Shown here piece after piece: positions 1 through 64,000 of a stretch of 64,000 nucleotides of DNA; positions within the stretch are counted from its first letter, which is position 1, and every line of letters begins with the position of its first letter. The notes under the pieces are model-generated. The model saw only the letters and a list, made by a program, of their open reading frames with translations. It did no database searches and was not told the DNA's origin. The stretch is from Desulfosporosinus acididurans. GTDB lineage: Bacteria > Bacillota > Desulfitobacteriia > Desulfitobacteriales > Desulfitobacteriaceae. Location: NCBI RefSeq assembly GCF_001029285.1, contig NZ_LDZY01000004.1:248001-312000 (forward strand), written 5' to 3'. Both the position numbers and the translations under genes were made by a program.

Positions 1-285
1 ACATACACCGCTTACCTTCCTTTTGATTTTATCGTCACTTTCTTTGAACCTAATATTTATTACATGAGTGATAACCAAAAAAAGATTTTAATGCTTCACG
101 AATTGAGGCATATTGGTATCGGCGAAAGAGGGTTAAGGCTTGAAAACCATGATGTAGAAGATTTCAAGAGCATCCTGGATAGATTCGGCATCGATTGGAG
201 CGGCTTTGATCAAGAGGTGCCAGATATTTTATTGGCGGGTGGTGATAGTGTCAAAAAAACCAAGGGAAAAGGTAAGAAAAAGTAA
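1..285 (+). CDS. Putative phage metallopeptidase, 5'-truncated by window edge
   Basis: The reading frame is open from the first base and runs through the Met at 64, so the gene starts upstream of the window. The visible peptide has a hydrophobic strand ending in FFEPNIYY and then LMLHELRHIG, which contains a zinc-binding HExxH-like helix (HELRH, near position 97). This arrangement fits the putative phage metallopeptidase family found beside packaging genes in Firmicutes phages. The C-terminus is a lysine-rich tail. The last part overlaps the next gene, as in a packed phage early/packaging operon. The natural substrate is unknown. Confidence 0.6.
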   Translation, partial: TYTAYLPFDFIVTFFEPNIYYMSDNQKKILMLHELRHIGIGERGLRLENHDVEDFKSILDRFGIDWSGFDQEVPDILLAGGDSVKKTKGKGKKK

Positions 286-583
286 TGAATGGCAACCTCA
301 CGCGAAACAAATAAAAATGGCCGAACTGCTATTAGATCCCGAGGATAGGAGAACAAAAAAAGAGAAATGCGCAGAGGTAGGAATTACCCCTAAAACTCTT
401 TGGAAATGGATGAATGACGCGAGGTACGTTGACTTTGTAAATAGCCAACTTGATCGATATACGAATGGTGAATTAGCCGAGGTATGGCGGGCATTAATCA
501 ATCAATGCAAGCGCGGAAATGTTCAAGCGATCAAATTATTTTTTGAAATGAAAGAACTACACCCAGATACAAAGGCGTGGTAA
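248..583 (+). CDS. Small phage helix-turn-helix protein (phBC6A51-like)
   Basis: A short basic protein with a clear helix-turn-helix (KCAEVGITPKTLWKWM) in its middle, of the kind found just upstream of phage terminase genes and often called terminase small-subunit-like. The GTG at 248 is preferred over the upstream codon at 206 because the upstream residues lie inside the preceding gene and look non-coding. It overlaps the metallopeptidase by 38 bases. A role in recognising DNA for packaging or transcription is inferred from fold and position only. Confidence 0.55.
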   Translation: MSKKPREKVRKSNEWQPHAKQIKMAELLLDPEDRRTKKEKCAEVGITPKTLWKWMNDARYVDFVNSQLDRYTNGELAEVWRALINQCKRGNVQAIKLFFEMKELHPDTKAW

Positions 584-588
584 CATCC

Positions 589-1035
589 ATGGCGAACAGC
601 AAGTGGCCGCAAGTCAAAGAAAAGTTAATGCTTATTGAAAAATGGGCACGGGACGGTTTGACTGAAGAACAAATAGCTAAAAACTTAAGAATTAGCAAAA
701 GTACGATGAACGAGTACAAACAACGATATCCGGAGTTTTTGAATGCCCTAAAAAAGGGCAAAGAATTTGCAATAACCGAACTTGAAAACGCGTTATTTAA
801 ACGAGCGTTGGGCTACGATTATGAAGAGATCAAGACTTCTATTAGAATGGTCGATGGAAAAGAGACCAAGTTTACTGAGAAGACCAGAAAGCATATGCCA
901 CCAGATGTAGCAGCATGCAGTATTTTGCTAAAAAATAAAGATAAGGGCAACTGGTCGGATAACCCCATGAAAATTGAGATCGAGAGAGAATTATTAGAGC
1001 TTAGAAAGAAAATTGAAGAGGAGAAACTGTTTTGA
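589..1035 (+). CDS. Terminase small subunit-like HTH protein
   Basis: About 148 residues. The N-terminal half carries a helix-turn-helix (LTEEQIAKNLRISKSTMNEY). The C-terminal half has the ALGYDYEE...MPPDVAACSILLKNK pattern seen in phage proteins annotated as terminase small subunits or transposase-like HTH proteins. The ATG at 589 is preferred to GTG 577. It ends four bases inside the methyltransferase gene, suggesting translational coupling. A second candidate small subunit lies at 3002, so which one serves the terminase is unclear. Confidence 0.55.
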   Translation: MANSKWPQVKEKLMLIEKWARDGLTEEQIAKNLRISKSTMNEYKQRYPEFLNALKKGKEFAITELENALFKRALGYDYEEIKTSIRMVDGKETKFTEKTRKHMPPDVAACSILLKNKDKGNWSDNPMKIEIERELLELRKKIEEEKLF

Positions 1036-2207
1036 TTGTTCGTGATTTAGATATAAGCGGCATTAAGCCCTATAAAAATAACCCTCGAAAAAATGATCAA
1101 GCGGTCGATGTTGTGGCAAACTCCATTCGACAATTTGGCTTTAAGGTTCCTCTGGTAATTGATAAAGATAATGAAATTGTATGCGGTCATACAAGATACA
1201 AAGCCGCTATACAACTAGGGCTTAACACGGTACCGTGTATTATTGCCGACGATCTAACCGATGAGCAAATCAGAGCCTTCAGGTTAGCTGATAACAAAAC
1301 TGCAGAACTTGCAGATTGGGATTTTGATTTACTCGGAGTTGAACTTGAAGAACTCGGAAAACTTGACCTGGATTTTTCGATGGCTGATTTTGGGTTTGAA
1401 TTAAATCAATCCTCTGAAATTGAGGAAGATGAATTTGATGTTGATCAAGCGGTAGCCGATATTAAAGAACCCGTTACTCATCGTGGCGATATTTGGTCAC
1501 TTGGAAAGCATCGGCTAATGTGTGGGGATTCCACTTCTAACGAAGATGTCTCTCGCCTAATGAGCGGCCAACAAGCGGATCTTATACTTACTGATCCTCC
1601 GTATAATGTTGATTATGAGGGAGCTACCAAGGATAAGCTTAAGATCCAAAACGACAAAATGACAGACGATCAGTTCTTACAGTTCTTAGTTGATGCCTTT
1701 ACCCAAATGCATGAATATTCTAAGAAGGGAGCGGCTATCTATGTCTTTCATGCAGATAGCGAAGGTTATAACTTTAGATGTGCATTTAAGTTGGCCGGTT
1801 ACTGCTTACGCCAATGCTTGATATGGGTAAAGAACTCAATGGTTCTTGGTCGACAGGATTATCAATGGCAGCATGAGCCGATTCTTTATGGATGGAAAGA
1901 TGGAGCGGGCCATGCCTGGTATTCAGATCGGAAGCAAACTACTTTAATTAAGTTTGATAAGCCGCTCAGAAATGGTGAGCATCCGACCATGAAGCCGATT
2001 GGTTTATGCGGATACTTTATTGGAAATTCCAGTAAAGAAGATGACATTATCCTTGACCCGTTTGGAGGAAGCGGTTCCACACTAATAGCCTGTGAACAAA
2101 CAAATCGGATTTGTTATTCACTAGAGCTTGATCCTAAATATTGTGACGTGATTGTTAAACGCTGGGAAGAGCTCACCGGAAAGAAAGCTGAGTTGTTGCA
2201 TGGCTAA
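1032..2207 (+). CDS. ParB-domain / DNA methyltransferase fusion
   Basis: Fusion protein of 391 residues. Residues 1-120 form a ParB/Srx-like nuclease domain (ISGIKPYKNNPR..., CGHTRYKAA). Residues 150-390 are an S-adenosylmethionine-dependent DNA methyltransferase with catalytic DPPY at 188-191 followed by DPFGGSGST at 342-350. Motif IV before motif I is the beta-class order, so the product is N6-adenine or N4-cytosine methylation. No restriction enzyme is adjacent, so it is probably an orphan phage methylase that protects phage DNA or marks packaging or regulatory sites. It starts at TTG 1032, overlapping the previous stop. Confidence 0.9.
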   Translation: MIVRDLDISGIKPYKNNPRKNDQAVDVVANSIRQFGFKVPLVIDKDNEIVCGHTRYKAAIQLGLNTVPCIIADDLTDEQIRAFRLADNKTAELADWDFDLLGVELEELGKLDLDFSMADFGFELNQSSEIEEDEFDVDQAVADIKEPVTHRGDIWSLGKHRLMCGDSTSNEDVSRLMSGQQADLILTDPPYNVDYEGATKDKLKIQNDKMTDDQFLQFLVDAFTQMHEYSKKGAAIYVFHADSEGYNFRCAFKLAGYCLRQCLIWVKNSMVLGRQDYQWQHEPILYGWKDGAGHAWYSDRKQTTLIKFDKPLRNGEHPTMKPIGLCGYFIGNSSKEDDIILDPFGGSGSTLIACEQTNRICYSLELDPKYCDVIVKRWEELTGKKAELLHG

Positions 2208-2886
2208 ATATGCTATACTTAAAAGCTTTTATGCATCGGATAAGTGGCAAAGGTTTAGGGCCACTATTATTTCTGAGCGGGGTGCAGTGTGTGAATCGTG
2301 TGGTAAAATCATCGCTAATCCAAAAGAGTGCGAAGTAGACCATTGTCCAATAGAACTTACACCGGAGAATGTTAATGATGCAAACATCTCGCTTAATCCT
2401 GACAACGTAAAAGTACGAGATCATGATTGCCATAATAAGCGGCATCATCGTTTTGGATCTAAGCAAGGGCGAAGTATTTACATTGTTTATGGAGCGCCTT
2501 TATCAGGGAAGCATTCGTATGTACGCGAGAACATGCTTCGTGGTGATATCGTTATTGATATGGATAGACTCTATTCTTCCATATCAATGCTGCCTGCCTA
2601 TGATAAGCCTGACAATCTCTTTGCCAATGTAATTGGCGCTCATAACTTACTTATTGATAACATCAAGACAAGGTTTGGCAAATGGAATGATGCCTGGATT
2701 ATTGGCGGCTATGCAGATAAATTCAAGCGGGAGCGGCTTGCAGAGGACCTTGGAGCAGAACTTATCTTCTGTGACACCGAAAAGGATGAGTGTTTAAGGA
2801 GATTAGAAATGGATGAAGACAGACGCTATAGAAGGGATGAATGGAAAGGATATATTGAGAAATGGTTCAACGATTATTCACCTTAG
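2200..2886 (+). CDS. HNH nuclease domain fused to P-loop kinase-like domain
   Basis: The N-terminal ~85 residues form an HNH domain: a CxxC pair (CESCG), then EVDHCPIE with the DH pair, then HDCHNKRHH. The C-terminal ~140 residues contain a Walker A-like loop (YGAPLSGKHSYV) and DMDRL, resembling small phage AAA/zeta-toxin-like kinases. The start is ATG 2200, inside the end of the methyltransferase gene (8-base overlap). HNH proteins next to terminase in HK97-type phages usually assist DNA packaging. The fused ATP-binding half is unusual and its role is unknown. Confidence 0.75.
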   Translation: MAKYAILKSFYASDKWQRFRATIISERGAVCESCGKIIANPKECEVDHCPIELTPENVNDANISLNPDNVKVRDHDCHNKRHHRFGSKQGRSIYIVYGAPLSGKHSYVRENMLRGDIVIDMDRLYSSISMLPAYDKPDNLFANVIGAHNLLIDNIKTRFGKWNDAWIIGGYADKFKRERLAEDLGAELIFCDTEKDECLRRLEMDEDRRYRRDEWKGYIEKWFNDYSP

Positions 2887-3001
2887 GTATTATTTGCACC
2901 CCCCCACCAAGCCGTTTTGGGGGTCCCGAACGGGACCGCATAGGGGATATAGGAAAGGCACAGACCAAAAAAATTGAAAATCCTAAGAGGTTTTGGGAAA
3001 T

Positions 3002-3328
3002 ATGGATAAATTAGAATTACTTCAAAGAGAACGGGCTAAGTTGATCGAAATCTTCAAAGATGTTGAGCCCGGGAAAGCGCAATTGGTGTCAGGCCTCATA
3101 GATGATGCGGCCTTTCTTTATGCCGAAAATCGAGAGCTGCGTGAGCTGATGGCCGAAACCGGGATGATCAAAATTCACCCTCAATTCAGGGATCGCCAGA
3201 AACAAACGGAGGCAGCCAAACAGTTTCTTAAAAACGTTAATAGCTACGCAGTGATCATCAAAACCCTAAATGGCGTGTTGAGTAAAAATGTTCTTGAGCC
3301 TGACGATGGCTTAGATGAGTTTGAATAG
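3002..3328 (+). CDS. Probable terminase small subunit
   Basis: 108-residue, mostly helical, charged protein directly upstream of the terminase large-subunit gene. It has no obvious catalytic motif. The sequence (LVSGLIDDAAFLYAENRELRELM... and KQFLKNVNSYAVIIKTL) resembles small subunits that precede HK97-type TerL genes in Clostridia phages. ATG 3002 is preceded by AAGAGG. Assignment rests mainly on position and size. Confidence 0.55.
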   Translation: MDKLELLQRERAKLIEIFKDVEPGKAQLVSGLIDDAAFLYAENRELRELMAETGMIKIHPQFRDRQKQTEAAKQFLKNVNSYAVIIKTLNGVLSKNVLEPDDGLDEFE

Positions 3329-3343
3329 AAGAGGTGAATGTAA

Positions 3344-3550
3344 ATGCCAGAAAGGGTCGATGGGCTAACAGATCAAGAAGGAAAAGTAATGGATGCCCTT
3401 ATTACTGCGTGGAATGAATTCGCAAAGCTGAAAGTCCAGCACCCATCGGATGTTCTTGATTTTCTAAGTTGCATTCACCAATGCCAGCAGATTATTGGCA
3501 TGAGAATATTGCAAAGAGACTATCCGCAAGGATGGCCAGAAAAGAATTAG
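3344..3550 (+). CDS. Conserved short phage protein of unknown function
   Basis: 68 residues with a good ribosome binding site (GAGGTG) before ATG 3344. It contains the motif HPSDVLDFLSCIHQCQQIIGMR near the C-terminus, a pattern seen in short helical proteins of many phages in this position. Its stop lies inside or next to the start of the terminase large-subunit gene. No function can be assigned. Confidence 0.6.
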   Translation: MPERVDGLTDQEGKVMDALITAWNEFAKLKVQHPSDVLDFLSCIHQCQQIIGMRILQRDYPQGWPEKN

Positions 3551-5280
3551 AGAACATGTTTAACGCGCTTAGCGACAGCTCAAATGGAATTCATTCTTTT
3601 CTCAAGGAATACATTGGTAAATGTAAATCAGGAGAAATTATCGTCGGCCATGAGCTCATACAGATGCTGGATATCCTTCAATCGCATTTTGGTAATCCGG
3701 ATATTCGTTTCGAGCTTGAGGATCCCCATAAGCGAATTAAGTTTATCGAAACCCACTGTAAGCACTTCGAGGCACCATTTGCCGGAAAGCCTTTCATTTT
3801 GGAACTATTCCAGAAGGCTGTTGCTGAAGCGATTTATGGATTTAAAATCTTCGATGAAGAAGCAGGCCGCTGGATCCGGTTATACCAAGACATACTTTAT
3901 GTCGTTGGACGGAAAAACGGTAAAACCCCCTTTGTCTCAGCTCTTATCTTAGCTGAGTTTTTTTGTGGGCCTAAAGGATGCAAAGTACTTTGCGCGAGCA
4001 ATGACGATCAGCAAGCGGATTTGATGTTCCAGGCGATTAATTCCATGCGCGAGGAAAGCAAATCGTTAGAACGTAAGACTCGAAAGAATTTAACCGGCAT
4101 TTATTTTGGTAATCCACGAAAGCCAATAAAAACTGGAAAGTTCAGTTATCAAAATAAAGGCAGTATCCGAAAGTTAACGGCTCGAACAGGATCTAAGGAA
4201 GGACGAAATATTGCTGTCGGTGCGGTTGACGAAGTTCATGAAATGAAAAACAACGAACTTGTTATGCCAATTCAGCAGGCTCTTTCAACTCAGGAAGAAC
4301 CCCTTTATTTTGAACTCACAACAGAAGGATTCACGAATGACGGGTACCTGGACAAAAGAATGAAAGAAGCCAGAAGCGTCTTGGCCGGTGAAGCCGAACA
4401 ACCACGTTGGCTTATCTGGATATATACACAAGACAACGAAGCAGAGGTTTGGCAGAATGAACAATCCTGGCACAAAAGTAATCCGGGACTTGGCGTTATC
4501 AAAAAGTGGAGTTATCTTCGCAAGTGGGTTGATTTGGCAAAAACTAATACTGAAACACGAGCCTTTGTGCTGGCTAAGGATTTTAATCTGAAGCAAAACA
4601 CAGCTGCAGCATGGTTAATGGAAAACGAATATATGAACCTTGATATATTTAACCCGGAAGATTTTCGAGGACATTTCGGTATGGCTGGAGTTGACCTTGC
4701 TGAAACTACCGACTTGGCGAGCGCAAAGATCATGCTTATGCGTAAAGGCAGCGCTAAAAAATATTTCTTAAGCAAATATTTTATTCCCGAGGCCAAATTG
4801 AAGGCCAAGGAAAAAGACGAAGGGTCGGATTATCAAAAATGGGTAGCCGATGGCTTGGTTGAGGTCAGCCCTGGCAACGAGAACGATTTTAGCCTAATCA
4901 CGAAATGGTTCATCCGCATTTACAAGCAGTTTGGGATTCGACCCTACAAGGTCGGCTATGATAATGCGCTGGCAAAATACTGGGCCAAAGAGATGGAAGA
5001 CATGGGATTTGACTTAGAACGCATTCCCCAGGAACGTCATCACATGTCGAGCCCGATGAAACTCTTGGGGCAAGATCTAAGAGGCGGCCTGGTTAATTAT
5101 AATGCCAACCCAGTCGATATGTGGTGCTTGGGAAATATGGGATTTAGCGTGGATAGCCGGGAATTTATAATGCCGGTAAAGATTAAGACAGATAAGAGAA
5201 TCGACGGTGGCGTGGCCAAGATTATCGCTTATGCAACATACACTCGTTATCGTAACGATTTTATTAATCTTCTAAAATAG
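3532..5280 (+). CDS. Phage terminase large subunit (TerL)
   Basis: Packaging motor ATPase and nuclease. The ATPase half shows an adenine-binding region, a Walker A loop (VVGRKNGKTP) and a Walker B segment with its acidic pair shifted (AVDEVHEM), then a TTEGF coupling motif. The nuclease half begins near AGVDLAETTDLAS, supplying metal-binding aspartates. At about 580 residues it has the usual length for HK97-type terminases. Two starts are possible, ATG 3532 (overlapping the upstream gene) and ATG 3556 (six bases after the upstream stop). The choice is uncertain. It works with the portal gene that follows. Confidence 0.93.
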   Translation: MARKELENMFNALSDSSNGIHSFLKEYIGKCKSGEIIVGHELIQMLDILQSHFGNPDIRFELEDPHKRIKFIETHCKHFEAPFAGKPFILELFQKAVAEAIYGFKIFDEEAGRWIRLYQDILYVVGRKNGKTPFVSALILAEFFCGPKGCKVLCASNDDQQADLMFQAINSMREESKSLERKTRKNLTGIYFGNPRKPIKTGKFSYQNKGSIRKLTARTGSKEGRNIAVGAVDEVHEMKNNELVMPIQQALSTQEEPLYFELTTEGFTNDGYLDKRMKEARSVLAGEAEQPRWLIWIYTQDNEAEVWQNEQSWHKSNPGLGVIKKWSYLRKWVDLAKTNTETRAFVLAKDFNLKQNTAAAWLMENEYMNLDIFNPEDFRGHFGMAGVDLAETTDLASAKIMLMRKGSAKKYFLSKYFIPEAKLKAKEKDEGSDYQKWVADGLVEVSPGNENDFSLITKWFIRIYKQFGIRPYKVGYDNALAKYWAKEMEDMGFDLERIPQERHHMSSPMKLLGQDLRGGLVNYNANPVDMWCLGNMGFSVDSREFIMPVKIKTDKRIDGGVAKIIAYATYTRYRNDFINLLK

Positions 5281-5291
5281 GGGGCGGGGCC

Positions 5292-6548
5292 GTGGCTTTT
5301 ATTGATGTAATTAAAAGCTTGTTTGCCGGAAAGCAAAGAGATACTGGTCAAAAAGATTATTTTAATTTTCTTGAAGGCCAGGTCCCTATTTTTGGTTTGT
5401 TTGGGCAAAACATCTATTCGCATGACCTTGTCCAAAATTGCATAGATCGCGTTGCGACTGAAGTTAGCAAGTTAGAACCAAAGCACATACGGACCGATGC
5501 TTACGGAATGAGAAACGTGGTAAATAGTAATATTAATCGATTGTTAAAATATGGACCCAATGAAATTATGGATACCGGCAGTTTCCTGGAGAAAATAATC
5601 TGGTTGCTGTTCTTAAACTACAATGCGTTTATTTATCCGACGTTCGACGCAATAGAGGCAAATGGGATGATCAATCGCACTTATACTGGACTCTACCCAT
5701 TGCAACCGATGATTGTTGAATTCATCCAGGATATAACGGGAAAGATGTTTATCCGATTGACCTTTCGCAATGGAGAAGACTACACCCTACCCTATGAGAA
5801 CATTATTCATGTTCGTAAAAAATTTAGTATTAATGCATCAATGGGCGGTGGCATCAACGGCCAACCGGACAATGATGCGATTCAGAAAACCTTAGATGTA
5901 AACGACGTAATAATCCAGGGCTTAGAAAAAGCCATCAGGGAAAGCCTTTCTATTCGTGGGATAGTAAGTATTAAAACTATGCTCGACGATGAGAAACAGG
6001 AAGCAGAGCGGCAGCGCTTTGAAAATGCTATCAAGAATAATGAATCAGGCATTGTCGCCATGGATTTAAAAGGCGAATACATTCCGATTCAGCGGGACCC
6101 AAAGGTGACAGACAAGGATACCTTGTCATTTGTTCAACAAAAAGTCTTAAATTATTATGGAGTATCGATGCCGATCTTAACCGGCGATTATACGGATACC
6201 CAATACGAAGCATTCTTTCAAACAACAATTGAACCTATAATCATGAGCCTTGGACGAAATTTCAGCCGGGTTCTTTTTTCTGCCCGAGAATTAGCGGCGG
6301 GAAATGAGATTGTTTTTTACCAAAAGAATCTTTCGTATCTAAGCACTGCTTCTAAAATTGAACTGATCAAAGTAGCGGGCGATCAAGGGTTGCTTACCAT
6401 TAATCAGAAACTTGAGATTCTTGGATACCCGCCGATCGAGGGCGGAGACGTTAGAACACAAAGCCTTAATCATATCGACGCAAGCTTGGCTAACGAATAC
6501 CAGATGAACCAATCGAAGAATGGAAACGGAGGGAAAAATAATGGGTAA
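5292..6548 (+). CDS. Phage portal protein, HK97 family
   Basis: 418 residues starting at GTG 5292. The sequence carries typical HK97-type portal features, such as the N-terminal segment with SHDLVQNCIDRVATEVSKL, a central YYGVSMPILTGDYTDTQYEAFFQTTIEP block and an asparagine/glycine-rich C-terminus. It forms the dodecameric ring at the procapsid vertex through which TerL drives DNA. The end overlaps the protease start by eight bases. Confidence 0.93.
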   Translation: MAFIDVIKSLFAGKQRDTGQKDYFNFLEGQVPIFGLFGQNIYSHDLVQNCIDRVATEVSKLEPKHIRTDAYGMRNVVNSNINRLLKYGPNEIMDTGSFLEKIIWLLFLNYNAFIYPTFDAIEANGMINRTYTGLYPLQPMIVEFIQDITGKMFIRLTFRNGEDYTLPYENIIHVRKKFSINASMGGGINGQPDNDAIQKTLDVNDVIIQGLEKAIRESLSIRGIVSIKTMLDDEKQEAERQRFENAIKNNESGIVAMDLKGEYIPIQRDPKVTDKDTLSFVQQKVLNYYGVSMPILTGDYTDTQYEAFFQTTIEPIIMSLGRNFSRVLFSARELAAGNEIVFYQKNLSYLSTASKIELIKVAGDQGLLTINQKLEILGYPPIEGGDVRTQSLNHIDASLANEYQMNQSKNGNGGKNNG

Positions 6549-7185
6549 GAAAAAAGATTTGCCTAGAAAGGACGAAATGGTGATCCGAAGTTTCGGGATA
6601 CCAGATATTCGGGCGGTTGGCGAAGGAGGAGTTATTGAAGGCCATGCCGCAGTTTATGACCAGAAAACATCTATCGGTGACTGGTTTAATGAAATTATTG
6701 AACGCGGCGCGTTCGACGGATGCGATTTCGACGATGTTCTATTCACTGCAAACCACGAGCTATGGGATATCCCCTTGGCAAGGAGCCGCAGGAATAATAG
6801 TAAATCAACCCTGCAGCTGAATCTGGATGATCAGGGCCTTTTTATCAGAGCAAACCTTGATATAGAAAATAATGCTGAAGCAAAAAGCTTATATTCCGCA
6901 GTGAACCGCGAGGACATAACGGGAATGAGCTTTATTTTTTATGTCTCCGAGGAACGGTGGGAAGATCTTGATACCGACATGCCAACGAGGCATATCTTAA
7001 AGATCGCAAAGGTACGTGAAGTTAGTGCCGTAAATTATCCAGCATATACCGGCACTGATATAAATGCTCGTAATGACCAATCCGCATTGGAGAATGCGAA
7101 AAAGGCATTGGAGAATGCCCGGTCGACGTTGGAGAACGAAAAGAGCGAGCTTGAACTTATGAAAGCAAAACTAAATTTAATTTAG
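6541..7185 (+). CDS. HK97-family prohead protease
   Basis: Assemblin-type serine protease that cleaves scaffold or capsid during maturation. The start ATG 6541 follows GGAGGG and overlaps the portal stop. Visible motifs are EGHAAVYDQ, the catalytic His in TANHELWD and the catalytic Ser in DITGMSFIFYV, followed by REVSAVNYPAYTGT. The last 40 residues are a charged coiled-coil with near-repeats of ALENA, a plausible scaffold-like tail. Confidence 0.92.
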   Translation: MGKKKDLPRKDEMVIRSFGIPDIRAVGEGGVIEGHAAVYDQKTSIGDWFNEIIERGAFDGCDFDDVLFTANHELWDIPLARSRRNNSKSTLQLNLDDQGLFIRANLDIENNAEAKSLYSAVNREDITGMSFIFYVSEERWEDLDTDMPTRHILKIAKVREVSAVNYPAYTGTDINARNDQSALENAKKALENARSTLENEKSELELMKAKLNLI

Positions 7186-7203
7186 GAGAGGTGTAATTAA
7201 GAA

Positions 7204-8571
7204 ATGAAAGATTGGCTCAAAAAATTATTAAAACAAAAACAAGATGTCCGCGCGGCCTTAAAAGAAAAAGGCTTAAAAAGCGAAAGTCTGGACGAAGTAC
7301 GCGGCATTAGCACGCAAGTCGAGGCCTTAGATGCCGAAATACGTGATATTGAATCGCAGCTTCAAAAGATTGAGGATGAGGAAAGGTCCCAACAAAACCC
7401 GCAATTCGATTCTTCCAGGCCTTTAGAGGGAGAGCAACGCGGTTCCGCAGACCCGATTGTAGGGGCAAACTTTGGTTCCGGGCAAGGTCAACCTCCTCAG
7501 CCTCAACCACAAGGAGAAACTCGATCCTTTGGTAAATTTGCGTACAACCTAGCGCCTGGCGTTAGCGAGGAACAAAGGGCGAAAGAATACTTACAGAAAT
7601 GCGAGCAACGTGGTCAAGACCTGAAGGATCGGAAGCCGGTTATTTTTACAGCTGAGGATTTCCCGGAACTTCGTGCCGTAACCATAGGGGCAAGTAATTT
7701 AGTGACACAAGCAAAGTATAGCAATATCCTAATCCCAAAATTCAATGAAGTTTCCGGAGTCGTTGATGTCGTCAATGCTATCCCTATGGCTGGTGGCGAG
7801 AGTTATACTCAGGGTTTCGAAGTGTCTTCCGGAACGGGAGATTACACAACTGAGACCGGAGACTATGCGGATGCAGATCCGACATTTGATTACGTCAGTA
7901 TCCAGAAGGCCAAAATTACTGCCTACAGCGAACTGACCGATGAGGCTAAAAAGCTCCCCAATGCGGATTACCAATCTCGCGTAGCCGCAAACATGATTGT
8001 TGCAATTCGTAAAAAGTTGGCTGCACAAATTATTGTTGGGGCTGGTGGAGCGAATCAATTGGTAGGAATCTATAAAGCTCCGGTTAATGTTATGCCGGTT
8101 GCAGATGTTGATTTGGGTATTTCTGAAATCGATGAAACCACCTTGGACAAAATTGTCTTTGCCTATGGCGGAGATGAGAATGTTGAAGGAGGCCAATATT
8201 TATTCCTCAACAAGAAGGACTTGGCCGCCTTTGCTGCTATTCGAGCATCGACAGGTCAGAAACTCTACAACATTACTCTTAATGGAAATGTAGGAACCAT
8301 TTCTTCTGATCGCAGTTATGCCGTGAATTTCATCATCAATAGTGCGTGTGCTGCCTTGAGCGAAGCTAATACAGCAGTTGACGCCTATACTATGACTTAC
8401 GGTTCTCCTTCTATCTATGAGCTGCCAGTGTTCTCACAAATTGAGGTTCTGGAATCTCTCGACTATAAGTTTAAATCTGGGCAACTAGCCTTCCGGAGCT
8501 CTGTTTGGGCTGGAGGCAATGTTGTTAAGTATCGAGGGTTTACCCGTATTAAGAAGGTAGCGGCAGTATAA
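7204..8571 (+). CDS. Phage major capsid protein, HK97 fold
   Basis: 455 residues. The first ~115 residues form a charged delta-domain coiled-coil, expected to be removed by the protease just upstream, ending in a Pro/Gln-rich linker. The rest matches HK97-type capsids (AVTIGASNLVTQAKY, GYTQGFEV-like region, TDEAKKLPNADYQSRVAANM, final RSSVWAGGNVVKYRGFTRIKKV). RBS GGAGAGGTG precedes ATG 7204. It builds the icosahedral shell. Confidence 0.93.
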   Translation: MKDWLKKLLKQKQDVRAALKEKGLKSESLDEVRGISTQVEALDAEIRDIESQLQKIEDEERSQQNPQFDSSRPLEGEQRGSADPIVGANFGSGQGQPPQPQPQGETRSFGKFAYNLAPGVSEEQRAKEYLQKCEQRGQDLKDRKPVIFTAEDFPELRAVTIGASNLVTQAKYSNILIPKFNEVSGVVDVVNAIPMAGGESYTQGFEVSSGTGDYTTETGDYADADPTFDYVSIQKAKITAYSELTDEAKKLPNADYQSRVAANMIVAIRKKLAAQIIVGAGGANQLVGIYKAPVNVMPVADVDLGISEIDETTLDKIVFAYGGDENVEGGQYLFLNKKDLAAFAAIRASTGQKLYNITLNGNVGTISSDRSYAVNFIINSACAALSEANTAVDAYTMTYGSPSIYELPVFSQIEVLESLDYKFKSGQLAFRSSVWAGGNVVKYRGFTRIKKVAAV

Positions 8572-8589
8572 TTTAGTTATTCGATTGAG

Positions 8590-8619
8590 ACTGAGCGTGG
8601 ATTAGGATCCGCGCTCAGT
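8590..8619 (+). terminator. Hairpin after capsid gene
   Basis: Inverted repeat with 12-bp arms (ACTGAGCGTGGA at 8590-8601 and TCCGCGCTCAGT at 8608-8619, one G-T pair) and a 6-base loop. It is followed by a short T-rich stretch. It could be a partial terminator or an mRNA-stabilising hairpin that makes capsid mRNA more abundant than downstream transcripts. Confidence 0.6.
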
Positions 8620-8640
8620 TGTTTAGGGGAGGTAAATTCT

Positions 8641-8877
8641 TTGGCAGGAACAAAAGAGGCTGAAGCAAAATCACCAACGCCGGTTAAGGATCAATTAGCA
8701 ACTGAGCTCACCCAAAAAGACAATGTGATTATTGTTAAGGCAAATAGGCGTTTGACCCAAGACGAAAATGATTTATTGATAAAAAGAATGGAAGAACAAG
8801 AGAAACGAATCGGAATGAAAATTCTTGTGATTCCTTATTCTGTCGATATTCAGGAAAGTGACAACAAGGTTGAATAG
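8641..8877 (+). CDS. Small hypothetical phage head protein
   Basis: 78-residue charged protein starting at TTG 8641 after a strong GGGGAGG site. It lies between the capsid and head-tail connector genes. The central part (NVIIVKANRRLTQDENDLLIKRMEEQEKRIGMKILVIPYSV) is predicted helical and strand-rich but carries no motif that names it. Its position suggests a head accessory protein. Confidence 0.6.
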   Translation: MAGTKEAEAKSPTPVKDQLATELTQKDNVIIVKANRRLTQDENDLLIKRMEEQEKRIGMKILVIPYSVDIQESDNKVE

Positions 8878-8896
8878 TTAAGAGCAGGTGATTTAA

Positions 8897-9193
8897 GTGG
8901 GCCTTCTTACCCCGCAGGAAGCAGCGGATATGCTGCGATTGCCCGACCCGGCAGATTACCCCCAGCTCAACATTCTACTGCCTTTTGTTGAAGACTTCAT
9001 TAAAACGGCAACCGGCCATGACTGGGCTTCAGATTTGACAATCGATCCAACAGCCAAAATGTTGGCGGCAACTTTAGCCGTGAGATGGTTCGATGATCCT
9101 GCCCAGATGGGGAATATCCCAGGCAATGACATAGGGGTCAAAAGTCTTATTGGCCAGCTTCACGCTAAAGCATTGGGGATGTTAGTCGTATGA
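8897..9193 (+). CDS. Head-tail connector protein (gp6-like)
   Basis: 98 residues starting at GTG 8897. The pattern LTPQEAADMLRLPDPADYPQLNILLPFVEDFIKTATGHDW...AKMLAATLAVRWFDDP is typical of HK97 gp6/SPP1 gp15-like adaptor proteins that form the ring under the portal. Its end overlaps the next gene by four bases. Confidence 0.82.
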   Translation: MGLLTPQEAADMLRLPDPADYPQLNILLPFVEDFIKTATGHDWASDLTIDPTAKMLAATLAVRWFDDPAQMGNIPGNDIGVKSLIGQLHAKALGMLVV

Positions 9194-9534
9194 TTAAAGC
9201 GGGAGAATTGCGCCACAAGATTGAGGTCCAAAAATATGTCCGGGTAAAGAATGAAGTTGGAGAAGAAACAAAGGAATGGCAACTCTATAAAAAGATTTGG
9301 GCAAAGTTTGCTAATGCCAACATACGAGGGCAATTAGAGCAAGCGGCAGAGAAAAAAACGGCAAAAATTTTTTATAAAATCGTTATTAGGTTTCGCTCGG
9401 ACATTGATACGACCATGCGAGTTGTATATGGCGGGAAAACTTACAACATTGACCATGTTGATAACGACAAAGAATTAAACATTGAAACTCACTTATATTG
9501 CACGCTCATTGAAGAAGGTGTTTATAATGAGTAG
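9190..9534 (+). CDS. Head closure / head-tail adaptor protein
   Basis: 114 residues beginning with IKAGELRHKIEVQKYV and containing an FRSDIDTTMRVVYGGKTYNIDHV segment, the usual signature of SPP1 gp16-type head-tail joining proteins (beta-barrel). It follows the gp6-like connector with an ATGA-type overlap, as in other HK97-type head modules. Confidence 0.88.
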   Translation: MIKAGELRHKIEVQKYVRVKNEVGEETKEWQLYKKIWAKFANANIRGQLEQAAEKKTAKIFYKIVIRFRSDIDTTMRVVYGGKTYNIDHVDNDKELNIETHLYCTLIEEGVYNE

Positions 9535-9940
9535 TTTTGAAATTAGCGGTTTAACCGAATTTGAGAGGGATCTTCTTAGGGTTATTGAACGAGAATATCC
9601 AAGTGAAGCTAAGAAATTTATGCGCAAGCAGGCCAATGACGTGAAAAGTCAGGCCAAGAACGATACTCCGGAAGATACCGGTTACACAAAAAAACAATGG
9701 AAAACCTCTACCAAGGGGAAAAAGAGGGCTACCGCAAATTTTATTGAATCAAAAGTGACCAATGATGCCGAGCTATCCCACTTACTCGAAAACGGGCACA
9801 TGATAAAAAATCAATACGGTGAATTCGGTTTTTATCCTGGTGTCCATATGCTGGAAAAAGCTGTCGACAAGAAGGAGTCTGAATTCGATAACGAATTAAG
9901 CGCTTTTGTCGGTAAGGCATTGGAGGAATTAAGATTATGA
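9527..9940 (+). CDS. HK97 gp10-like tail-completion protein
   Basis: Starts at ATG 9527 after GAAGGTG and overlaps the preceding stop by eight bases. The features ANDVKSQAKNDTPEDTGYTKKQW and HLLENGHMIK...PGVHMLEKA match the HK97 gp10-like family, which joins the tail to the completed head. About 137 residues, normal length. Confidence 0.85.
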   Translation: MSSFEISGLTEFERDLLRVIEREYPSEAKKFMRKQANDVKSQAKNDTPEDTGYTKKQWKTSTKGKKRATANFIESKVTNDAELSHLLENGHMIKNQYGEFGFYPGVHMLEKAVDKKESEFDNELSAFVGKALEELRL

Positions 9941-10416
9941 TTGGGTATGTGGACATCAAAAAGGCTGTCATTGATCAGATGAATGCCAAAGTAAAAAATA
10001 TCAGCGTACTAGCCAATGAAGAGCTGAGCGGGTTTAAACCACCTGCTTTTTTTGTCCAAATTATCCCTGTTACTGACACGCCTTATCTAGACTATGAAGA
10101 GAAATTATTAACCGTAAACATACATTATTTCTCGGCAGAAAAGACGGATTTGGCCAATCTAAAGATGCTGGATCAACTTAATCTGACGTTCTTCAATCTC
10201 ATTAGAATTGGAGAACGGACAATTACCCTTCAGCACAAGAGGCATCAAATAATCGACAATGTTTTACAGTTTAAGTTTGACCTAGAATTCCTTAACGATG
10301 TCGACGTTGTGCAAATTAATGGCGAATGGGTCCTTATCACGCGTCTCGATGACAGCCTTGGCTATACGGAGGACACCGTGCAGCTTGTTCAAGATATAGA
10401 AATTAAGGAGGTATAA
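9937..10416 (+). CDS. Phage tail terminator family protein
   Basis: 159 residues placed between the gp10-like protein and the sheath gene, where PBSX-like contractile phages encode a tail terminator. The ending FDLEFLNDVDVVQ... with a beta-rich C-terminus fits the tail terminator family (DUF6838-type). It should cap the tail tube and fix tail length. Confidence 0.72.
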   Translation: MIGYVDIKKAVIDQMNAKVKNISVLANEELSGFKPPAFFVQIIPVTDTPYLDYEEKLLTVNIHYFSAEKTDLANLKMLDQLNLTFFNLIRIGERTITLQHKRHQIIDNVLQFKFDLEFLNDVDVVQINGEWVLITRLDDSLGYTEDTVQLVQDIEIKEV

Positions 10417-10418
10417 TG

Positions 10419-11483
10419 ATGGGCCTGCCACAGATCACTATTCGGTTTCAGACACTAGCAGTAACCGCAATTACCAGGAGCGCAAGAGGCATCGTCGCCT
10501 TGATCCTAAAAGACTCCACAAAGACGACTTTCGACACGAAGATTTATGCGGATGTATCTGAAGTAGCCTCTGCCGATTGGACTGCAGCTAATTTGGATTA
10601 CATTCAAAAAACCTTTCTCGGAACGCCATCCAAGGTTATCGTTGAAAGAGTGGCAGCCGATGCCGTAGATTATAATGCTGCCTTATCCAGGCTGGCTAAT
10701 AAGAAATGGAATTACCTTGCTGTTCCGGGAATTGTTATAGCAGATGTAGCGAATATCTCGTCGTGGATTAAGTCGCGTCGTGACGTAGACAGAAAGACGT
10801 TTAAGGCCGTTTTGCCGAATAGCGTTTCCGACCATGAGGGAATCATTAATTTTTCCACCGATGACATTGTAGTTGATGGAAAAACCTATACGACAGCGGA
10901 ATACTGCTGCAGGATAGCGGGTATTTTGGCCGGGCTTCCATTCACTCGAAGTTCAACGTATTATGCCCTCCCGGAGGTCGATAGCATTACCGAAACAGAA
11001 ACTCCAGATGCCGATATTGATGCCGGAAAGCTGATTTTGATCAATGACGGTGAGAATATTAAGATTGGCCGTGGTGTAAATAGCTTAACCACGACAACAG
11101 TCTCCAAGGGTGCCAAGTTCCAAAAGATCAAAATCATGGAGGCTATTGACCTTATGCGCGATGATATTCGTGATACCTTTGATTCCGAGTATGTCGGACA
11201 AGTCAATAACTTCTATGACAACAAAGTACTGTTCATAACTGCCATAAATGCTTATTTCAAGCTTCTCCAGAGGGATGAGGTATTGGATCCGAGCTTCACG
11301 GCATTGGCCGAGATTGATGTTGACGCCCAGGCGTTATATCTTCAGTCAACTGGTCTGGATACAAGCGCATTAACTGCTGCCCAGATTAAAGAATATAACA
11401 CTGGAAGTCATGTCTTCGTTAAAGCGAGCGGGAGCCCCTTAGATGCCATGGAAGACCTAGACTTCTCAATGCTAATAGTGTAA
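10419..11483 (+). CDS. Contractile tail sheath protein (XkdK-like)
   Basis: About 354 residues. Two ATGs occur at 10416 and 10419. The second sits seven bases from AAGGAGG and is preferred. Sheath features include ITIRFQTLAVTAITRSARGIVALIL at the N-terminus, VPGIVIADVANISSWI, and the C-terminal domain with TFDSEYVGQVNNFYDNKVLFITAINAYFK. Presence of a sheath makes this a myophage. The gene order sheath-tube-chaperone-tape measure matches PBSX. Confidence 0.93.
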   Translation: MGLPQITIRFQTLAVTAITRSARGIVALILKDSTKTTFDTKIYADVSEVASADWTAANLDYIQKTFLGTPSKVIVERVAADAVDYNAALSRLANKKWNYLAVPGIVIADVANISSWIKSRRDVDRKTFKAVLPNSVSDHEGIINFSTDDIVVDGKTYTTAEYCCRIAGILAGLPFTRSSTYYALPEVDSITETETPDADIDAGKLILINDGENIKIGRGVNSLTTTTVSKGAKFQKIKIMEAIDLMRDDIRDTFDSEYVGQVNNFYDNKVLFITAINAYFKLLQRDEVLDPSFTALAEIDVDAQALYLQSTGLDTSALTAAQIKEYNTGSHVFVKASGSPLDAMEDLDFSMLIV

Positions 11484-11496
11484 GGAGGGATTGGCT

Positions 11497-11940
11497 ATGG
11501 CAAAAATTCGAGGAAATAACCAAATTAATGGGTCCTGGGGGCAGATTTGGTGGGACGGTGAACTTGTATTTGAACTAGAAAGCTTTGAGGCCAAGGTAAC
11601 CCCGAATAGGGAAAGTGTTATCATCGACATGGATGAGGACTCTAAGCTTGTCAGCCTCAAGGGCGAGGGAACTATGAAGGTGAAGAAGGTATTCAGTCGC
11701 GGTAAGAAAAAGATGCTGGATGCCTGGAAAAAAGGCGAAGATCCTCGCAGTACACTCGTGGGAAAAATTAAGGACCCCGATACTGTTGGGAAGCAATCCG
11801 AGCGGGTCTCTATCGGCAATATTTGGTTTACTGAATTGACGTTAATGCAATTCGAAAAGGCGAAAAAGCTAGAGGAAGAATATAAATTTGGTTTCACCCC
11901 GAGTGATGCTGATTTTATTGACACAATTGAAGTTCTGTAA
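11497..11940 (+). CDS. Tail tube protein (XkdM-like)
   Basis: About 147 residues starting at ATG 11497, eight bases after AAGGAGG. The segment INGSWGQIWWDGELVFELESFEAKVTPNRE is characteristic of XkdM/DUF2001-type tube proteins of PBSX-like phages. It polymerises into the inner tube around the tape measure protein, inside the sheath encoded upstream. Confidence 0.92.
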   Translation: MAKIRGNNQINGSWGQIWWDGELVFELESFEAKVTPNRESVIIDMDEDSKLVSLKGEGTMKVKKVFSRGKKKMLDAWKKGEDPRSTLVGKIKDPDTVGKQSERVSIGNIWFTELTLMQFEKAKKLEEEYKFGFTPSDADFIDTIEVL

Positions 11941-11958
11941 GAAAGGAAAACGTCAATT

Positions 11959-12360
11959 ATGAAAAATAAAAGAAAGGGCTTGAACGAGCCAAAGAAAAAG
12001 CTCAGCATTAGTGATTTAATAGCTAATGCTGACAAGATAAAATCTAAAAAGTCCGAAACCAGAGAGCTATACGTTCAGTCCCTTGATGCTACAGTAACCA
12101 TTGTAAAGCCAAGTCGCTCAATTATCCTTGACAGCTATGAGCTAAGCGAAGGAGAAGGAAACAACTTCCTGGTGTACGAGTGCGTGGTTGAGCCGAATTT
12201 TAAGGATAAGGACTTACAAACTGCATACGGGGCCACAGGATATGAAGTTCTGGATCAAATCTTGGATTCCGGAGAAATTGACACGCTTGCGAAAGAAATT
12301 ATTGAATTTGCAGGTTATGGATCCGGCCATGTCAGTATTGTTGAAGCGGTAAAAAACTAA
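11959..12360 (+). CDS. Tail assembly chaperone (XkdN-like, short form)
   Basis: 133 residues, charged N-terminus then an alpha/beta region, matching XkdN-like chaperones located between tube and tape measure genes. It is the functional counterpart of lambda gpG. The last codons before the TAA form a slippery heptamer (12351-12357), so a fraction of ribosomes should shift and continue into the downstream frame (see next entries). Confidence 0.88.
   Translation: MKNKRKGLNEPKKKLSISDLIANADKIKSKKSETRELYVQSLDATVTIVKPSRSIILDSYELSEGEGNNFLVYECVVEPNFKDKDLQTAYGATGYEVLDQILDSGEIDTLAKEIIEFAGYGSGHVSIVEAVKN
12351..12357 (+). promoter_or_regulatory. Programmed -1 frameshift site A AAA AAC
   Basis: The heptamer A AAA AAC is in the correct phase (gtA AAA AAC taa) directly before the XkdN stop codon. 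This is a canonical -1 slippery sequence. Shifting enters a frame open for 60 codons. Tail chaperone frameshifts are known across dsDNA tailed phages. Confidence 0.85.
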
Positions 12361-12539
12361 TCAAAGGTGATTCAGAGCTGAGTTTTGTACACTACTATCT
12401 CCAGAAAGGATTTGCTTTGGATTACCTTTTGAACTTAACGAACCAAGAAAAGATTTTCCTCAAGGCCAGCATGAATTTGGCGTTTGAGGAAAGGGCAGAA
12501 GCGTGGAAACAAGGTCACTTAGTCTATCTCGGCAAGTGA
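12357..12539 (+). CDS. Frameshift extension of tail assembly chaperone (T domain)
   Basis: After a -1 shift at 12357 the frame is open to TGA 12537-12539 and encodes 60 residues including SFVHYYLQKGFALDYLLNL and AFEERAEAWKQGHLVYLGK. The conserved-looking sequence has no start codon or RBS of its own near its beginning and fills the whole gap before the tape measure gene. The fusion would be about 193 residues, equivalent to lambda gpGT. The T part is expected to recruit the tape measure protein. Confidence 0.82.
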   Translation, partial: LIKGDSELSFVHYYLQKGFALDYLLNLTNQEKIFLKASMNLAFEERAEAWKQGHLVYLGK

Positions 12540-12563
12540 CCTTTTCATGTGAGGTGAGAACAA

Positions 12564-14663
12564 ATGGCAACCCATCAAATAGGAGCCGTTCTAACTCTTA
12601 GGGATAATATGAGCGCCACCTTACAAGGTGTTAGGCGCGAACAATCAGCCTTTAGGCAAGATGTAGCGGCAACCCAACGACAATTGCGGCAACAAATGCA
12701 AGTACGCGTCAACGCCACGGCAGCCACTAGAACCATTGCTCAGGTAAGAACTGCGCTTAATCCCTTGAGGAGCAGAATAGTGACTCAGGTTGCTATAAGG
12801 GATAATGCGGCTCGTGAAAGACGTAGAATCCAGAATGAACTTAATGCATTGGGCCGTAGAGCTGTCGCGCCAGTAGTCAGGATCCGAGACTCTGCCAGTA
12901 GCGTAATAAGTAGTATCGGTAGTAAGCTTTCGGCACTAAAAGGATTGGCAACAGGGATAGCAATCGGAGGAGTTGGCATTGGGGCTGCAGCTGGTATTGC
13001 GATAAAAAGCGGTGCCGAATTAGAGCAACAACAGATCGCCATGAAGCATTTTATCGGGGTTAGTAATCAAGGAAAAAGCGATGCTGAGATTACCAGCATG
13101 CGTGATAGCTATATCAAGGAGCTTAGGGATAACGCGAATGCAACCCCCTTCACTACCTCTGATGTTGTAGGCGCTGGAGCGCGGGCTGTTAATATCATGG
13201 GCGGAGATACCAAGGCGTCAATGGGCCTTGTAAAGCTTTCTGAAGACATGGCTGCCTTAAACCCCGGCAAAACTATTTCTGACGCTATGGAAGCCCTGGC
13301 TGATGCTAAGAACGGCGAATTTGAACGGATGAAAGAATTCGGGTTCAAGATCTCCGCAGATGAATTTAAAGGCTTTGTTGGTAAGGGTAAAAATGATAGC
13401 TTAACCAGTGATGAAACAACAAAAGCCTATCAAATGCTCCTTAGTAAAAAACTAGACCCATTCTTTAAAGGCGGAGCTTCAGAACAGGCCAACAGTGGAA
13501 CCGGTCTACTAAGCACAATTAAAGGAAAATTAGGCTCAAAGGTCCAGGATGTTGGCCTTGGAATGCTTGAAAGGCTTAAGCCAACATTAACCTCTGTCAT
13601 TGAGTTGATCGATAAATACAGCCCTCAGATGGACAAGCTTGGGTTAAAAATCGCTGACGGAATAGGCTTTGTAGTGAGCAAATTGCCGACCCTAAAGAAA
13701 TATCTGAAGGAAGCCTTTGAAGACGCTAAACCGGTTATAACCTGGGTATCTGATACCGGAATACCAAAGATAAGGGATATATTGGGGTCAGTGCTCGATA
13801 AAGCGACCGGGGTTTATAACTTTTTCAAGAATAACTGGTCAACATTAGGGCCACTTGTCGAGGGAATAGCTATTGCTTTTGGCGTGTATAAGGCAGTTAT
13901 GCTTGCATCAGAAGGAGTAACAATTGCACTAACAGCTGCGCAATTAGCCCTAAATCTTGCAATGAATTTAAACCCAATAGGACTCATCATCACGGGTATC
14001 GGCTTATTGATTGGAGCCGGGATATTGCTCTATAAGAATTGGGATACAGTTAGTGCAAAAGCCAGCGAGGTAGGAAGAGTAATTGGGAATGCATTCAAAT
14101 CAGGCGTAAACATAGCTATTGACGCTATTAACTGGTTGTCTGATAAGCTTAACGGAGTTCTAGGCATAATCGGCGTAAAGATACCTAGCATTGCCCATAT
14201 TGCATTGAGTGCTAAACCAAGCAATAACACCGGGGTTGGGAGCAATCAAAGGATTAGCGGTGCAGCTGACGGAACCGACAACTGGAGAGGTGGACCGCTA
14301 TGGGTTGGGGAACGCGGTCCGGAAATACTTAATTTACCAAGGGGTAGCCAGATAATACCTAATCATAAGGCGTTGAATCAGACACAAAGTATCAGGCGTA
14401 GTCTGATACCAGCAAGGACAGAACAGAGCAATGAGGGAAATGCTTATGATGGATATATTGCATCCCTCCGGAAAAGCCGTAAAGATCAACATCCTTCTAG
14501 CGAAAACCCTAGCGGAACTACTAGAAGTAGCGCATTGAGCAAAGCTAAATCCATAGTAATCGAAAGCTTGGCTAAGACTTTAATTGTGAGAGAAGAAGCG
14601 GACATTGATAAGATTGTCAATAAACTGTTGATAGAGCTTGATGCTGTGGCCGAAAATATGTAA
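12564..14663 (+). CDS. Tail tape measure protein
   Basis: 699 residues starting at ATG 12564 after GTGAGGTGAG. The N-terminus is a long basic helical region (LTLRDNMSATLQGVRREQSAF), then a glycine/alanine-rich hydrophobic segment (GIAIGGVGIGAAAGIAIKSG) and a second hydrophobic region around residues 430-500. The segment RGGPLWVGERGPEILNLPRGSQIIPN is typical of tape measure C-termini. It sets tail length and is ejected at infection. Its modest length suggests a short contractile tail. Confidence 0.92.
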   Translation: MATHQIGAVLTLRDNMSATLQGVRREQSAFRQDVAATQRQLRQQMQVRVNATAATRTIAQVRTALNPLRSRIVTQVAIRDNAARERRRIQNELNALGRRAVAPVVRIRDSASSVISSIGSKLSALKGLATGIAIGGVGIGAAAGIAIKSGAELEQQQIAMKHFIGVSNQGKSDAEITSMRDSYIKELRDNANATPFTTSDVVGAGARAVNIMGGDTKASMGLVKLSEDMAALNPGKTISDAMEALADAKNGEFERMKEFGFKISADEFKGFVGKGKNDSLTSDETTKAYQMLLSKKLDPFFKGGASEQANSGTGLLSTIKGKLGSKVQDVGLGMLERLKPTLTSVIELIDKYSPQMDKLGLKIADGIGFVVSKLPTLKKYLKEAFEDAKPVITWVSDTGIPKIRDILGSVLDKATGVYNFFKNNWSTLGPLVEGIAIAFGVYKAVMLASEGVTIALTAAQLALNLAMNLNPIGLIITGIGLLIGAGILLYKNWDTVSAKASEVGRVIGNAFKSGVNIAIDAINWLSDKLNGVLGIIGVKIPSIAHIALSAKPSNNTGVGSNQRISGAADGTDNWRGGPLWVGERGPEILNLPRGSQIIPNHKALNQTQSIRRSLIPARTEQSNEGNAYDGYIASLRKSRKDQHPSSENPSGTTRSSALSKAKSIVIESLAKTLIVREEADIDKIVNKLLIELDAVAENM

Positions 14664-14675
14664 GGAGGCGAAGTT

Positions 14676-15308
14676 GTGGAATTTTGGTTGATTCAGGATA
14701 ATGAAAAACTTCGCCTGCCTGTACCGCCTCCGAAATATGATATTAAAAAGTCACTAAACAACAGCACGGCCATCGTTGAAGGTCTGGGAGAAGTTAGCTT
14801 TATAGGAAAGCCCAAATTGGCAGAGATACCTCCGATAGAATCATTTTTCCCGAACCATTCATACCCATTTTGCCAGTACAACCCCTTCCCCTCTCCAAAA
14901 GAATGTACAGATCTCATCGACAAATGGATGCTTAGCGGAAAGCCGATCCGCTATATCGTAACAGGGGCCATCAATACGGAATGCACGATTGAGAGCTTTC
15001 AGTATGGAACGCGTGATGGAACGGGTGATGTGTATTTTAGCCTGGAATTAAAAGAATACAAGGTAATTAGCACGAAAACAACATCCGTTAGTACAAATAC
15101 GATGTCCATTATGGAAGTTTCTACTCCTCAAGTCATAAGGCCTGTCGAAAAGGTTACTCCTAAAACCTATACCGTAAAATCCGGAGATACGCTGTGGGGG
15201 ATAGCCAAGAAAGAATTGGGTGACGGATCTCAATATTCGTATCTCGCCACTAAAAATAGCATTAAAAATCCTAATTTAATTTATCCGGGGCAGGTGCTCC
15301 AGTTATGA
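14676..15308 (+). CDS. LysM-containing baseplate protein (XkdP-like)
   Basis: 210 residues from GTG 14676 (RBS GGAGGCGAAG). The C-terminal ~50 residues form a LysM domain ([21 protein letters not shown]...[13 protein letters not shown]). The N-terminal part resembles XkdP-like/T4 gp53-like wedge proteins. It follows the tape measure gene exactly as in PBSX. It overlaps the next gene by four bases and probably helps attach hub to wedge. Confidence 0.88.
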
Positions 15309-16291
15309 TAAAGATTTTCGTGCTCTACGATAACAAAGTTACAGATATCACCAATGTGGTTAAAAGCATTAGTAATACTGGTGACAAGGCACAAGCGGCG
15401 CGAAAATTGGATGTCACATTTACCTACCCTATTTGGGACAGAAATCAACCCCGAACACAAATTAGGCCAGGCTCAAAGGTTTGGGTAGTATTAGACGGTA
15501 AAGAAATATTCAGGGGTGTTACATGGAACCGGGAGATAGATTCGGCCTCCGAAAGCCTCCCCTTCATGGCTTATGATTACTTAATTTACTTAACAAAATC
15601 AAAGGTGACCTTTAATTTTGTTGATATTACACCAGAAGATGCCACGAGAAAGATTTGCGAAGAACTTGGGGTTGAGGTTGGCGATCTTGCCGGTACAGGA
15701 ATAAAGGTAAAACGACTTATTGCCCAGAAAACCGGCTATGAAGCAATCATGGAAATGTATACTCAAGCATCAAAGCAGAACGGAAAACAGTACATCCCTG
15801 TTATGGATGGGACTAAACTCTGCGTCATTGAAAAGGGAAAGGTTATAGCCAATTACACTCTAATCTCTCAGATCGACGATCCCACCAATAACATGATAGG
15901 CACAAATTACCGAGATACACTCGATGGCATGGTTAATAAAGTTAAAATCTATGATGATAAGAATAACTATGTCGGTGAAGTCGGAAACGACAGTTGGAGA
16001 AATGAGTATGGATTAATTCAAGAAAATTACGTTAAAGAAGCAGATAAAGACAGCAATGTGGTTGCAACCGGAATGCTGAGTGACATACAGCAAGATGTAA
16101 CTATTCAAGCCTTAGGGAACTGGGAATGTAGGACTGGTTATGCCGTGAATACCAAGATATTCTACATCAGCAATCTACAAAACGCTGTGATGTATGTCGA
16201 TGGCGATACCCATACATGGGAACCAGCAACCGGAAAATATACGATGTCCCTCAATCTCAGCTACAAAAATCAGATGGATAGCAAGGGGTGA
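15305..16291 (+). CDS. Baseplate hub protein (XkdQ/gp27-like)
   Basis: 328 residues. The sequence [32 protein letters not shown] and the position after XkdP identify the XkdQ/YqbQ family, the hub protein through which the tube meets the baseplate. The beta-rich C-terminus contains the phrase [20 protein letters not shown] typical of this family. Confidence 0.9.
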
Positions 16292-16297
16292 TTCTTA

Positions 16298-16726
16298 GTG
16301 AAAAACCCATACAGTAAGCTTATTAACCATATGAGAGAGCAAGGAGCCAAATACAATACCCCTTATGTCCAGATCGGTATTGTTGTTTCGGAGGATCCGT
16401 TAACGGTTAAGCTTGGAGATTTACAGATAAGCAAGGACAATCTTCTGGTAGCTGATTATTTATTGCCGGATTACAAACGAAAATATAGCGCAAGCGGAAA
16501 TCTTCAATTTAGCGAAAATGGAAGCCTGGGGCCGACGGACTCAGCTTCAGTTGGGGACCATGGCTCTCATAGTCACACGTTAACGGGAATCAATATTGAT
16601 ACCGATCACAAGCAAAGCGGAGATTTGACTCTAACTGATGGGCTTAAAAAAGATGATACCGTGGCCTTGATACCCACACTGGATGAACAAACTTATATTA
16701 TTTTAGCGAGGTTAGTCAGCCTATGA
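16298..16726 (+). CDS. XkdR-like protein (DUF2577)
   Basis: 142 residues starting at GTG 16298. The DUF2577-like beta-barrel (YVQIGIVVSEDPLTVKLGDLQIS...) is followed by a histidine-bearing segment (GDHGSHSHTLTG) and ends with VALIPTLDEQTYIILARLV. In PBSX-like tails this gene lies between hub and gp25-like wedge genes and may form the OB-fold spike connection. Confidence 0.87.
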   Translation: MKNPYSKLINHMREQGAKYNTPYVQIGIVVSEDPLTVKLGDLQISKDNLLVADYLLPDYKRKYSASGNLQFSENGSLGPTDSASVGDHGSHSHTLTGINIDTDHKQSGDLTLTDGLKKDDTVALIPTLDEQTYIILARLVSL

Positions 16727-17166
16727 GCACGAGTATTTTTCCTTCTGAAACTATTCAGGTTGACGCTATAGTGCAGGCTACAATTGATGCTTCGACGACG
16801 TACCTTCCCCTTCTTAAAGAATATGCGTGGGACTACGAGAACGAAGACTTTGTGCTGGTTGACGGTAAGAATGTCGTTGTTACGGGCAAAGAAGCCGTTA
16901 AGGTTTGGGCCTGGAAAGCGTTAAAGACCGTACGCTATAAGTATTTGATCTATTCTTGGAACTATGGCCAAGAATTTGAATCAATTATTAACAAAGGGTT
17001 AAGTCGTGAAAGTGTTAAAAGCGAACTAGAGAGAACTATCAAAGAAACCCTGTTAATAAGCCCCTATATCACTGATATTAAAGCAATATCCATTACGTTT
17101 GAGGATATCATCAAGGCACAGGCTACCGTAATGACCGTATACGGGGAGGTGACAGTCGATGTATGA
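16723..17166 (+). CDS. XkdS-like baseplate wedge protein (DUF2634, gp25-like)
   Basis: 147 residues overlapping the previous gene by four bases. The core WDYENEDFVLVDGKNVVVTGKEAVKVWAWKALKTVRYKYLIYSWNYG is diagnostic of DUF2634/XkdS proteins, relatives of T4 gp25 that start sheath assembly at the baseplate. Confidence 0.9.
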   Translation: MSTSIFPSETIQVDAIVQATIDASTTYLPLLKEYAWDYENEDFVLVDGKNVVVTGKEAVKVWAWKALKTVRYKYLIYSWNYGQEFESIINKGLSRESVKSELERTIKETLLISPYITDIKAISITFEDIIKAQATVMTVYGEVTVDV

Positions 17167-17896
17167 GACCCAAACGTATGAATCGATAATGTCAAGACTA
17201 CTAAGCAACGTGCCCTCTGACGTCAACAAGTCGGAGGGCTCTATTATTTGGGACGCTCTCTCCCCTGCTGCCCTTGAATTAGCGCAGCAGTATGCTATCT
17301 TCGAAAGCATGATTGAGCAAGCTTTCATTAGCACAGCCTCGGGTAAATACCTGAAACTCGCAGCTGGTGATCTAGGAATTAATCCTGCTCCAGAAGAAGA
17401 TGATGAAACGTTACGAAAGGCGGCACTCTTCCTTAAACAAAACCCGGAAAAAGGCGGGAATTATACGGATTATGAGCGGTGGGCGCTTCAGGTCCCAGGT
17501 GTTCAATGGGCCAAGGCCTTCGATAAAGCCCGAGGACTTGGTACTACGGACGTCTATATTGCCGGAGACCCGAATGAACTAACAGCATTGGTTCAAGAAG
17601 TAACAGGAGCGATCGACAAGAAAAAGGTTTCTGGAACAGACGTAATTGTTCGACCAGTAAATCTTGTCACGACTCGTTTTGTTATCTTGATAGTCGGCGG
17701 AATTACTCAAGAAGCTGCCATTGATGTGGCTAATAAATATTTAACTTCTATCGGTAAAGGAGGAACGGCTGACTTAGATGAAATCGTATCATTACTAAAC
17801 GCTGCTGGAGCGATAGGAGCCAAGGTATTATTACCCAGTGAAAATGTTAACCTGGAAGAAGATAGTGTCCTTGATCCGGTGGTGAACATTATATGA
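17159..17896 (+). CDS. Baseplate J / gp47-like protein (XkdT-like)
   Basis: 245 residues. Contains DVNKSEGSIIWDALSPAALELAQQY near the N-terminus and GGNYTDYERWALQVPGVQWAKAF, hallmark segments of the Baseplate_J family (P2 gpJ, T4 gp6, XkdT). It begins inside the gp25-like gene. It should form the wedge arms that change shape on contraction. Confidence 0.92.
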   Translation: MYETQTYESIMSRLLSNVPSDVNKSEGSIIWDALSPAALELAQQYAIFESMIEQAFISTASGKYLKLAAGDLGINPAPEEDDETLRKAALFLKQNPEKGGNYTDYERWALQVPGVQWAKAFDKARGLGTTDVYIAGDPNELTALVQEVTGAIDKKKVSGTDVIVRPVNLVTTRFVILIVGGITQEAAIDVANKYLTSIGKGGTADLDEIVSLLNAAGAIGAKVLLPSENVNLEEDSVLDPVVNII

Positions 17897-18900
17897 TCGA
17901 TTTAACAAAGTATCTTCCTGAATTCTATCGAAAATCTACAACTATGCAGGCAATTCAAAGGGCTATAGGTCCCGCCATACCCGATGGCATTAGCTATCTT
18001 TGGCAAGTGTTTTTTCTCTCAACTTGCCCTGATGAATATTTATATCTCTGGCAAAATGAACTCGGGGCTCAATCAAGAGATGACATGTTTGCGAAATTGC
18101 GCGGAACCAGAGTTCTTAATAGAGAATTAGCCGAAGATATGGGCATCGATCTCTTTGAAACCTATCGAGCATCGCCTGAAGCCGGATATACATTATCGGG
18201 AAGTGACGCGGTATTCCCTGATGGAGTTCATTATGCGCCCTTGATTACCGATGTCATCATTAAGCCTGAGGATATCCAAGTTACAAGACGAATGATCGAT
18301 ATTATGAGCGCCTCTGGGTTTCTCTATTGGTTTTCGGTAAAGGTTTCGGAGTATATTGGTCATGAGATTGGTGGATTAACCGGCAGCCAAGCTCTATACC
18401 CTGGAATAATCTTTCCGAGTGATGATGGGATGTTATCGGGCTCGGAAATAAGGCGCAAGGTGGTCCTAAGTCTCAACCGGCAGGATAAGCTTACTGTTAT
18501 AGGGGCAAGCCCGAAGACAGCTCCCGTGGTTGCATATGATGGCCTGCTCCTAAAGTTTACCGAGTTCGGCGCTTTGGATATTATTCAAAACGTTGATGAT
18601 CTCCTCGTCGACGATGCCAGTCTGGACGAGGAAGCTGATGGGACTGAATTGTTCTCTGCTCTTTTTGAAACCGGTCCGGTTAGCTCTCCGGCAATTAATA
18701 ATATCTGGAACGGATATAGCTTTAAGTCAAAGGTACCCCAGTCCTTAAGCATCGAGCAAAATCAAGTCGGGATAACAGTGGCCGCAGAGCCCATCAGAAA
18801 TGAATGGTCGCGAGCGGTTAGTTTTTTAGAGCCTGGAGTTTCTTTCTTGGAGACTAATATGAAGGCTCAATACAGCAGCATTAAAGTGGAGGTGGGCTAA
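17893..18900 (+). CDS. Baseplate/tail protein in XkdU position
   Basis: 335 residues. The N-terminal ~110 residues (LTKYLPEFYRKSTTMQAIQRAIG...YLYLWQNELG) look like the helical XkdU/P2 gpI-type domain that follows gpJ. The remainder is a beta-rich extension with ALFETGPVSSP..., longer than the usual ~180-200 residues. It probably joins the fibre to the baseplate. Confidence 0.7.
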   Translation: MIDLTKYLPEFYRKSTTMQAIQRAIGPAIPDGISYLWQVFFLSTCPDEYLYLWQNELGAQSRDDMFAKLRGTRVLNRELAEDMGIDLFETYRASPEAGYTLSGSDAVFPDGVHYAPLITDVIIKPEDIQVTRRMIDIMSASGFLYWFSVKVSEYIGHEIGGLTGSQALYPGIIFPSDDGMLSGSEIRRKVVLSLNRQDKLTVIGASPKTAPVVAYDGLLLKFTEFGALDIIQNVDDLLVDDASLDEEADGTELFSALFETGPVSSPAINNIWNGYSFKSKVPQSLSIEQNQVGITVAAEPIRNEWSRAVSFLEPGVSFLETNMKAQYSSIKVEVG

Positions 18901-18903
18901 AAC

Positions 18904-19419
18904 ATGCCAAGTTATACAGGTTCAGTTATCGGAATGCGGATCTGGCAGGCAGCTCAAGTTGTTCAAGCGGCCAACGCCTGGGTAGGTATTGGGAAAAACT
19001 CATCTTGGGGCGATACCGATACACCGCCGCAAGTGGACCCGAGTACGACAGCGCTTGACGGGCTAATAGCCCTCAAAAAAGCAGAGACGCTTACGCTCGT
19101 TGTTCCTGATCCGAATGGTACTATCGAGCATCTCGGTCAAAAATGGATGCCAGTGACAGTTGCCGACGCTAGGACAAAACAGGCAAGATGGGTCTATGCA
19201 GCCGCCTGGCTGCGCTATGATGAAGTTCCGGTTGTAACCTATCGGCAAACCGGTGCGTTCTTAGGGGTTACCAGAAACGCTAATGTTGATGCTGGTAAGT
19301 TGGTTCTCTTGCCGACCGAGGTGTCAGACCTTGGATTTTTAGCTGCAGTTAATAATCGTTCACCAATTCCACGAGCAGAAGATCAAAAAGAGCTTGTGGA
19401 ATTCATCATTGAATTTTAA
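18904..19419 (+). CDS. Tail protein, possibly gp8-like wedge component
   Basis: 171 residues starting three bases after the previous stop. It contains WVGIGKNSSWGDTDTPPQVDPST, a pattern also present at the start of T4 gp8-like baseplate proteins. The ending VNNRSPIPRAEDQKELVEFIIEF is acidic. It lies between the gpI-like protein and the large fibre, so a structural role in the baseplate or fibre base is likely. Confidence 0.6.
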   Translation: MPSYTGSVIGMRIWQAAQVVQAANAWVGIGKNSSWGDTDTPPQVDPSTTALDGLIALKKAETLTLVVPDPNGTIEHLGQKWMPVTVADARTKQARWVYAAAWLRYDEVPVVTYRQTGAFLGVTRNANVDAGKLVLLPTEVSDLGFLAAVNNRSPIPRAEDQKELVEFIIEF

Positions 19420-19434
19420 GTGAGGTGAAAACGT

Positions 19435-22400
19435 GTGGGCAACTACCCTAACCGGTTTGATCCGGCAAAGAAATGGGCCTCCCTACTAGCCCAACCAGGC
19501 AGAAGGCTGCAGTGTGCGGAAGTGAACGAAATTCAATCTATGTCGATGGACCGAGACAAGCGTCTTGGGGATGCAATATTTGGTTCCGGCCATATTCTTG
19601 ACGGATGCCAACTCTATATTTCAGAAGACAAAAAGAGTGCCCGAATCACTTCAGGCTCTGTCTATGCCGATGGTATCATTCACGATACTTCAGAAACTAC
19701 GCTAACAATCGTCGGAGCGGGCGAGGAGTACATTGGCCTTAAGCTTAATGAACAGATTGTGACCTATGAACAAGACCCGACCTTGCTTGACCCTGCAGTT
19801 GGGTATGATAATTTTGGCTTACCTGGCATGGACAGAAAAGTTATCGCTCCAAGTTGGGTAGTTAATGACAGCTCGGCAATTAAGATCATCCGCCTAAACG
19901 ATGGCCAACCGGTGACTCAAGTCGCCCCGCCTGAGCTGGATGGAATTAATCCTATCCTTGCTCGGAGAACTTATGATGAATCCGGAAACTACAAGGTGAG
20001 CGGTTTTGGAATGTGGTCCAAAGACTACGATGAGACTCGAGTGGAGCTTACCATAGAACCAGGAAAGGGCTATGTCTTAGGTTTTGAGCGGGCGCTTGTG
20101 TCAGCTCTTAAAATGCTCGTAGATAAAGCCCTGGAAACACGTACTGTACTCAATGAGCCAAAAGTGTACGCAAACGGAACAAACCTTTATAAGCTCAACA
20201 ATAAGCCGGTTAAGCAGATTACTCGGTTGGTAGGGGTGGTCGAAGTCACCCAGAATATTACCAGGGGTAATGTTTCGGGAGGATCAGACCTTTTGCCAAA
20301 AACTCCTGTTGTGTCCATCGTGTCTGTTTCTCAAGGTGGAACAACGTACCAACAGGGCTCCGACTATCAGCTAACTAATAATAGCGTTGATTGGTCACTT
20401 AACGGCGGAGAACCAGCCATAGGAACCACGTACAGCGTGACCTGGCGCTATAACAAGCAGATGTTGCTTAATACGGACTACAAGCTCACAAATAGCGCTG
20501 AAGATTATTACGCAGACTTCTCTCCTGCAGGTGATAATCCCGTGAACGGAACGACATTCCAGATTGACTATGATTTCTATCTTGCCCGCAAGGATCTTGT
20601 GGCGATGGATAAGGATGGGACAATTACCATTATCAAAGGGCAGAGTGACCTCGAGCAATTCGTAGTACCTCCGAAAGCATCAACCAAGGAGATGCTTCCC
20701 CTGGGAACGATGACACTCCCGGCGAATAGCGGAAATGCCGTAGTTAACCCCTTTTCTATTGTTCGTTATTCTATGGAAGATATTCAGAAGTTGGTTAAGC
20801 GAATTGAAGATATCGAATATAATCAAGCGGTCGAAGGATTGGACAATGAAGCAATGCAGGGTGAGTCTCCGACAGATCTTAAAGGAGTTTTTACGGATAG
20901 CTTTGCTACACTGGGAAAAGCAGATACAACTTTTCCGGGCTTCACACTTGGCTATGATCTAGATCGAAGCGAGATTACATTGAGCGCTGCTGACACCCCT
21001 CAAGAGATAATGATTGCTCCCGCATCTACGACAGCCCAATTATGGGATAGCATAGCCACGGGAAAGGTTCTTGGGCATGATGTTGTCGTTAGCCAGGAGT
21101 TTGCCACCGATAGCCTCTTAATTAATCCCTATGCTGTCTTCAACCGAATCACCTTAACGAATGTTAACCCTCCTGTAGATAACTGGATTGAGCAAGGAAC
21201 TATCGTCGTTGAGGAAAAAGAGGTGGTAAATACTACGCTGCGTCGTTGGTGGTACCATCAGGGAGAAAGCTGGGCAGAAGAAGAACGCAGACGATATGAA
21301 GAACTTGGTGCCGGTGATCTTCGAGGCTGGGGGGATTACAGCGGAACCCAACAACAGGTTGTAACAGATAAAATACTTGATGAAACTATCATGTATATGA
21401 GGCAGAAAGAACTCATCATCACTGGTTCAAATTATGAGCCTAATGCGGATAATTTACTGGGATACTTTGATGGTCAGCCGGTGGTTCTTCAGCCACTTGA
21501 AGGAACATTAGCTGGTACTACATCCGGATCCATTAGAGCTGATGCCTCCGGGAAGTTTAAATGTAGCTTTGTAATCCCAGAAGGTACCCGCACCGGGACT
21601 CGACTCATTACGATTGCCAACATTAACAACGAGGGCAATTGTACTTACCAGGCAGAAGGACGTAAGGAGATTACCGAAACGACAGTTTTGACCAGAGAGG
21701 TTCATATCCAACCGGTCGACCCTTTGGCTCAGAGTTTTTCGGTACCGCAAAGCTGTTTTGTATCAAAAGTAGGATTATACTTTACTGCCAAAGATTTATC
21801 GACTCAGGTGATAGTTCAGATCCGTAATATGGTCAACGGCTTCCCTGGAAAGGACGTTTTGACCCAACAACTTCTTGATCCATCTCAAATTACCGCCTCT
21901 GCCACTGCAGACATTGAGACGGTTGTATCGTTCCCGAAACCAGCTTTTTGTCGCGCTGAAGAGCAGTATTGCGTTGTGATCCTTTCCCATAGCAATGTGT
22001 ATGCCTTAGGTGTTGCGGAGCTCGGGAAACAAGATCTGAAAACAGCCGCCTGGGTTACACGTCAACCCTATGTAATTGGAGTGCTTTTCAGCTCATCCAA
22101 TGCGTTAACATGGACAGACCATCAAACAAAAGACTTGAAATTCAAAGTTTATGCCTGTGCGTTCCAAGCGAGCAGCGTGCTTGATTTTGCCCCATGGACA
22201 GCGCCAGCCGGAACTCAATTCGATCGCGTTCTGTTAGTCGTGAATGATTTCCTTTCACAAGGAACTGATGCAATATGGGAGATTTCTCTCAACGACGGAG
22301 ACTATGTTCCGATCAGTCCTTATGTCGAACGAGAGCTATCCTTCCTAGCTACAAAGGTAAAAGTAAGGGCGACGCTGCTCAGCAGTAAATACTTGACACC

Positions 22401-22752
22401 TGTTGTGAGCACCTCCTCGCCATATATTATCGGGTTTGAGAATGCGCTATATGCCAAGTATGTGAGTCGATTAGTAACTCTTTCGCAGGAATACACAACG
22501 GTCAGGCAGGTGCTTGATATTACATCTCCATCAGGCTCCAATGTCGTCGTCAAATTCAGCACGGATGACGGTGCAACATGGGTCACTCCCTCTTCAGTTA
22601 CCACAGAACAGCTGGATCAAGTCTTTACGAGATATTCATTCTCCGAAACGTTAGGTGCTCCCGCAACGACCTTCAGGGCTCAGGTAGAACTTACGAGCAC
22701 AAGTCAACTTACTAGGCCAAGAGCGAAGCGGTTCCTAAATATCATCAAGTAA
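19435..22752 (+). CDS. Large tail fibre/baseplate protein, DUF4815
   Basis: 1,105 residues from GTG 19435. The N-terminus (NRFDPAKKWASLLAQPGRRLQCAEVNEIQSM) and the early beta-rich region match the DUF4815 family of long phage tail proteins. The central and C-terminal parts are beta-strand and threonine/serine rich, as in trimeric fibres. It ends immediately before a strong terminator. It is the main structural fibre upstream of the diversified protein. Confidence 0.88.
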   Translation: MGNYPNRFDPAKKWASLLAQPGRRLQCAEVNEIQSMSMDRDKRLGDAIFGSGHILDGCQLYISEDKKSARITSGSVYADGIIHDTSETTLTIVGAGEEYIGLKLNEQIVTYEQDPTLLDPAVGYDNFGLPGMDRKVIAPSWVVNDSSAIKIIRLNDGQPVTQVAPPELDGINPILARRTYDESGNYKVSGFGMWSKDYDETRVELTIEPGKGYVLGFERALVSALKMLVDKALETRTVLNEPKVYANGTNLYKLNNKPVKQITRLVGVVEVTQNITRGNVSGGSDLLPKTPVVSIVSVSQGGTTYQQGSDYQLTNNSVDWSLNGGEPAIGTTYSVTWRYNKQMLLNTDYKLTNSAEDYYADFSPAGDNPVNGTTFQIDYDFYLARKDLVAMDKDGTITIIKGQSDLEQFVVPPKASTKEMLPLGTMTLPANSGNAVVNPFSIVRYSMEDIQKLVKRIEDIEYNQAVEGLDNEAMQGESPTDLKGVFTDSFATLGKADTTFPGFTLGYDLDRSEITLSAADTPQEIMIAPASTTAQLWDSIATGKVLGHDVVVSQEFATDSLLINPYAVFNRITLTNVNPPVDNWIEQGTIVVEEKEVVNTTLRRWWYHQGESWAEEERRRYEELGAGDLRGWGDYSGTQQQVVTDKILDETIMYMRQKELIITGSNYEPNADNLLGYFDGQPVVLQPLEGTLAGTTSGSIRADASGKFKCSFVIPEGTRTGTRLITIANINNEGNCTYQAEGRKEITETTVLTREVHIQPVDPLAQSFSVPQSCFVSKVGLYFTAKDLSTQVIVQIRNMVNGFPGKDVLTQQLLDPSQITASATADIETVVSFPKPAFCRAEEQYCVVILSHSNVYALGVAELGKQDLKTAAWVTRQPYVIGVLFSSSNALTWTDHQTKDLKFKVYACAFQASSVLDFAPWTAPAGTQFDRVLLVVNDFLSQGTDAIWEISLNDGDYVPISPYVERELSFLATKVKVRATLLSSKYLTPVVSTSSPYIIGFENALYAKYVSRLVTLSQEYTTVRQVLDITSPSGSNVVVKFSTDDGATWVTPSSVTTEQLDQVFTRYSFSETLGAPATTFRAQVELTSTSQLTRPRAKRFLNIIK

Positions 22753-22778
22753 GGCAGGTCAATAGACCTGCCTTTTGT
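22751..22778 (+). terminator. Rho-independent terminator after the DUF4815 gene
   Basis: Perfect 10-bp stem (AAGGCAGGTC / GACCTGCCTT, 22751-22760 and 22765-22774) with a 4-base loop, followed by TTTTG. It overlaps the stop codon of the fibre gene and separates the baseplate operon from the fibre-tip and DGR genes. Confidence 0.85.
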
Positions 22779-22806
22779 ATCCTCTTATGGGAGGGAGGTG
22801 CTAGGT

Positions 22807-22977
22807 TTGCCTAGTCAACGACGATGCCCACATAGCGGAGCTTTAATTTTTGATCCCACGGAAGATGAGAAGGTCTTGAAAAAGACCATTGAAGACGTGG
22901 CTTCCATAAAAGAGGAAAACGCTGAACTTCGGCAGAGGATTGAACAATTAGAAGCCCTTGTGGCCAATAAACAGTAG
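22807..22977 (+). CDS. Short coiled-coil phage protein
   Basis: 56 residues from TTG 22807, preceded by the very strong site GGGAGGGAGGTG. The N-terminus has a Cys-His pair (RRCPHSGALIFDP) and the rest is a heptad-like coiled-coil (EDVASIKEENAELRQRIEQL). It sits in the fibre-tip gene cluster. Its function is unknown. It may be a trimerisation or chaperone element. Confidence 0.72.
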   Translation: MPSQRRCPHSGALIFDPTEDEKVLKKTIEDVASIKEENAELRQRIEQLEALVANKQ

Positions 22978-22991
22978 GGGCGGTGAAATAA

Positions 22992-23270
22992 GTGGAAAGA
23001 ATCGACCTGAATATGCCGGGGGATAGCCTCTATACTGGAGCCTTGAAAATCAATGCCGCTTTCGATGAGATTGAGGCAGCCTTAGCCCTAAAAATCGAGG
23101 CACAGAATCAACCTAACGGATCTGTGGTCATCCCCATCGGCGGAGGGTTCAAATGTCGATACAACGCTCGAGATTCCAGTGTAGATATTGAGTTTTCGGG
23201 AAGCGGAATTCCCTATCTTAAATCCGATACCACGTTTGTGGGAACTCGAACAGACGTTGAAGTTGTGTAA
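22992..23270 (+). CDS. Small fibre-cluster protein
   Basis: 92 residues from GTG 22992 after GGGGCGGTG. It starts RIDLNMPGDSLYTGALKINAAFDEIEAAL, a pattern common at the N-terminus of phage fibre-associated proteins, followed by a beta-rich end with GSGIPYLKSDTTFVGTRTDVEVV. No named family is recognised. Confidence 0.6.
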   Translation: MERIDLNMPGDSLYTGALKINAAFDEIEAALALKIEAQNQPNGSVVIPIGGGFKCRYNARDSSVDIEFSGSGIPYLKSDTTFVGTRTDVEVV

Positions 23271-23288
23271 AAGGAGTGAATTAAACGC

Positions 23289-23684
23289 ATGGCAACAATT
23301 ACGCTTGGAACACTGAGGGATCTATGGGAAAACGTATCAGATTGGGTCAAGGGAGTAGATACCACGTCAAAGCCAAAGGTCTCATCCATCCAGGTCGGAG
23401 AGACAACGATTGCTACACCGTTAACTGGGACTAAGACGGTCACGGCGACAGCAGCTGAGGTCTTTGCCGGCGCTTCTGCCAAGAGCGGAAGATCCCGGAT
23501 GGTTATCAAGAACGAGGACCCTGCTCTCCGCTTTAGGATAGGATCATCCAGCGTTACCCAACAGGGTGGGTACCCGGTTGAGCCGGGTGCGGCGGTAGAG
23601 CTTCAATTTGACCCCTTGGTCAGCGTCCCGACTTATGCCATTAGCGAAGGGGCCAGTATTCAAGTATCCGTTTGGGAAGTATAA
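23289..23684 (+). CDS. Fibre-cluster protein, paralogue A
   Basis: 131 residues. The last ~85 residues (from PLTGTKTVTATAAEVFAGASAKS to ISEGASIQVSVWEV) are a beta-rich domain that recurs in the next gene. The N-terminal ~45 residues contain TLRDLWENVSDWVKGVDTT. It probably forms a small trimeric or jelly-roll module near the receptor-binding tip. Function is inferred from neighbours only. Confidence 0.62.
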   Translation: MATITLGTLRDLWENVSDWVKGVDTTSKPKVSSIQVGETTIATPLTGTKTVTATAAEVFAGASAKSGRSRMVIKNEDPALRFRIGSSSVTQQGGYPVEPGAAVELQFDPLVSVPTYAISEGASIQVSVWEV

Positions 23685-23717
23685 TGTGTCCTTATTTAAG
23701 AGAGGAGGTGAAGCAGG

Positions 23718-24242
23718 TTGCCCAAAACACGCGCTAATATGCTTTCGACAGCCGCACGCCAATTGGTCGGTAAATCACAAGTCTACGCCTTGCTTGTAGA
23801 TTCTAGCGGAAATGCAATTCTAGACTCAGAGGGAAACGAACAAATAGCAGAGCTGGAAGCCGTAGGAGGCAGGCTGAAGGTTGACATCGGGGCCGCAGCG
23901 GTCGGGGGTAAAATACCTGTCGTTACAGAAATAAATTCTGTGTCCTTAACGGACCTGGAGACGACAAACGCTCCCCCGCTTACCGGTTTAAAAACAGTCA
24001 TTGCCACGGCTGCCGAGGTCTTCGCGGGAGCGTCAGCTAAGTCTAATCGTCGAATGCTGTTCATTAAGAACACGGATCCAGTACTCCGCTGCAAGGTCGG
24101 AGCCTCCGGAGTCAGCCAACAAACGGGTACTTCTCTTGAGCCTGGAGCAGCGGTTGAAATTAAGTTTGATCCAGGGATTTATGTCCCTATTTTCGCTATT
24201 AGTGAAGGTGCGAGTATTAAAGTGGAGGTGTGGGAAGTATGA
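23718..24242 (+). CDS. Fibre-cluster protein, paralogue B
   Basis: 174 residues from TTG 23718, after GAGAGGAGGTG. The C-terminal ~85 residues match the domain of the preceding protein almost position by position (PLTGLKTVIATAAEVFAGASAKS ... ISEGASIKVEVWEV). The N-terminus differs (STAARQLVGKSQVYALLVDSSGNAILDSEGN). Tandem duplication of the domain with replacement of the N-terminus is the simplest explanation. Confidence 0.62.
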   Translation: MPKTRANMLSTAARQLVGKSQVYALLVDSSGNAILDSEGNEQIAELEAVGGRLKVDIGAAAVGGKIPVVTEINSVSLTDLETTNAPPLTGLKTVIATAAEVFAGASAKSNRRMLFIKNTDPVLRCKVGASGVSQQTGTSLEPGAAVEIKFDPGIYVPIFAISEGASIKVEVWEV

Positions 24243-24451
24243 CCTATGAATTTATAAATGATGGAGACACGACCATAATTAAAGTCAACTTTTCAGATGA
24301 GGGTGTCGAGCTGAGCGGCGAGACTTCGGTAAAAGGTGATGAATCTGCAGCGGTTGCTTATCTCCCGGTGTTTGAGTCTGACTTGCGAAGAAACTTTGCA
24401 GAGAAGTTTCCGGTACCTGAAATTCCGGCAGAAAATGGAGGAATGATTTAA
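24239..24451 (+). CDS. Small acidic protein upstream of the DGR target
   Basis: 70 residues from ATG 24239, which overlaps the preceding stop as ATGA. GGAGGTG lies about ten bases upstream. Beta-rich and acidic, it ends one base into the start codon of the variable protein, so the two are probably translationally coupled. Function unknown. It could be a chaperone or binding partner of the variable protein. Confidence 0.6.
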   Translation: MTYEFINDGDTTIIKVNFSDEGVELSGETSVKGDESAAVAYLPVFESDLRRNFAEKFPVPEIPAENGGMI

Positions 24452-25641
24452 TGAAATACATTAGTGGACCTTATACGCAAGGGCAGTTATTAAAAGAGAT
24501 CAATGATATTGAGATTGCACTTACCGAGAGATTCCAGCGGAGCGGCGTAATAACTGATGCGGCAGAGCAGCGTTCCTGGCGCGAACGCGTGCAGGACGCG
24601 AGCCTTGCTAGAAATACCGTTATGTATGACGATCAAGGTAATCCATCAGTGATGGTTGTATTTCCAGTACAGACTCTCGCCGATCTCGGAGTTGGAACTT
24701 CCCAAAAGTTTCATCCGGCGTTTACCGTTAATAACTCTACAAAACCGATTCTTCACATTTCAAAATATCAAAATATCACTGTTGGAGCTGGAGCCACGTT
24801 ACGGGCACTAAGCCTTAAACGCATGGATCCGGGCAATAGTATCAATTTCGATAATGCTCTTCTAGCCTGTAAACAAAAGGGTGCTGGTTGGCATTTAATG
24901 ACTAATGCAGAATGGTCCGCTATCGCTCTTTCCACAAAGAAGCAGGGCTTTATGCCTCGAGGAAATAATAGCTATGGAACGGACACCAGTGTTGCATCGG
25001 AAAAGGGCATTGCCAGTTATTTAGATCCAACTCCAGCTAAGACTGGGCGAGTGCTTACTGGATCTGGGCCAATTTCCTGGGCTCATGACGGTAGTCCCTT
25101 TGGGATCTATGACTTGAACGGCAATGTTTGGGAATGGGTCGGAGGCTTGCGCCTTAATAATGGTGAGATCCAAATTCTCGTCGATAATAATGCTGCGGAT
25201 AACACAAAGGACCAATCCGCTGCAAGTGCAGAGTGGAAAGCGATTCTGCAAGATGGGTCGCTCGTTGCCCTTGGAACAGATAGCACACTCAAATACGATT
25301 ATACCGCTGCCCCTACAGCCAATTCCGCAAGCATCGAACTAGCTACATCAATTGTGAACGCACAAGTGGATGATACTCCGTATGGGTCAAAAGCTTTTGA
25401 AGCCTTAACGGCTCATGCTGGCGTCACTGTTCCTGATATAGCAAAAGCTCTTGGTCTATTCCCGATTGATTCTGCCCATGGTGGTGACCTTTTTCAATTC
25501 CGAAATAACGGCGAACGCCTCCCGTATCGTGGCGGCAACTGGGGCTACGGCTCCAACGCTGGCGTGTTCTATTTGATCCTGAACAACCCCCGGTCGAACG
25601 TGTACACGAGCCTCGGGTTTCGCTCCGCTTTCGTCCTGTAA
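24451..25641 (+). CDS. DGR variable protein, C-type-lectin/FGE-like receptor binder
   Basis: 396 residues. The N-terminal ~100 residues are a helical anchor-like region. From about residue 130 the protein has the formylglycine-generating-enzyme/C-type-lectin fold, shown by WHLMTNAEWSAIA, IYDLNGNVWEWVGG and the ending LGFRSAFVL. Its last 37 codons are the DGR variable repeat. Seven codons there (residues 365, 366, 374, 376, 385, 387, 388) differ from the template, and all changes are at template adenines. Tail location makes it the likely receptor-binding protein of the phage, similar in role to Mtd of Bordetella phage BPP-1 but with a different N-terminus. Confidence 0.93.
   Translation: MKYISGPYTQGQLLKEINDIEIALTERFQRSGVITDAAEQRSWRERVQDASLARNTVMYDDQGNPSVMVVFPVQTLADLGVGTSQKFHPAFTVNNSTKPILHISKYQNITVGAGATLRALSLKRMDPGNSINFDNALLACKQKGAGWHLMTNAEWSAIALSTKKQGFMPRGNNSYGTDTSVASEKGIASYLDPTPAKTGRVLTGSGPISWAHDGSPFGIYDLNGNVWEWVGGLRLNNGEIQILVDNNAADNTKDQSAASAEWKAILQDGSLVALGTDSTLKYDYTAAPTANSASIELATSIVNAQVDDTPYGSKAFEALTAHAGVTVPDIAKALGLFPIDSAHGGDLFQFRNNGERLPYRGGNWGYGSNAGVFYLILNNPRSNVYTSLGFRSAFVL
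25519..25631 (+). repeat. DGR variable repeat (VR)
   Basis: 113 bp that match the template repeat at 26110-26222 except at eight positions. All eight are A in the template (A to G three times, A to T four times, A to C once). The 3' end (about 25613-25631) is adenine-free and identical in both copies, as expected for the initiation-of-mutagenic-homology segment. Confidence 0.97.
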
Positions 25642-25670
25642 ATCTGGAATCTAAAACCCTGTAATCTGTT

Positions 25671-25690
25671 GGGCGCTCGATAGAGCGCCC
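25671..25690 (+). promoter_or_regulatory. DGR target-recognition hairpin/cruciform, also possible terminator
   Basis: Perfect 8-bp stem GGGCGCTC/GAGCGCCC around the tetraloop GATA, 39 bases downstream of VR. DGR targets studied in BPP-1 need a stem of 7-10 bp with a GRNA loop just after VR, and GATA fits GRNA. A TCTTT tail means it may also terminate transcription of the variable gene. Confidence 0.75.
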
Positions 25691-25729
25691 TCTTTCGACC
25701 CCAAAGAATGGCAAAAGGAGCCTGCAGCA

Positions 25730-26071
25730 TTGGAAGAACTTAAAATTTTGCAAAAAACTTACGACATGATCCTTTACGGCAACATATGCCTTAGGCAATT
25801 TCCAAAGAGCGAAAAGTATGCGCTCGCATCGGATATTAAAGAATCTATGTATGCGTTGCTTCGACTCATCATCACGGCCAACAAACGTTATTACAAGAAA
25901 ACAACCCTCCAGGACATTGACGTTGAAATCGATACCTTGCGCACGCTAATACGTTTATCGGCAGACAAAGAGTTCATGTTTTTACCGCTCCGCAAATATG
26001 AAAACTGGAGTCGAATGCTTGCCGAGATAGGCAAGATGCTCGGTGGTTGGATGAAATCCGTTAAACAATAA
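25730..26071 (+). CDS. avd: DGR accessory variability determinant (Avd)
   Basis: 113 residues, helical, from TTG 25730 with AAAGGAG nine bases upstream. Features such as LKILQKTYDMILYGNICLRQFPKSEKYALASDIK and the C-terminal YENWSRMLAEIGKMLGGWMK match the four-helix-bundle Avd family (S23-like). Avd forms a pentamer that binds reverse transcriptase and the template RNA and is needed for mutagenic cDNA synthesis. Order target-avd-TR-RT matches BPP-1. Confidence 0.92.
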   Translation: MEELKILQKTYDMILYGNICLRQFPKSEKYALASDIKESMYALLRLIITANKRYYKKTTLQDIDVEIDTLRTLIRLSADKEFMFLPLRKYENWSRMLAEIGKMLGGWMKSVKQ

Positions 26072-26109
26072 AACAGTTATCACACTCTATGGGGAATGGG
26101 CCATATAAG

Positions 26110-26222
26110 CTCCCGTATCGTGGCGGCAACTGGAACAACGGCTCCAACGCTGGCGTGTTCAATTTGAACCTGAACAACCCCCGGTCGAACGTGAACACGA
26201 ACATCGGGTTTCGCTCCGCTTT
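26110..26222 (+). repeat. DGR template repeat (TR) and template RNA core
   Basis: 113-bp template with 25 adenines, lying in the non-coding gap between avd and the reverse transcriptase. It reads through the VR frame as NWNNGSN...FNLNLNN...VNTNIGF, rich in AAC/AAT codons, which adenine mutagenesis can turn into many residues but not stop codons. Flanking sequence to about 26390 should belong to the same template RNA. Confidence 0.96.
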
Positions 26223-26395
26223 ACCCTCAACTTAGCCAGAAGTTTGCATTCTATGGAATTCAATCCAGAGCAATGAGGACAAAGGGGTCCATTTCCCTTC
26301 CGCAAGGAAAAATATTTAATTGCCATGACCGTCGCGAGTAGAATTCGAAAGAGGCCACGCATGGCGTCGACACAAAAAGGAAGGACCTGAAATTA

Positions 26396-27475
26396 TTGCA
26401 TAAGATTCGCGGCCTATATGAGAAAATTTATGATTTTGAAAATCTACATCAGGCTTACCTTGAGGCTCGTAAGGGAAAGAGGTACCGCATCGAGGTTATG
26501 AAATTCACGAATCACCTCGAGGAAAACTTGATTCAAATTCAGAACGAACTTATCTGGAAGACCTATGAAGTTGGTAAATATCGAGAATTCTTTGTCAATG
26601 AGCCCAAAAAGCGTCTTATCATGGCATTGCCCTTTAAGGATAGGGTGGTGCAATGGGCAATCTACCAAGTGTTGAATCCGTATTTCGAAAAGGGTTTTAT
26701 TCAGGACTCATATGCCTGCCGAGTCGATAAAGGGACGCATAGAGCCGTGAATAGGCTGCAGTACTGGTTGCGCTACATGCACCGTCGGCACTCGCAATTC
26801 TATGCGCTCAAACTAGATATATCTAAGTATTTTTATCGAGTTGACCATAACGTACTTATGGCAATCCTCCGCAGACGCATTGGCGACGAAGATCTACTCT
26901 GGTTATTAGAAACTATCGCTCGATGTGAACATACGAAGTTTGGTGTTCCGCTTGGAGATCATCAATTTGAGTCAGATCGAGTTGGCGGGGTTGGGATGCC
27001 GATCGGCAACCTGACGAGCCAAATGTTTGCGAATCTGTATCTCAATGAGCTGGACCAGTACGCTAAGCAAACCCTTCACGTTAAGTTTTATCTTCGCTAC
27101 ATGGACGATATTGTAGTACTTCATGGGAACAAAAAGTATCTCTGGGCACTTAAGGAGCAAATCGATGAATTCGTGGTGCACCAACTCCACCTTCAGCTAA
27201 ACAATAAAACTATGGTTCGCAGCGTCTCGCAAGGTATCGAGTTTGTTGGATTTCGCGTCTGGCCAACTCATAAGAAGCTCCGGAAAAAGAGTGCTCTTAA
27301 GATGAAACGTAGGTTGCGATATCTGCAACGTTCGTATGCCAGAGGAGAGATAGGCATGCAGGAAGTAAACAACAGCGTCCAATCTTACCTTGGCATCCTG
27401 AAGCATTGCAATAGCCATAATCTTAAGACTAAGTTATTACGGTCCCTCACATTTGTTAGGGATAATTTGAATTAG
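26396..27475 (+). CDS. DGR reverse transcriptase
   Basis: 359 residues from TTG 26396, with AAGGAAGGA about ten bases upstream. The RT palm motifs are visible: metal-binding D141 in YALKLDISKYFYRV, then GMPIGNLTSQMFANLYLNELD (200-220), where GNLTSQ replaces the PQGxxxSP of other RTs and is diagnostic of DGR enzymes, and YMDD at 235-238. The thumb region follows with GIEFVGFRVWPTHKKL. It copies TR RNA with adenine-specific errors into cDNA that replaces VR. Confidence 0.96.
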   Translation: MHKIRGLYEKIYDFENLHQAYLEARKGKRYRIEVMKFTNHLEENLIQIQNELIWKTYEVGKYREFFVNEPKKRLIMALPFKDRVVQWAIYQVLNPYFEKGFIQDSYACRVDKGTHRAVNRLQYWLRYMHRRHSQFYALKLDISKYFYRVDHNVLMAILRRRIGDEDLLWLLETIARCEHTKFGVPLGDHQFESDRVGGVGMPIGNLTSQMFANLYLNELDQYAKQTLHVKFYLRYMDDIVVLHGNKKYLWALKEQIDEFVVHQLHLQLNNKTMVRSVSQGIEFVGFRVWPTHKKLRKKSALKMKRRLRYLQRSYARGEIGMQEVNNSVQSYLGILKHCNSHNLKTKLLRSLTFVRDNLN

Positions 27476-27489
27476 AGAGGAGGATTAGA

Positions 27490-28041
27490 ATGCCCAACCT
27501 GGCAATAGCATTATATTCATCATGGGATGATGTGAACGCTGTGGCCGACGAGACAAGAAGCCTTGATGATACCACTATTTGGGATGACACATTAGATGGA
27601 AATCAGTCCATTGACTACTTACTGAATGCCGCTCATGCAACAGCTTATTATGAAGGCGGAGGAATATACGAGTCTCAACCGGTTGATCTCTCTCCTTGCG
27701 GAGAAGTTCAGTCGGCAAAGCTGACACGGACTGAAAATGGAGGCACAGGCACAAGCCTTGTCATTGAAACGGCATTATCACCTGATGGCGGTACAACTTG
27801 GGGGGCTTGGCAGGCGGTAAATGTTCTCGATTCAAATATCCCTGGGATATCCGCAGGCATGGATCTTACCGGGTATAAATTGAAATATCGCGCAAGGCTT
27901 AATACCACTAATCTAGCTGCTACACCTACCGTTAGCGAGATCAAAATAACGGTCACGAGTCGGAAAATGTTCAGAGTCTTCTCCAGTGGTACAATAAAGG
28001 CAAAGGCGGACATTGTCCCGACTGCCAGTGAGCAACTGTAA
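27490..28041 (+). CDS. Phage structural protein, fibre-like
   Basis: 183 residues with RBS GAGAGGAGG. The sequence is beta-rich and contains TSLVIETALSPDGGTTWGAWQAVN and LTGYKLKYRARLNTTNLAATPTVSEIKITVTSR, which looks like a repeat-type carbohydrate- or fibre-associated beta sandwich. It lies after the DGR and before lysis genes. Probably a virion fibre or decoration component. Confidence 0.62.
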   Translation: MPNLAIALYSSWDDVNAVADETRSLDDTTIWDDTLDGNQSIDYLLNAAHATAYYEGGGIYESQPVDLSPCGEVQSAKLTRTENGGTGTSLVIETALSPDGGTTWGAWQAVNVLDSNIPGISAGMDLTGYKLKYRARLNTTNLAATPTVSEIKITVTSRKMFRVFSSGTIKAKADIVPTASEQL

Positions 28042-28042
28042 T

Positions 28043-28062
28043 CCCCGCTCCTAACGGGGTTT
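28043..28062 (+). terminator. Weak terminator-like hairpin
   Basis: CCCCG/CGGGG arms (28043-28047, 28055-28059) with a 7-base loop and TTTAATTT after it. The stem is short, so partial read-through into the lysis genes is likely. Confidence 0.45.
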
Positions 28063-28067
28063 AATTT

Positions 28068-28490
28068 ATGCCCGTAAAGGAGGCGATGGATCCCAGGATG
28101 GAAAACACAAAAAGAATAGCCGTAACGGTCGGAGCGATATTGTCTTGGCTTGTTGGTGGACTGGATTATTTATTTCAGACTCTCGTGATTTTTATCGTAA
28201 TCGATTATGCAAGCGGGGTAGCAGCTGCATGGATTGGGGGAGAACTTAGCAGTTCTCGAGGCCTGCGAGGAATTGCTAAGAAAACATTTATCATAACCCT
28301 GGTTGTTGTGGCGGATAAGATCGACTTCATGCTCGGCGGCTCAGACTTCTGGCGTAATGCAGTGCTCTGGGCGCTCATCGTCAACGAGACATTCAGTATT
28401 TTAGAAAACGGAGGGCGCATGGGCGTTAAAATACCTAAGGTGTTCTATAAGGCTCTTGCAGTCCTTCAGGATAAAAATTCTGCCGAATAG
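28068..28490 (+). CDS. Phage holin (toxin-secretion/phage-lysis holin family)
   Basis: Up to 140 residues. Core GAILSWLVGGLDYLFQTLVIFIVIDYASGVAAAWIGGELSSSRGLRGIAKKTFIITLVVVADKID with two to three membrane helices and the VIDYxxG signature of the holin_4_1 family. The start is uncertain: ATG 28068 is the longest, AAAGGAGG lies inside it at 28076-28083, and ATG 28086 or 28098 could be used, which would allow a holin/antiholin pair of starts. It makes the membrane lesion that releases the amidase encoded next. Confidence 0.88.
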   Translation: MPVKEAMDPRMENTKRIAVTVGAILSWLVGGLDYLFQTLVIFIVIDYASGVAAAWIGGELSSSRGLRGIAKKTFIITLVVVADKIDFMLGGSDFWRNAVLWALIVNETFSILENGGRMGVKIPKVFYKALAVLQDKNSAE

Positions 28491-28503
28491 GAGGGGGAAG
28501 ATT

Positions 28504-29322
28504 ATGCCAAGAGGAGTAATTAACTATGGCCACGGACCGAAGAACGATGGAACCTATGATCCCGGAGCTGTCGGACCGGATGGATATCAAGAGGCCGCAG
28601 AGACTTGCATTATTGGAACAAAGATAGCCCAGAAATTACAAAATAATGGATGGGACATACTTGCTATTCAGGATGGCGATCTTAAAGATATCACGGATCA
28701 AGCAAACTCATTTAAGCCGGATGCTTTTCTTTCGATCCACGCCAATTCTGCCGCTCCTGAAGCTCACGGGATTGAAACATACGCCTTAGCGCCAGGCGGA
28801 GTGGGCGAAAAGATTGCCCGGGAAATTCAAAAGGAACTTGTTTTGGCGACGGGGCTTACGGATCGGGGAGTAAAATTCGCGAACTATTGGGTGCTTGGTA
28901 AGACTATAGGCTATCCGGCAGTATTGACCGAGATAGCCTTTATTTCAAACCCAGTTGAAGAGGCATTAATGCATAAAGACTCATGGAATGAAACGGTAGC
29001 AGAAGCGATTTGTAAAGGTTTTTCCAGAGCCTTGGGTGTAGCGTATGGCGAAACAAAGAAGGATGGGGTTGGCAAAGTGTTAGATGTTGCAGTTTTACTT
29101 TATACCAAAGAGGATTACTGGTCCGGCGCAGATGTTGCAGTCAAGAATGGTGATTGTGCTATATTTATTCGTCCTGACGATCATTCGGTGCCTAAGGAAG
29201 CGATGAGCGCCCAAAAGCTGATTGTTGTTGGCGGACCTACTACGGGACATCCAAATGAAATATTGTTATCCGGGAAAACAAAGTATGATACTGCCCAAGC
29301 GGTCGGTAAGTATTTGGGCTAG
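28504..29322 (+). CDS. Endolysin: N-acetylmuramoyl-L-alanine amidase with cell-wall-binding repeat
   Basis: 272 residues, start ATG 28504 after AGGAGGGGG. Residues 1-180 form an amidase_3 domain with zinc ligands in YGHGPKND, a glutamate in GYQEAAE and SIHANS, and TEIAFISNPVEE. Residues ~190-270 resemble a cell-wall-binding type 2 repeat (VLLYTKEDYWSGADVAVKNG...VVGGPT), common in Clostridia surface proteins. It cleaves host peptidoglycan at lysis. Confidence 0.92.
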   Translation: MPRGVINYGHGPKNDGTYDPGAVGPDGYQEAAETCIIGTKIAQKLQNNGWDILAIQDGDLKDITDQANSFKPDAFLSIHANSAAPEAHGIETYALAPGGVGEKIAREIQKELVLATGLTDRGVKFANYWVLGKTIGYPAVLTEIAFISNPVEEALMHKDSWNETVAEAICKGFSRALGVAYGETKKDGVGKVLDVAVLLYTKEDYWSGADVAVKNGDCAIFIRPDDHSVPKEAMSAQKLIVVGGPTTGHPNEILLSGKTKYDTAQAVGKYLG

Positions 29323-29396
29323 GAATTCGCAAGCGCTTGCCAATTTGTAAATTTTGGGGTTATGTCATGTCGTGAGACACACCTCTAACCTCTCTT

Positions 29397-29425
29397 GAGG
29401 ATCAGATTTAATCTGGTCCTCTTTT
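29397..29425 (+). terminator. Terminator after the lysis cassette
   Basis: Stem of 11 bp (GAGGATCAGAT / ATCTGGTCCTC with one T-G pair) and a TTA loop, followed by TTTT. A 12-bp palindrome GCAAGCGCTTGC lies at 29329-29340 just after the amidase stop. Confidence 0.8.
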
Positions 29426-29451
29426 AATGTGCAAAAGAGAGGATGAGACAC

Positions 29452-30153
29452 GTGAATGAGCTGATTCCTATTGAGTATAAAGGCCAAAGGATTTTAATAA
29501 CTGAGCAGTTGGCGGAAGTTTATGAGACCGAACCAAGAAGGATAACCGAAAACTTTCAAAGAAATCAGGCGCATTTCACAATAGGAAGGCACTATCATCT
29601 TGTTCAAGGTGAAGAATTGAAAGCATTTTTGCAATACGCTGAAAGCGTTGTACAAAATCCGAGCAAAGTAAGGAGTTTGTATCTTTGGACCGAACGAGGA
29701 GCAAATCGTCATTGCAAGATCCTCGACACCGACAGAGCATGGGAACAATTTGATCTGCTTGAAGAAACCTATTTTAAGTCGAGAGAATTTGTACCCCAAT
29801 TTAATGTTCCCCAAACATTTGGTCAGGCACTTAGACTTGCGGCGGATTTATGGGACCAAAATCAACTTATGCGGCCAAAAGCAGAATACTTCGATGCTCT
29901 TGTCGACAAAAATCTGCTTACGAATTTCCGAGATACTGCTAAAGAATTGAAAATCAAGGAACATATTTTTATCAACTGGCTTTTAGGTAAGGGTTATGTA
30001 TATAGGGATACCAAAGGCCATCTGAAGCCCTATGCCGATTATGTACCTGCATTATTCGAAATTAAAGAAAAGCAAAGGGATAAATGGGCCGGAACCCAAA
30101 CCTTTATCACCCCGAGAGGAAGAGAAACTTTCAGGTTATTACTAAAAAAATAA
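29452..30153 (+). CDS. ORF6N/KilA-type phage antirepressor-like protein
   Basis: About 233 residues. N-terminal ORF6N DNA-binding domain (LIPIEYKGQRILITEQLAEVYETEPRRITENFQRN...HYHLVQGEEL) and a C-terminal KilAC/ANT-like domain (AKELKIKEHIFINWLLGKGYVYRDTKGHLKP...GRETFRLLL). GTG 29452 is nine bases from GAGAGG and is preferred over ATG 29443. It has its own transcription unit between terminators and probably modulates lysogenic control. Confidence 0.88.
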   Translation: MNELIPIEYKGQRILITEQLAEVYETEPRRITENFQRNQAHFTIGRHYHLVQGEELKAFLQYAESVVQNPSKVRSLYLWTERGANRHCKILDTDRAWEQFDLLEETYFKSREFVPQFNVPQTFGQALRLAADLWDQNQLMRPKAEYFDALVDKNLLTNFRDTAKELKIKEHIFINWLLGKGYVYRDTKGHLKPYADYVPALFEIKEKQRDKWAGTQTFITPRGRETFRLLLKK

Positions 30154-30207
30154 TTTCAAAGCAAAAATGCAAACTTTCCTGTCCCGGCAGGCAGGATAAA
30201 TAAAACG

Positions 30208-30235
30208 AGCAGGTCAGAAATGGCCTGCTTTCTCA
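30208..30235 (+). terminator. Terminator after ORF6N gene
   Basis: 8-bp stem AGCAGGTC/GGCCTGCT (one T-G pair) with a 6-base loop, followed by TTTCTC. Confidence 0.7.
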
Positions 30236-30264
30236 TTCGCCAAAATTATTGAGGAGGGAAAACC

Positions 30265-30603
30265 ATGTTTTCGAATACTAATCTAATCATGTTTCTAATA
30301 GCCATTTTAGCCTTGGTTGGTGTTGCCGGTGTAAGCTGGGGTATTGGATATGTAACATCCAAGGGAAAAAACCCTCAGTCAATTTTAAACACTGCCGACA
30401 CTGTTATTGATGGAGTAAAAACAGCCAACGACGCATTTGGAAAGCTGATAATTCCGGCTCCCGCCGAATCATTTATTGATAAGATCCTTAAAACCGCTCA
30501 GGCCGGTGTTCACGCAGCACAACAATTATGTGATAGTGGCCAATTAACAGAGGACCAGCGTAAGCAACAAGCCTTTGATAACAAGCCTTTGATATTGCTA
30601 TGA
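30265..30603 (+). pseudogene. LL-H-family holin, N-terminal part (frameshifted)
   Basis: 112 residues. One N-terminal membrane helix (LIMFLIAILALVGVAGVSWGIGYV), then SFIDKILKTAQAGVHAAQQLCDSGQLTEDQRKQQAFD, typical of the phage LL-H holin family, which normally continues into a C-terminal helical domain. Here a 14-bp tandem duplication (30566-30593) changes the frame and gives the short tail NKPLILL before TGA. The missing domain is intact in the next frame. It may be a true pseudogene, a reversible switch or an assembly artefact. Confidence 0.75.
30566..30593 (+). repeat. 14-bp tandem duplication that splits the holin frame
   Basis: The unit AACAAGCCTTTGAT occurs at 30566-30579 and again at 30580-30593. 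Removing one copy restores a single frame of 223 residues from 30265 to 30950 reading ...KQQAFDIAMNLLKLEGF... Confidence 0.92.
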
Positions 30604-30950
30604 ATTTATTGAAACTTGAAGGATTCACACCAACTCCGGAGCTGGAGGATGCTGTTAAGGGCGCGATCGAAGCTGGTAAATTCGCTGTTAATAATGCATA
30701 TTGGAATACGACACCCAAGCAAGAAGAACAGGTAGCTGCAGTAGCTTCCGCAGTTCCTCCTGACCAGGCTGTCCAGGTTGCCGTAACTAATGCAGTCACC
30801 CAGGCAGTTATACCTATTGCTCAACAAGCGGCCAGTGATGCCGTTAATCAAGCAATAACCCAAGTCGCTCAGGCGGCGCAAGGGGCTCTATCTCCGCAAC
30901 CCGTTCAACCAGCTCAGATGGATCAGCAAGCACAGGCTCCAACTCAATAG
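30600..30950 (+). pseudogene. LL-H-family holin, C-terminal part
   Basis: 116 residues, beginning NLLKLEGFTPTPELEDAVKGAIEAGKFAVNN, which is the expected second half of the LL-H holin domain, then an Ala/Gln/Val-rich repetitive tail with VAVTNAVTQAVIPIAQQAASDAVNQAI. Its ATG overlaps the upstream TGA as ATGA, so reinitiation could make it as a separate polypeptide. No independent ribosome binding site is seen. Confidence 0.7.
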
Positions 30951-31002
30951 ACTGCATAAACCGCATAATAAAAGCGACAATGCCGGTTGCCGCATTAACA
31001 AG

Positions 31003-31043
31003 AAATCCCTCTCTCGCTTTTATTGCGGGGGAGGGATTTTTTT
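31003..31043. terminator. Terminator between convergent transcription units
   Basis: Arms AAATCCCTC (31003-31011) and GAGGGATTT (31031-31039) with further imperfect pairing inside and a run of T to 31043. It separates the rightward lysis region from the leftward coiled-coil gene. Confidence 0.82.
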
Positions 31044-31047
31044 GCGT

Positions 31048-31908
31048 TTAATTGCGTTTTGTTTTACCGAGTTCCAGTTCGTGGACCCGAGCCGTTAATG
31101 ATTGATTCTTCTCCTGGAGGGCATCTAATTTGGCGGTATATTCATCCTTCAATTTGGTCGTGGCTTCAAGTACGCGATTATTGGCTTCCATACTAGCCGC
31201 ATGGATCTGCAGATCGGCCATCTTCTGGACGGAAGCTAATTCGTTAGCATGGCTCTTTTCCAGGGATACAATGGACTGCTCTTTAATTTCGATTGCATGA
31301 TGGTGTTGAATGGCCTCGGAGCGGAGCTTCTCAATTTGACGCTGAGATTCTTCATGGAGATAGCGGAGTCTCTGGACTTCGGCCTCAAGCTCATCTACAG
31401 CCTTGATCCTATGTTCAAGGGATTCGTTCTGGCTAGTCAGAAGATCAATGGTAATTCGATTCGACTTGTTGACCGCTTCGAGCTCGTTGTTTCTTTCGGC
31501 CAGTTCTTTCATTTGCTCTTGGATTTCAGCTAGTTCCAACCGGGACTTATCGCGTTCTTCTTCAGCTTGAAGTCGGCCATTCTCTACCTGGTCGACAACG
31601 CTTTGATGTACTCTCTTCTCTTGCTCGAGTCCTTGAGTGTAGCTGTTTTTCAGGTCACGGAGCTTTTGCACCATGTTACTGAAAATCGACTCGGCGTGAG
31701 ATAGGTGATAACGCAGCTGCTGCATGTCTTCGGTCTGCTCGATTTCACTTCCGGACAGCAAATTAGCCTTGAATTGAGTGACCATGGCCGAGAAGAGATC
31801 CTTTTGGCTTAACCCGGTGCGCTCCACTAATGCGGAAACGTCTGCCATGACCTCATCGTTGGTACGAACGGAGTATAGCGGTGGCTTATTTTTCGCTTCG
31901 TCAGACAT
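31048..31908 (-). CDS. KfrA-like coiled-coil DNA-binding protein
   Basis: 286 residues. The N-terminal ~55 residues (SVRTNDEVMADVSALVERTGLSQKDLFSAMVTQFK) form a small helical DNA-binding-type domain. The rest is an uninterrupted coiled-coil (Glu/Gln/Leu heptads). This is the layout of the plasmid autoregulator KfrA, although sequence relationship cannot be shown here. Start 31908 has GGAGG upstream. The promoter carries two copies of ATGTATACAT, suggesting autoregulation. It may act in DNA segregation or silencing in the adjacent plasmid-like module. Confidence 0.68.
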   Translation of the reverse strand: MSDEAKNKPPLYSVRTNDEVMADVSALVERTGLSQKDLFSAMVTQFKANLLSGSEIEQTEDMQQLRYHLSHAESIFSNMVQKLRDLKNSYTQGLEQEKRVHQSVVDQVENGRLQAEEERDKSRLELAEIQEQMKELAERNNELEAVNKSNRITIDLLTSQNESLEHRIKAVDELEAEVQRLRYLHEESQRQIEKLRSEAIQHHHAIEIKEQSIVSLEKSHANELASVQKMADLQIHAASMEANNRVLEATTKLKDEYTAKLDALQEKNQSLTARVHELELGKTKRN

Positions 31909-31930
31909 AATTGATGCCTCCTTAAAATTA

Positions 31931-31940
31931 ATGTATACAT
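31931..31940. promoter_or_regulatory. Palindromic operator ATGTATACAT, copy 1
   Basis: Perfect 10-bp palindrome between promoter and start codon of the coiled-coil gene. An identical copy lies 58 bp away. Confidence 0.65.
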
Positions 31941-31988
31941 TTAATCCTTTATTCATGCTATGTTTACATTGGTTAACGTGTTTACATA

Positions 31989-31998
31989 ATGTATACAT
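31989..31998. promoter_or_regulatory. Palindromic operator ATGTATACAT, copy 2
   Basis: Identical palindrome placed at the predicted transcription start, immediately downstream of the -10 box, where bound repressor would block initiation. Confidence 0.7.
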
Positions 31999-32000
31999 GA

Positions 32001-32029
32001 ATAATAGCATGGAAATTCAGTAACGTCAA
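32001..32029 (-). promoter_or_regulatory. Sigma-A promoter of the coiled-coil gene
   Basis: On the minus strand TTGACG (32029-32024), 17-base spacer and TATTAT (32006-32001), close to consensus. Confidence 0.82.
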
Positions 32030-32043
32030 GGAAGGAGTGGCAT

Positions 32044-32078
32044 AAAAAATAGCCCCCCAGCTCGCAAGCTGAAGGCTT
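32044..32078 (-). terminator. Terminator of the leftward 32-38 kb unit
   Basis: Minus-strand hairpin with CAGCT/AGCTG core (loop TGCG) extended by AGCC/GGCT, followed by a run of T (32049-32044). Confidence 0.72.
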
Positions 32079-32094
32079 ATAATAACGGCATATT

Positions 32095-33138
32095 TTAATC
32101 ATTCTGCGATATTATGCTAATTGTATCTGTCTTATAATCTGATTTGGCGGTTACATTTTGCAGAATCAATCCTCCGAAAGCATTTTTTGCCCGATAGGAC
32201 ATTTTGATTATTAAATAATCTCCTCTGTCCCAATATTTTGTCTCGACATGCTCAAAGCTTTTGGGATCGTTTAAGTTTTTCTTTAGCAAATCTACCAAAT
32301 ATCTATTCGATCCATCCCAAGCACTAAACTGACTATCAACCCATTTCTTATAAGCGGCCTTAGCATCTGCAGCGGCCTTCTCTTCGGCCTCTTTCTTCTT
32401 TACTGCAGCTTCTTCTGTCGAAAGTCTTGCAAAATCAGTGCTGATGTCTGCTACTTCGGAATTAGATAGATTTTTATACTTCTCCTTTATTTTATCAAAT
32501 TGATCTCTCTGTTGGGTATCAAATGAAGCATAAGACTTTTTCAATAATTCTTTATCTGAATCTGTAATTTTTAATGCGTCGGCTTTTTCTTTTGCTATTT
32601 GCTCCGGAGTTTTTGCAGGTTCTGAAACTGTAGATGATGCACTTGTCGTCGATGCGGAAGATCCGCTGCCTGTAAAGGTACCGACCACTTTACCAATAAG
32701 TAAGATATAGACTATTGTGGCCACAGCCATTTTCCATTTAGTCTTAGACCGAAATCCAAGAATCTTCCTCCACCAAGGTCTTTCAATGATCTGAACTGAA
32801 ATATTCGTATTTGATTGTAATAATGGAACTAAGTCCTTTCCTTTTTCCAAAATAGTGATTGTGCAGCCATTAGAAACTCCCTTAAGGGCCAATACTGTTT
32901 TCTGGGCATAAAAATCTACAGATGCCTCCGAGAAATTTCCCCATTGATTGGTCTGTTGTAATACTGGTTGAACCTTGTCGAACTTATAGATGTTTACACC
33001 CTCTGCATGAAAAGCTCCATAATGAATTCCTGGTGAACCTAGCACTTTTGCAATAAACCACGTATTCATGCCTGCTGAAGTACAAAGGTTCATGATTGAC
33101 TCTTTTGCTTTTTGGTCGTTATTTTTCTTCCTGCTCAT
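32095..33138 (-). CDS. Single-pass membrane protein of unknown function
   Basis: 347 residues. Residues 1-130 form a beta-rich cytoplasmic domain, a membrane helix lies at about 136-155 (VATIVYILLIGKVVGTF), then a Ser/Thr linker, a charged helical region rich in Lys/Glu/Ala, and a C-terminal domain of ~70 residues (WDGSNRYLVDLLKKNLNDPKSFEHVETKYWDRGDYLIIKM...). The C-terminal domain occurs at the end of various membrane-anchored proteins in Firmicutes. RBS GGAGGAA precedes ATG 33138. Last gene of the leftward module. Confidence 0.65.
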   Translation of the reverse strand: MSRKKNNDQKAKESIMNLCTSAGMNTWFIAKVLGSPGIHYGAFHAEGVNIYKFDKVQPVLQQTNQWGNFSEASVDFYAQKTVLALKGVSNGCTITILEKGKDLVPLLQSNTNISVQIIERPWWRKILGFRSKTKWKMAVATIVYILLIGKVVGTFTGSGSSASTTSASSTVSEPAKTPEQIAKEKADALKITDSDKELLKKSYASFDTQQRDQFDKIKEKYKNLSNSEVADISTDFARLSTEEAAVKKKEAEEKAAADAKAAYKKWVDSQFSAWDGSNRYLVDLLKKNLNDPKSFEHVETKYWDRGDYLIIKMSYRAKNAFGGLILQNVTAKSDYKTDTISIISQND

Positions 33139-33230
33139 TTAAAAAGTTCCTCCAATCAAAATAATTGTTTTAGCTTTCCATGTTATCTATCATTTTCCTG
33201 CTTTGTGACATTCTTAATGGTTTTTCGACT

Positions 33231-33947
33231 TTACAAGGCCAATAAGGGCGCTAATTTCAGAATCATCAAGAGGACTCCACCGAGCATAAGTGCATTTCCT
33301 GCCGCATGCAATTGCTGCTGATCATGGGGCTGATCCGGAACTGTTATCTTATCCTCGGGCAACGGTGCCTCTTTCTTATTAACATCCCTAATCAGTTCGT
33401 TATCGGTTAAGTGCCGTTTTACGGTATCCATGAACTTATCAAAGTTGTCATTATCTTTGAAGTGATCATTGATAATTGACTTTGGGATCTTAATCTCTTC
33501 AGTTGTATTCCCGACCTTGCGCTTATAGACAAAGGGATCATCTGTTACCGGCTGTTGCTTAGGCGTTTCCCCAGGCTTCATTTTGTCCTGAATCCTCTTC
33601 CGTAGTTTGTAAACAACCCAATTACCGATATTATTGCCAAGCATACCACTTTGAAAGTTCTTGGCTAGGATATAACCGTGATCTTCTGGTACTGCAATCA
33701 CTTTTAGTTGCGCACCTAGCAATCTATCCCACTGGGCCATTGTGTACGCTCCGAGTTCTGGATGTGATTCCCACCATAAGAGTCCGCTTGGTTGAACGGG
33801 GTTATTTGTTTGGTAGGGGTAGAGGTAAACTACTTGAGAGGCTGCACTTGCTTGGAGAGGGTTAGCTAGGGCGAAGCCTGCAATGATCATCAGAATAGAG
33901 AGGGCAAGAGTACGCTTGATAGAGGACTTTTTGAGGACTAAGAACAT
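33231..33947 (-). CDS. Secreted/membrane-anchored protein of unknown function
   Basis: 238 residues with a clear signal peptide (RTLALSILMIIAGFALANP, likely cleavage after ASA near residue 36), an extracytoplasmic domain with tryptophans (SGLLWWESHPELG, GNWVVYKLRKRI) and a C-terminal hydrophobic helix (GNALMLGGVLLMILKLAPLLAL). This is compatible with a cell-envelope component of a DNA-transfer or surface-exclusion system, judged from its neighbours. GGAGG lies ten bases upstream of ATG 33947. Confidence 0.65.
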   Translation of the reverse strand: MFLVLKKSSIKRTLALSILMIIAGFALANPLQASAASQVVYLYPYQTNNPVQPSGLLWWESHPELGAYTMAQWDRLLGAQLKVIAVPEDHGYILAKNFQSGMLGNNIGNWVVYKLRKRIQDKMKPGETPKQQPVTDDPFVYKRKVGNTTEEIKIPKSIINDHFKDNDNFDKFMDTVKRHLTDNELIRDVNKKEAPLPEDKITVPDQPHDQQQLHAAGNALMLGGVLLMILKLAPLLAL

Positions 33948-33948
33948 A

Positions 33949-34086
33949 TTATCGACCTCCTTCTAATAAACCTTTTGACTGCAGGAACATTTCCTCTGCA
34001 TCCAGAACGGAAGCGACCAAGATGAAGTGAATGCCGGTTATTTTAGCTATATAGAAAATCATTTCATCCATGTCGATTTCCATCAT
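33949..34086 (-). CDS. Small 45-residue protein
   Basis: Acidic N-terminus (MEIDMDEMIFYIAKITGIHFILVASVLDAEEMFLQ) that may be an amphipathic or membrane-associated helix. Its ATG overlaps the upstream stop (ATGA) and GGAGG lies just before a second in-frame ATG at 34083. The stop abuts the next gene's start region. Coupling on both sides supports a real gene. Function unknown. Confidence 0.6.
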   Translation of the reverse strand: MMEIDMDEMIFYIAKITGIHFILVASVLDAEEMFLQSKGLLEGGR

Positions 34087-34397
34087 TCAGCCTCCAATCT
34101 ATCCCGCAATTCTTCTAATACATATATTAGTCTTTCGGCGGTTTCTAGATCTGGCTTCAAGAAAATGAGGGATATTCGTAAGGATTTGAGCAGAAATATG
34201 AGCTTCCAGTACCAAAGCAGAGCCCTAATCCTGTCCATATCTATTAGATTCTCGCCGCCAGTGAACTCGGAAATTAACTCCTTGAACCAGTGCTTTCTTC
34301 TGTACTCTTCAATGATCCGGGCAAAATTCTTCTTGATCTCAAGGAACAACCTCTCTTGTTCATCAATTATAGGAACGCTGTTAATTTTCACTCGCAT
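34083..34397 (-). CDS. Small helical hypothetical protein
   Basis: About 104 residues, basic and helical, with a hydrophobic stretch (LLWYWKLIFLLKSLRISLIFL) that could be one membrane helix. ATG 34397 follows AGGAGG. It belongs to the tightly packed leftward module between the M23 peptidase and the secreted protein genes. No family is recognised. Confidence 0.6.
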   Translation of the reverse strand: MRVKINSVPIIDEQERLFLEIKKNFARIIEEYRRKHWFKELISEFTGGENLIDMDRIRALLWYWKLIFLLKSLRISLIFLKPDLETAERLIYVLEELRDRLEAE

Positions 34398-34412
34398 ATT
34401 CAATCCTCCTCG

Positions 34413-35129
34413 CTACTTCAAATACGCCATTGGATCAACTGTCTTACCACCAAAGCGGACCTCAAAATGTAGATGCGGGCCGGTGGAGTTTCCAGTATCT
34501 CCGGATAATGCGATTACATCTTTGGCAAAAACATTCTTGCCTTGTTTTGTTTTAAGTTCCGAGCAATGGGCATAAAGCGTTTGCCAACCGCCACCGTGGT
34601 CAATCATTACATAGTTTCCATAAATCCCGGATGGATCTACCCCGGTCTCTCGTACCCAACCGTCACGGGCTGCCATAACGGAAGTCCTTTCGGGCGTCGC
34701 TATATCGATCCCATGATGATCGGGAGGGCTAAAGCTTTGTGATATCACAACTTTCCCGGATATGGGCCATTCAAGATGTCCGCCAGTAAACATTTCGGCT
34801 AAGGATTTTGCTGGTAGTTTTGGATTTGAGCCAAAGTTTACAATAGAGGAATTTCCTATGTTGCCAGTTACTTCGTTTAATTTATTTCGTGCATCACCTA
34901 CAGAATTGATGGCATTAGTTAGGCTTTGGACATCGTCTCGTACTTCGTTATAATGTACACCCATTCTGGCGACAGCAGGACCTGCGTGTTGCAGAGTTGA
35001 TATAGATACCATAAGAATTAAGAAAACCTTCACCATTTGGGCTCGATGTTTATTACCCAAGGCAATAAGGGTGTAATATCCAAACATTCCACCGATGATT
35101 ATTATGAAAATCTCAGTCAGCCAGGCCAT
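34413..35129 (-). CDS. Membrane-anchored M23 (LytM) peptidase
   Basis: About 238 residues. Two N-terminal hydrophobic helices (WLTEIFIIIIGGMFGYYTLIAL and VKVFLILMVSISTLQ), a helical linker, then a LytM domain with zinc-binding HxxxD in DHHGIDIATPE and HLHFE in GPHLHFEVRFGG. Start ATG 35129 follows AGGAGGTG. Peptidases of this type open peptidoglycan for envelope-spanning DNA-transfer machines or for virion entry. Placement beside FtsK-like and relaxase-like genes favours transfer. Confidence 0.88.
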   Translation of the reverse strand: MAWLTEIFIIIIGGMFGYYTLIALGNKHRAQMVKVFLILMVSISTLQHAGPAVARMGVHYNEVRDDVQSLTNAINSVGDARNKLNEVTGNIGNSSIVNFGSNPKLPAKSLAEMFTGGHLEWPISGKVVISQSFSPPDHHGIDIATPERTSVMAARDGWVRETGVDPSGIYGNYVMIDHGGGWQTLYAHCSELKTKQGKNVFAKDVIALSGDTGNSTGPHLHFEVRFGGKTVDPMAYLK

Positions 35130-35141
35130 GATCGTCACCTC

Positions 35142-35384
35142 CTAGTTTAAGGTGCCTTTAGTTGACCATGTTACATACTTGCCAATTAGAATTCCTAGAT
35201 AAGTAAGGAGTATTAATACTGCTGCTATTCCCGATCCGGCCTTGAGGAACGGTATTCGATCATTACGATTTGTGGAATGGAATGTTTGCTCAACCAAGAA
35301 CTCTCCAATGGTTAGGGCTAGAAGTAGTGTTACAATAAAACCTGGTTTACCTGGTCCAAAGACTTCAACTACGGCTGCGCCCAT
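35142..35384 (-). CDS. Small membrane protein
   Basis: About 80 residues with two or three hydrophobic segments (KPGFIVTLLLALTIGEFLV and IAAVLILLTYLGILIGKYV), start ATG 35384 after GAGAGGTG. Reminiscent in size and placement of TcpB/VirB2/VirB3-type small membrane genes of transfer modules, but not identifiable. Confidence 0.62.
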   Translation of the reverse strand: MGAAVVEVFGPGKPGFIVTLLLALTIGEFLVEQTFHSTNRNDRIPFLKAGSGIAAVLILLTYLGILIGKYVTWSTKGTLN

Positions 35385-36076
35385 TGCACACACCTCTCTT
35401 TCAATTCATCAAGGGTTAATAATTCGTAAGGAATGCCGAGTGGATTTTCGTTGACTAATCGCTTAAGTATGGGTTTCTTGGGTCCGGTAGTAATTACTGT
35501 TAGCGTGGGTATTTTCTGATCTCGCAACTCTACCCACCAGTAGGGCCTAATTCCTTGAGCTTTCAACTCTATGATATTTTGGAAAAGAGATGTGTACTTG
35601 GGCATCTTATCGAATTCATTACCACTTTCGTGTCGGTGGAACTCTCCGAAGAATAAATGAGGTTTAACTGAAGAGCGTAGAGACACAAATGCATCAGGCC
35701 GGACAAATGGCTCGTATTCCTTTGGCTCGCCTTTAAATTTTAATTCTGCGCCAGTTCTTGTAGCCCAGTTCTCAAACCATACATATAGCCAGTTAACCCC
35801 TATTCGATGCTCTATTTGATCGGGGCGCTTCATGTCAGCAGGCCAGTAGAAGTAAGGTTCATATTTGGAAAATCTATCTCGTTTAATTCTAGGTGTTTTC
35901 TGCTTCTTCTTAATGCCATTTCCGGATAAGACTCGTAGACGACGATAACACATATCATCATTTTTTTGCATTTTAAAAACCGAAATACGAATTTGATCTG
36001 TCGTCAAGCAGTAACGGTCCTCCAGGAGCGCGAGTATTTTTTGGTCCCGGTAATAACCCTTTTTGTGGTTTAACAT
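35369..36076 (-). CDS. Replication-relaxation family protein
   Basis: About 235 residues. N-terminal winged-helix region (RDQKILALLEDRYCLTTDQIRI...YRRLRVLSGNGI) and a nuclease-like fold with HRIGVNWLYVWFE, RPDAFVSL and FFGEFHRHESGNEFDKM, the pattern of the Replic_Relax family found on plasmids and integrative elements, proposed to help DNA relaxation for replication or transfer. ATG 36076 follows AAAAGGAG. Its start overlaps the FtsK-like gene by about 100 bases in another frame. Confidence 0.78.
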   Translation of the reverse strand: MLNHKKGYYRDQKILALLEDRYCLTTDQIRISVFKMQKNDDMCYRRLRVLSGNGIKKKQKTPRIKRDRFSKYEPYFYWPADMKRPDQIEHRIGVNWLYVWFENWATRTGAELKFKGEPKEYEPFVRPDAFVSLRSSVKPHLFFGEFHRHESGNEFDKMPKYTSLFQNIIELKAQGIRPYWWVELRDQKIPTLTVITTGPKKPILKRLVNENPLGIPYELLTLDELKERCVQWAQP

Positions 36077-37358
36077 CGCTTGGCTCACTCCTTTTTACTA
36101 CAAAACGCGGTTGTCCTAATTCGGCAAGAAGTTTATTAAGCTGAGGCTCTTCTTTTGGGCTTAATGGAAAATAGAATGTTTGCATTTCGACCTCGCAATC
36201 CCATTGAAATATTGCTCTGCCTTTGATATTGGGTAGATAAGAGGCCGAAGGGTTGTCGAGTATTATTTGTGAGTCAGTAGAAGTTGATGCCCTGAAAGAT
36301 ACTTTACCGTCAAAGTTAGCCTTTAGATCACCGAATTTTACTTTTTCAAATATAGTGCTGCTGGGTCTCTGGGTAGATCCGATTACAATTACCCCAAATC
36401 CAGCACCTACAGCAAGGATGGTTTTAAGCATTTCTTGACTTGCAGTATCTTGAAGCCTATGAAGTTCGTCTATAACCAAGACGATAAACGGCAACTCATA
36501 ACCTTTGTAAATATAGTCCTGAATTTTTCTAACGCGAGCCTTAGCGAATAAACCTTCTCTCCTTTTAATTTCTTCGGTAATCTTTAAGAGCATAAATACG
36601 GCTCCCTTAATATCCGTTACCCTCCAAGCCCATTCATCAAACTCCGGAAATTCAATTCTTTTTAAGTCAACGATGCAGATATAGGATTTTTGCTTATTCT
36701 TTGAGCTGGCCAAAAGAAGGCTATAAACAATGCAATGAATTAGGTTTGATTTACCGTAACGAGTTTCACCTGCAAAGAACCAGTGAGTATCAGCTATATC
36801 CTTGATAATTGGACCCCTAGAGCTGATGCCGAAAGGTACAGGCAGATAATGATCTTGGTACTCATTGGGATCGAATTGATAATGGTACATCGTCTTAAGC
36901 TGCAGATTGGAAAGCCATACTTTGATTGCCTTTCCCTCTCGCTCGATGAGACAAGAACCCATTACCGCATCCGCAAATCTCTGTTGTTCCTTGAGAAAAT
37001 CCGTATACCTAATTCCCGGCGGAATGTGAATAATAAAAAACCAACCTTCGTTTCTCTCGGTTTCTAATGGTTCATTTCCAAAGAATTTTTTAATAAACTC
37101 GGTAGATTGACGAAGTTTTTCGCGCTTACTTAATTTTTGTTCTAGATATGGCATTCCATTTATGGTAAGTAGTTTCTTCTCGATAATCATAGGAACCATG
37201 TCCTCGTGTCGCCAGATAATCTTTATTGAGTCCTCGAATGCAGCCGGAATTGAGTTTTTTGGTAAATGATTTACGGCATAGAGGATTTGTTCTCGCGTCT
37301 CAGAGATAACCTTGCCGAGTCCCAGGTCCAAGTTATTCACCGCCTTCAGGATGGTCAA
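35973..37358 (-). CDS. FtsK/HerA-type DNA translocase-like ATPase
   Basis: Up to 461 residues. Walker A GETRYGKS at 197-204 and Walker B (VLVIDELHR) at 294-301, with SFRASTSTDSQIIL and a C-terminal beta region, as in FtsK/SpoIIIE-like coupling ATPases of plasmids and ICEs. Residues 1-180 lack a clear domain. The start is uncertain, because TTG 37358 lies inside iterons, while GTG 37340 has GAAGGCG upstream. It should pump DNA for transfer together with the relaxation protein downstream. Confidence 0.82.
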   Translation of the reverse strand: MTILKAVNNLDLGLGKVISETREQILYAVNHLPKNSIPAAFEDSIKIIWRHEDMVPMIIEKKLLTINGMPYLEQKLSKREKLRQSTEFIKKFFGNEPLETERNEGWFFIIHIPPGIRYTDFLKEQQRFADAVMGSCLIEREGKAIKVWLSNLQLKTMYHYQFDPNEYQDHYLPVPFGISSRGPIIKDIADTHWFFAGETRYGKSNLIHCIVYSLLLASSKNKQKSYICIVDLKRIEFPEFDEWAWRVTDIKGAVFMLLKITEEIKRREGLFAKARVRKIQDYIYKGYELPFIVLVIDELHRLQDTASQEMLKTILAVGAGFGVIVIGSTQRPSSTIFEKVKFGDLKANFDGKVSFRASTSTDSQIILDNPSASYLPNIKGRAIFQWDCEVEMQTFYFPLSPKEEPQLNKLLAELGQPRFVVKRSEPSDVKPQKGLLPGPKNTRAPGGPLLLDDRSNSYFGF

Positions 37359-37400
37359 CTAACTGGTCAACTGACTAGTCAAACAACTGGTCAAATAGAT
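37353..37400. repeat. Four tandem 12-bp iterons
   Basis: GGTCAA or AGTCAA recurs at 37353, 37365, 37377 and 37389, exactly 12 bp apart, with units like GGTCAACTAACT, GGTCAACTGACT, AGTCAAACAACT and GGTCAAATAGAT. An inverted TTGACC follows at 37401. Such arrays serve as replication origins, transfer sites or operators in plasmids. Confidence 0.75.
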
Positions 37401-37487
37401 TTGACCAAAACAAGCTCTCAAACATGCATAAATACTACTAAAAATAATCAGAAGAAGAGGGTTAAAGGAGAAACAAGGGAACCGCTG

Positions 37488-37754
37488 TTACGACTGAGAC
37501 CGATTGCTAACATCGGTAGCGAGAATCTGCTGAAAAATCGCTCGAAGCTGTTCGGCATTTCCCTGCGCCGAATCAGGGGGAGGGGTTGCTCCAGGATTAA
37601 TGTTGAAATAACTCCTTAGGGCCATCCTGATGACCACGCCCCGTTCGCCTTCAGGGATCGCATCCAGTTTTTTAGCTATGCCGGGGTCGTCCCAAAATGT
37701 TCTCCTTCTTCGTACAATTGGACAGAGTTCTGAATTTCTCTGCATAATATTCAT
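37488..37754 (-). CDS. Small protein, possible ribbon-helix-helix regulator
   Basis: 88 residues from ATG 37754, RBS GGAGGTGAAG. The middle (DDPGIAKKLDAIPEGERGVVIRMALRSYF) looks like a ribbon-helix-helix DNA-binding unit, followed by a Pro-rich linker and a short helix. It lies just before the iterons and FtsK-like gene and could bind them. No family can be named with confidence. Confidence 0.6.
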   Translation of the reverse strand: MNIMQRNSELCPIVRRRRTFWDDPGIAKKLDAIPEGERGVVIRMALRSYFNINPGATPPPDSAQGNAEQLRAIFQQILATDVSNRSQS

Positions 37755-37848
37755 AACTTCACCTCCACAAAGTTTTGTCCATGGCGCGTAGTACACTGTA
37801 TGATACTAGGTGTTTTTAGGGCGCTTGGTGTGTTACTGTGTGGTATAG

Positions 37849-37870
37849 AATATTAGTGAAGACTAATATT
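37849..37870. promoter_or_regulatory. Operator palindrome, with a third half-site at 37907-37915
   Basis: AATATTAGT-gaag-ACTAATATT is a perfect 9-bp inverted repeat. The same half-site ACTAATATT recurs at 37907-37915. It lies between the XRE repressor gene and the leftward operon, a probable binding site for that repressor. Confidence 0.65.
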
Positions 37871-37922
37871 TATGACTAAAAAAGAGCAAAAAAAATTTTG
37901 GCCAGAACTAATATTTTCTTAA

Positions 37923-38141
37923 TTAGTCTGGCCAAACATGTTCCACTGAGAACCCCAAGGCTTTAGCTATTTTCTTAGCAGTCTCTACATTACAGGTCTT
38001 TTTGTTGTTCTCGATCAAACTCAACTCACTTTGGGCTATCCCGCTCATCTCTGAAAGTTCTTTTTGGGTAACCTTTTGTTTCTTACGTATTTGCTTTATT
38101 CGATTCGCTCCCATCACATCACCAAAAGAATTCTTCCACAT
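37923..38141 (-). CDS. XRE-family transcriptional regulator
   Basis: 72 residues with a helix-turn-helix of the Cro/CI type (GANRIKQIRKKQKVTQKELSEMSGIAQSELSLIENNKK...AKKIAKALGFSVEHVW). It could start at 38141 or at ATG 38114. It is the first gene of the leftward unit, with palindromic sites just downstream, and is the best candidate for the lysogeny/transfer repressor in the window. Confidence 0.88.
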   Translation of the reverse strand: MWKNSFGDVMGANRIKQIRKKQKVTQKELSEMSGIAQSELSLIENNKKTCNVETAKKIAKALGFSVEHVWPD

Positions 38142-38338
38142 CTTTCCTTTGAATTCCTTCTGGATAAAAACATGGTCCTTTTGTCTTAAAATATGGGTAT
38201 ATACTAATAAAACTTAACAACTCTCTCGACATCGTTTTGTGGATTTCGACCTATCGAAAATGGTAAACTTGCTTCAATTAGCGAAGTAAATAGCGGCTCG
38301 GGACTAAAGTCCTATTTGGTAAAGGGAGGATAAAGCAA

Positions 38339-38602
38339 ATGGGTGAGTCTAACACAGAAGAAAACCTTTATGAGATAGCTCTTGAAAATTCTAAGGAATA
38401 TACCGAATACCAAGAACATCTAAATAAGGCAATCAAACTCGGACAAAGAATAATGGACTTTCTTGGTCCGGAGGGTAAAAAGCTATTTTTAGAATACGAG
38501 GCATCAACTTGCTTGGCTAAAAGAATAAAGATAGAAGTAGCTTATAATCTTGGGCTTGAGCATGGAAGTATGCCCAACAAAATGCCCAACAGTTTATCAT
38601 AA
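38339..38602 (+). CDS. Helical hypothetical phage protein
   Basis: 87 residues from ATG 38339 after AAAGGGAGG, divergent from the XRE gene. The sequence NKAIKLGQRIMDFLGPEGKKLFLEYEASTCLAKRIKIEVAYNLGL resembles short helical phage proteins found next to repressors. The last residues (MPNKMPN) are encoded by the tandem TGCCCAACA repeat, hinting that the coding end overlaps a recombination site. Confidence 0.62.
   Translation: MGESNTEENLYEIALENSKEYTEYQEHLNKAIKLGQRIMDFLGPEGKKLFLEYEASTCLAKRIKIEVAYNLGLEHGSMPNKMPNSLS
38571..38591. repeat. TGCCCAACA direct repeats, candidate integrase arm site
   Basis: TGCCCAACA at 38571-38579 and 38583-38591 (12-bp period), about 140 bp before the tRNA fragment. 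A second pair is at 40740-40759. Short direct repeats near attachment sites are typical of tyrosine-integrase arm-type sites. Confidence 0.5.
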
Positions 38603-38728
38603 TTCATTTGTAGGATATGTATATGTATGTGTATGTTTATCTAAACGCAATAAATAAGGGCCGTAGTGACAATGAAGGAAATCCCGACACACTGGCAACT
38701 CTTATGCTATATTGCGTAACGCAAGAAA

Positions 38729-38778
38729 TTACCTTGGGGTGGTAGAGGTCGCACGTTCAAATCGTGTCGCTCCGACCA
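38729..38778 (+). other. 3' half of tRNA-Pro(GGG): probable prophage attachment site
   Basis: Anticodon arm TTACC-TTGGGGT-GGTAG (anticodon GGG), variable loop AGGTC, T arm GCACG-TTCAAAT-CGTGT, 3' acceptor strand CGCTCCG, discriminator A and CCA. The 5' half (acceptor strand, D arm) is missing. Partial 3' tRNA copies mark the distal end of elements integrated in tRNA genes. The intact gene should lie beyond the left edge of the prophage. Confidence 0.8.
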
Positions 38779-38813
38779 ATTTAAGATTTAGTGAAATCTG
38801 TGAAAACCGCACA

Positions 38814-38845
38814 GCAAGCGGATTTTGCGGGTTTTTTATTATTTG
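38814..38845 (+). terminator. Terminator-like hairpin after the tRNA fragment
   Basis: CCGCA/TGCGG arms in a longer imperfect stem followed by TTTTTT, likely the original terminator of the tRNA-Pro transcript. Confidence 0.5.
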
Positions 38846-38952
38846 GGGGTTGGACAAAAATTAATTAAAAACCCGTAAAATACCCTAAGTTTCTCTAAGT
38901 AGTCGGTCAAGTGGCGGTCAAATGAAGGTTAAAACATCTTATTGAAATCAAT

Positions 38953-39252
38953 TCAGTAAGGTGTTTTTTTATAGTTCATTATCATTTTTACGTTAAGTAG
39001 CTCGGTACGAGGCTGAATTATGAAGCTGTAAGTAAAATACTTTTGAGCGAATAAATATGCCTCATCGCACAAATGTTCAAACACCACTTGATTAGATTGA
39101 GTGATGGTAACAAGATTCCCCTCTCTTTGTGCCTTCAATGGCACAATTTTGAGCATTCTAAGAAGTGTATGATCATCATATCGATCCCAATAAGCCTTAT
39201 GGTGTGGTTCCAGCAGCAGGTCTAGAACCCGTTGGTCGTTTAAATCTAGCAT
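38953..39252 (-). CDS. Hypothetical protein
   Basis: 99 residues (LDLNDQRVLDLLLEPHHKAYWDRYDDHTLLRMLK...) with a weak RBS AAGGAC before ATG 39252. No signal peptide or membrane segment. No recognised domain. It is the first gene outside the inferred attachment site. Confidence 0.45.
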   Translation of the reverse strand: MLDLNDQRVLDLLLEPHHKAYWDRYDDHTLLRMLKIVPLKAQREGNLVTITQSNQVVFEHLCDEAYLFAQKYFTYSFIIQPRTELLNVKMIMNYKKTPY

Positions 39253-39312
39253 AATGTCCTTAACATAGCTTATGGCTAAAATGTATAACCATAAAAGTCA
39301 TCAGCAAAATGA

Positions 39313-39747
39313 TCAGGGTTTCCCAGTGTCATACAATAATGCAACATACCTATCGCCCAGCGTACTTATCCATTCCTCTAACAGCTCTTTTGTCAATTTG
39401 GAATTCGAGATTTTACTTAACACTTTCTCTACCTCTTCCCGAATAATGATCCTTTTAGGATCAATTCGGGTGGTCGTGCTCTTTGCTCTAACTTGGTGTT
39501 GTTGTTCAGCTAAGTTTGGTAGTTCGGAAAATTTCCTTGCCATTTGTTTTTCTGAAGGAGAAAGTTTTTCGGACACTTTAAATTCACCAAGCTTAATGTC
39601 CCATGTCGCAATTATTTTAGAAGCTTTGCTTAATTGAATAAGTCCTTTTTGTCGTAAGGGTTTTGTTCGCCGGTATAAGCGGTTGACATAAACATTTCGA
39701 GCATTCTACCTTTTTTCGAACTAGATGCAACCGTTGTTTGCTCCATG
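39313..39747 (-). pseudogene. Hypothetical gene broken by a frameshift
   Basis: ATG 39747 (RBS AGGAGTGG) opens a frame reading EQTTVASSSKKGRMLEMFMST...NPYDKKDLFN and stops after 38 residues. At an AAAAA tract near 39649 the adjacent frame takes over with LIQLSKASKIIATWDIKLGEFK and continues SEKLSPSEKQMARKFSELPN to the stop at 39313. A one-base indel in the A tract would join them into about 145 residues. Function unknown. Confidence 0.45.
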
Positions 39748-40121
39748 AGACCACTCCTATACATATTGTGGTATTTATTTGATATTTTCGTCATAAACCA
39801 GAGGGTTCCTGCTTAGGTGTTTACCTTGGTTCTTCTGACAATATGATCATCCTTTCTAATTCTATTTTGCATGACTGATTTGTGTTGCTAATAATATATA
39901 TACATAGGGATTTCGAAAAAGAGGACGCTCTTTATTGCAGTTTGTGGAACGTAGAATGGTCCCCGGAGCAAAAGCTAGTCATTCTCTACTGTTTTTGTGA
40001 ATTGTTATTTTAACATAAGATAACTCCATTAATGTAACAGCAATATTAGTAAACATACAAAAATATCAAAGGTAATGATGATGGGAATCATTGTTGCTAC
40101 AGTCCCCCTTTAACAAGCGAA
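39748..40121. other. AT-rich interval without a supportable gene
   Basis: No start/RBS-supported frame, tRNA or strong hairpin is visible. It contains only short open frames with stops. Confidence 0.5.
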
Positions 40122-40319
40122 CGATGGCGGACATGTATCCAGTGGGTCATTAATAATATTTCGCGAGGGTCAGCAATATTTCCGACCGGTGAACAAGAGG
40201 CAGAAAAAATAAAGTTGTTAACTGCTCTACATTTCATTCAGACAAGTATGCACAGACAAAATGTAAAGAAAATCATGGATAGGTTAGGACTTAGGTTGAA
40301 AAAGCTTAGGGAATATTGA
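40122..40319 (+). pseudogene. Unidentified gene fragment
   Basis: An open frame without a start codon encodes ERWRTCIQWVINNISRG...KLLTALHFIQTSMHRQNVKKIMDRLGLRLKKLREY and stops at 40317-40319. The amino-acid composition looks coding, but the 5' end is missing. Parent gene not recognised. Confidence 0.35.
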
Positions 40320-40369
40320 AAGCTTTAATCAATATGGGGTATATCACACAGGATAGCAGGGATTGTGGT

Positions 40370-40640
40370 GGACCTTTTGAACCGTCGTCCACTAATTATT
40401 ATCTCCGCGCAGAGGGTCTTACCACGTAGCCTCGGCTAGCTAACTGCGCTAAGCCCGCAGTTACGGGTGGGGACCTCTCCGGCAATATATCCGAGCGGGG
40501 GGGTATGCTGTGGTACCGAACCGAAGTACGAGGGCATAAGCACACGGTGGCCCCTCAATCGCAGGAATGCGGTCTGTTAGTTATTTTATCGCTCATGCTT
40601 CGCGAAAAATAACTGCGGGTCCTGTGCACGCGAATTCCCT
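40370..40640. other. GC-rich structured segment, possible RNA or intron remnant
   Basis: A block much richer in G+C than its surroundings with several strong hairpins: TAACTGCG/CGCAGTTA around a 7-base loop (near 40440-40463), and AGTTATTTT-a-TCGC pairing with GCGA-AAAATAACT at 40579-40614. The block abuts the Rpn-like remnant. It may be a decayed group II intron or other structured RNA. It was not identified. Confidence 0.4.
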
Positions 40641-40776
40641 CCTTCGTCGGTCATATGCTCGAGGAAAAATGGCAACTGCCAAGAAGCTACTGCTTAAAGG
40701 CACGAGTATTGATGAAATAGCTGAAATAACTGGTTTGTATGCCCAACAAATGCCCAACAAACCTTTTAAAACATAG
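40640..40776 (+). pseudogene. C-terminal remnant of an Rpn-family nuclease/transposase-like gene
   Basis: The segment RGKMATAKKLLLKGTSIDEIAEITGL is the characteristic C-terminal helix-turn-helix-like tail of Rpn/PD-(D/E)XK transposase-like proteins. The catalytic part is missing upstream, replaced by the structured GC-rich block. The final residues (MPNKPF) come from the TGCCCAACA repeats, so the true C-terminus has also been replaced. Confidence 0.55.
40740..40759. repeat. TGCCCAACA direct repeats, second pair
   Basis: TGCCCAACA at 40740-40748 and 40751-40759 (11-bp period), matching the pair at 38571-38591. It ends the Rpn-like remnant and may mark a former integration boundary. Confidence 0.5.
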
Positions 40777-40777
40777 T

Positions 40778-40814
40778 GGCTCGTCTAATCGGAAGTTAGG
40801 CGGGTCTCTTTTTT
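40778..40814 (+). terminator. Terminator after Rpn-like remnant
   Basis: 11-bp stem with G-T pairs (GGCTCGTCTAA / TTAGGCGGGTC), 7-base loop, then TCTTTTTT. Confidence 0.65.
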
Positions 40815-40925
40815 GCGTCATTTTCTTTGTGTATATTCCTGATGTTGTCATCTATCTCAAGTTGTTTATGCTGGTAAATAGATTTAAGAATGTAAGCGAT
40901 GGAACAAACACCGTCGTGTAGCCCA

Positions 40926-40973
40926 ACCTCCCATCTGATACACTAAGGACAAGTGATCAGATGGGAGGTTTTT
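40926..40973 (+). terminator. Long terminator hairpin
   Basis: Perfect 14-bp arms ACCTCCCATCTGAT and ATCAGATGGGAGGT (40926-40939, 40956-40969) with a 16-base loop and TTTT. Confidence 0.75.
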
Positions 40974-41059
40974 AGGTTGAAATCCACAGCTAAAACTCTG
41001 CAGCTCTGGGAACAGCGAATAAAAGAAAGAGTCCAAAACGGCTTGACGATCGGAGAATG

Positions 41060-41137
41060 GAGTATCAATCTTTTGAGTTTTGGTAGTGCTGAAGAAAGTA
41101 TCATGCGACTTGATAGCCCAAACATTGCTAACGAATT
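41060..41137 (+). pseudogene. Phospholipase-D-type domain fragment, copy 1
   Basis: Encodes WSINLLSFGSAEESIMRLDSPNIANEL, resembling the segment after the second HKD motif in PLD-family proteins (GSINLLSFGS...). The remainder of the gene is missing. A 70-bp imperfect copy is at 41896-41970, so the fragment arose by duplication or by insertion of the toxin-antitoxin region into one gene. Confidence 0.55.
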
Positions 41138-41177
41138 AATAATGAGTATTCTTAATAGATCTTCAATTTATTTATGA

Positions 41178-41183
41178 TATAAT
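41178..41183 (+). promoter_or_regulatory. -10 box of the toxin-antitoxin operon
   Basis: Consensus TATAAT about 50 bases before the antitoxin start. The -35 region is not clear, so this may be an autoregulated, weak-35 promoter. Confidence 0.5.
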
Positions 41184-41234
41184 ATGTAAGTAATTGTAAA
41201 TGGAACGAAAGTAAAATTTAAGGAGGGATTCGGT

Positions 41235-41495
41235 ATGACTTTAGCGCAAAAGATTGAGCAGATTTTAAAAGATGAGTTAAAACCTGAAAATATTAAAACA
41301 ATTATCGATTTAGCGGAGTTTTTAAAGGATAGAGAAAGCCAAAAGAAATGGGATGAAATTAATGAGTCCGAACATGAATTTATCACAGCGGAAGAACAGT
41401 CCCATCTTGATGAAGTAAAAGCAAAAGGTCAATTTATTGACCAAGATGAACTTCTACAAGAATTGGGGATAACCAAAGATGAAATACAAAATTAG
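41235..41495 (+). CDS. Antitoxin of RelE/ParE-type module
   Basis: 86 residues, acidic, RBS AAGGAGGG. N-terminal helix pair (QKIEQILKDELKPENIKTIIDLAEFLKDRESQKKWDEINE) and an acidic C-terminal tail of the kind that wraps the toxin. It overlaps the toxin gene by 17 bases, the standard arrangement. Expected to neutralise the toxin and repress the operon. Confidence 0.8.
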   Translation: MTLAQKIEQILKDELKPENIKTIIDLAEFLKDRESQKKWDEINESEHEFITAEEQSHLDEVKAKGQFIDQDELLQELGITKDEIQN

Positions 41496-41727
41496 GTATG
41501 AAAAAGATTGTCTTAAATACTTAAAAAAATTAGATAGAAATACTCAAGTTAGAATCATTAATGCAATAAACCAACTTCCGTTTGGGGATGTGAAAAAACT
41601 GCAAGGAAATATTGATGACTACAGATTGAGAGTAGGTAATTACAGAGTAGTATTTAGCAAAGATGATGAAAACATATTAATTAGTATTATCAAAATTGCT
41701 CCTCGTGGAGAAGTTTATAAGAGATAA
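41479..41727 (+). CDS. RelE/ParE-superfamily toxin
   Basis: 82 residues with the family pattern KIRYEKDCLKYLKKLDRNTQVRIINAINQL, DVKKLQGNIDDYRLRVGNYRVVF and an end IIKIAPRGEVYKR. The YRLRVGNYRVVF strand pair and terminal RGEVYK basic residues fit mRNA-interferase RelE-like toxins that cleave ribosome-bound mRNA. The pair sits between duplicated fragments of a PLD gene, consistent with mobile stabilisation genes. Confidence 0.88.
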   Translation: MKYKIRYEKDCLKYLKKLDRNTQVRIINAINQLPFGDVKKLQGNIDDYRLRVGNYRVVFSKDDENILISIIKIAPRGEVYKR

Positions 41728-41845
41728 TAAGAGACCTGAAGAGGGTCTTTTATATTTGTAACGCATACTGGGAGTCTTCTCGCCGCAGAAAGATAAAGTG
41801 AGAGTAATCGTGATAACCCGGACGATTGGAGATTTCAACGACAAG

Positions 41846-41970
41846 AACGCGAGTGCAGAAATATGTAGTGATTGACCAAAGGATTGTGTGGTATGGAAGT
41901 ATCAACCTCTTGAGTTTTGGTAGTGCCGAAAAAAGCATCATGTGGCTTGGCAGCCCAAACATTGCGAATG
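41846..41970 (+). pseudogene. Phospholipase-D-type domain fragment, copy 2
   Basis: Reads YVVIDQRIVWYGSINLLSFGSAEKSIMWLGSPNIA, the end of a PLD-like domain with the GSINLLSF motif. It shares about 70 bp with copy 1 at 41060-41137. The frame has no start and runs into the Fic fragment. Confidence 0.55.
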
Positions 41971-42183
41971 TTCACGCTGCTTAACAATAGAACTATAACC
42001 GAAATAGATATCCTCACAATGCATCAGATGTTTTATGAAGGTATCGAAAAGGAGTTTGCAGGGAAATACCGAGATATTGATGTATTCATCACTGGATCAA
42101 AATACCCAGTAGCAGAACCAATACATATCCATGGACAAAAGATTCGCAGCGGTTCCAGTTTAGATGAATTAGAACACATGTAA
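41965..42183 (+). pseudogene. Truncated Fic-domain gene
   Basis: Encodes LLNNRTITEIDILTMHQMFYEGIEKEFAGKYRDIDVFITGSKYPVAEPIHI..., which matches the part of Fic proteins before the catalytic HxFxDGNGR loop. The catalytic motif is absent and the frame ends at 42183, so no AMP-transferase activity is expected. The 5' end is fused to the PLD fragment. Confidence 0.6.
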
Positions 42184-42261
42184 TTAGCTTTTCTACCTTT
42201 AATGAAGAGCTCTTATTCTAAGTAAGAATGGGCTAAGCCCCATGCGCCATTCACCATAGCT

Positions 42262-42433
42262 TTGTTGCATAATAAATTCTTCTTATGAGAATAGTAGAGT
42301 CAATGGAGAAACTCCTCACATCTATGATGTTAAGATTAATGAGAGTCATAGTGAATTAGATAAAGTTTACTTGACCAATCCTAATCTGTGGGGATCGGTA
42401 AATGTTGAGTATTCCGTGCAAAAAGCTTCATAA
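42262..42433 (+). pseudogene. C-terminal fragment of an unidentified gene
   Basis: An open frame without start reads SRVNGETPHIYDVKINESHSELDKVYLTNPNLWGSVNVEYSVQKAS and ends at TAA 42431-42433, inside the 5' region of the DUF421 gene. Coding-like composition. Parent not identified. Confidence 0.4.
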
Positions 42434-42473
42434 GGTTAAACATGTTACGCAGGGAAGGACGCCTATAAAAAGT

Positions 42474-43193
42474 ATGATACTATTGTGGGGACTTTTATCA
42501 ATTAGTACGATAGTCACATTTTTGGTGTTGTTAATTTTAGTGCGTTTTATTGGAAGCACACAATTGACGCAGTTGACTTTTTTTAATTGGGTAGCAGGAG
42601 CAGCTATGGGAAATCTTGCAGCTAATATGATTGCGGCCCGAACTATTCAGGATTGGTTTTTCTCTTGTTATACCCTTATTCTCTTTGCAATAGTCTCTGT
42701 CTTAGCAGCAATACTTGCTCTTAAATACCGGCTATTCCGCAGAATTGCTAATGGTGAACCGATTGTGCTTATCCGTAAAGGAATTATGTTTCGAAAAAAC
42801 TTGAGAAAAACAAAGGTTAATCTAGATGTCCTCATGATGCTATTGCGGGAAAAGGGCTATTTTTCTTATTCGGATATTGAATATGCTATTTTGGAACCAA
42901 CAGGAAATTTAAGCATTCTCCCAAAACAGGAATATCAATCAGTGTCAAAAATCGATCTAGTAGAGGGGCCTGATCTTTCGCCGGAAGGACAAGGCCCCTT
43001 TGTGGAAATTATCGTCGATGGAGAAATTGATCATGATAAATTAAAGAGTACAAAGCATGATGAGGCATGGATACAGGAACAAATTAACAAAATAGGCGCT
43101 AACTCATTTGAGGATGTATTATATTTAGCGGTAAATTCGCAAGGTGAAGTTATTGCGGATTTACATAGAAGGGGAAATATTTCAACTCCATGA
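42474..43193 (+). CDS. DUF421 membrane protein (YetF-like)
   Basis: About 239 residues from ATG 42474 (a longer form from 42402 would overlap the fragment above). Three N-terminal membrane helices (LLWGLLSISTIVTFLVLLILVRFIG, FFNWVAGAAMGNLAANMI, FSCYTLILFAIVSVLAAILAL), then cytoplasmic domains with GEPIVLIRKGIMFRKNLRKTKVNLDVLMMLLREKGYFSYSDIEYAILEPTGNLSIL, diagnostic of DUF421/YetF. Spore-former genomes carry many copies, implicated in germination or stress. The function is not established. Confidence 0.88.
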   Translation: MILLWGLLSISTIVTFLVLLILVRFIGSTQLTQLTFFNWVAGAAMGNLAANMIAARTIQDWFFSCYTLILFAIVSVLAAILALKYRLFRRIANGEPIVLIRKGIMFRKNLRKTKVNLDVLMMLLREKGYFSYSDIEYAILEPTGNLSILPKQEYQSVSKIDLVEGPDLSPEGQGPFVEIIVDGEIDHDKLKSTKHDEAWIQEQINKIGANSFEDVLYLAVNSQGEVIADLHRRGNISTP

Positions 43194-43210
43194 TGTTATT
43201 TTGTATGGTT

Positions 43211-43433
43211 TAAGGTTAAGCGGCGATGTGATTAGAATCATATTGCCGTTTTTGTTGCCTGGAAAAGGATAATTATAATCTATCAGGAAAGGAGTTAACC
43301 CCATTGTCTCAAGTAAGAATCAGGCATGGACAGATGAGGCGATTTCTTCTCCAAAATCAAAGTTACAGGCTTAGAAACAAAGACGAATAGGACAACTAAT
43401 TGAGGGCAAACTCTAATATAATCTTTCAATTAG
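43211..43433. repeat. Dispersed palindromic repeat, copy 1 (interrupted)
   Basis: A palindrome at 43221-43248 (CGGCGATGTGATT/AATCATATTGCCG, two G-T pairs) followed by TTGTTGCCTGGAAA, then about 110 unmatched bases, then 43375-43433 matching the rest of the second copy at 52213-52330 (AGACGAATAGGACAACT..., GGCAAACTCTAA). Lies downstream of DUF421. A short RBS-supported frame of 28 residues at about 43304 in the unmatched part is not convincing. Confidence 0.7.
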
Positions 43434-43765
43434 ATAGTTGAAATGTATTTCTTAGAGAAGGGTCAGGAACGAATGAAGTTGGATTATTAAAAATTCAAGG
43501 ATCGAGACATATAATGGTAAGGGAAGTTCTATATTTGTAACTTTTTCATAGGATACTCATATCAGCGAGTTACACTTAGAATATATAAAAGGTAGATATC
43601 AGATTCAAATCCACCTGATCCATTCTTGGAGCGGGCCTTAAAGTAGATAAACTTTCTTGGATTCTTGGGAACGGGTAGATAAGGGTCTAAGAATTCTAAT
43701 TCTATAGGATAATAAAGCGAGAATAAATAACGAGATAATGCAGGAAAAATGATGATAAAAACAGA

Positions 43766-43801
43766 AAGCCATCCCTTGTAAACGTTACAAGGTGATGGCT
43801 T
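43766..43801 (+). terminator. Two-part hairpin upstream of the sigma-54 activator
   Basis: Outer stem AAGCCATC/GATGGCTT and inner stem CCTTGTAA/TTACAAGG with an ACG loop. The T-tract is short, so it could be a terminator for upstream transcripts or a 5' leader structure. Confidence 0.6.
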
Positions 43802-43852
43802 CTTCATCATTGGAGGCACGGGATTCTATACTTTATGATTGGGGGAACTTTA

Positions 43853-45616
43853 ATGGGCTATGAAAGTACTGAGGGTAAGAATCTAAGAATTCTTATGAAT
43901 GAACTTCGAGCTGTGCTTGACTCAATCCATAGTGGAATCATCGCTGTTGATATAAATGGGAAAATAACGTTTATCAACGAAACTGCCAAGAAATTTATGG
44001 TATGCGGGGAAGAAATTATTGGGCGTGATGTTAATGAACTTATTCCTTTGTCTAAGATCAAAGATGTTTTATATAGTGCTAAGCCCCAATATGGAGTTAA
44101 GATGCAGATTGGAGATAAAACAGTATTAACCAATCGCACTCCTATTATAATTAATCGACAAATAACCGGAGCAGTAGGCTCTTTTATAGATATTACTGAC
44201 CTAGAATTGGTCTCTCACCAATTACATTCTGTTCAAGAGCTGAATAGCGAACTCAGCGCCTTGATCGATTCTTCGGCTGATGGTTTAGTAATTACAGATG
44301 GTAAAGGCTGCATAATCCGCATGAACAAGGCCTACCGATTAATGCTTGGTATTCCCCTTGAAGAGAATTTTACAGGACGATCTGTAACAGAACTTGTAAC
44401 AAATGGTTACTTATCGGAACTTGTCACATCCAAAGTACTCCAAACCCTTCACTCTTCTACTATGATTCAAGAAATTAATGGTAGAGAAATTCTGTTTACA
44501 GGGACCCCCGTTTTAAATACTAATGGCAAGGTAGTACGTGTAATTGCCAATATACGAGACCTCACTGAACTAAATTCCTTAAGACGAAATCTTCATAAAT
44601 TTTCTCAAGAGATGGATACCTATCGCTCTGAACTATCCCGCTTAAAAATAAAAGCACTTGAGGACGGCTTTATCTTTAATAGCCCTGAAATCCGAAAAGT
44701 AGTGGAATTATCCATTCGCGTGGCGCGAGTGGATACAAATGTATTAATTACTGGGGAATCGGGCGTAGGCAAGGAAATTATAACACGGATGATTCGTGAA
44801 GCAAGCAAACGATCTACTGGACCTTTCATTAAAATCAATTGTGGAGCTCTCTCACCAAGTCTGATAGAGTCTGAACTATTTGGCTATGAAGAAGGAGCCT
44901 TCACAGGGGCCTCAAAGAAGGGAAAACCTGGAATCTTTGAACTTGCTTTAAATGGAACCTTATTCCTCGATGAAGTAGGTGAACTTCCTCTTGACCTTCA
45001 AGTTAAGTTATTAAGAGTGATCCAAGAGAAGGAGATTACCCGCCTGGGTGGGACGCGGAGCATTCCTGTTGATGTACGGCTGATCACAGCGACAAACCGA
45101 AATTTAGAACAAATGGTTAAAGAGGGAACGTTTCGGCAGGATCTTTTCTATCGCTTAAATGTTGTAAATATTTATGTTCCGCCTCTCCGTGAACGTGTAA
45201 CTGATATTCCTATGTTAGTGGAGTACTTCATTCGAAAATTTTCTAAGAAATATAACCTTAATCGTAAAATTCCTCCTGAACTCATGCAAGCTTTTACTGA
45301 GCACGATTGGCCGGGAAACATTCGGGAACTAGAAAATAGCATTGAACGAATGGTGATTTTAAGCCCTGATGAATGGATCGAACCTTCCTTATTTAATGGT
45401 TCCAAAGAAACAACTGCTTTAGATTCGCCTCCGCTTAGTCTTTTAAAAGATGCCTTAGCCGAAACAGAGAAGAAAATGATCTTACAAGCCTATCATTTGA
45501 CCAAGAGTACAAGGAAAGCTGCTTCGATGTTAGGTATTAATCAATCTACCGTTGTTCGAAAGCTGAAATTTTATGAAAACCAAAGTTCAGTGATGCCAAG
45601 AAGCATCACTGATTAG
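43853..45616 (+). CDS. Sigma-54-dependent activator with two PAS domains
   Basis: About 587 residues from ATG 43853 (RBS GGGGGAA). PAS 1 (LDSIHSGIIAVDINGKITFINETAKKF), PAS 2 (LIDSSADGLVITDGKGCIIRMNKAYRLMLGI), an AAA+ domain with Walker A GESGVGKE, the sigma-54 contact loop GAFTGA, Walker B TLFLDEVGEL, and a Fis-type HTH at the end (RKAASMLGINQSTVVRKLKFY). No receiver domain, so it probably senses a small ligand or redox signal via PAS. Paired palindromes and a -24/-12 promoter lie immediately downstream, so it very likely activates the mutase operon. Confidence 0.93.
   Translation: MGYESTEGKNLRILMNELRAVLDSIHSGIIAVDINGKITFINETAKKFMVCGEEIIGRDVNELIPLSKIKDVLYSAKPQYGVKMQIGDKTVLTNRTPIIINRQITGAVGSFIDITDLELVSHQLHSVQELNSELSALIDSSADGLVITDGKGCIIRMNKAYRLMLGIPLEENFTGRSVTELVTNGYLSELVTSKVLQTLHSSTMIQEINGREILFTGTPVLNTNGKVVRVIANIRDLTELNSLRRNLHKFSQEMDTYRSELSRLKIKALEDGFIFNSPEIRKVVELSIRVARVDTNVLITGESGVGKEIITRMIREASKRSTGPFIKINCGALSPSLIESELFGYEEGAFTGASKKGKPGIFELALNGTLFLDEVGELPLDLQVKLLRVIQEKEITRLGGTRSIPVDVRLITATNRNLEQMVKEGTFRQDLFYRLNVVNIYVPPLRERVTDIPMLVEYFIRKFSKKYNLNRKIPPELMQAFTEHDWPGNIRELENSIERMVILSPDEWIEPSLFNGSKETTALDSPPLSLLKDALAETEKKMILQAYHLTKSTRKAASMLGINQSTVVRKLKFYENQSSVMPRSITD
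45589..45610. promoter_or_regulatory. Candidate activator binding site 1
   Basis: AGTGATGC-N6-GCATCACT, a perfect inverted repeat overlapping the end of the activator gene, 144 bp before the -24 box. It matches site 2 in the form AGYGATGC-N6-GCATCRCT. Confidence 0.65.
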
Positions 45617-45652
45617 TCAGAGCATCAGGAATTTTCCTGTAAAAAGAGCTAA

Positions 45653-45684
45653 AGCGATGCAATGAGGCATCGCTAATTTTTTTT
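45653..45684. promoter_or_regulatory. Candidate activator binding site 2 and terminator
   Basis: AGCGATGC-N6-GCATCGCT at 45653-45674, 64 bp from site 1 (about six helical turns). The following AATTTTTTTT makes it also a rho-independent terminator for the activator gene. Confidence 0.7.
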
Positions 45685-45753
45685 GTTTGTTTCAATTGCC
45701 GGGAAAATGCAGCAATAAGTGCACTATTTATTATCTGAATATTAAGAATATAC

Positions 45754-45769
45754 TGGCGCGCTTTTTGCA
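45754..45769 (+). promoter_or_regulatory. Sigma-54 (-24/-12) promoter
   Basis: TGGCGCG-cttt-TTGCA. GG (45755-45756) and GC (45767-45768) are separated by exactly 10 bases. One mismatch to the TGGCACG consensus. Transcription should begin near 45780 and enter the transporter gene. Confidence 0.87.
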
Positions 45770-45823
45770 ATAGATTTTGCTGAGCGCGCTCTAAAGATGA
45801 AAATTTTTTGGGGGTGAAACTAC

Positions 45824-47125
45824 TTGAATGAACTGCCATTAAAACCATATCCGAAGGATGCTGCGTCTAAAGCCAAGGAAACAAAACCCACTAGAGTTCG
45901 TACTAACATTGTAATCCTAACCTTTTTAAGTATTGTCATTGCCTATATGGATAGAGCCAACCTTTCCGTAGCTTCTGTAACGATTATGAAGGAACATGGT
46001 TGGAATACTGCCCAATGGGGCTCGATTCTTTCAGCTTTTTTTGTAGGTTATCTAGTTTTGCAAATCCCTGCTGGATGGATAGCGGATAAAATTGGCGGCA
46101 AACGAGTATTAGCAGCGGGTGTAGCCTGGTGGTCAATATTTACTGCAGCTACACCCTTTGCTAGAGGTCTAAACAGCTTATGGATCGTCAGAGCATTTAT
46201 GGGGTTTGGCGAAGCTGTGACATTTCCTGCGGAAACGGCTATGGCTTCCAATTGGGTGCCTGTTAAAGAAAGAGCACGTTCGCAAGCTTGGAATTTATCA
46301 GGAATGGCTTTAAGCCTAGCCGTTTCAGTGCCAATTAGTGCCTGGATAATTAACACTTTCGGCTGGCCGGCAGTCTTTTATTTTGCAGGTCTGTTAGGCC
46401 TTATCTGGACTTTTTTCTGGTTATGGTATGCCAAAGATCGTCCGGCAGATCACCCTAAAGTCAATCAAGAGGAATTAGAGCTAATTGGGGCGGGGCATGG
46501 GGCTAAGAAAGAGCATTCTAACAACATGAGTGCTGTCCTGAGATCAGGTCCTGTTTGGGCTTTAGCTATCAATTACTTTTTTCAGAACTATTCTTGGTAT
46601 CTTTATTTAACCTGGCTTCCAGGATATCTTGTTATGGCCCGTCATTTTAGCATCTTAAAAATGGGTATTTACGGAATGATGCCATATCTTGGAGCCTTCA
46701 TAATAACAAACTTGGCTGGGTATATTTCAGATCGCATGATACCTAAAATCGGTGTAACCCGTGCTCGCAAGTATATTATGTACGCTGCCTTTGGAGGGAG
46801 CGCTTTATTCCTTTACCTTGGGGCGATGGCAGCAACCGGAGGAATGGCTGTTTTGTGGATTACCCTCGCAGTCTCCTTCCTATCTATGAATTTTTCATCT
46901 TTCTGGGCGCTCCCTATTGATCTTGGGCCCAAAAATGCAGGCTTAATATCCGGCATAATGAATACCTTTGGGACTATTGCCGGCATTATTGCGCCGATCG
47001 TTACAGGATTTATCGTTAATGCAACAGGATCTTGGGTCTATGCCTTGAGTGTCGCGATCATCTTATCGATTATTGGAATCTTCGTGTGTGCGTTCTTTGT
47101 TTCCGGAAAACAAGTTGTGGATTAA
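45824..47125 (+). CDS. MFS transporter, ACS (anion:cation symporter) family
   Basis: 433 residues with 12 predicted membrane helices, start TTG 45824. [10 protein letters not shown] at residues ~40-50 and [32 protein letters not shown]-like segments are typical of the ACS family, which imports organic anions such as sugar acids, phthalates and other carboxylates with protons. First gene of the sigma-54 operon, so it probably brings in the substrate of the downstream acyl-CoA pathway. Confidence 0.88.
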   Translation: [433 protein letters not shown]

Positions 47126-47178
47126 GGGACTCGTGAATTATTCGAGGTAATTTGAAATAGTTGAAAGGAAGGTAATCT

Positions 47179-47925
47179 ATGAAAATTAAAGATAGAGTTG
47201 CTCTAGTAACAGGCAGCGGTCAGGGATTAGGAAAAGCAATTGCTTTCGCCTTAGCAAATGAGGGGGCTAAACTCGCAATTAACGAAATCTCCCTGAATGA
47301 GGTAAAAGCCCATGAGACTGTCTTAGAACTTCGTAAAATGGGAACAGACGCTGAGGTTTTTCTTGCGGACGTGACTCAAGAAAGTGAAGTCAATGAGATG
47401 GTTGGGGAAATCATAACACGTTTCGGACGGATCGATATCCTTGTTAACAATGCCGGTATTAATCGAGATGGTTTGATCCATAAAGGCAATATACAGAATT
47501 GGAATGCAGTAATGAATGTAAATCTTACCGGGCCTTTCATCTGTACTAAAGCTGTATTGCCTAGTATGAGACAAAATAATTATGGCCGAATTGTCAATAT
47601 CTCATCGCTTACGGCTAGACTAGGTATCTTTGGAACAGGGTATTATGCGTCAACAAAATCGGGTTTAATCGGCTTAACTAAAGTTACAGCTGTTGAGAAT
47701 ATGTCCCAAGGAATTACCTGTAATGCACTGGCCCCTGGCTATATTAAAACGGACATGATGATGAAATATCCTGAAGAACAACTTCAGGCACTCATTGCCA
47801 AGATTCCTGCCGGCCGTTTGGCGGAACCGGCTGAAATTGCTGATGTCGTTGCCTTTGTCGCGGCTGATTCTGCATCCTACATGACAGGTGCAGTTATCGA
47901 TATCAATGGCGGGTATTTTATTTAG
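47179..47925 (+). CDS. Short-chain dehydrogenase/reductase (FabG-like)
   Basis: 248 residues, RBS GAAAGGAAGG. Nucleotide-binding TGSGQGLGKA, NNAG (in ILVNNAGINRDG), catalytic Ser in NISSL, YxxxK in YYASTKSG and C-terminal GGYFI identify a classical SDR close to 3-oxoacyl-ACP/CoA reductases. In this operon it may oxidise or reduce a hydroxyacyl-CoA or hydroxyacid before or after the mutase step. Confidence 0.9.
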   Translation: MKIKDRVALVTGSGQGLGKAIAFALANEGAKLAINEISLNEVKAHETVLELRKMGTDAEVFLADVTQESEVNEMVGEIITRFGRIDILVNNAGINRDGLIHKGNIQNWNAVMNVNLTGPFICTKAVLPSMRQNNYGRIVNISSLTARLGIFGTGYYASTKSGLIGLTKVTAVENMSQGITCNALAPGYIKTDMMMKYPEEQLQALIAKIPAGRLAEPAEIADVVAFVAADSASYMTGAVIDINGGYFI

Positions 47926-47974
47926 AGATCATGCAAACGCCTATTTGCAAAGTTATGTTATTGGAGATGCAGAG

Positions 47975-48922
47975 ATGGAAAAACTTATTGGACGCTTAAT
48001 CCAAAAAGATCGCATAGCTCTTAGTAAGCTAATCACGATGGTCGAGAACGATAGCCCTAAATCGCTCGATATTATGAAGGCAATTTATCCCCTGACCGGC
48101 AAAGCTTATGTTCTCGGGGTTACTGGTCCTCCCGGCGCTGGAAAAAGCACCTTAGTTGATAAATTGATTCGTAATTTTCGAAGTGAAGATTATAGTGTTG
48201 GTGTGCTCTGTGTAGACCCTAGCAGTATTTTTAGCGGAGGAGCCTTTTTGGGGGATCGAGTGCGAATGGAGTGGGCTTATAAAGATGACGGTGTATACTT
48301 GCGGAGTTTAGCCACCCGTGGTGCTCTAGGCGGTTTGGCCCCTAGGTTAAGTGAAATTATTAAACTGATGGATGCCTATGGGGAAGAGATTATAATCGTC
48401 GAAACCGTAGGAGTGGGTCAAATGGAAGCAGATATCATTCGTTATGCTGACACAAAGATTGTTGTTTCTGTTCCGGGACTGGGCGATCAGATGCAGGCTT
48501 TAAAAGCTGGGATCTTAGAAATTGCCGATGTGTTAGTCGTTAATAAAGCTGATCTTCCAGGTGCTCGAGATGTTGTTGATGACCTGCAAATGATGCTCTA
48601 TTTAAAGAAAGAAAGTGACTGGACTCCGGAAATTGTCTTGACGGAAGCACTTAATGACCGAGGGATTTCAGACCTCTATGAAGCCATTCACAGACACAGA
48701 ACATTTTTATGTCAATCGGGATTAAAAGAACAACAGATCTATCTGCAGCGTGAACATGCCTGCTATGGTGCTATAGAAGAAGGCTTGAAGAACCACTTGC
48801 ATAAAAGTTTTCTAGAAGTTGACGAAGTTAAAGCTATTTTAAAAAGAGTTCGAGAGGAGAATTTAAATCCTTATCATGCCGCGGATGAAATTCTGCAATT
48901 GCTTTTTACCAATACACATTGA
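47975..48922 (+). CDS. meaB: Methylmalonyl-CoA mutase-associated GTPase, MeaB/ArgK family
   Basis: About 315 residues. ATG 47975 has GGAG eight bases upstream. The longer frame from 47888 would overlap the SDR. P-loop GPPGAGKST, LCVDPSS, ETVGVGQME and NKAD are the G motifs of the MeaB/ArgK family. It chaperones adenosylcobalamin-dependent mutases, gating cofactor loading and removing damaged B12. Placement directly before the mutase genes supports this pairing. Confidence 0.94.
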   Translation: MEKLIGRLIQKDRIALSKLITMVENDSPKSLDIMKAIYPLTGKAYVLGVTGPPGAGKSTLVDKLIRNFRSEDYSVGVLCVDPSSIFSGGAFLGDRVRMEWAYKDDGVYLRSLATRGALGGLAPRLSEIIKLMDAYGEEIIIVETVGVGQMEADIIRYADTKIVVSVPGLGDQMQALKAGILEIADVLVVNKADLPGARDVVDDLQMMLYLKKESDWTPEIVLTEALNDRGISDLYEAIHRHRTFLCQSGLKEQQIYLQREHACYGAIEEGLKNHLHKSFLEVDEVKAILKRVREENLNPYHAADEILQLLFTNTH

Positions 48923-48937
48923 GGAAGGTGAATAATT

Positions 48938-50698
48938 ATGCAAAGTAAGCAACAGAAAACAACGTTAGAGATACTTAAAGAGACTATGAAGGAAACTGAT
49001 AATTGTCAAGTCTATGACCCAACTTATCTCGCCAAAGTTCAAGAAAGTCTTAATCAATGGAAAAAGGAAAGGGTTAAACCTAAGGATCTTGAAAATTGGA
49101 GTAATATTCCTCTTACAGTTCTGGGTTCTGAAATTCCACGGGAAATGATCTATACTCCATTGAATATTGCCAATACGGATTACGGTGAACAACTGGGAAA
49201 TCCGGGCGAAGCTCCGTTTACTCGGGGAATTCACAGTAATATGTATCGCGGCCGGACCTTTACCCAACGTCAATTGGTCGGTTTCGGCGGTCCAGAGGAC
49301 ACGAACGCCCGAATAAGGTATTTGCTGAATCACGGAGCTACAGGAATTAATCTTCTTTTTGATATGCCAACGATTCAAATGTATGATTGTGACGACCCAA
49401 TGGCACAAGGTTCCGTTGGATCCTGTGGAGTCAGTGTCAACCATGTTCATGACTGGGAATTGCTTTATGAAGGGATTGATATTGCGAAAGAAACCTCCTC
49501 CATCGTTACGCACTACCCTTCCAATACTGCCTGCCTCTTTCCGATGTATTTGGTCATGGCCGAAAAAAGAGGGGTACCTTGGGATCAACTTAAAGGCAGT
49601 TCACAAAATGATCTGACGCTGGAAGAACTCGTTCGTAATTCTTCTGAATATATTCCACCTAAAGATTGTTTCCGGATTGAGTGTGACAATATTGAATTCA
49701 TCCGTAAGAATGTGCCAAAATGGAATTTCATTACGCTTAATGGTTACAATTTCCGAGAATTTGGGACATCCGGCGTTACAGAGATGGCTGTAGCAGCAAC
49801 TCACGGGATGGCAATCTTGGATGAAATGATCCGCCGCGGTTATGAAGTGGATTGGGCAGCTGAGAGATTAGCCTTCTTCTGGTCTGGAGGGATGGATATC
49901 TTCGAGGAGGTCTCCAGACTACGGGCGATGAGGAGACTATGGTACAGAATCCTTAAGTATAAGTATAATGCTAAGAACGATCGCTCAACCTGGATGAGGT
50001 GTCATCTACAGACTTCCGGTATAAGCTTAGTCAGGGAAGAGCCCTATAACAATGCTATTCGATCGGCTTTTGAGGCGCTGGCTGCTGTTCTTGGCGGAGT
50101 CCAGTCTTTGCATGTCGATTCGTATGACGAGGCAATTTCGGTTCCTTCCGAGGAAGCATCCCTGCTTTCTTTACGGACACAACAAATTATTGAACATGAA
50201 ACAGGAGTTACCGCTGTTGTTGATCCATTGGGAGGTTCTTATTACGTAGAGGCTTTGACCAATCAGATGGAAGAGAAAATCTTAGCCGAGATCACAGAGA
50301 TTGAAAACCAAGGGGGCTATGTGGAAGCTATTGCCAACGGCTATCTCAGCCGGAAAATATACAATTATATGTATAAAGAGCAAATGCGAATCGAAAAAGG
50401 TGAAATTAAAATTGTCGGTCATAATTACCAAAAAAGTGGTGAAGGAGAAGATTTTGAAGCCTTCCATTATCCTGAGGAATGTGAGGCCAGACAATTACAA
50501 CGTCTTGAGGATCACAGAAAGAATAGAAATAGTGATGAGGTTGAAAAGGCTCTTAATGAATTAAGGATCGCTTGCAGAGAGGGTAAGAACGTCATGGAAT
50601 ATACTGTGAATTGTGCTCGAGCAGGTTGTACGGTTGGTGAACAATGGAAGATTTTCAAAGAAGTATTTGGCCTTTGGAAACGACCCAGTGTATTTTAA
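48938..50698 (+). CDS. Divergent adenosylcobalamin-dependent acyl-CoA mutase, large subunit
   Basis: 586 residues, the TIM-barrel substrate-binding chain. It keeps Tyr103 (in NMYRGRTFTQRQ, matching Tyr89 of Propionibacterium methylmalonyl-CoA mutase), Gln223 (SSQND), Arg233 (LVRNSSEYIPP, matching Arg207 that binds the substrate carboxylate) and Tyr270, but the next residue, His244 in the reference, is Asn271 (LNGYNFREFG). The distal LGGVQSLHVDSYDEA and HETGVTAVVDPLGGSYYVE are typical. The B12 domain is a separate gene. The retained Arg suggests a dicarboxylyl-CoA substrate. The His-to-Asn change argues against standard methylmalonyl-CoA mutase. Confidence 0.85.
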   Translation: MQSKQQKTTLEILKETMKETDNCQVYDPTYLAKVQESLNQWKKERVKPKDLENWSNIPLTVLGSEIPREMIYTPLNIANTDYGEQLGNPGEAPFTRGIHSNMYRGRTFTQRQLVGFGGPEDTNARIRYLLNHGATGINLLFDMPTIQMYDCDDPMAQGSVGSCGVSVNHVHDWELLYEGIDIAKETSSIVTHYPSNTACLFPMYLVMAEKRGVPWDQLKGSSQNDLTLEELVRNSSEYIPPKDCFRIECDNIEFIRKNVPKWNFITLNGYNFREFGTSGVTEMAVAATHGMAILDEMIRRGYEVDWAAERLAFFWSGGMDIFEEVSRLRAMRRLWYRILKYKYNAKNDRSTWMRCHLQTSGISLVREEPYNNAIRSAFEALAAVLGGVQSLHVDSYDEAISVPSEEASLLSLRTQQIIEHETGVTAVVDPLGGSYYVEALTNQMEEKILAEITEIENQGGYVEAIANGYLSRKIYNYMYKEQMRIEKGEIKIVGHNYQKSGEGEDFEAFHYPEECEARQLQRLEDHRKNRNSDEVEKALNELRIACREGKNVMEYTVNCARAGCTVGEQWKIFKEVFGLWKRPSVF

Positions 50699-50718
50699 GT
50701 GAAAGGGGTGGACAATCG

Positions 50719-51123
50719 TTGGAAGATAGGAAAATTAAAGTTTTAATGTGTTGCCTCGGACCCGAGACACATAATCGCGGAATCATCGTCGTGAGTACCA
50801 TTTTAAAGGAAGAAGGTATGGAAGTTGTCTATATGGGCAACACCACTGCAGAAAATGCACTCAGAGCAGCGATAGAAGAAGATGTACAAATTATTGGTGT
50901 CAGCTCACTATCGGGCGCTCATTTGCGTACAGGAAAACACCTCTTGGAATTAGCGAAACACAAAGGCATTGATAAAAGTATTGCCTTTGTCATTGGGGGA
51001 GTCATTCCGCCAAATGATGTTAAAATTCTTAAGGACATGGGCTTTTATGATGTTTGCGTTAGCGGCACGAAAAGGGAGGAATTGGTAACCGTCGTGAAAA
51101 ATGCCGCTAATACTGTTGGGTAA
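50719..51123 (+). CDS. B12-binding small subunit of the mutase
   Basis: 134 residues from TTG 50719 (RBS AAAGGGGTGG). Rossmann-type cobalamin domain with the His ligand in PETHNRG (residues 15-21), VSSLSGAH and IGGVIPPND. The usual DxHxxG is ExHxxG here (Glu16). The base-off/His-on binding mode is still expected because His18 and Gly21 remain. It forms the holoenzyme with the upstream large subunit. Confidence 0.9.
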   Translation: MEDRKIKVLMCCLGPETHNRGIIVVSTILKEEGMEVVYMGNTTAENALRAAIEEDVQIIGVSSLSGAHLRTGKHLLELAKHKGIDKSIAFVIGGVIPPNDVKILKDMGFYDVCVSGTKREELVTVVKNAANTVG

Positions 51124-51269
51124 GGTTTACTGACTTTAAGATAAGAAAATGTTGGAGCAAGCTTACAAATAGTATGATGACAAATAACGAGGAGATACGT
51201 TTTGTCAAAGGGATATGGCAGCATTTAGCCGACCTTTTTTTCTGGCTGGCTTGGCGGAAATATCTTCAC

Positions 51270-51298
51270 TTGCTTAAATGGGCATTTTCGGTTATCAT
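51270..51298 (+). promoter_or_regulatory. Promoter of the fluoride-responsive unit
   Basis: TTGCTT (51270-51275), 17-base spacer, TATCAT (51293-51298). About 30 bases before the riboswitch. Confidence 0.6.
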
Positions 51299-51327
51299 AG
51301 ACAATGAGTTGGGTTTGATTAACCTTA

Positions 51328-51397
51328 CTTGCGATGGGGCTCGCTATTGCATAACGCTGATGGCTCCTACTGAAACTTTTTCAGTAGGAGTCTTTTT
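51328..51397 (+). ncRNA. Fluoride riboswitch (crcB motif) with terminator
   Basis: Core GCGATGGGGCTCGC, then ACGCTGATGGCTCCTAC, which matches the crcB-motif consensus. The last part is shared with a terminator: CTCCTACTGAAA (51364-51375) pairs with TTTCAGTAGGAG (51379-51390) before TCTTTTT. Fluoride binding should prevent the terminator and allow crcB expression. Confidence 0.93.
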
Positions 51398-51422
51398 GGT
51401 TTTTAAGGAAGGAGCAAAACTG

Positions 51423-51794
51423 TTGAATATTTTTGTCATAGCTTTAGGAGGCGCTCTAGGGGCATTGTCGCGCTATAGTCTCGGCTTATGGGTATCTACT
51501 AAGTGGAGTCATGGTTTTCCATTAGGTACGTTTATTATCAACGTAACTGGTGCGTTTTTATTGGGATTCTTGAATATTTTATTCATTGAAAGATTAACCC
51601 TAAGTCCATTATTGCGCCTTGGTATTGGCGTTGGGTTTCTTGGTGCCTACACGACTTTTTCAACATTTAGTTATGAAGCGATTATGTTACTGGAAGGAGG
51701 TAGTTTACTCACAGCAGCGCTTTATACTCTTTTAACTGTAACTGTTGGATTCGCTGCGGCCGCCTTAGGAGTTGGCTTAGCTCGGATTTTATAA
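51423..51794 (+). CDS. crcB: Fluoride ion channel CrcB/Fluc
   Basis: 123 residues from TTG 51423 after AAGGAAGGAG. The longer in-frame extension upstream is the riboswitch and not coding. Four membrane helices. Family features GGALGALSRY, GTFIINVTGAFLLGF and FLGAYTTFSTFSYE (the TFSTF segment lines the fluoride pore). Exports fluoride as a dual-topology dimer. Confidence 0.95.
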   Translation: MNIFVIALGGALGALSRYSLGLWVSTKWSHGFPLGTFIINVTGAFLLGFLNILFIERLTLSPLLRLGIGVGFLGAYTTFSTFSYEAIMLLEGGSLLTAALYTLLTVTVGFAAAALGVGLARIL

Positions 51795-51822
51795 ATTTCA
51801 TACAAAAGGAGGGACTCTAAAT

Positions 51823-52155
51823 ATGTTGGGGAAAGCGAAATTGCTGAAAGTATATTTGGGAGAAAGTGAACGATATAAGAACAAACCTCTCTATCAGTAT
51901 TTAGTCCTTTGGCTCAAAGAAAAAGGGGTTGGAGGTGTCACGGTCAGTCGAGGAATCGAAGGTTATGGACAGGATAAGGTACTTCATACTGCACGCCTCT
52001 TGGAATTGTCTTCTGATCTGCCCATTATCTTGGAAATTGTTGACTTAGCTGAGAAAATTGATCCTCTAATTCCTCAAATATGTTCAATCGTTCCGAAAGG
52101 TTTAGTTTTTTCTTTAGATATCCAGGTTCATAAATATGGAAGTAAACAAGAATAA
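51823..52155 (+). CDS. DUF190 protein, CrcB partner
   Basis: 110 residues, RBS AAAGGAGGG. KLLKVYLGESERYKNKPLYQYLVLWLKEKGVGGVTVSRGIEGYG and LPIILEIVDLAEKID are diagnostic of DUF190, a PII-like trimeric family usually encoded next to crcB. Probably regulates or assists fluoride export. Shares the riboswitch-controlled transcript. Confidence 0.93.
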   Translation: MLGKAKLLKVYLGESERYKNKPLYQYLVLWLKEKGVGGVTVSRGIEGYGQDKVLHTARLLELSSDLPIILEIVDLAEKIDPLIPQICSIVPKGLVFSLDIQVHKYGSKQE

Positions 52156-52212
52156 GGCGATTAGCATGCTCCTTCGATTATCAAACAGAACCCGAACAAC
52201 GAAGGGAACTGT

Positions 52213-52330
52213 TCCAGGTTAGCGGCGATATGATTAAAATCATATCGCCGTTTCTGTTGCCTGGAAAGAAACTAAGACGAATAGGACAACTGATTGGGGG
52301 CAAACTCTAACAGTAATCGTTCAATTTAAT
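52213..52330. repeat. Dispersed palindromic repeat, copy 2
   Basis: Central palindrome CGGCGATATGATT/AATCATATCGCCG (52223-52235, 52238-52250) nested in TTCCAGG/CCTGGAA arms, then a conserved flank with AGACGAATAGGACAACT. It matches the two halves of the copy at 43211-43433. Both lie after the last gene of a transcription unit, so it may double as a terminator. The remaining gap to 52462 shows no gene. Confidence 0.72.
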
Positions 52331-52462
52331 GGCTGGTTTAGTCAAATGCAAAATAAAACTATTGCTGGCTAAGAGAGTGCTGCGATCATAAGAAATAGTA
52401 AAGCCGCTTTGGTGTTTTAATATTTGGCTCGCTGAATTTTTACTTTCAAGGAGGTACTAAAA

Positions 52463-53926
52463 ATGAAAGCTAATAGACTTAAGGTTTTGGGTTCCTTGTC
52501 GGCGTTAATAGCGACTGGGTATGCAATAGAACATCGAAACGAAACAAGAAAAACAAAAACTAGAAATCGGAGAATAATGTTAGCTGCATTACCACTAGCG
52601 GCTTTATCTGTGCAGCCTCTTTTACGTAAGCGGATTCAGAAAAAGATTGCGGATGCGGTTACCACAATAACAACAGATGAATATAACCAAAATATTATGG
52701 AGTTGTGGACAGCTATTAAACGTGCAGATATCCATAACATCATGGAAATCAACCTTAGAGCGACTCAGGGGACTGCTATTACAAGACCAATAGGAACGCC
52801 TAAAAAGTTTGATGGTTACGATAATATAATGTTCATACCACCACAGCTTACTGATCTTTCTAAGCCCGGTAATACAAAGATCGATATGGAGGTTGTGATT
52901 GGTAAGAAGGCCAGTAAACCGTTAATATTGCCAATTCCGTTGATTATTTCTGGGATGGCATACGGTATAGCTTTAAGTGAAAAAGCCAAAAGGGCCCTGG
53001 CCAGAGGAGCAAAAACGGTCGGTACTGCAATCTGTTCCGGTGAAGGTCCGTACTTAGAAGAAGAGCGGCGGGAAGCAGGTAAATATATTCTGCAAATTTC
53101 CAATTGGCCATGGGGGTTACGAAAAGACGAGGAAATTTTGGCTGCAGACATGTTAGAAATCCAAGTTGGACAAGGGGCACAAATGGGAGCCTATTATGTT
53201 GCTCCGGAGGAAATCAAAGGAAAGGCTCGAAGACTCATGGGGTTATCTCGGAATGAAGGTATAAGTCGAATGCCGGCACCTCCTGGCATACGGAGTAAAA
53301 ATGATTGGTCAACTTTTTTTAGTAAGATTCGTCAAAGAGCTCAGGGTATTCCTATTGGAATTAAAATGATGGCAACTGAAAAAATAGAAGAAGAGTTGGC
53401 AAAGGCTTTGGAATATGGGGTTGATGTTATTGCAATTGACGGTGCGCAGGGTGGTGCATTAACCTCAAATCCGACGATTCAAGATGACTTTGGAATTCCA
53501 AGCCTGCATGCCTTAGTTCGGGCAGTTAGATATTTGAACGATCAAAGAGTAAGAAACCAAGTTAGCCTGATTGTAGCAGGCGGATATTTCAATCCCGGAA
53601 GTTGTCTTAAAGCCATCGCACTGGGCGCTGATGCTATTTATCTTGGGACCCTCCCTTTATACGCTATGGTCAATAAACAACATAAGAAGGTTTTACCCTG
53701 GGAACCCCCGACAACTCTTGTAAGCTATGTGTCAAAATATAACCATAAGTTGGATATAGGGGTAAGTGCTGAGAGGGTTGCTAATGTTTTGCGTTCGATG
53801 GTTGTAGAAATGGAACAAGTTTTGCGCAGCTTGGGCAAAACATCTCTTCATGACCTGAGCCCTAAAGATTTAGTCGCCCTTGACGACTTTTCCAGTCAAT
53901 TAACAGGAATCAAGAAAGCGTACTAG
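52463..53926 (+). CDS. FMN-binding glutamate synthase-like protein
   Basis: 487 residues, RBS AAGGAGG. Short N-terminal hydrophobic region, then a glutamate-synthase large-subunit-type TIM barrel: PLILPIPLIISGMAYGIALSEKAKRALARGAKTVGTAICSGEG, EIQVGQGAQMG, IAIDGAQGGAL and VAGGYFNPGSCLKAIALGADAIYLG (FMN phosphate site). It lacks the glutaminase domain, so it is likely an oxidoreductase of unknown substrate. Monocistronic. Confidence 0.88.
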   Translation: MKANRLKVLGSLSALIATGYAIEHRNETRKTKTRNRRIMLAALPLAALSVQPLLRKRIQKKIADAVTTITTDEYNQNIMELWTAIKRADIHNIMEINLRATQGTAITRPIGTPKKFDGYDNIMFIPPQLTDLSKPGNTKIDMEVVIGKKASKPLILPIPLIISGMAYGIALSEKAKRALARGAKTVGTAICSGEGPYLEEERREAGKYILQISNWPWGLRKDEEILAADMLEIQVGQGAQMGAYYVAPEEIKGKARRLMGLSRNEGISRMPAPPGIRSKNDWSTFFSKIRQRAQGIPIGIKMMATEKIEEELAKALEYGVDVIAIDGAQGGALTSNPTIQDDFGIPSLHALVRAVRYLNDQRVRNQVSLIVAGGYFNPGSCLKAIALGADAIYLGTLPLYAMVNKQHKKVLPWEPPTTLVSYVSKYNHKLDIGVSAERVANVLRSMVVEMEQVLRSLGKTSLHDLSPKDLVALDDFSSQLTGIKKAY

Positions 53927-53987
53927 TCTAAATTTATAATAGTGCCGGCTGATAAAATTGATATTATGATGGTACGTTAATAATTGC

Positions 53988-54014
53988 AAGCTGTGTCCAT
54001 ACACAGCTTTTTTT
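53988..54014 (+). terminator. Terminator after glutamate synthase-like gene
   Basis: Perfect 9-bp arms AAGCTGTGT/ACACAGCTT with loop CCAT and a run of seven T. Confidence 0.88.
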
Positions 54015-54090
54015 GTACATTAATATGCTCTTTTTTTAGCCATATAGTTATCGTTGACGTATCGTTGCAAATCAACTTGCTTGTAAATGC

Positions 54091-54096
54091 TATAAT
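54091..54096 (+). promoter_or_regulatory. Extended -10 promoter of arsR-type gene
   Basis: TGC-TATAAT, an extended -10. No -35 at proper spacing. About 40 bases before the TTG start. Confidence 0.5.
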
Positions 54097-54135
54097 TATT
54101 AAGCAGATATTTTTGATCATTAGGAGTGAATAGGA

Positions 54136-54453
54136 TTGAATTCGGACAATAAACTCATTCTTCATGTGCAGGCAGAAGATTTAGCCGAATTGTTTAAAAC
54201 TTTGGCTGATCCGACGCGAGTAAGAATTATTGATGCTCTTGCCGAAGCAGAATTATGCGTCTGCGATTTAGCAGAACTCTTAAACCTAAGTCCATCGGCA
54301 ACCTCGCATCAATTACGTGTGTTGCGTGGCAATAAGCTGGTAAAATTTCGTCGTGAGGGAAAAATGGTTTATTATGCTTTGGACGATGAACACGTTTTAG
54401 GTTTGTATAGCCAAGGGCTTGAACATATTAATGAGCATACGACTACTAAGTAA
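54136..54453 (+). CDS. ArsR/SmtB-family metal-responsive repressor
   Basis: 105 residues from TTG 54136. Winged HTH with ELCVCDLAELLNLSPSATSHQLRVLRGNKLVKFRREGKMVYYAL. The ELCVCD motif in helix 3 carries two cysteines as in CadC/ArsR-type metal sites, suggesting sensing of soft metals (Cd, Pb, Zn or As). No export gene is adjacent, so the target is unclear. Confidence 0.92.
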   Translation: MNSDNKLILHVQAEDLAELFKTLADPTRVRIIDALAEAELCVCDLAELLNLSPSATSHQLRVLRGNKLVKFRREGKMVYYALDDEHVLGLYSQGLEHINEHTTTK

Positions 54454-54557
54454 GACATATGCAGGAAATAAGAAAAAAAGGGCAAACCCGGTCAAACACC
54501 GAACAAATTGCTGATGGAATATTATGGAGCGTAATCATTATGAGGAGGGAATTTGAA

Positions 54558-54701
54558 ATGTATCATTATGTACGCAGAGGCGAAACGCTTCATATAATTG
54601 CTAAGAATTATGGGACACACGTTCATCGATTAATGGCATTAAATCCTCAAATTTGTAATCCTAACCGGATCTACCCTGGCGAAAAAATTAGAGTTCGCTA
54701 A
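54558..54701 (+). CDS. Single-LysM-domain peptide
   Basis: 47 residues from ATG 54558, preceded by GAGGAGGG. The frame extends upstream to 54459 but without an RBS. Almost the entire protein is one LysM domain (YVRRGETLHIIAKNYGTHVHRLMALNPQICNPNRIYPGEKIRV). No signal peptide, so it may act in the spore or forespore, as many small LysM proteins of spore-formers do. Confidence 0.8.
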   Translation: MYHYVRRGETLHIIAKNYGTHVHRLMALNPQICNPNRIYPGEKIRVR

Positions 54702-54789
54702 TTAACAAAAGGGACAAGAATCGAGACAAGGCGCATTGCCTAGCAAAAAGAGGTATGGTTCGAAGATCCAAAAGATGGTAGTAAACTTT

Positions 54790-54820
54790 AAGCACTCTCA
54801 AATGAGAGTGCTTATTCGTG
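54790..54820 (+). terminator. Terminator after LysM gene
   Basis: Perfect 10-bp arms AAGCACTCTC/GAGAGTGCTT (54790-54799, 54804-54813) with loop AAAT, followed by a T-rich stretch. Confidence 0.82.
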
Positions 54821-54838
54821 TTTTTGTTTTATCCAAAA

Positions 54839-54866
54839 TGTTCAGCTTTAGCCGAACGAGTTCACT
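54839..54866. repeat. Dispersed repeat GTTCAGCTTTAGCCGAAC...
   Basis: The sequence GTTCAGCTTTAGC-c-GAACGAGTTCACT recurs at 58596-58623 with one change. It holds a GTTCAGCT/AGCTGAAC-type stem. Possibly the end of a former IS200/IS605-like or MITE element. Confidence 0.5.
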
Positions 54867-55321
54867 GTAAAGTTGCTGCCGGACCTTGGACAACATTATA
54901 CATTTGTCCAAGGGTATGCATTACGGTTTGATCGGCAGCCTCCAAAGGATAATATCCTTTTTTGACCATCCATTGCCAAACGTCATAGGCATGATGGGAT
55001 GACATTTTAAATGCATCCTCTAAAAAGGCACGTACCCCCGGATTACTCGTTTCCATTGCAGACCAAGCATATTCACACGGCCAGCTCTTTTTAACGTTAA
55101 CATATAAGACGTCGCTATCTCCCTGTCATTTAGCGAACTTACCTGAGTCCTTGGAGTCACAGATTGGTCGTCTGCTTGTGATTGAGTATAATTTGGCAGG
55201 GTATTGTTTAAGGGAGGAACCTGGAGGGTTGACTAAGAAAAAAAGCCATATTCGTAATTGAGTTTACACAGCTGAGTGTTAATTCATGTAGGTCATGGGC
55301 CTCATGGGCTGCTAATTGCAT
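54862..55321 (-). pseudogene. CotF-like spore coat gene with two frameshifts
   Basis: ATG 55321 (RBS GAGGGGG) opens with MQLAAHEAHDLHELTLSC and continues NSITNMAFFLSQ. The frame then stops. A second frame supplies TLPNYTQSQADDQSVTPRTQVSSLNDREIATSYMLTLKRAGR and the third EYAWSAMETSNPGVRAFLEDAFKMSSHHAYDVWQWMVKKGYYPLE, the CotF-type C-terminus. The second break is explained by a GT duplication (CGTGTGAATATG where CGTGAATATG would keep frame). The first break also lacks about 20 residues expected of the family. Coat-protein remnants imply a spore-forming host. Confidence 0.78.
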
Positions 55322-55582
55322 TTGTTAACCCCCTCGCTCAATCGTATTATTTTCATCATAGTATTAAGTGTTTCAAAAGTATTAGACTTTTATTCTAATT
55401 CCCCATCCTACAACTTTTGAATTTTATAGCATAATCTGGATTAATTTGGTGCAATTTATATAAATAAAGTATTTGGATCGTTATTGATGTATTGATGATG
55501 CATAATTATGAGCTAGCGGGCAAGCACCTAGGGAGATGATCTAATTTTATAGAGAAGAACTTTAAAAAGGGTTGGTGAAGAA

Positions 55583-55972
55583 ATGCTTCAAACAAAAGCC
55601 TGGAGAAACTTAATTATTTCCATCGCGGTAACAATTATTGCTGTAGTAGTATTAACACGGTCAATTCAGCCCGCTGAAACTCCCCCGTCTAACCAGTCGA
55701 ATCAAACTCCTTCCTCAAATACATCTTCCACGTCTTCCAGCACGACTCAAGTAAGCGGTGTAAATTTATATAACACTTATTGCTCAGCCTGTCATGGCTC
55801 TAACGGTTCCGGGGCGAGCGGACCTGCCCTTAATATAGGTAGTTGGTCCGACTCAGCCAAGGTTCAGACTATCGTTAAATCGGGTAAGGGAGGTATGCCA
55901 GGTTTTCAAGGACAATTAAGTGATCCTCAAATTAAAGCTATTGGCGATTATGTAGCTGCACTTAAAAAGTAA
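55583..55972 (+). CDS. Membrane-anchored monoheme cytochrome c
   Basis: 129 residues. N-terminal anchor (NLIISIAVTIIAVVVLT), Ser/Thr/Pro-rich linker of ~35 residues, then a class I cytochrome c domain with heme motif CSACH and axial Met in GKGGMPGFQG. C-terminus SDPQIKAIGDYVAALKK as in cytochrome c551/c553. It sits outside the membrane and carries single electrons. Its partner in the genome is unknown; the next gene may be co-transcribed. Confidence 0.93.
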   Translation: MLQTKAWRNLIISIAVTIIAVVVLTRSIQPAETPPSNQSNQTPSSNTSSTSSSTTQVSGVNLYNTYCSACHGSNGSGASGPALNIGSWSDSAKVQTIVKSGKGGMPGFQGQLSDPQIKAIGDYVAALKK

Positions 55973-56029
55973 AAATGTGTGTAGTTGAACATAGCTGGAA
56001 TGTAGAAAAGTTGAAAGGAAGAATGAGTT

Positions 56030-56920
56030 TTGAAATCAAATATAGCATCAGTCTTCTCTTACAAATGGATAACTAAAGAGCCAATTAAGCTTTCGATTGC
56101 AAAAACTCGTTTAATTTTACTTTTTCTTGTACTGAATTATTTGATTGTATTTTTAGATGTTACGATTGCCCATGCAGCGGATGCTTTTTCGCCAGTTTAC
56201 GAATGGATTCCAGTTGTATTTTGTCCGCTTGCAGCTATTGCAGCTCTTCTTCTCTTGTTTAAACCAAAGCCAGGCATTATAAATAGTCTGCATATGGGGC
56301 TTAATTTGCTTGGTATTTGTATTGGAGTACTGGGGTTTATCTTTCATTTCACGGGTGTAATAGGTGGTAATTCCTTTAGCCTAACTAAATTGGTAGGTGG
56401 TAATCCTGTTTTCGCCCCTTTGGCCTTCATAGCTCTGGGGATTATTGGTGCTATTACTGGGATGGATGATCGCCCAAGATTAAAAAGATATGGACTGACG
56501 CAAAAAACACGTTGGCTGCTCATGGCCACAGGCTTCTGGTTTTTTGCTACGGCCCTAGTAGCCTTTTTCGATCATGCCAGTACTCGATTCGGCAATTTCT
56601 ACACATGGTTTCCTGTTTATATAGGATTTTTTGCTGCAAGTGTTGTTTTCCTTCAGGCGTTTTCTTCCACAGATAAAATGACTTCAAGGCTTTTGGCTAT
56701 AACCATGGTACTGAGTATGTTAATTGGTTTATTGGGTTTTATTCTTCACCTTTCGGCAGATGTGTCAGGAGGATTTAGTTGGAGAAGAGTATTTTATGGT
56801 GCTCCTGGATTAGCCCCACTCCTTTTTTGTGATCTGGCAATATGGGGAGGCCTTGTCTACTTAGACCCTATCATTTCGGCTGATAAAGAAGAACCCTTAC
56901 AGGGCGGGCAGTATGGGTGA
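56030..56920 (+). CDS. Multi-pass membrane protein with internal duplication
   Basis: 296 residues, TTG 56030 after GAAAGGAAG. About eight membrane helices. Two similar segments appear: GVLGFIFHFTGVIGGN...GGNPVFAPLAFIALGIIG and GLLGFILHLSADVSGGF...YGAPGLAPLLFCDLAIWG, so the fold arose by duplication. His residues in the repeats (FHFTG, LHLSA) could bind heme. It follows cytochrome c and may be part of the same electron-transfer unit. Not identified by name. Confidence 0.65.
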   Translation: MKSNIASVFSYKWITKEPIKLSIAKTRLILLFLVLNYLIVFLDVTIAHAADAFSPVYEWIPVVFCPLAAIAALLLLFKPKPGIINSLHMGLNLLGICIGVLGFIFHFTGVIGGNSFSLTKLVGGNPVFAPLAFIALGIIGAITGMDDRPRLKRYGLTQKTRWLLMATGFWFFATALVAFFDHASTRFGNFYTWFPVYIGFFAASVVFLQAFSSTDKMTSRLLAITMVLSMLIGLLGFILHLSADVSGGFSWRRVFYGAPGLAPLLFCDLAIWGGLVYLDPIISADKEEPLQGGQYG

Positions 56921-57050
56921 TTAATTCATTTTGGACGATCAGAAGTTTAAGAAAACGTGTGTATTCTCGGATTTTTTAGATATTAAATTGTCATCACCCA
57001 ATAATATATGGTAGTATAATTTGATGAAAACTAAATACTGAGGTGGCAAA

Positions 57051-57962
57051 ATGAATAACGTGAGGGGTAAAGGGCACGGTGGTGGAATTGCTGCAATTAT
57101 TATTTCAGCATTAGGCTTTGCTTTCTATCCAATTTTTGGTAAATTTGTTTTTGCAGGCGGAGCAAATTTGGCAACGGTTCTGTTTGTTCGGTTTTTTATT
57201 GGAGCGATAGCCTTTTGGAGTTTAGTTATTTTGGGAAAAAGTATAAAGCATTTAACTAAACGCGATTTCTTTAGACTTTGGTTACTTGGTGGTGTCGTTT
57301 ATGCAGGGCAAGCCGGGTTATATATTTCAGCGGTAAAATTCATACCAAGTTCCATGGCTTCTCTTATTTTTTATGTATATCCTGTTTTGGTGACAATCTT
57401 GGCTTTAGCAACTAAACAGGAAAGACTATCTATTAGTAAAGTCAGCGGTTTACTTTTTTCCATTTTGGGTTTAATTCTTGTTTTAGGAGTAAGCTTTGAA
57501 GGCTTGAATTTACTCGGAATCTTCTGTTCTTTGGGTGCGGCGGCAATTTATTCGATCTATATTCTAACAAGTAATCGCATAATAAATTCGGTTAGCCCGT
57601 TGCTCAGCTCTGCAATCATTACAAGTGCAGCGTGTGTAACTTATGGGATAACGGGTTTGATTCAGGGATTTACATGGAATATCGCTGCTATAACGTGGAT
57701 GGACATTTTGGGGATCGCAATTTTATCAACCATTATAGCAATCTTAACGTTTTTTTGGGGACTTCAGAAAGTTGGACCGACAACAGCCTCAATTGTCAGT
57801 ACGCTAGAGCCAGTGTTAACTGTGGGTTTAGCTTATATTTTCTTGGGTGAATATTTGAATTTTACTCAAAGTATTGGCGCCGCCTGTGTCTTATTAGGAG
57901 CTGTTTTAGCTGCTTGGCCTCATAAAATAATGACTATATCCGTAAAAGAAGCAAAATTGTAA
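57051..57962 (+). CDS. EamA/DMT-family transporter
   Basis: 303 residues, ten membrane helices in two EamA repeats (ISALGFAFYPIFGKFVFAGGANLATVLFVRFFIGA and GAAAIYSIYILTSNRI...). The end with LEPVLTVGLAYIFLGEYLNFTQSIGAACVLLGAVLA is typical. Exports or imports small metabolites such as amino acids or nucleotides. Substrate unknown. Confidence 0.9.
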   Translation: MNNVRGKGHGGGIAAIIISALGFAFYPIFGKFVFAGGANLATVLFVRFFIGAIAFWSLVILGKSIKHLTKRDFFRLWLLGGVVYAGQAGLYISAVKFIPSSMASLIFYVYPVLVTILALATKQERLSISKVSGLLFSILGLILVLGVSFEGLNLLGIFCSLGAAAIYSIYILTSNRIINSVSPLLSSAIITSAACVTYGITGLIQGFTWNIAAITWMDILGIAILSTIIAILTFFWGLQKVGPTTASIVSTLEPVLTVGLAYIFLGEYLNFTQSIGAACVLLGAVLAAWPHKIMTISVKEAKL

Positions 57963-58074
57963 AATATCCCAGATTAAAATAAGGAAGGTGCCTGCTCAAT
58001 ATTGCAGCATGATAAGTTTTACATGATTAAATTGTGGTATACTATGGAATGTTATAAACTTGATGGAGGTTACT

Positions 58075-58332
58075 ATGAATAACGGACAGGAACAATTTTT
58101 GAGTTTTATTTTAGAAAGAGTTCAAGCTGAAAAGGTAGAAGAAGCAAAAGTTTTACTTGCCGAAAACTTTAAGAAGCTGGCGGAAGGCAATTTGACACAG
58201 GATGATATTATGCAGTTTATTCCTAGAATGATTGCTTTGCTAAAACCGGAAAAGCTGGCGGAAGTACAAACAGTTGCCATGCAGTTTGCCGAGAATTTTA
58301 AAGATTTATTGCCTGACAACAAACTTGGATAG
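58075..58332 (+). CDS. Small helical protein
   Basis: 85 residues from ATG 58075 (GGAGG upstream; the frame from 58060 is less supported). Helical and charged (EQFLSFILERVQAEKVEEAKVLLAENFKKLAEGNLTQDDIMQFIPRMIALLKPEKLAEVQTV...). No recognised domain. Monocistronic and followed by a strong terminator. Confidence 0.65.
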   Translation: MNNGQEQFLSFILERVQAEKVEEAKVLLAENFKKLAEGNLTQDDIMQFIPRMIALLKPEKLAEVQTVAMQFAENFKDLLPDNKLG

Positions 58333-58355
58333 TACATAAGGAAGAGCAGCGCCTT

Positions 58356-58402
58356 GCAAAAAACTAAGGGGTATCGCCTTGCGATACCCCTTAGTTTTTT
58401 GC
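58356..58402 (+). terminator. Long perfect terminator
   Basis: 22-bp perfect stem (58356-58377 with 58381-58402) with loop CTT. The right arm includes TTTTTT, and the left arm AAAAAA, so it can act in both directions. Confidence 0.88.
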
Positions 58403-58482
58403 GAATTCATAGGCCATATATGTAATAGTATTCTACAAAACAAGCGGTTAGGCTGATTGTTGACAATTTACCCAATCGTAAA

Positions 58483-58623
58483 ACGGGGCCGTGTTGAAAC
58501 TTAGTTTCTCACGGCCCCGTTGTTTCGGCTCCCACTTCTATAAGTGGGAGTGGGTCTCCCGTATTCTGCTTCGGTGTGGGCCACCGAAGTCTCGATGTTC
58601 AGCTTTAGCTGAACGAGTTCACT
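58483..58623. repeat. Cluster of hairpins shared with other sites, possible mobile-element remnant
   Basis: Four hairpins in 140 bp: ACGGGGCCGTG/CACGGCCCCGT (58483-58520, enclosing GAAAC/GTTTC), CTCCCACTT/AAGTGGGAG (58529-58550), CTTCGGTG/CACCGAAG (58569-58588) and GTTCAGCT/AGCTGAAC (58598-58615). The second recurs as a terminator at 61095-61117 and the fourth at 54839-54866. The layout recalls right ends of IS200/IS605-type elements. Confidence 0.55.
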
Positions 58624-58815
58624 TCAGCTTAATTTCAGTTTAGCAGCCTATAGTAAAGATATGTAACTCAAAACATTTAATGGTCAGGAGAAATTAACTA
58701 TTTTCCATACTTTGGATTTGAGTTATGATGATTATACAAATAAATGTGGGAATGGTTCTCATACCTTGCTTCGATGGGGGAGAAAACGGAGAGGTATTGG
58801 CTATGTGGGAGGGCG

Positions 58816-59490
58816 ATGATGAGAATCTTGCTGGTGGAGGACGATATTCATTTAGGGGAAATTTTAGTGCGTGGTTTATTTGAGGAAGGTTATCATGTTG
58901 ATCGTGCGGTGGATGGGAACGAAGCAGAGCTATTTTATCTCCATCGTGATTATAGTGTAATTATCTTGGATCGTATGTTACCTGATATGCGGGGCGAAGA
59001 TTTGCTGCAAAAATGGAGGCAAAATAATTGCACCGTTCCTATACTTATGTTAACAGCTATGGATGCTGTATCCGATCGAGTAACTGGGCTAAAGGCTGGT
59101 GCAGATGATTATCTTTGTAAACCGTTTGCCTTCGCTGAGTTATTAGCCAGGATAGAAGTTTTGCAACGTCGTGGAAGTCTCAACATTACTCCTCTTTTAA
59201 AAGCAGGAACGTTGGAACTTAATCCTCAGACCAGGCTTCTTACTTATCGTGAGCGTTCAGTAATGCTGAATAGGCTGGAATATGAACTGATGGACGTCTT
59301 TATCCGTCATTCAGGTCAGATACTGAGTAAGGAAACTTTGGCAGAACAATGCTGGCAGGATCCTTGGGATGCTTCAGATAATACGATCGAGGCTCAGATA
59401 AAAAATTTGAGAAAGAAACTAAGATTAATTGACAATCGCGCATGGATCAAAACCATGCGTGGTGTTGGCTATCGTTTGGAGGTAGAATGA
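58816..59490 (+). CDS. OmpR/PhoB-family response regulator
   Basis: 225 residues from ATG 58816 (or 58819), RBS GGGAGGG. Receiver domain with RILLVEDD, phosphoacceptor Asp in VIILDRMLPD and Lys in CKPF. C-terminal winged helix ending RKKLRLIDNRAWIKTMRGVGYRLEV. It is followed without gap by its histidine kinase. The regulator probably acts on envelope or metal-stress genes (see sensor). Confidence 0.94.
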   Translation: MMRILLVEDDIHLGEILVRGLFEEGYHVDRAVDGNEAELFYLHRDYSVIILDRMLPDMRGEDLLQKWRQNNCTVPILMLTAMDAVSDRVTGLKAGADDYLCKPFAFAELLARIEVLQRRGSLNITPLLKAGTLELNPQTRLLTYRERSVMLNRLEYELMDVFIRHSGQILSKETLAEQCWQDPWDASDNTIEAQIKNLRKKLRLIDNRAWIKTMRGVGYRLEVE

Positions 59491-61002
59491 TTGCGTTTGT
59501 GGCAAAACAGCTTACCTTTGCGTCTTGCTGTAATCACCGGCAGTGTGTTTATTACGGTACTTTTTGCTGCACTCTTTGCTTCCTATATGACAACGGATTA
59601 TTTATTGAAAAGCAGCCTTGACTCATCACTAACTTCTTTGGCTCAATCAATTGCTAGCAATTGGTCTGAAAAAGGTTGGACTCAAGAATTATCAACTAGT
59701 AAGGAAGCGCAGCAACAACTATATATCCAAGTGATTGATAACCAAGACAAGATTGTATATTCTTCGACTCAAGGGGTTCTTCCTGTAGACGATGATTTGT
59801 TGCAGTTAGCATTAAAAGGGAGAGAAAGTTTTACTGACTCCCTCGGGTCTTTCTCTAATTCTGCATATGAGCCTTCACATGGGCGTCACGGGTCTCATGG
59901 GCATCGCGAGCATTTGAACGCACCCTCGCTGCCTATTTGGATGCGTCCTTTTTGGCCCGAAGAAGGTGGAATGCGTATTTTATACTGGCCTTTGCCTAAT
60001 GGCAAAGATGGAAATTATGTACTTCAAGTCGCCTCGCCTGTGACAAATAATGCCGATATGCTTTATAACCTGCGAAAAATCTTACTTATGATTTCCTTTG
60101 GCGCTGTCATGGTTGTTGCTGTTATTTCCGCTTATTTGGTGTGGAGTACCTTTAAACCATTACGCAAGATAATTGTTGTGGCTAAGAAAATTGATGCCAA
60201 TACGTTAACATCGAGGATCGATGTTCCTATACGAGATGCCACTTTGAACCATTTGGTGGACGTCTTAAATGCAATGTTAAAACGGTTAGAAGCTGCTTTT
60301 ACGACTCAAACCAGGTTTGTCAATGACGCTGCGCATGATTTGCGAACTCCATTAAGTGCACTTCGTTCTGAGTTGGAAATCACCCTGCGTCAGAAGCGCA
60401 GCGAGAAGGAATACGTACAGGCTTTAAAGGGATGCCTGACAGAGGTGGACTATATGAGTTCATTAACAGACAATCTGTTAGCATTGGCTAGATTTGACAG
60501 CGGGTTGCACATGCAATTTGAAGAATCTGTAGCCTTAGGACCGATTCTGCAAAGGGTGAACAGTGAACTTGGGGATTTTGCAGAAAAAACTCAAGTCTCC
60601 ATAATTATTAGTTTAGAAAAAGACATACGAGTAGACTGTAACCCCTTGGCTATAGAACGGTTATTGAAAAATCTTTTGCATAATAGCATTCGTTATACAC
60701 CTGCCGGAGGACTAATAGAATTGATTTTACGAGATAAAGTCAGTTTGGGAGGGGATGAAGGAGTAGAGTTAGTCATCAAAGATACAGGAATTGGCATTCA
60801 TCCTCAGGATTTGCCCCATATTTTTGACCGTTTTTATAGGTCTGATGGGGCCCGCAGACGTGATGGCGGAGGCAGTGGCTTAGGATTATCAATTTGCCAG
60901 TCCATTGTTAAGAACCACGAAGGTACCATTGAGATTCAAAGTGAGCGGGGAAAAGGTACCTGTGTTACTATCTGGTTGCCTCGCAGTTCATATTTGTTAT
61001 AA
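59491..61002 (+). CDS. Sensor histidine kinase with His-rich outer loop
   Basis: 503 residues from TTG 59491. Membrane helices at ~12-34 and ~196-218 flank an outer domain of ~160 residues that contains a histidine-rich stretch (SHGRHGSHGHREH, five His at 130-141), suggesting metal or pH sensing. Then HAMP, HisKA with phosphoacceptor H282 (DAAHDLRTP), N box (LLHNSIRYTPAGG), DTGIGI and GGSGLGLS. Stop precedes a two-way terminator. Partner is the upstream regulator. Confidence 0.94.
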   Translation: MRLWQNSLPLRLAVITGSVFITVLFAALFASYMTTDYLLKSSLDSSLTSLAQSIASNWSEKGWTQELSTSKEAQQQLYIQVIDNQDKIVYSSTQGVLPVDDDLLQLALKGRESFTDSLGSFSNSAYEPSHGRHGSHGHREHLNAPSLPIWMRPFWPEEGGMRILYWPLPNGKDGNYVLQVASPVTNNADMLYNLRKILLMISFGAVMVVAVISAYLVWSTFKPLRKIIVVAKKIDANTLTSRIDVPIRDATLNHLVDVLNAMLKRLEAAFTTQTRFVNDAAHDLRTPLSALRSELEITLRQKRSEKEYVQALKGCLTEVDYMSSLTDNLLALARFDSGLHMQFEESVALGPILQRVNSELGDFAEKTQVSIIISLEKDIRVDCNPLAIERLLKNLLHNSIRYTPAGGLIELILRDKVSLGGDEGVELVIKDTGIGIHPQDLPHIFDRFYRSDGARRRDGGGSGLGLSICQSIVKNHEGTIEIQSERGKGTCVTIWLPRSSYLL

Positions 61003-61094
61003 TAGTGTACTTGATCACAAGTTTCATTTCACCTAGCCTAAAGTTCGACTTTTTTCAGTTGCAGCTAGATTATTAGTTTATCCAGTTTTTAAGA

Positions 61095-61117
61095 CCCCCA
61101 CTTCTTATAAGTGGGGG
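61095..61117. terminator. Terminator between convergent genes
   Basis: CCCCCACTT/AAGTGGGGG arms with a 5-base loop (same family as the 58529-58550 hairpin). Located between the kinase (rightward) and DUF4405 gene (leftward). Confidence 0.6.
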
Positions 61118-61131
61118 CGGGCCCTGGTTAA

Positions 61132-61887
61132 CTATTTATTAGAATGCCTAGTGTTAAATGTATGTGTCATTACAGCAATTGCTAAAATTATTACGGAGTT
61201 AAGAATGAAACCAATAGGGCTGGAATTTCTATGCTCATTTTTGAACCTGCCATCACTTTGGGGTTGCAGTTTATGAGGTCCTCTAGTATTGCCGGTGTTG
61301 TGTCGGCGGCCAGCTCCGGAATCTAAGCCTAAATTTGGATTATTAGGGGCCTGCTGTTGTAACTCAACATTTGGGACGTGATCTGAAATTAATTTATATC
61401 CGCCGAACAAGAGAAAGGAAACTAATAGAAATACTGCAATGTTTCCAATCATTTTTTGAAAGGTTGTATTAAATATCCGTTTGATATTTGACAAAAGCCT
61501 TTGCCCATGAAGTCCCATGTGAATACCGACTAAAACGAGTAAGATATTGGCTGTTAGTGAATGAATTTGCCTGAAATGACGAAGACCAATTCCGGGAAAT
61601 AATACTTGCGACATTGATATACCGCCTACTATCGTCAGCAGCATTGATCCCAATAGCAAAAGGTTCATCAAGTAGGTGAAACGTGTTTTGCTTGGAAGTT
61701 GCGCATCAAATAATCGTGCAGAAACCTTTTTGACCCATTGTAGATTGATTAAACTATGAGTTAATACAAGACATCCCATTCCGATACCGGCTACTTCATG
61801 AAATGCTCCTCTAGAAACTGTCATAACAAGGACTAGGTTAATAAACATAATAGTATCCAATGCTAATCTTATGTTGTTGTTTTGCAA
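61132..61887 (-). CDS. DUF4405 membrane cytochrome-like protein
   Basis: 251 residues. About five membrane helices with conserved histidines (GAFHEVAGIG, LTHSLINLQW, FRQIHSLTANILLVLVGIHMGLHG), the DUF4405/flavinylation-associated cytochrome b pattern. A soluble Asn/Pro-rich loop (QQQAPNNPNLGLDSGAGRRHN...) and a last membrane helix. It could shuttle electrons to extracytoplasmic flavins or hemes and may be a target of the adjacent two-component system. Confidence 0.8.
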   Translation of the reverse strand: MQNNNIRLALDTIMFINLVLVMTVSRGAFHEVAGIGMGCLVLTHSLINLQWVKKVSARLFDAQLPSKTRFTYLMNLLLLGSMLLTIVGGISMSQVLFPGIGLRHFRQIHSLTANILLVLVGIHMGLHGQRLLSNIKRIFNTTFQKMIGNIAVFLLVSFLLFGGYKLISDHVPNVELQQQAPNNPNLGLDSGAGRRHNTGNTRGPHKLQPQSDGRFKNEHRNSSPIGFILNSVIILAIAVMTHTFNTRHSNK

Positions 61888-62135
61888 AGTAACGCCTCCA
61901 ATCTACTTCAATTTGGGCATAGAACATTGTCCCAAGCCGTTCGGGAAAGAACTATATCTAAATGTCTTATAATATTATTAATTATTAATCTGAATTTTAA
62001 CTGAATTAAAATAAATATTTAAGCAACTACAATAAGGGTGGGAGAGACTTAATTATGTTTAAACAGAATAATGTCAAAGAAAGTAATTTTATAATGAAAT
62101 AAGGATTTAATTGTTGTGCCACGATAACTGTGTAT
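61888..62135. other. AT-rich spacer
   Basis: Upstream region of the leftward DUF4405 gene. No convincing gene. A 14-codon frame at 62055 (MFKQNNVKESNFIMK) stops in frame before the next small frame. Confidence 0.4.
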
Positions 62136-62279
62136 ATGCAAAGTAAATATATGAAAACGGGCAAATCGTTGCAAAATGGCATATCCTTTTCTTTTGAGCA
62201 AGCCCACTCAGAAGCGGCAGCTACCAACAATGGTTTTCCAAGAATTTCACTAACTGACCAGGAGTTTGTCAAAAATTGA
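62136..62279 (+). CDS. Possible small protein (47 residues)
   Basis: In-frame ATGs at 62136 and 62151 lead to SLQNGISFSFEQAHSEAAATNNGFPRISLTDQEFVKN. Composition looks coding and the length is consistent with small regulatory peptides, but no RBS is clear and a competing leftward frame overlaps. Confidence 0.3.
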   Translation: MQSKYMKTGKSLQNGISFSFEQAHSEAAATNNGFPRISLTDQEFVKN

Positions 62280-62405
62280 TAAATTTAAACAAAAACTTAG
62301 CTTCTTTTAACAGTTACTTCATATTCGGGAGTTATACTATTAATAAACAACGAAATTGTTTATTAATTTGGCATATGCTAAGCATAGGAGGAAAACTTAG
62401 AAACT

Positions 62406-62546
62406 ATGACAGCACAGGAAATTAAAACTCTCGAAACTATTTTAGCTGAGGTTGGTCTTGAGCACTTACAACCTGAAAGCAAGGAACGTAAAGAAAAGAT
62501 TCAAAAAGTAAAAAAAGATAAAAAGCAAATACTACAAATAAGTTAA
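62406..62546 (+). CDS. Small basic protein (46 residues)
   Basis: AGGAGG lies 14 bases before ATG 62406 (longer than optimal). Encodes TAQEIKTLETILAEVGLEHLQPESKERKEKIQKVKKDKKQILQIS, with an acidic helix and a Lys-rich end. The last codons form the left arm of the following hairpin. Unknown function. Confidence 0.5.
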   Translation: MTAQEIKTLETILAEVGLEHLQPESKERKEKIQKVKKDKKQILQIS

Positions 62547-62564
62547 GTATTTGCTTTTTATCTT
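62515..62564 (+). terminator. Terminator overlapping the small gene
   Basis: Perfect 19-bp arms (62515-62533 and 62546-62564), AT-rich, with the sequence GCAAATACT/AGTATTTGC at the tip. The 12-base loop holds the stop codon. Confidence 0.72.
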
Positions 62565-62744
62565 ATATACGCTTGGCAACAGAATATCATAATTATATCT
62601 ATAATAGAATAGGATCGATCTATGGATCAATATTGTAGACCGATTGACATATATCGATAATTTGATATAGTAATTATACAAAAAAACGCAAATAATCTAT
62701 AATTTTGCGATAGACCTATAAAGTACGATATTATTGTACTTTTT

Positions 62745-62772
62745 TTGACTAAATGATCTAGTAGTTTAATAT
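62745..62772 (+). promoter_or_regulatory. Candidate promoter of the riboswitch transcript
   Basis: TTGACT (62745-62750), 16-base spacer, TAATAT (62767-62772). A second candidate is TTGACA (62644-62649) with TATAGT (62666-62671). Confidence 0.5.
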
Positions 62773-62775
62773 TCG

Positions 62776-62865
62776 TATGCAAAAGGCAAACTTATCGAAA
62801 GATAAGGACGCAAAGCTATGGGTCTTAACAGATAAACCTGAAGACCGCCAAGCCGCCGAACGTTT
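62776..62865 (+). ncRNA. Cyclic-di-GMP-I (GEMM) riboswitch
   Basis: GGCAAAC, stem CTTATC-GAAA-GATAAG, then GGACGCAAAGC and a second helix (GGTCTT/AAGACC), the GEMM-I pattern. A terminator-type hairpin follows, so it likely controls transcription of the chemotaxis operon in response to c-di-GMP. Confidence 0.9.
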
Positions 62866-62871
62866 TCATCT

Positions 62872-62901
62872 GCCTTTATCGCTATGCGAAAAGGCTTTTT
62901 T
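62872..62901 (+). terminator. Riboswitch expression-platform terminator
   Basis: GCCTT-T-A-TCGC / GCGA-A-AAGGC stem followed by TTTTTT, directly downstream of the c-di-GMP aptamer. Confidence 0.75.
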
Positions 62902-62921
62902 AGTTTAAGGATGGCAAGCTA

Positions 62922-63013
62922 TTGAATCAGGACTCTACAAATGAACCTTTGCTGGAAGTGTATTATCAGGAAAGTTGTGAGGCTCTCCTGAAATTATGGG
63001 TTAGGTGGATCAT

Positions 63014-63017
<4 letters not shown>
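62922..63017 (+). CDS. Possible small ORF coupled to cheR
   Basis: TTG 62922 with AAGGATGG upstream encodes 31 residues (NQDSTNEPLLEVYYQESCEALLKLWVRWII). Its TGA overlaps the cheR ATG as ATGA. The coupling supports a translated leader, but no family is known. Confidence 0.4.

Positions 63018-64000
<983 letters not shown>

Follow-up and report, generated by a model that had tools for sequence, protein, structure and literature searches.

A complete diversity-generating retroelement in a Desulfosporosinus acididurans prophage, with one template serving a tail-module target and a distant, probably non-virion target

The window analysed here, a 64,000-nucleotide stretch of the Desulfosporosinus acididurans genome (C4:248001-312000; genome 4.64 Mb), contains a diversity-generating retroelement (DGR) cassette. 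Briefly, the cassette opens with T1 (24451..25641, +), a DGR-linked variable protein of 396 aa identified as an ORF and assigned by Pfam and PHROG to the C-type-lectin/FGE-like fold family (Pfam FGE-sulfatase above cut-off; phrog_2889), and the 3′ end of T1 carries a variable repeat, VR1 (25519..25631, +), which forms a 113-nt direct repeat with the template repeat (TR; 26110..26222, +). Between the two repeats lie a target-recognition hairpin/cruciform (25671..25690, +) and the gene for the accessory variability determinant, avd (25730..26071, +; 113 aa, TTG start), whose product scores 129 bits with NCBIfam NF033474 and 120 bits with Pfam bAvd, for which the curated cut-offs are 80 and 40, respectively, and has no PDB match by sequence search. 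The TR is followed by the gene for the DGR reverse transcriptase (RT; 26396..27475, +; 359 aa, TTG start), recognized by a PHROG match, by its motifs and by its place in a tree. An ORF check of the window found the frames of the target ORF, avd, and the RT all open and all on the + strand. A sequence-only reading of this DNA had described a full cassette in BPP-1 order (variable protein, VR, hairpin, avd, TR, RT), and every part was found where that reading had placed it; the cassette is apparently intact and complete and, judged from its sequence, otherwise of an ordinary BPP-1 type.

VR1 differs from the TR at 8 of 113 nucleotides, and all eight mismatches fall on TR adenines, a pattern expected by chance with a probability of approximately 2e-6 given the 25 adenines in the 113-nt TR. 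The TR offers 14 variable codons (10 AAC and 1 AAT among them), from which no stop codon can be reached by mutation and approximately 5.5e14 peptides are possible through adenine mutation. The hairpin behind VR1 has a perfect, GC-rich 8-bp stem and a GATA loop (GGGCGCTC-GATA-GAGCGCCC), fitting the 5′GRNA consensus. Published DGR hairpins have a GC stem of 7-10 bp and a GRNA loop, 4-34 nt from the VR (PMC3240598); the distance here, with the VR end as set in this study, is approximately 39 nt, slightly over that range.

Both the GNLTSQ and the YMDD motifs that had been noted in the RT are present, and a profile search returned a match to phrog_1423 (1.5e-144). A tree was built of phage DGR RTs and group II intron-type RTs, the latter being 11 sequences from the genus of the host. 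In this tree the cassette RT clusters with phage DGR RTs, BPP-1 Brt among them, and a 100/100 branch separates it from every one of the 11 group II sequences; clustering with group II introns, which the sequence-only reading had named as counting against itself, did not occur. The best PDB match of the RT is likewise a DGR RT (8ub7, 1.8e-56), the best group II RT reaching 2.5e-24, and a retron model matched far below its cut-off. Invariance of the VR, also named by that reading as contrary evidence, was not observed either: VR1 differs from the VRs of two related prophages (RT identity 81% and 86%), with TR adenines accounting for 17 of the 19 changes in the first comparison and 10 of the 16 in the second, and the TR is largely kept across the same two prophages. 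The opposing explanation, that the element is inactive, degraded or not a DGR at all, consisting of a group II intron or retron RT beside chance repeats, can draw on a weak match of the RT to a group II RT model, far below the cut-off, and is considered extremely unlikely in view of the RT tree and PDB match, the Avd equivalog match, the adenine-only differences at two VRs and the intact frames. DGR identity is thus supported at the sequence level. The cassette resembles the BPP-1 DGR (mtd-avd-TR-brt) in gene order, Avd, RT clade, adenine signature, the 8-bp stem with a 4-nt GRNA loop, and the location of the VR at the 3′ end of a CLec-fold protein; the two RTs share 40% identity over 288 residues. 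T1, by contrast, is TaqVP/FGE-like and is not an orthologue of Mtd by sequence.

The cassette belongs to a prophage of 55,235 bp (C4:231544-286778), bounded by a 49-bp direct repeat of the 3′ end of tRNA-Pro(GGG), with attR in the window (38730..38778, +) and the other copy within the intact tRNA-Pro gene (C4:231544-231592, equal to L004:3544-3592). The left end of the prophage carries an integrase and an S24-type CI-like repressor. The contractile tail proposed from sequence was borne out by genes for the tail sheath (10416..11483, +), tail tube, and baseplate J, and the cassette is followed by a lysis module with a holin (28068-28490) and an endolysin, an N-acetylmuramoyl-L-alanine amidase (28456..29322, +). 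Regarding the host, which had been proposed to be a sulfate-reducing or dehalogenating spore-former, the first option was upheld by dsrA (543 bits against a cut-off of 393), and a reductive dehalogenase search of the genome gave no matches, its control queries being equally silent. Since dsrA is above its cut-off and the gene adjoining the prophage can be read as SpoIVA-like, the host is likely a sulfate- or sulfite-reducing spore-former.

T1 is the final gene of the tail module ahead of the cassette, placed after the baseplate and DUF4815 genes, and has an N-terminal extension of approximately 54 aa, a putative attachment segment. The usual interpretation of DGRs in phages is that they switch receptors. 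Gene position and homology suggest that T1 is a receptor-binding tail-tip protein like Mtd of BPP-1, through which the phage may retarget its receptor. The view of the sequence-only reading that the DGR serves a tail target stands insofar as T1 lies in the tail module, but not insofar as a single target was implied, since T1 shares its TR with another target, one that probably does not belong to the tail.

A search of the whole genome with the TR returned three matches only: the TR itself, VR1, and a second variable repeat, VR2 (C4:236908-237020), located approximately 11 kb before the first base of the window. VR2 lies at the end of a rightward ORF, T2 (C4:236080-237042, equal to L004:8080-9042), encoding 320 aa, and is followed, at the distance also seen behind VR1, by a hairpin with a 7-bp stem and a GATA loop (C4:237060-237077). 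All 10 differences between VR2 and the TR fall on TR adenines. Both targets are inside the 55.2-kb prophage, where T2 starts 36.4 kb upstream of the T1 start and is separated from the RT by 37.4 kb; VR2 is accordingly a repeat of the same TR that is far from the RT and outside the structural module. T2 follows a CI-like repressor, an HTH gene in the Cro position, and an XRE regulator in a rightward early module, and precedes DUF5131, PcfJ, and replication-type genes. The divergent region between the repressor and the Cro-position gene contains a strong consensus promoter (TTGACA-17-TATAGT; a pattern match only), and a scan by pattern matching found no + strand terminator before T2. The gene order and the promoter scan suggest that T2 is expressed early. 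The DUF5131 neighbour matches the PADLOC candidate models PDC-M41B/M30B, a weak hint, and a DNA methyltransferase lies near T2 in L208; no known anti-defence gene was identified among the examined T2 neighbourhoods.

The predicted structure of T2 (pLDDT 82, pTM 0.87) has by far its nearest solved counterpart in TaqVP (Z 39.6 across 314 residues), followed at a distance by FGE, TvpA, and Mtd (Z approximately 9-11). The model is that of a CLec-type fold, and T1 falls in the same Pfam and PHROG families. T2 lacks the N-terminal extension of T1, and no signal peptide, membrane anchor or hydrophobic TM stretch was seen in its sequence. These features bear on the proposal of an extracellular T2, set free by lysis or displayed on lysogens, where it would occupy receptors and block superinfection or re-adsorption to debris. 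Such a role would suit a binding fold devoid of virion attachment, and in the Mu-like contig L077 T2 is immediately upstream of an endolysin gene; however, T2 is without an export signal, it lies in the early rather than the lysis region in most phages, and its location here, downstream of the region under repressor control, means that it is probably silent in the lysogen. An extracellular role is accordingly held to be improbable.

T2 was further compared across phages, each protein being classed as T1 or T2 from where its gene lies, that is, adjacent to avd/RT or not, apart from a few T1 rows without an RT in the sequence, which were labelled by their tail-end position. In six Lachnospiraceae prophages, which are mutually related and do not represent independent cases, T1 is in the cassette and T2 is 36-39 kb away, ahead of the replication initiator. 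T2 of Lagaffe is located among regulator, integrase, and recombination genes, and that of Dulem virus 37 near regulators and an integrase; in Mu-like contigs, T2 has transposase B on one side and a Mor-like activator on the other. In an unrooted maximum-likelihood tree built with the VR cut off, 36 T1 and 14 T2 rows part on one 100/100 branch, and the split persists in a second tree without N-termini, long branches, and near-copies. Because of this one-branch split, T2 cannot have arisen from T1 by recent copying, and both trees rule out a recent duplication in each phage. The residues ahead of the shared core number 2-8 in most T2 members and 17-60 in T1, the absence of an extension being clean for the T2s other than the Lagaffe-, Dulem-, and RUG10817-type ones, whose start codons are uncertain. 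L006 was rejected as an independent strain, being 100% identical over 21 kb; it was taken as the same strain and left uncounted. Caloramator yielded no T2, and the majority of virus records with a T1, many of them fragments, are without it; T2 is therefore regarded as accessory. Among other genomes of the host family, 0 of 45 yielded T2; G024 matched through T1 only, and the contigs of G024 and G030 end before the expected T2 place. A tblastn search with T2 matched no Bacteroides phage.

Despite the ancient separation of the scaffolds, the repeats of the two targets follow the template of their own phage. At non-adenine sites, VR2 shows an identity of 0.95-1.00 to its own TR and of approximately 0.5-0.78 to the TRs of unrelated phages. 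Across ten two-target phages, 111 of 113 differences in VR1 and 113 of 118 in VR2 fall on adenines; the Fisher tests count sites and related phages as independent, and their P-values are thus indicative only. In nine of these ten phages, each of the two VRs has a GRNA-loop hairpin behind it; in Lagaffe, no GRNA hairpin was found at either VR. Distant scaffolds whose VRs have been renewed from a single TR are, at the sequence level, the signature of trans writing. The notion that VR2 is a fossil, T2 being a former target whose diversification has ceased, could appeal to the contig G064, in which both targets are present without an RT. In the prophage described here, by contrast, VR2 equals the TR at every non-adenine site although the T1 and T2 scaffolds split long ago, which requires recent copying from the TR; the reading frame and the hairpin of VR2 are kept, and a comparison of 18 Lagaffe genomes showed variation in both VRs (PMC11792537). 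A fossil VR2 is therefore judged very unlikely.

In the related virus contigs L085, L087, and L140, the gap between avd and the RT holds three to four or more differing TR-like copies in tandem. In L085 the VR is a mosaic of two of these copies and in L140 of three, with an exact match at all informative non-adenine sites (order-permutation P of 0.003 and 0.0006, respectively), and look like products of template switching or serial partial conversion.

Two-target phage DGRs are already known (PMC10743442, PMC11792537), and distal second targets have been published for Quimbyvirus, Lagaffe, and four gut prophages. Faecalibacterium phage Lagaffe (PMC5883640, PMC11792537) is similar to the present case in that it pairs a CLec target in the cassette with a distal homologue, and its distal target falls within the same T2 lineage, although its backbone is different and its integrase is of the IS30 type. 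The Lagaffe pair has been read as a doubled host-range device (PMC11792537). Applied here, T2 would be a second virion receptor-binding protein, the homologous pair of targets widening the host range, consistent with the fold and family shared by T1 and T2, with the tail linkage of T1-type proteins, and with the published homologous pairs. Against this, T2 occupies an early module in every backbone examined and forms its own lineage lacking the N-terminal extension of T1. Furthermore, a common ligand of T1 and T2 was rejected as a general signal: the five co-mutated sites of this strain taken alone share the same base in all five cases, but the excess disappears across the ten phages, in which VR1 and VR2 carry the same base at 24 sites, 23.2 being expected. 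A second receptor-binding protein is regarded as rather unlikely.

Quimbyvirus (PMC8008677) and four gut prophage species (PMC12629997) likewise combine one target in the structural module with one distal target; these are mostly Bacteroidota gut phages and were compared with T2 by description only. According to the available parts of these reports, the distal targets are near defence or counter-defence genes and were proposed to be non-structural, and those parts describe no conserved lineage of distal targets. The closest solved structure to T2, TaqVP of a Thermus aquaticus prophage (PDB 5vf4), is the target of a cassette in BPP-1-like order, and the available part of its report mentions no second target (PMC6328139). 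The BPP-1 record itself lists one VR, in contrast to the second target found here in an early module.

The mechanism of mutagenic retrohoming is established for BPP-1 and, by analogy, may operate in this element. The RT and Avd would copy the TR transcript into cDNA, incorporating any base at random wherever the template has an adenine, and this cDNA would replace a VR marked by 3′ identity and by the GRNA-loop hairpin. Both VR1 and VR2 bear the hairpin and the 3′ marks and differ from the TR only at adenines, and one TR would thus write VR1 in T1 and VR2 in T2. T2 is probably not a virion component; its lack of an extension and of an export signal and its place in the early module of at least four kinds of phage argue for an early-expressed, soluble binder outside the virion, an assignment weaker than that of the T1 role. 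The most likely aim of such a binder would be a fast-changing host factor, such as a component of defence, a counter-defence idea suggested by position and by published parallels. In its specific form, in which T2 is an early cytoplasmic, hypervariable binder acting as an evolvable inhibitor of host defence or of another fast-changing factor and constitutes a separate lineage across backbones, the interpretation is offered tentatively. The broader reading, in which a temperate myophage carries a complete DGR of the Brt/Avd type with two targets, T1 as a probable receptor-binding tail tip and T2 as a putative early non-virion binder, is very probably correct.

Distal second DGR targets have so far been described case by case, and the survey of Roux et al. 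(2021) could not detect remote targets (PMC8144416). A conserved early-module T2 lineage across diverse phages was not found described in the open-access literature. This lineage is common to lambda-like, Lagaffe-like, Lachnospiraceae, and Mu-like phages, and in all cases with an identified TR, T2 appears to be written from the TR of the same phage. With the T2 family defined, the role of non-structural DGR targets becomes directly testable.

Within the tail module of the D. acididurans prophage, two adjacent small open reading frames (window 23289-23684 and 23718-24242) lie just upstream of T1, the cassette target of the diversity-generating retroelement (DGR), and their 3′ ends form a 105-nt direct repeat with 70% identity, probably reflecting gene duplication. 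Near the right end of the prophage, a leftward gene block (minus strand, window 31048-37358) separates the antirepressor from attR and includes matches to Replic_Relax, FtsK/SpoIIIE, and M23 peptidase, together with several unknown proteins; this block looks like a mobilisable-element insert within the prophage.

The variable repeats of T1 (VR1, window 25519-25631) and of the second, early-module target T2 (VR2, L004:8908-9020) carry an identical base at all five co-mutated sites, compared with approximately 2.1 expected, an excess found in this prophage but not in the other phages compared. Gene conversion between the repeats, a shared cDNA event, selection, and chance are all possible explanations. 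The Lagaffe-type T2s, in Faecalibacterium phage Lagaffe (L171:31798-33060) and in L225 (7924-9252), have an additional domain of approximately 90-120 amino acids C-terminal to the variable repeat, whereas the remaining T2s do not.

Two contigs, L152 (IMG/VR 3300033752_000214) and L153 (IMG/VR 3300033802_000252), which measure 65 kb and 149 kb, each have a tandem pair of target-like genes, and a reverse transcriptase search yielded no matches in either. A 47.8-kb phage contig (L118/L208, IMG/VR 3300006217_003255) contains both a T1 (C1:2637-3635) and a T2 (C1:35684-36628); no reverse transcriptase match was obtained there either, and avd is not beside T1. The variable-repeat peptide of this T1 has diverged from NPRS, the motif usually present, as would be expected had the DGR been lost.

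In three related virus contigs, L085 (10895-12210; IMG/VR 2884097670_000001), L087 (10890-12215; IMG/VR 2850047002_000002), and L140 (10895-12165; IMG/VR 3300010262_000137), the interval between avd and the reverse transcriptase gene of the DGR cassette holds at least three to four differing copies resembling the template repeat (TR), arranged in tandem at a spacing of 139-150 nt. TR1 by itself accounts for the variable repeat of L087. That of L140 is a TR3-TR1-TR2 mosaic, accounting for 17 of 17 informative non-adenine sites, and that of L085 is a TR3-TR4 mosaic (19/19). A literature search found no paper on tandem TR arrays with combinatorial template switching, which is the apparent origin of the L085 and L140 mosaics.
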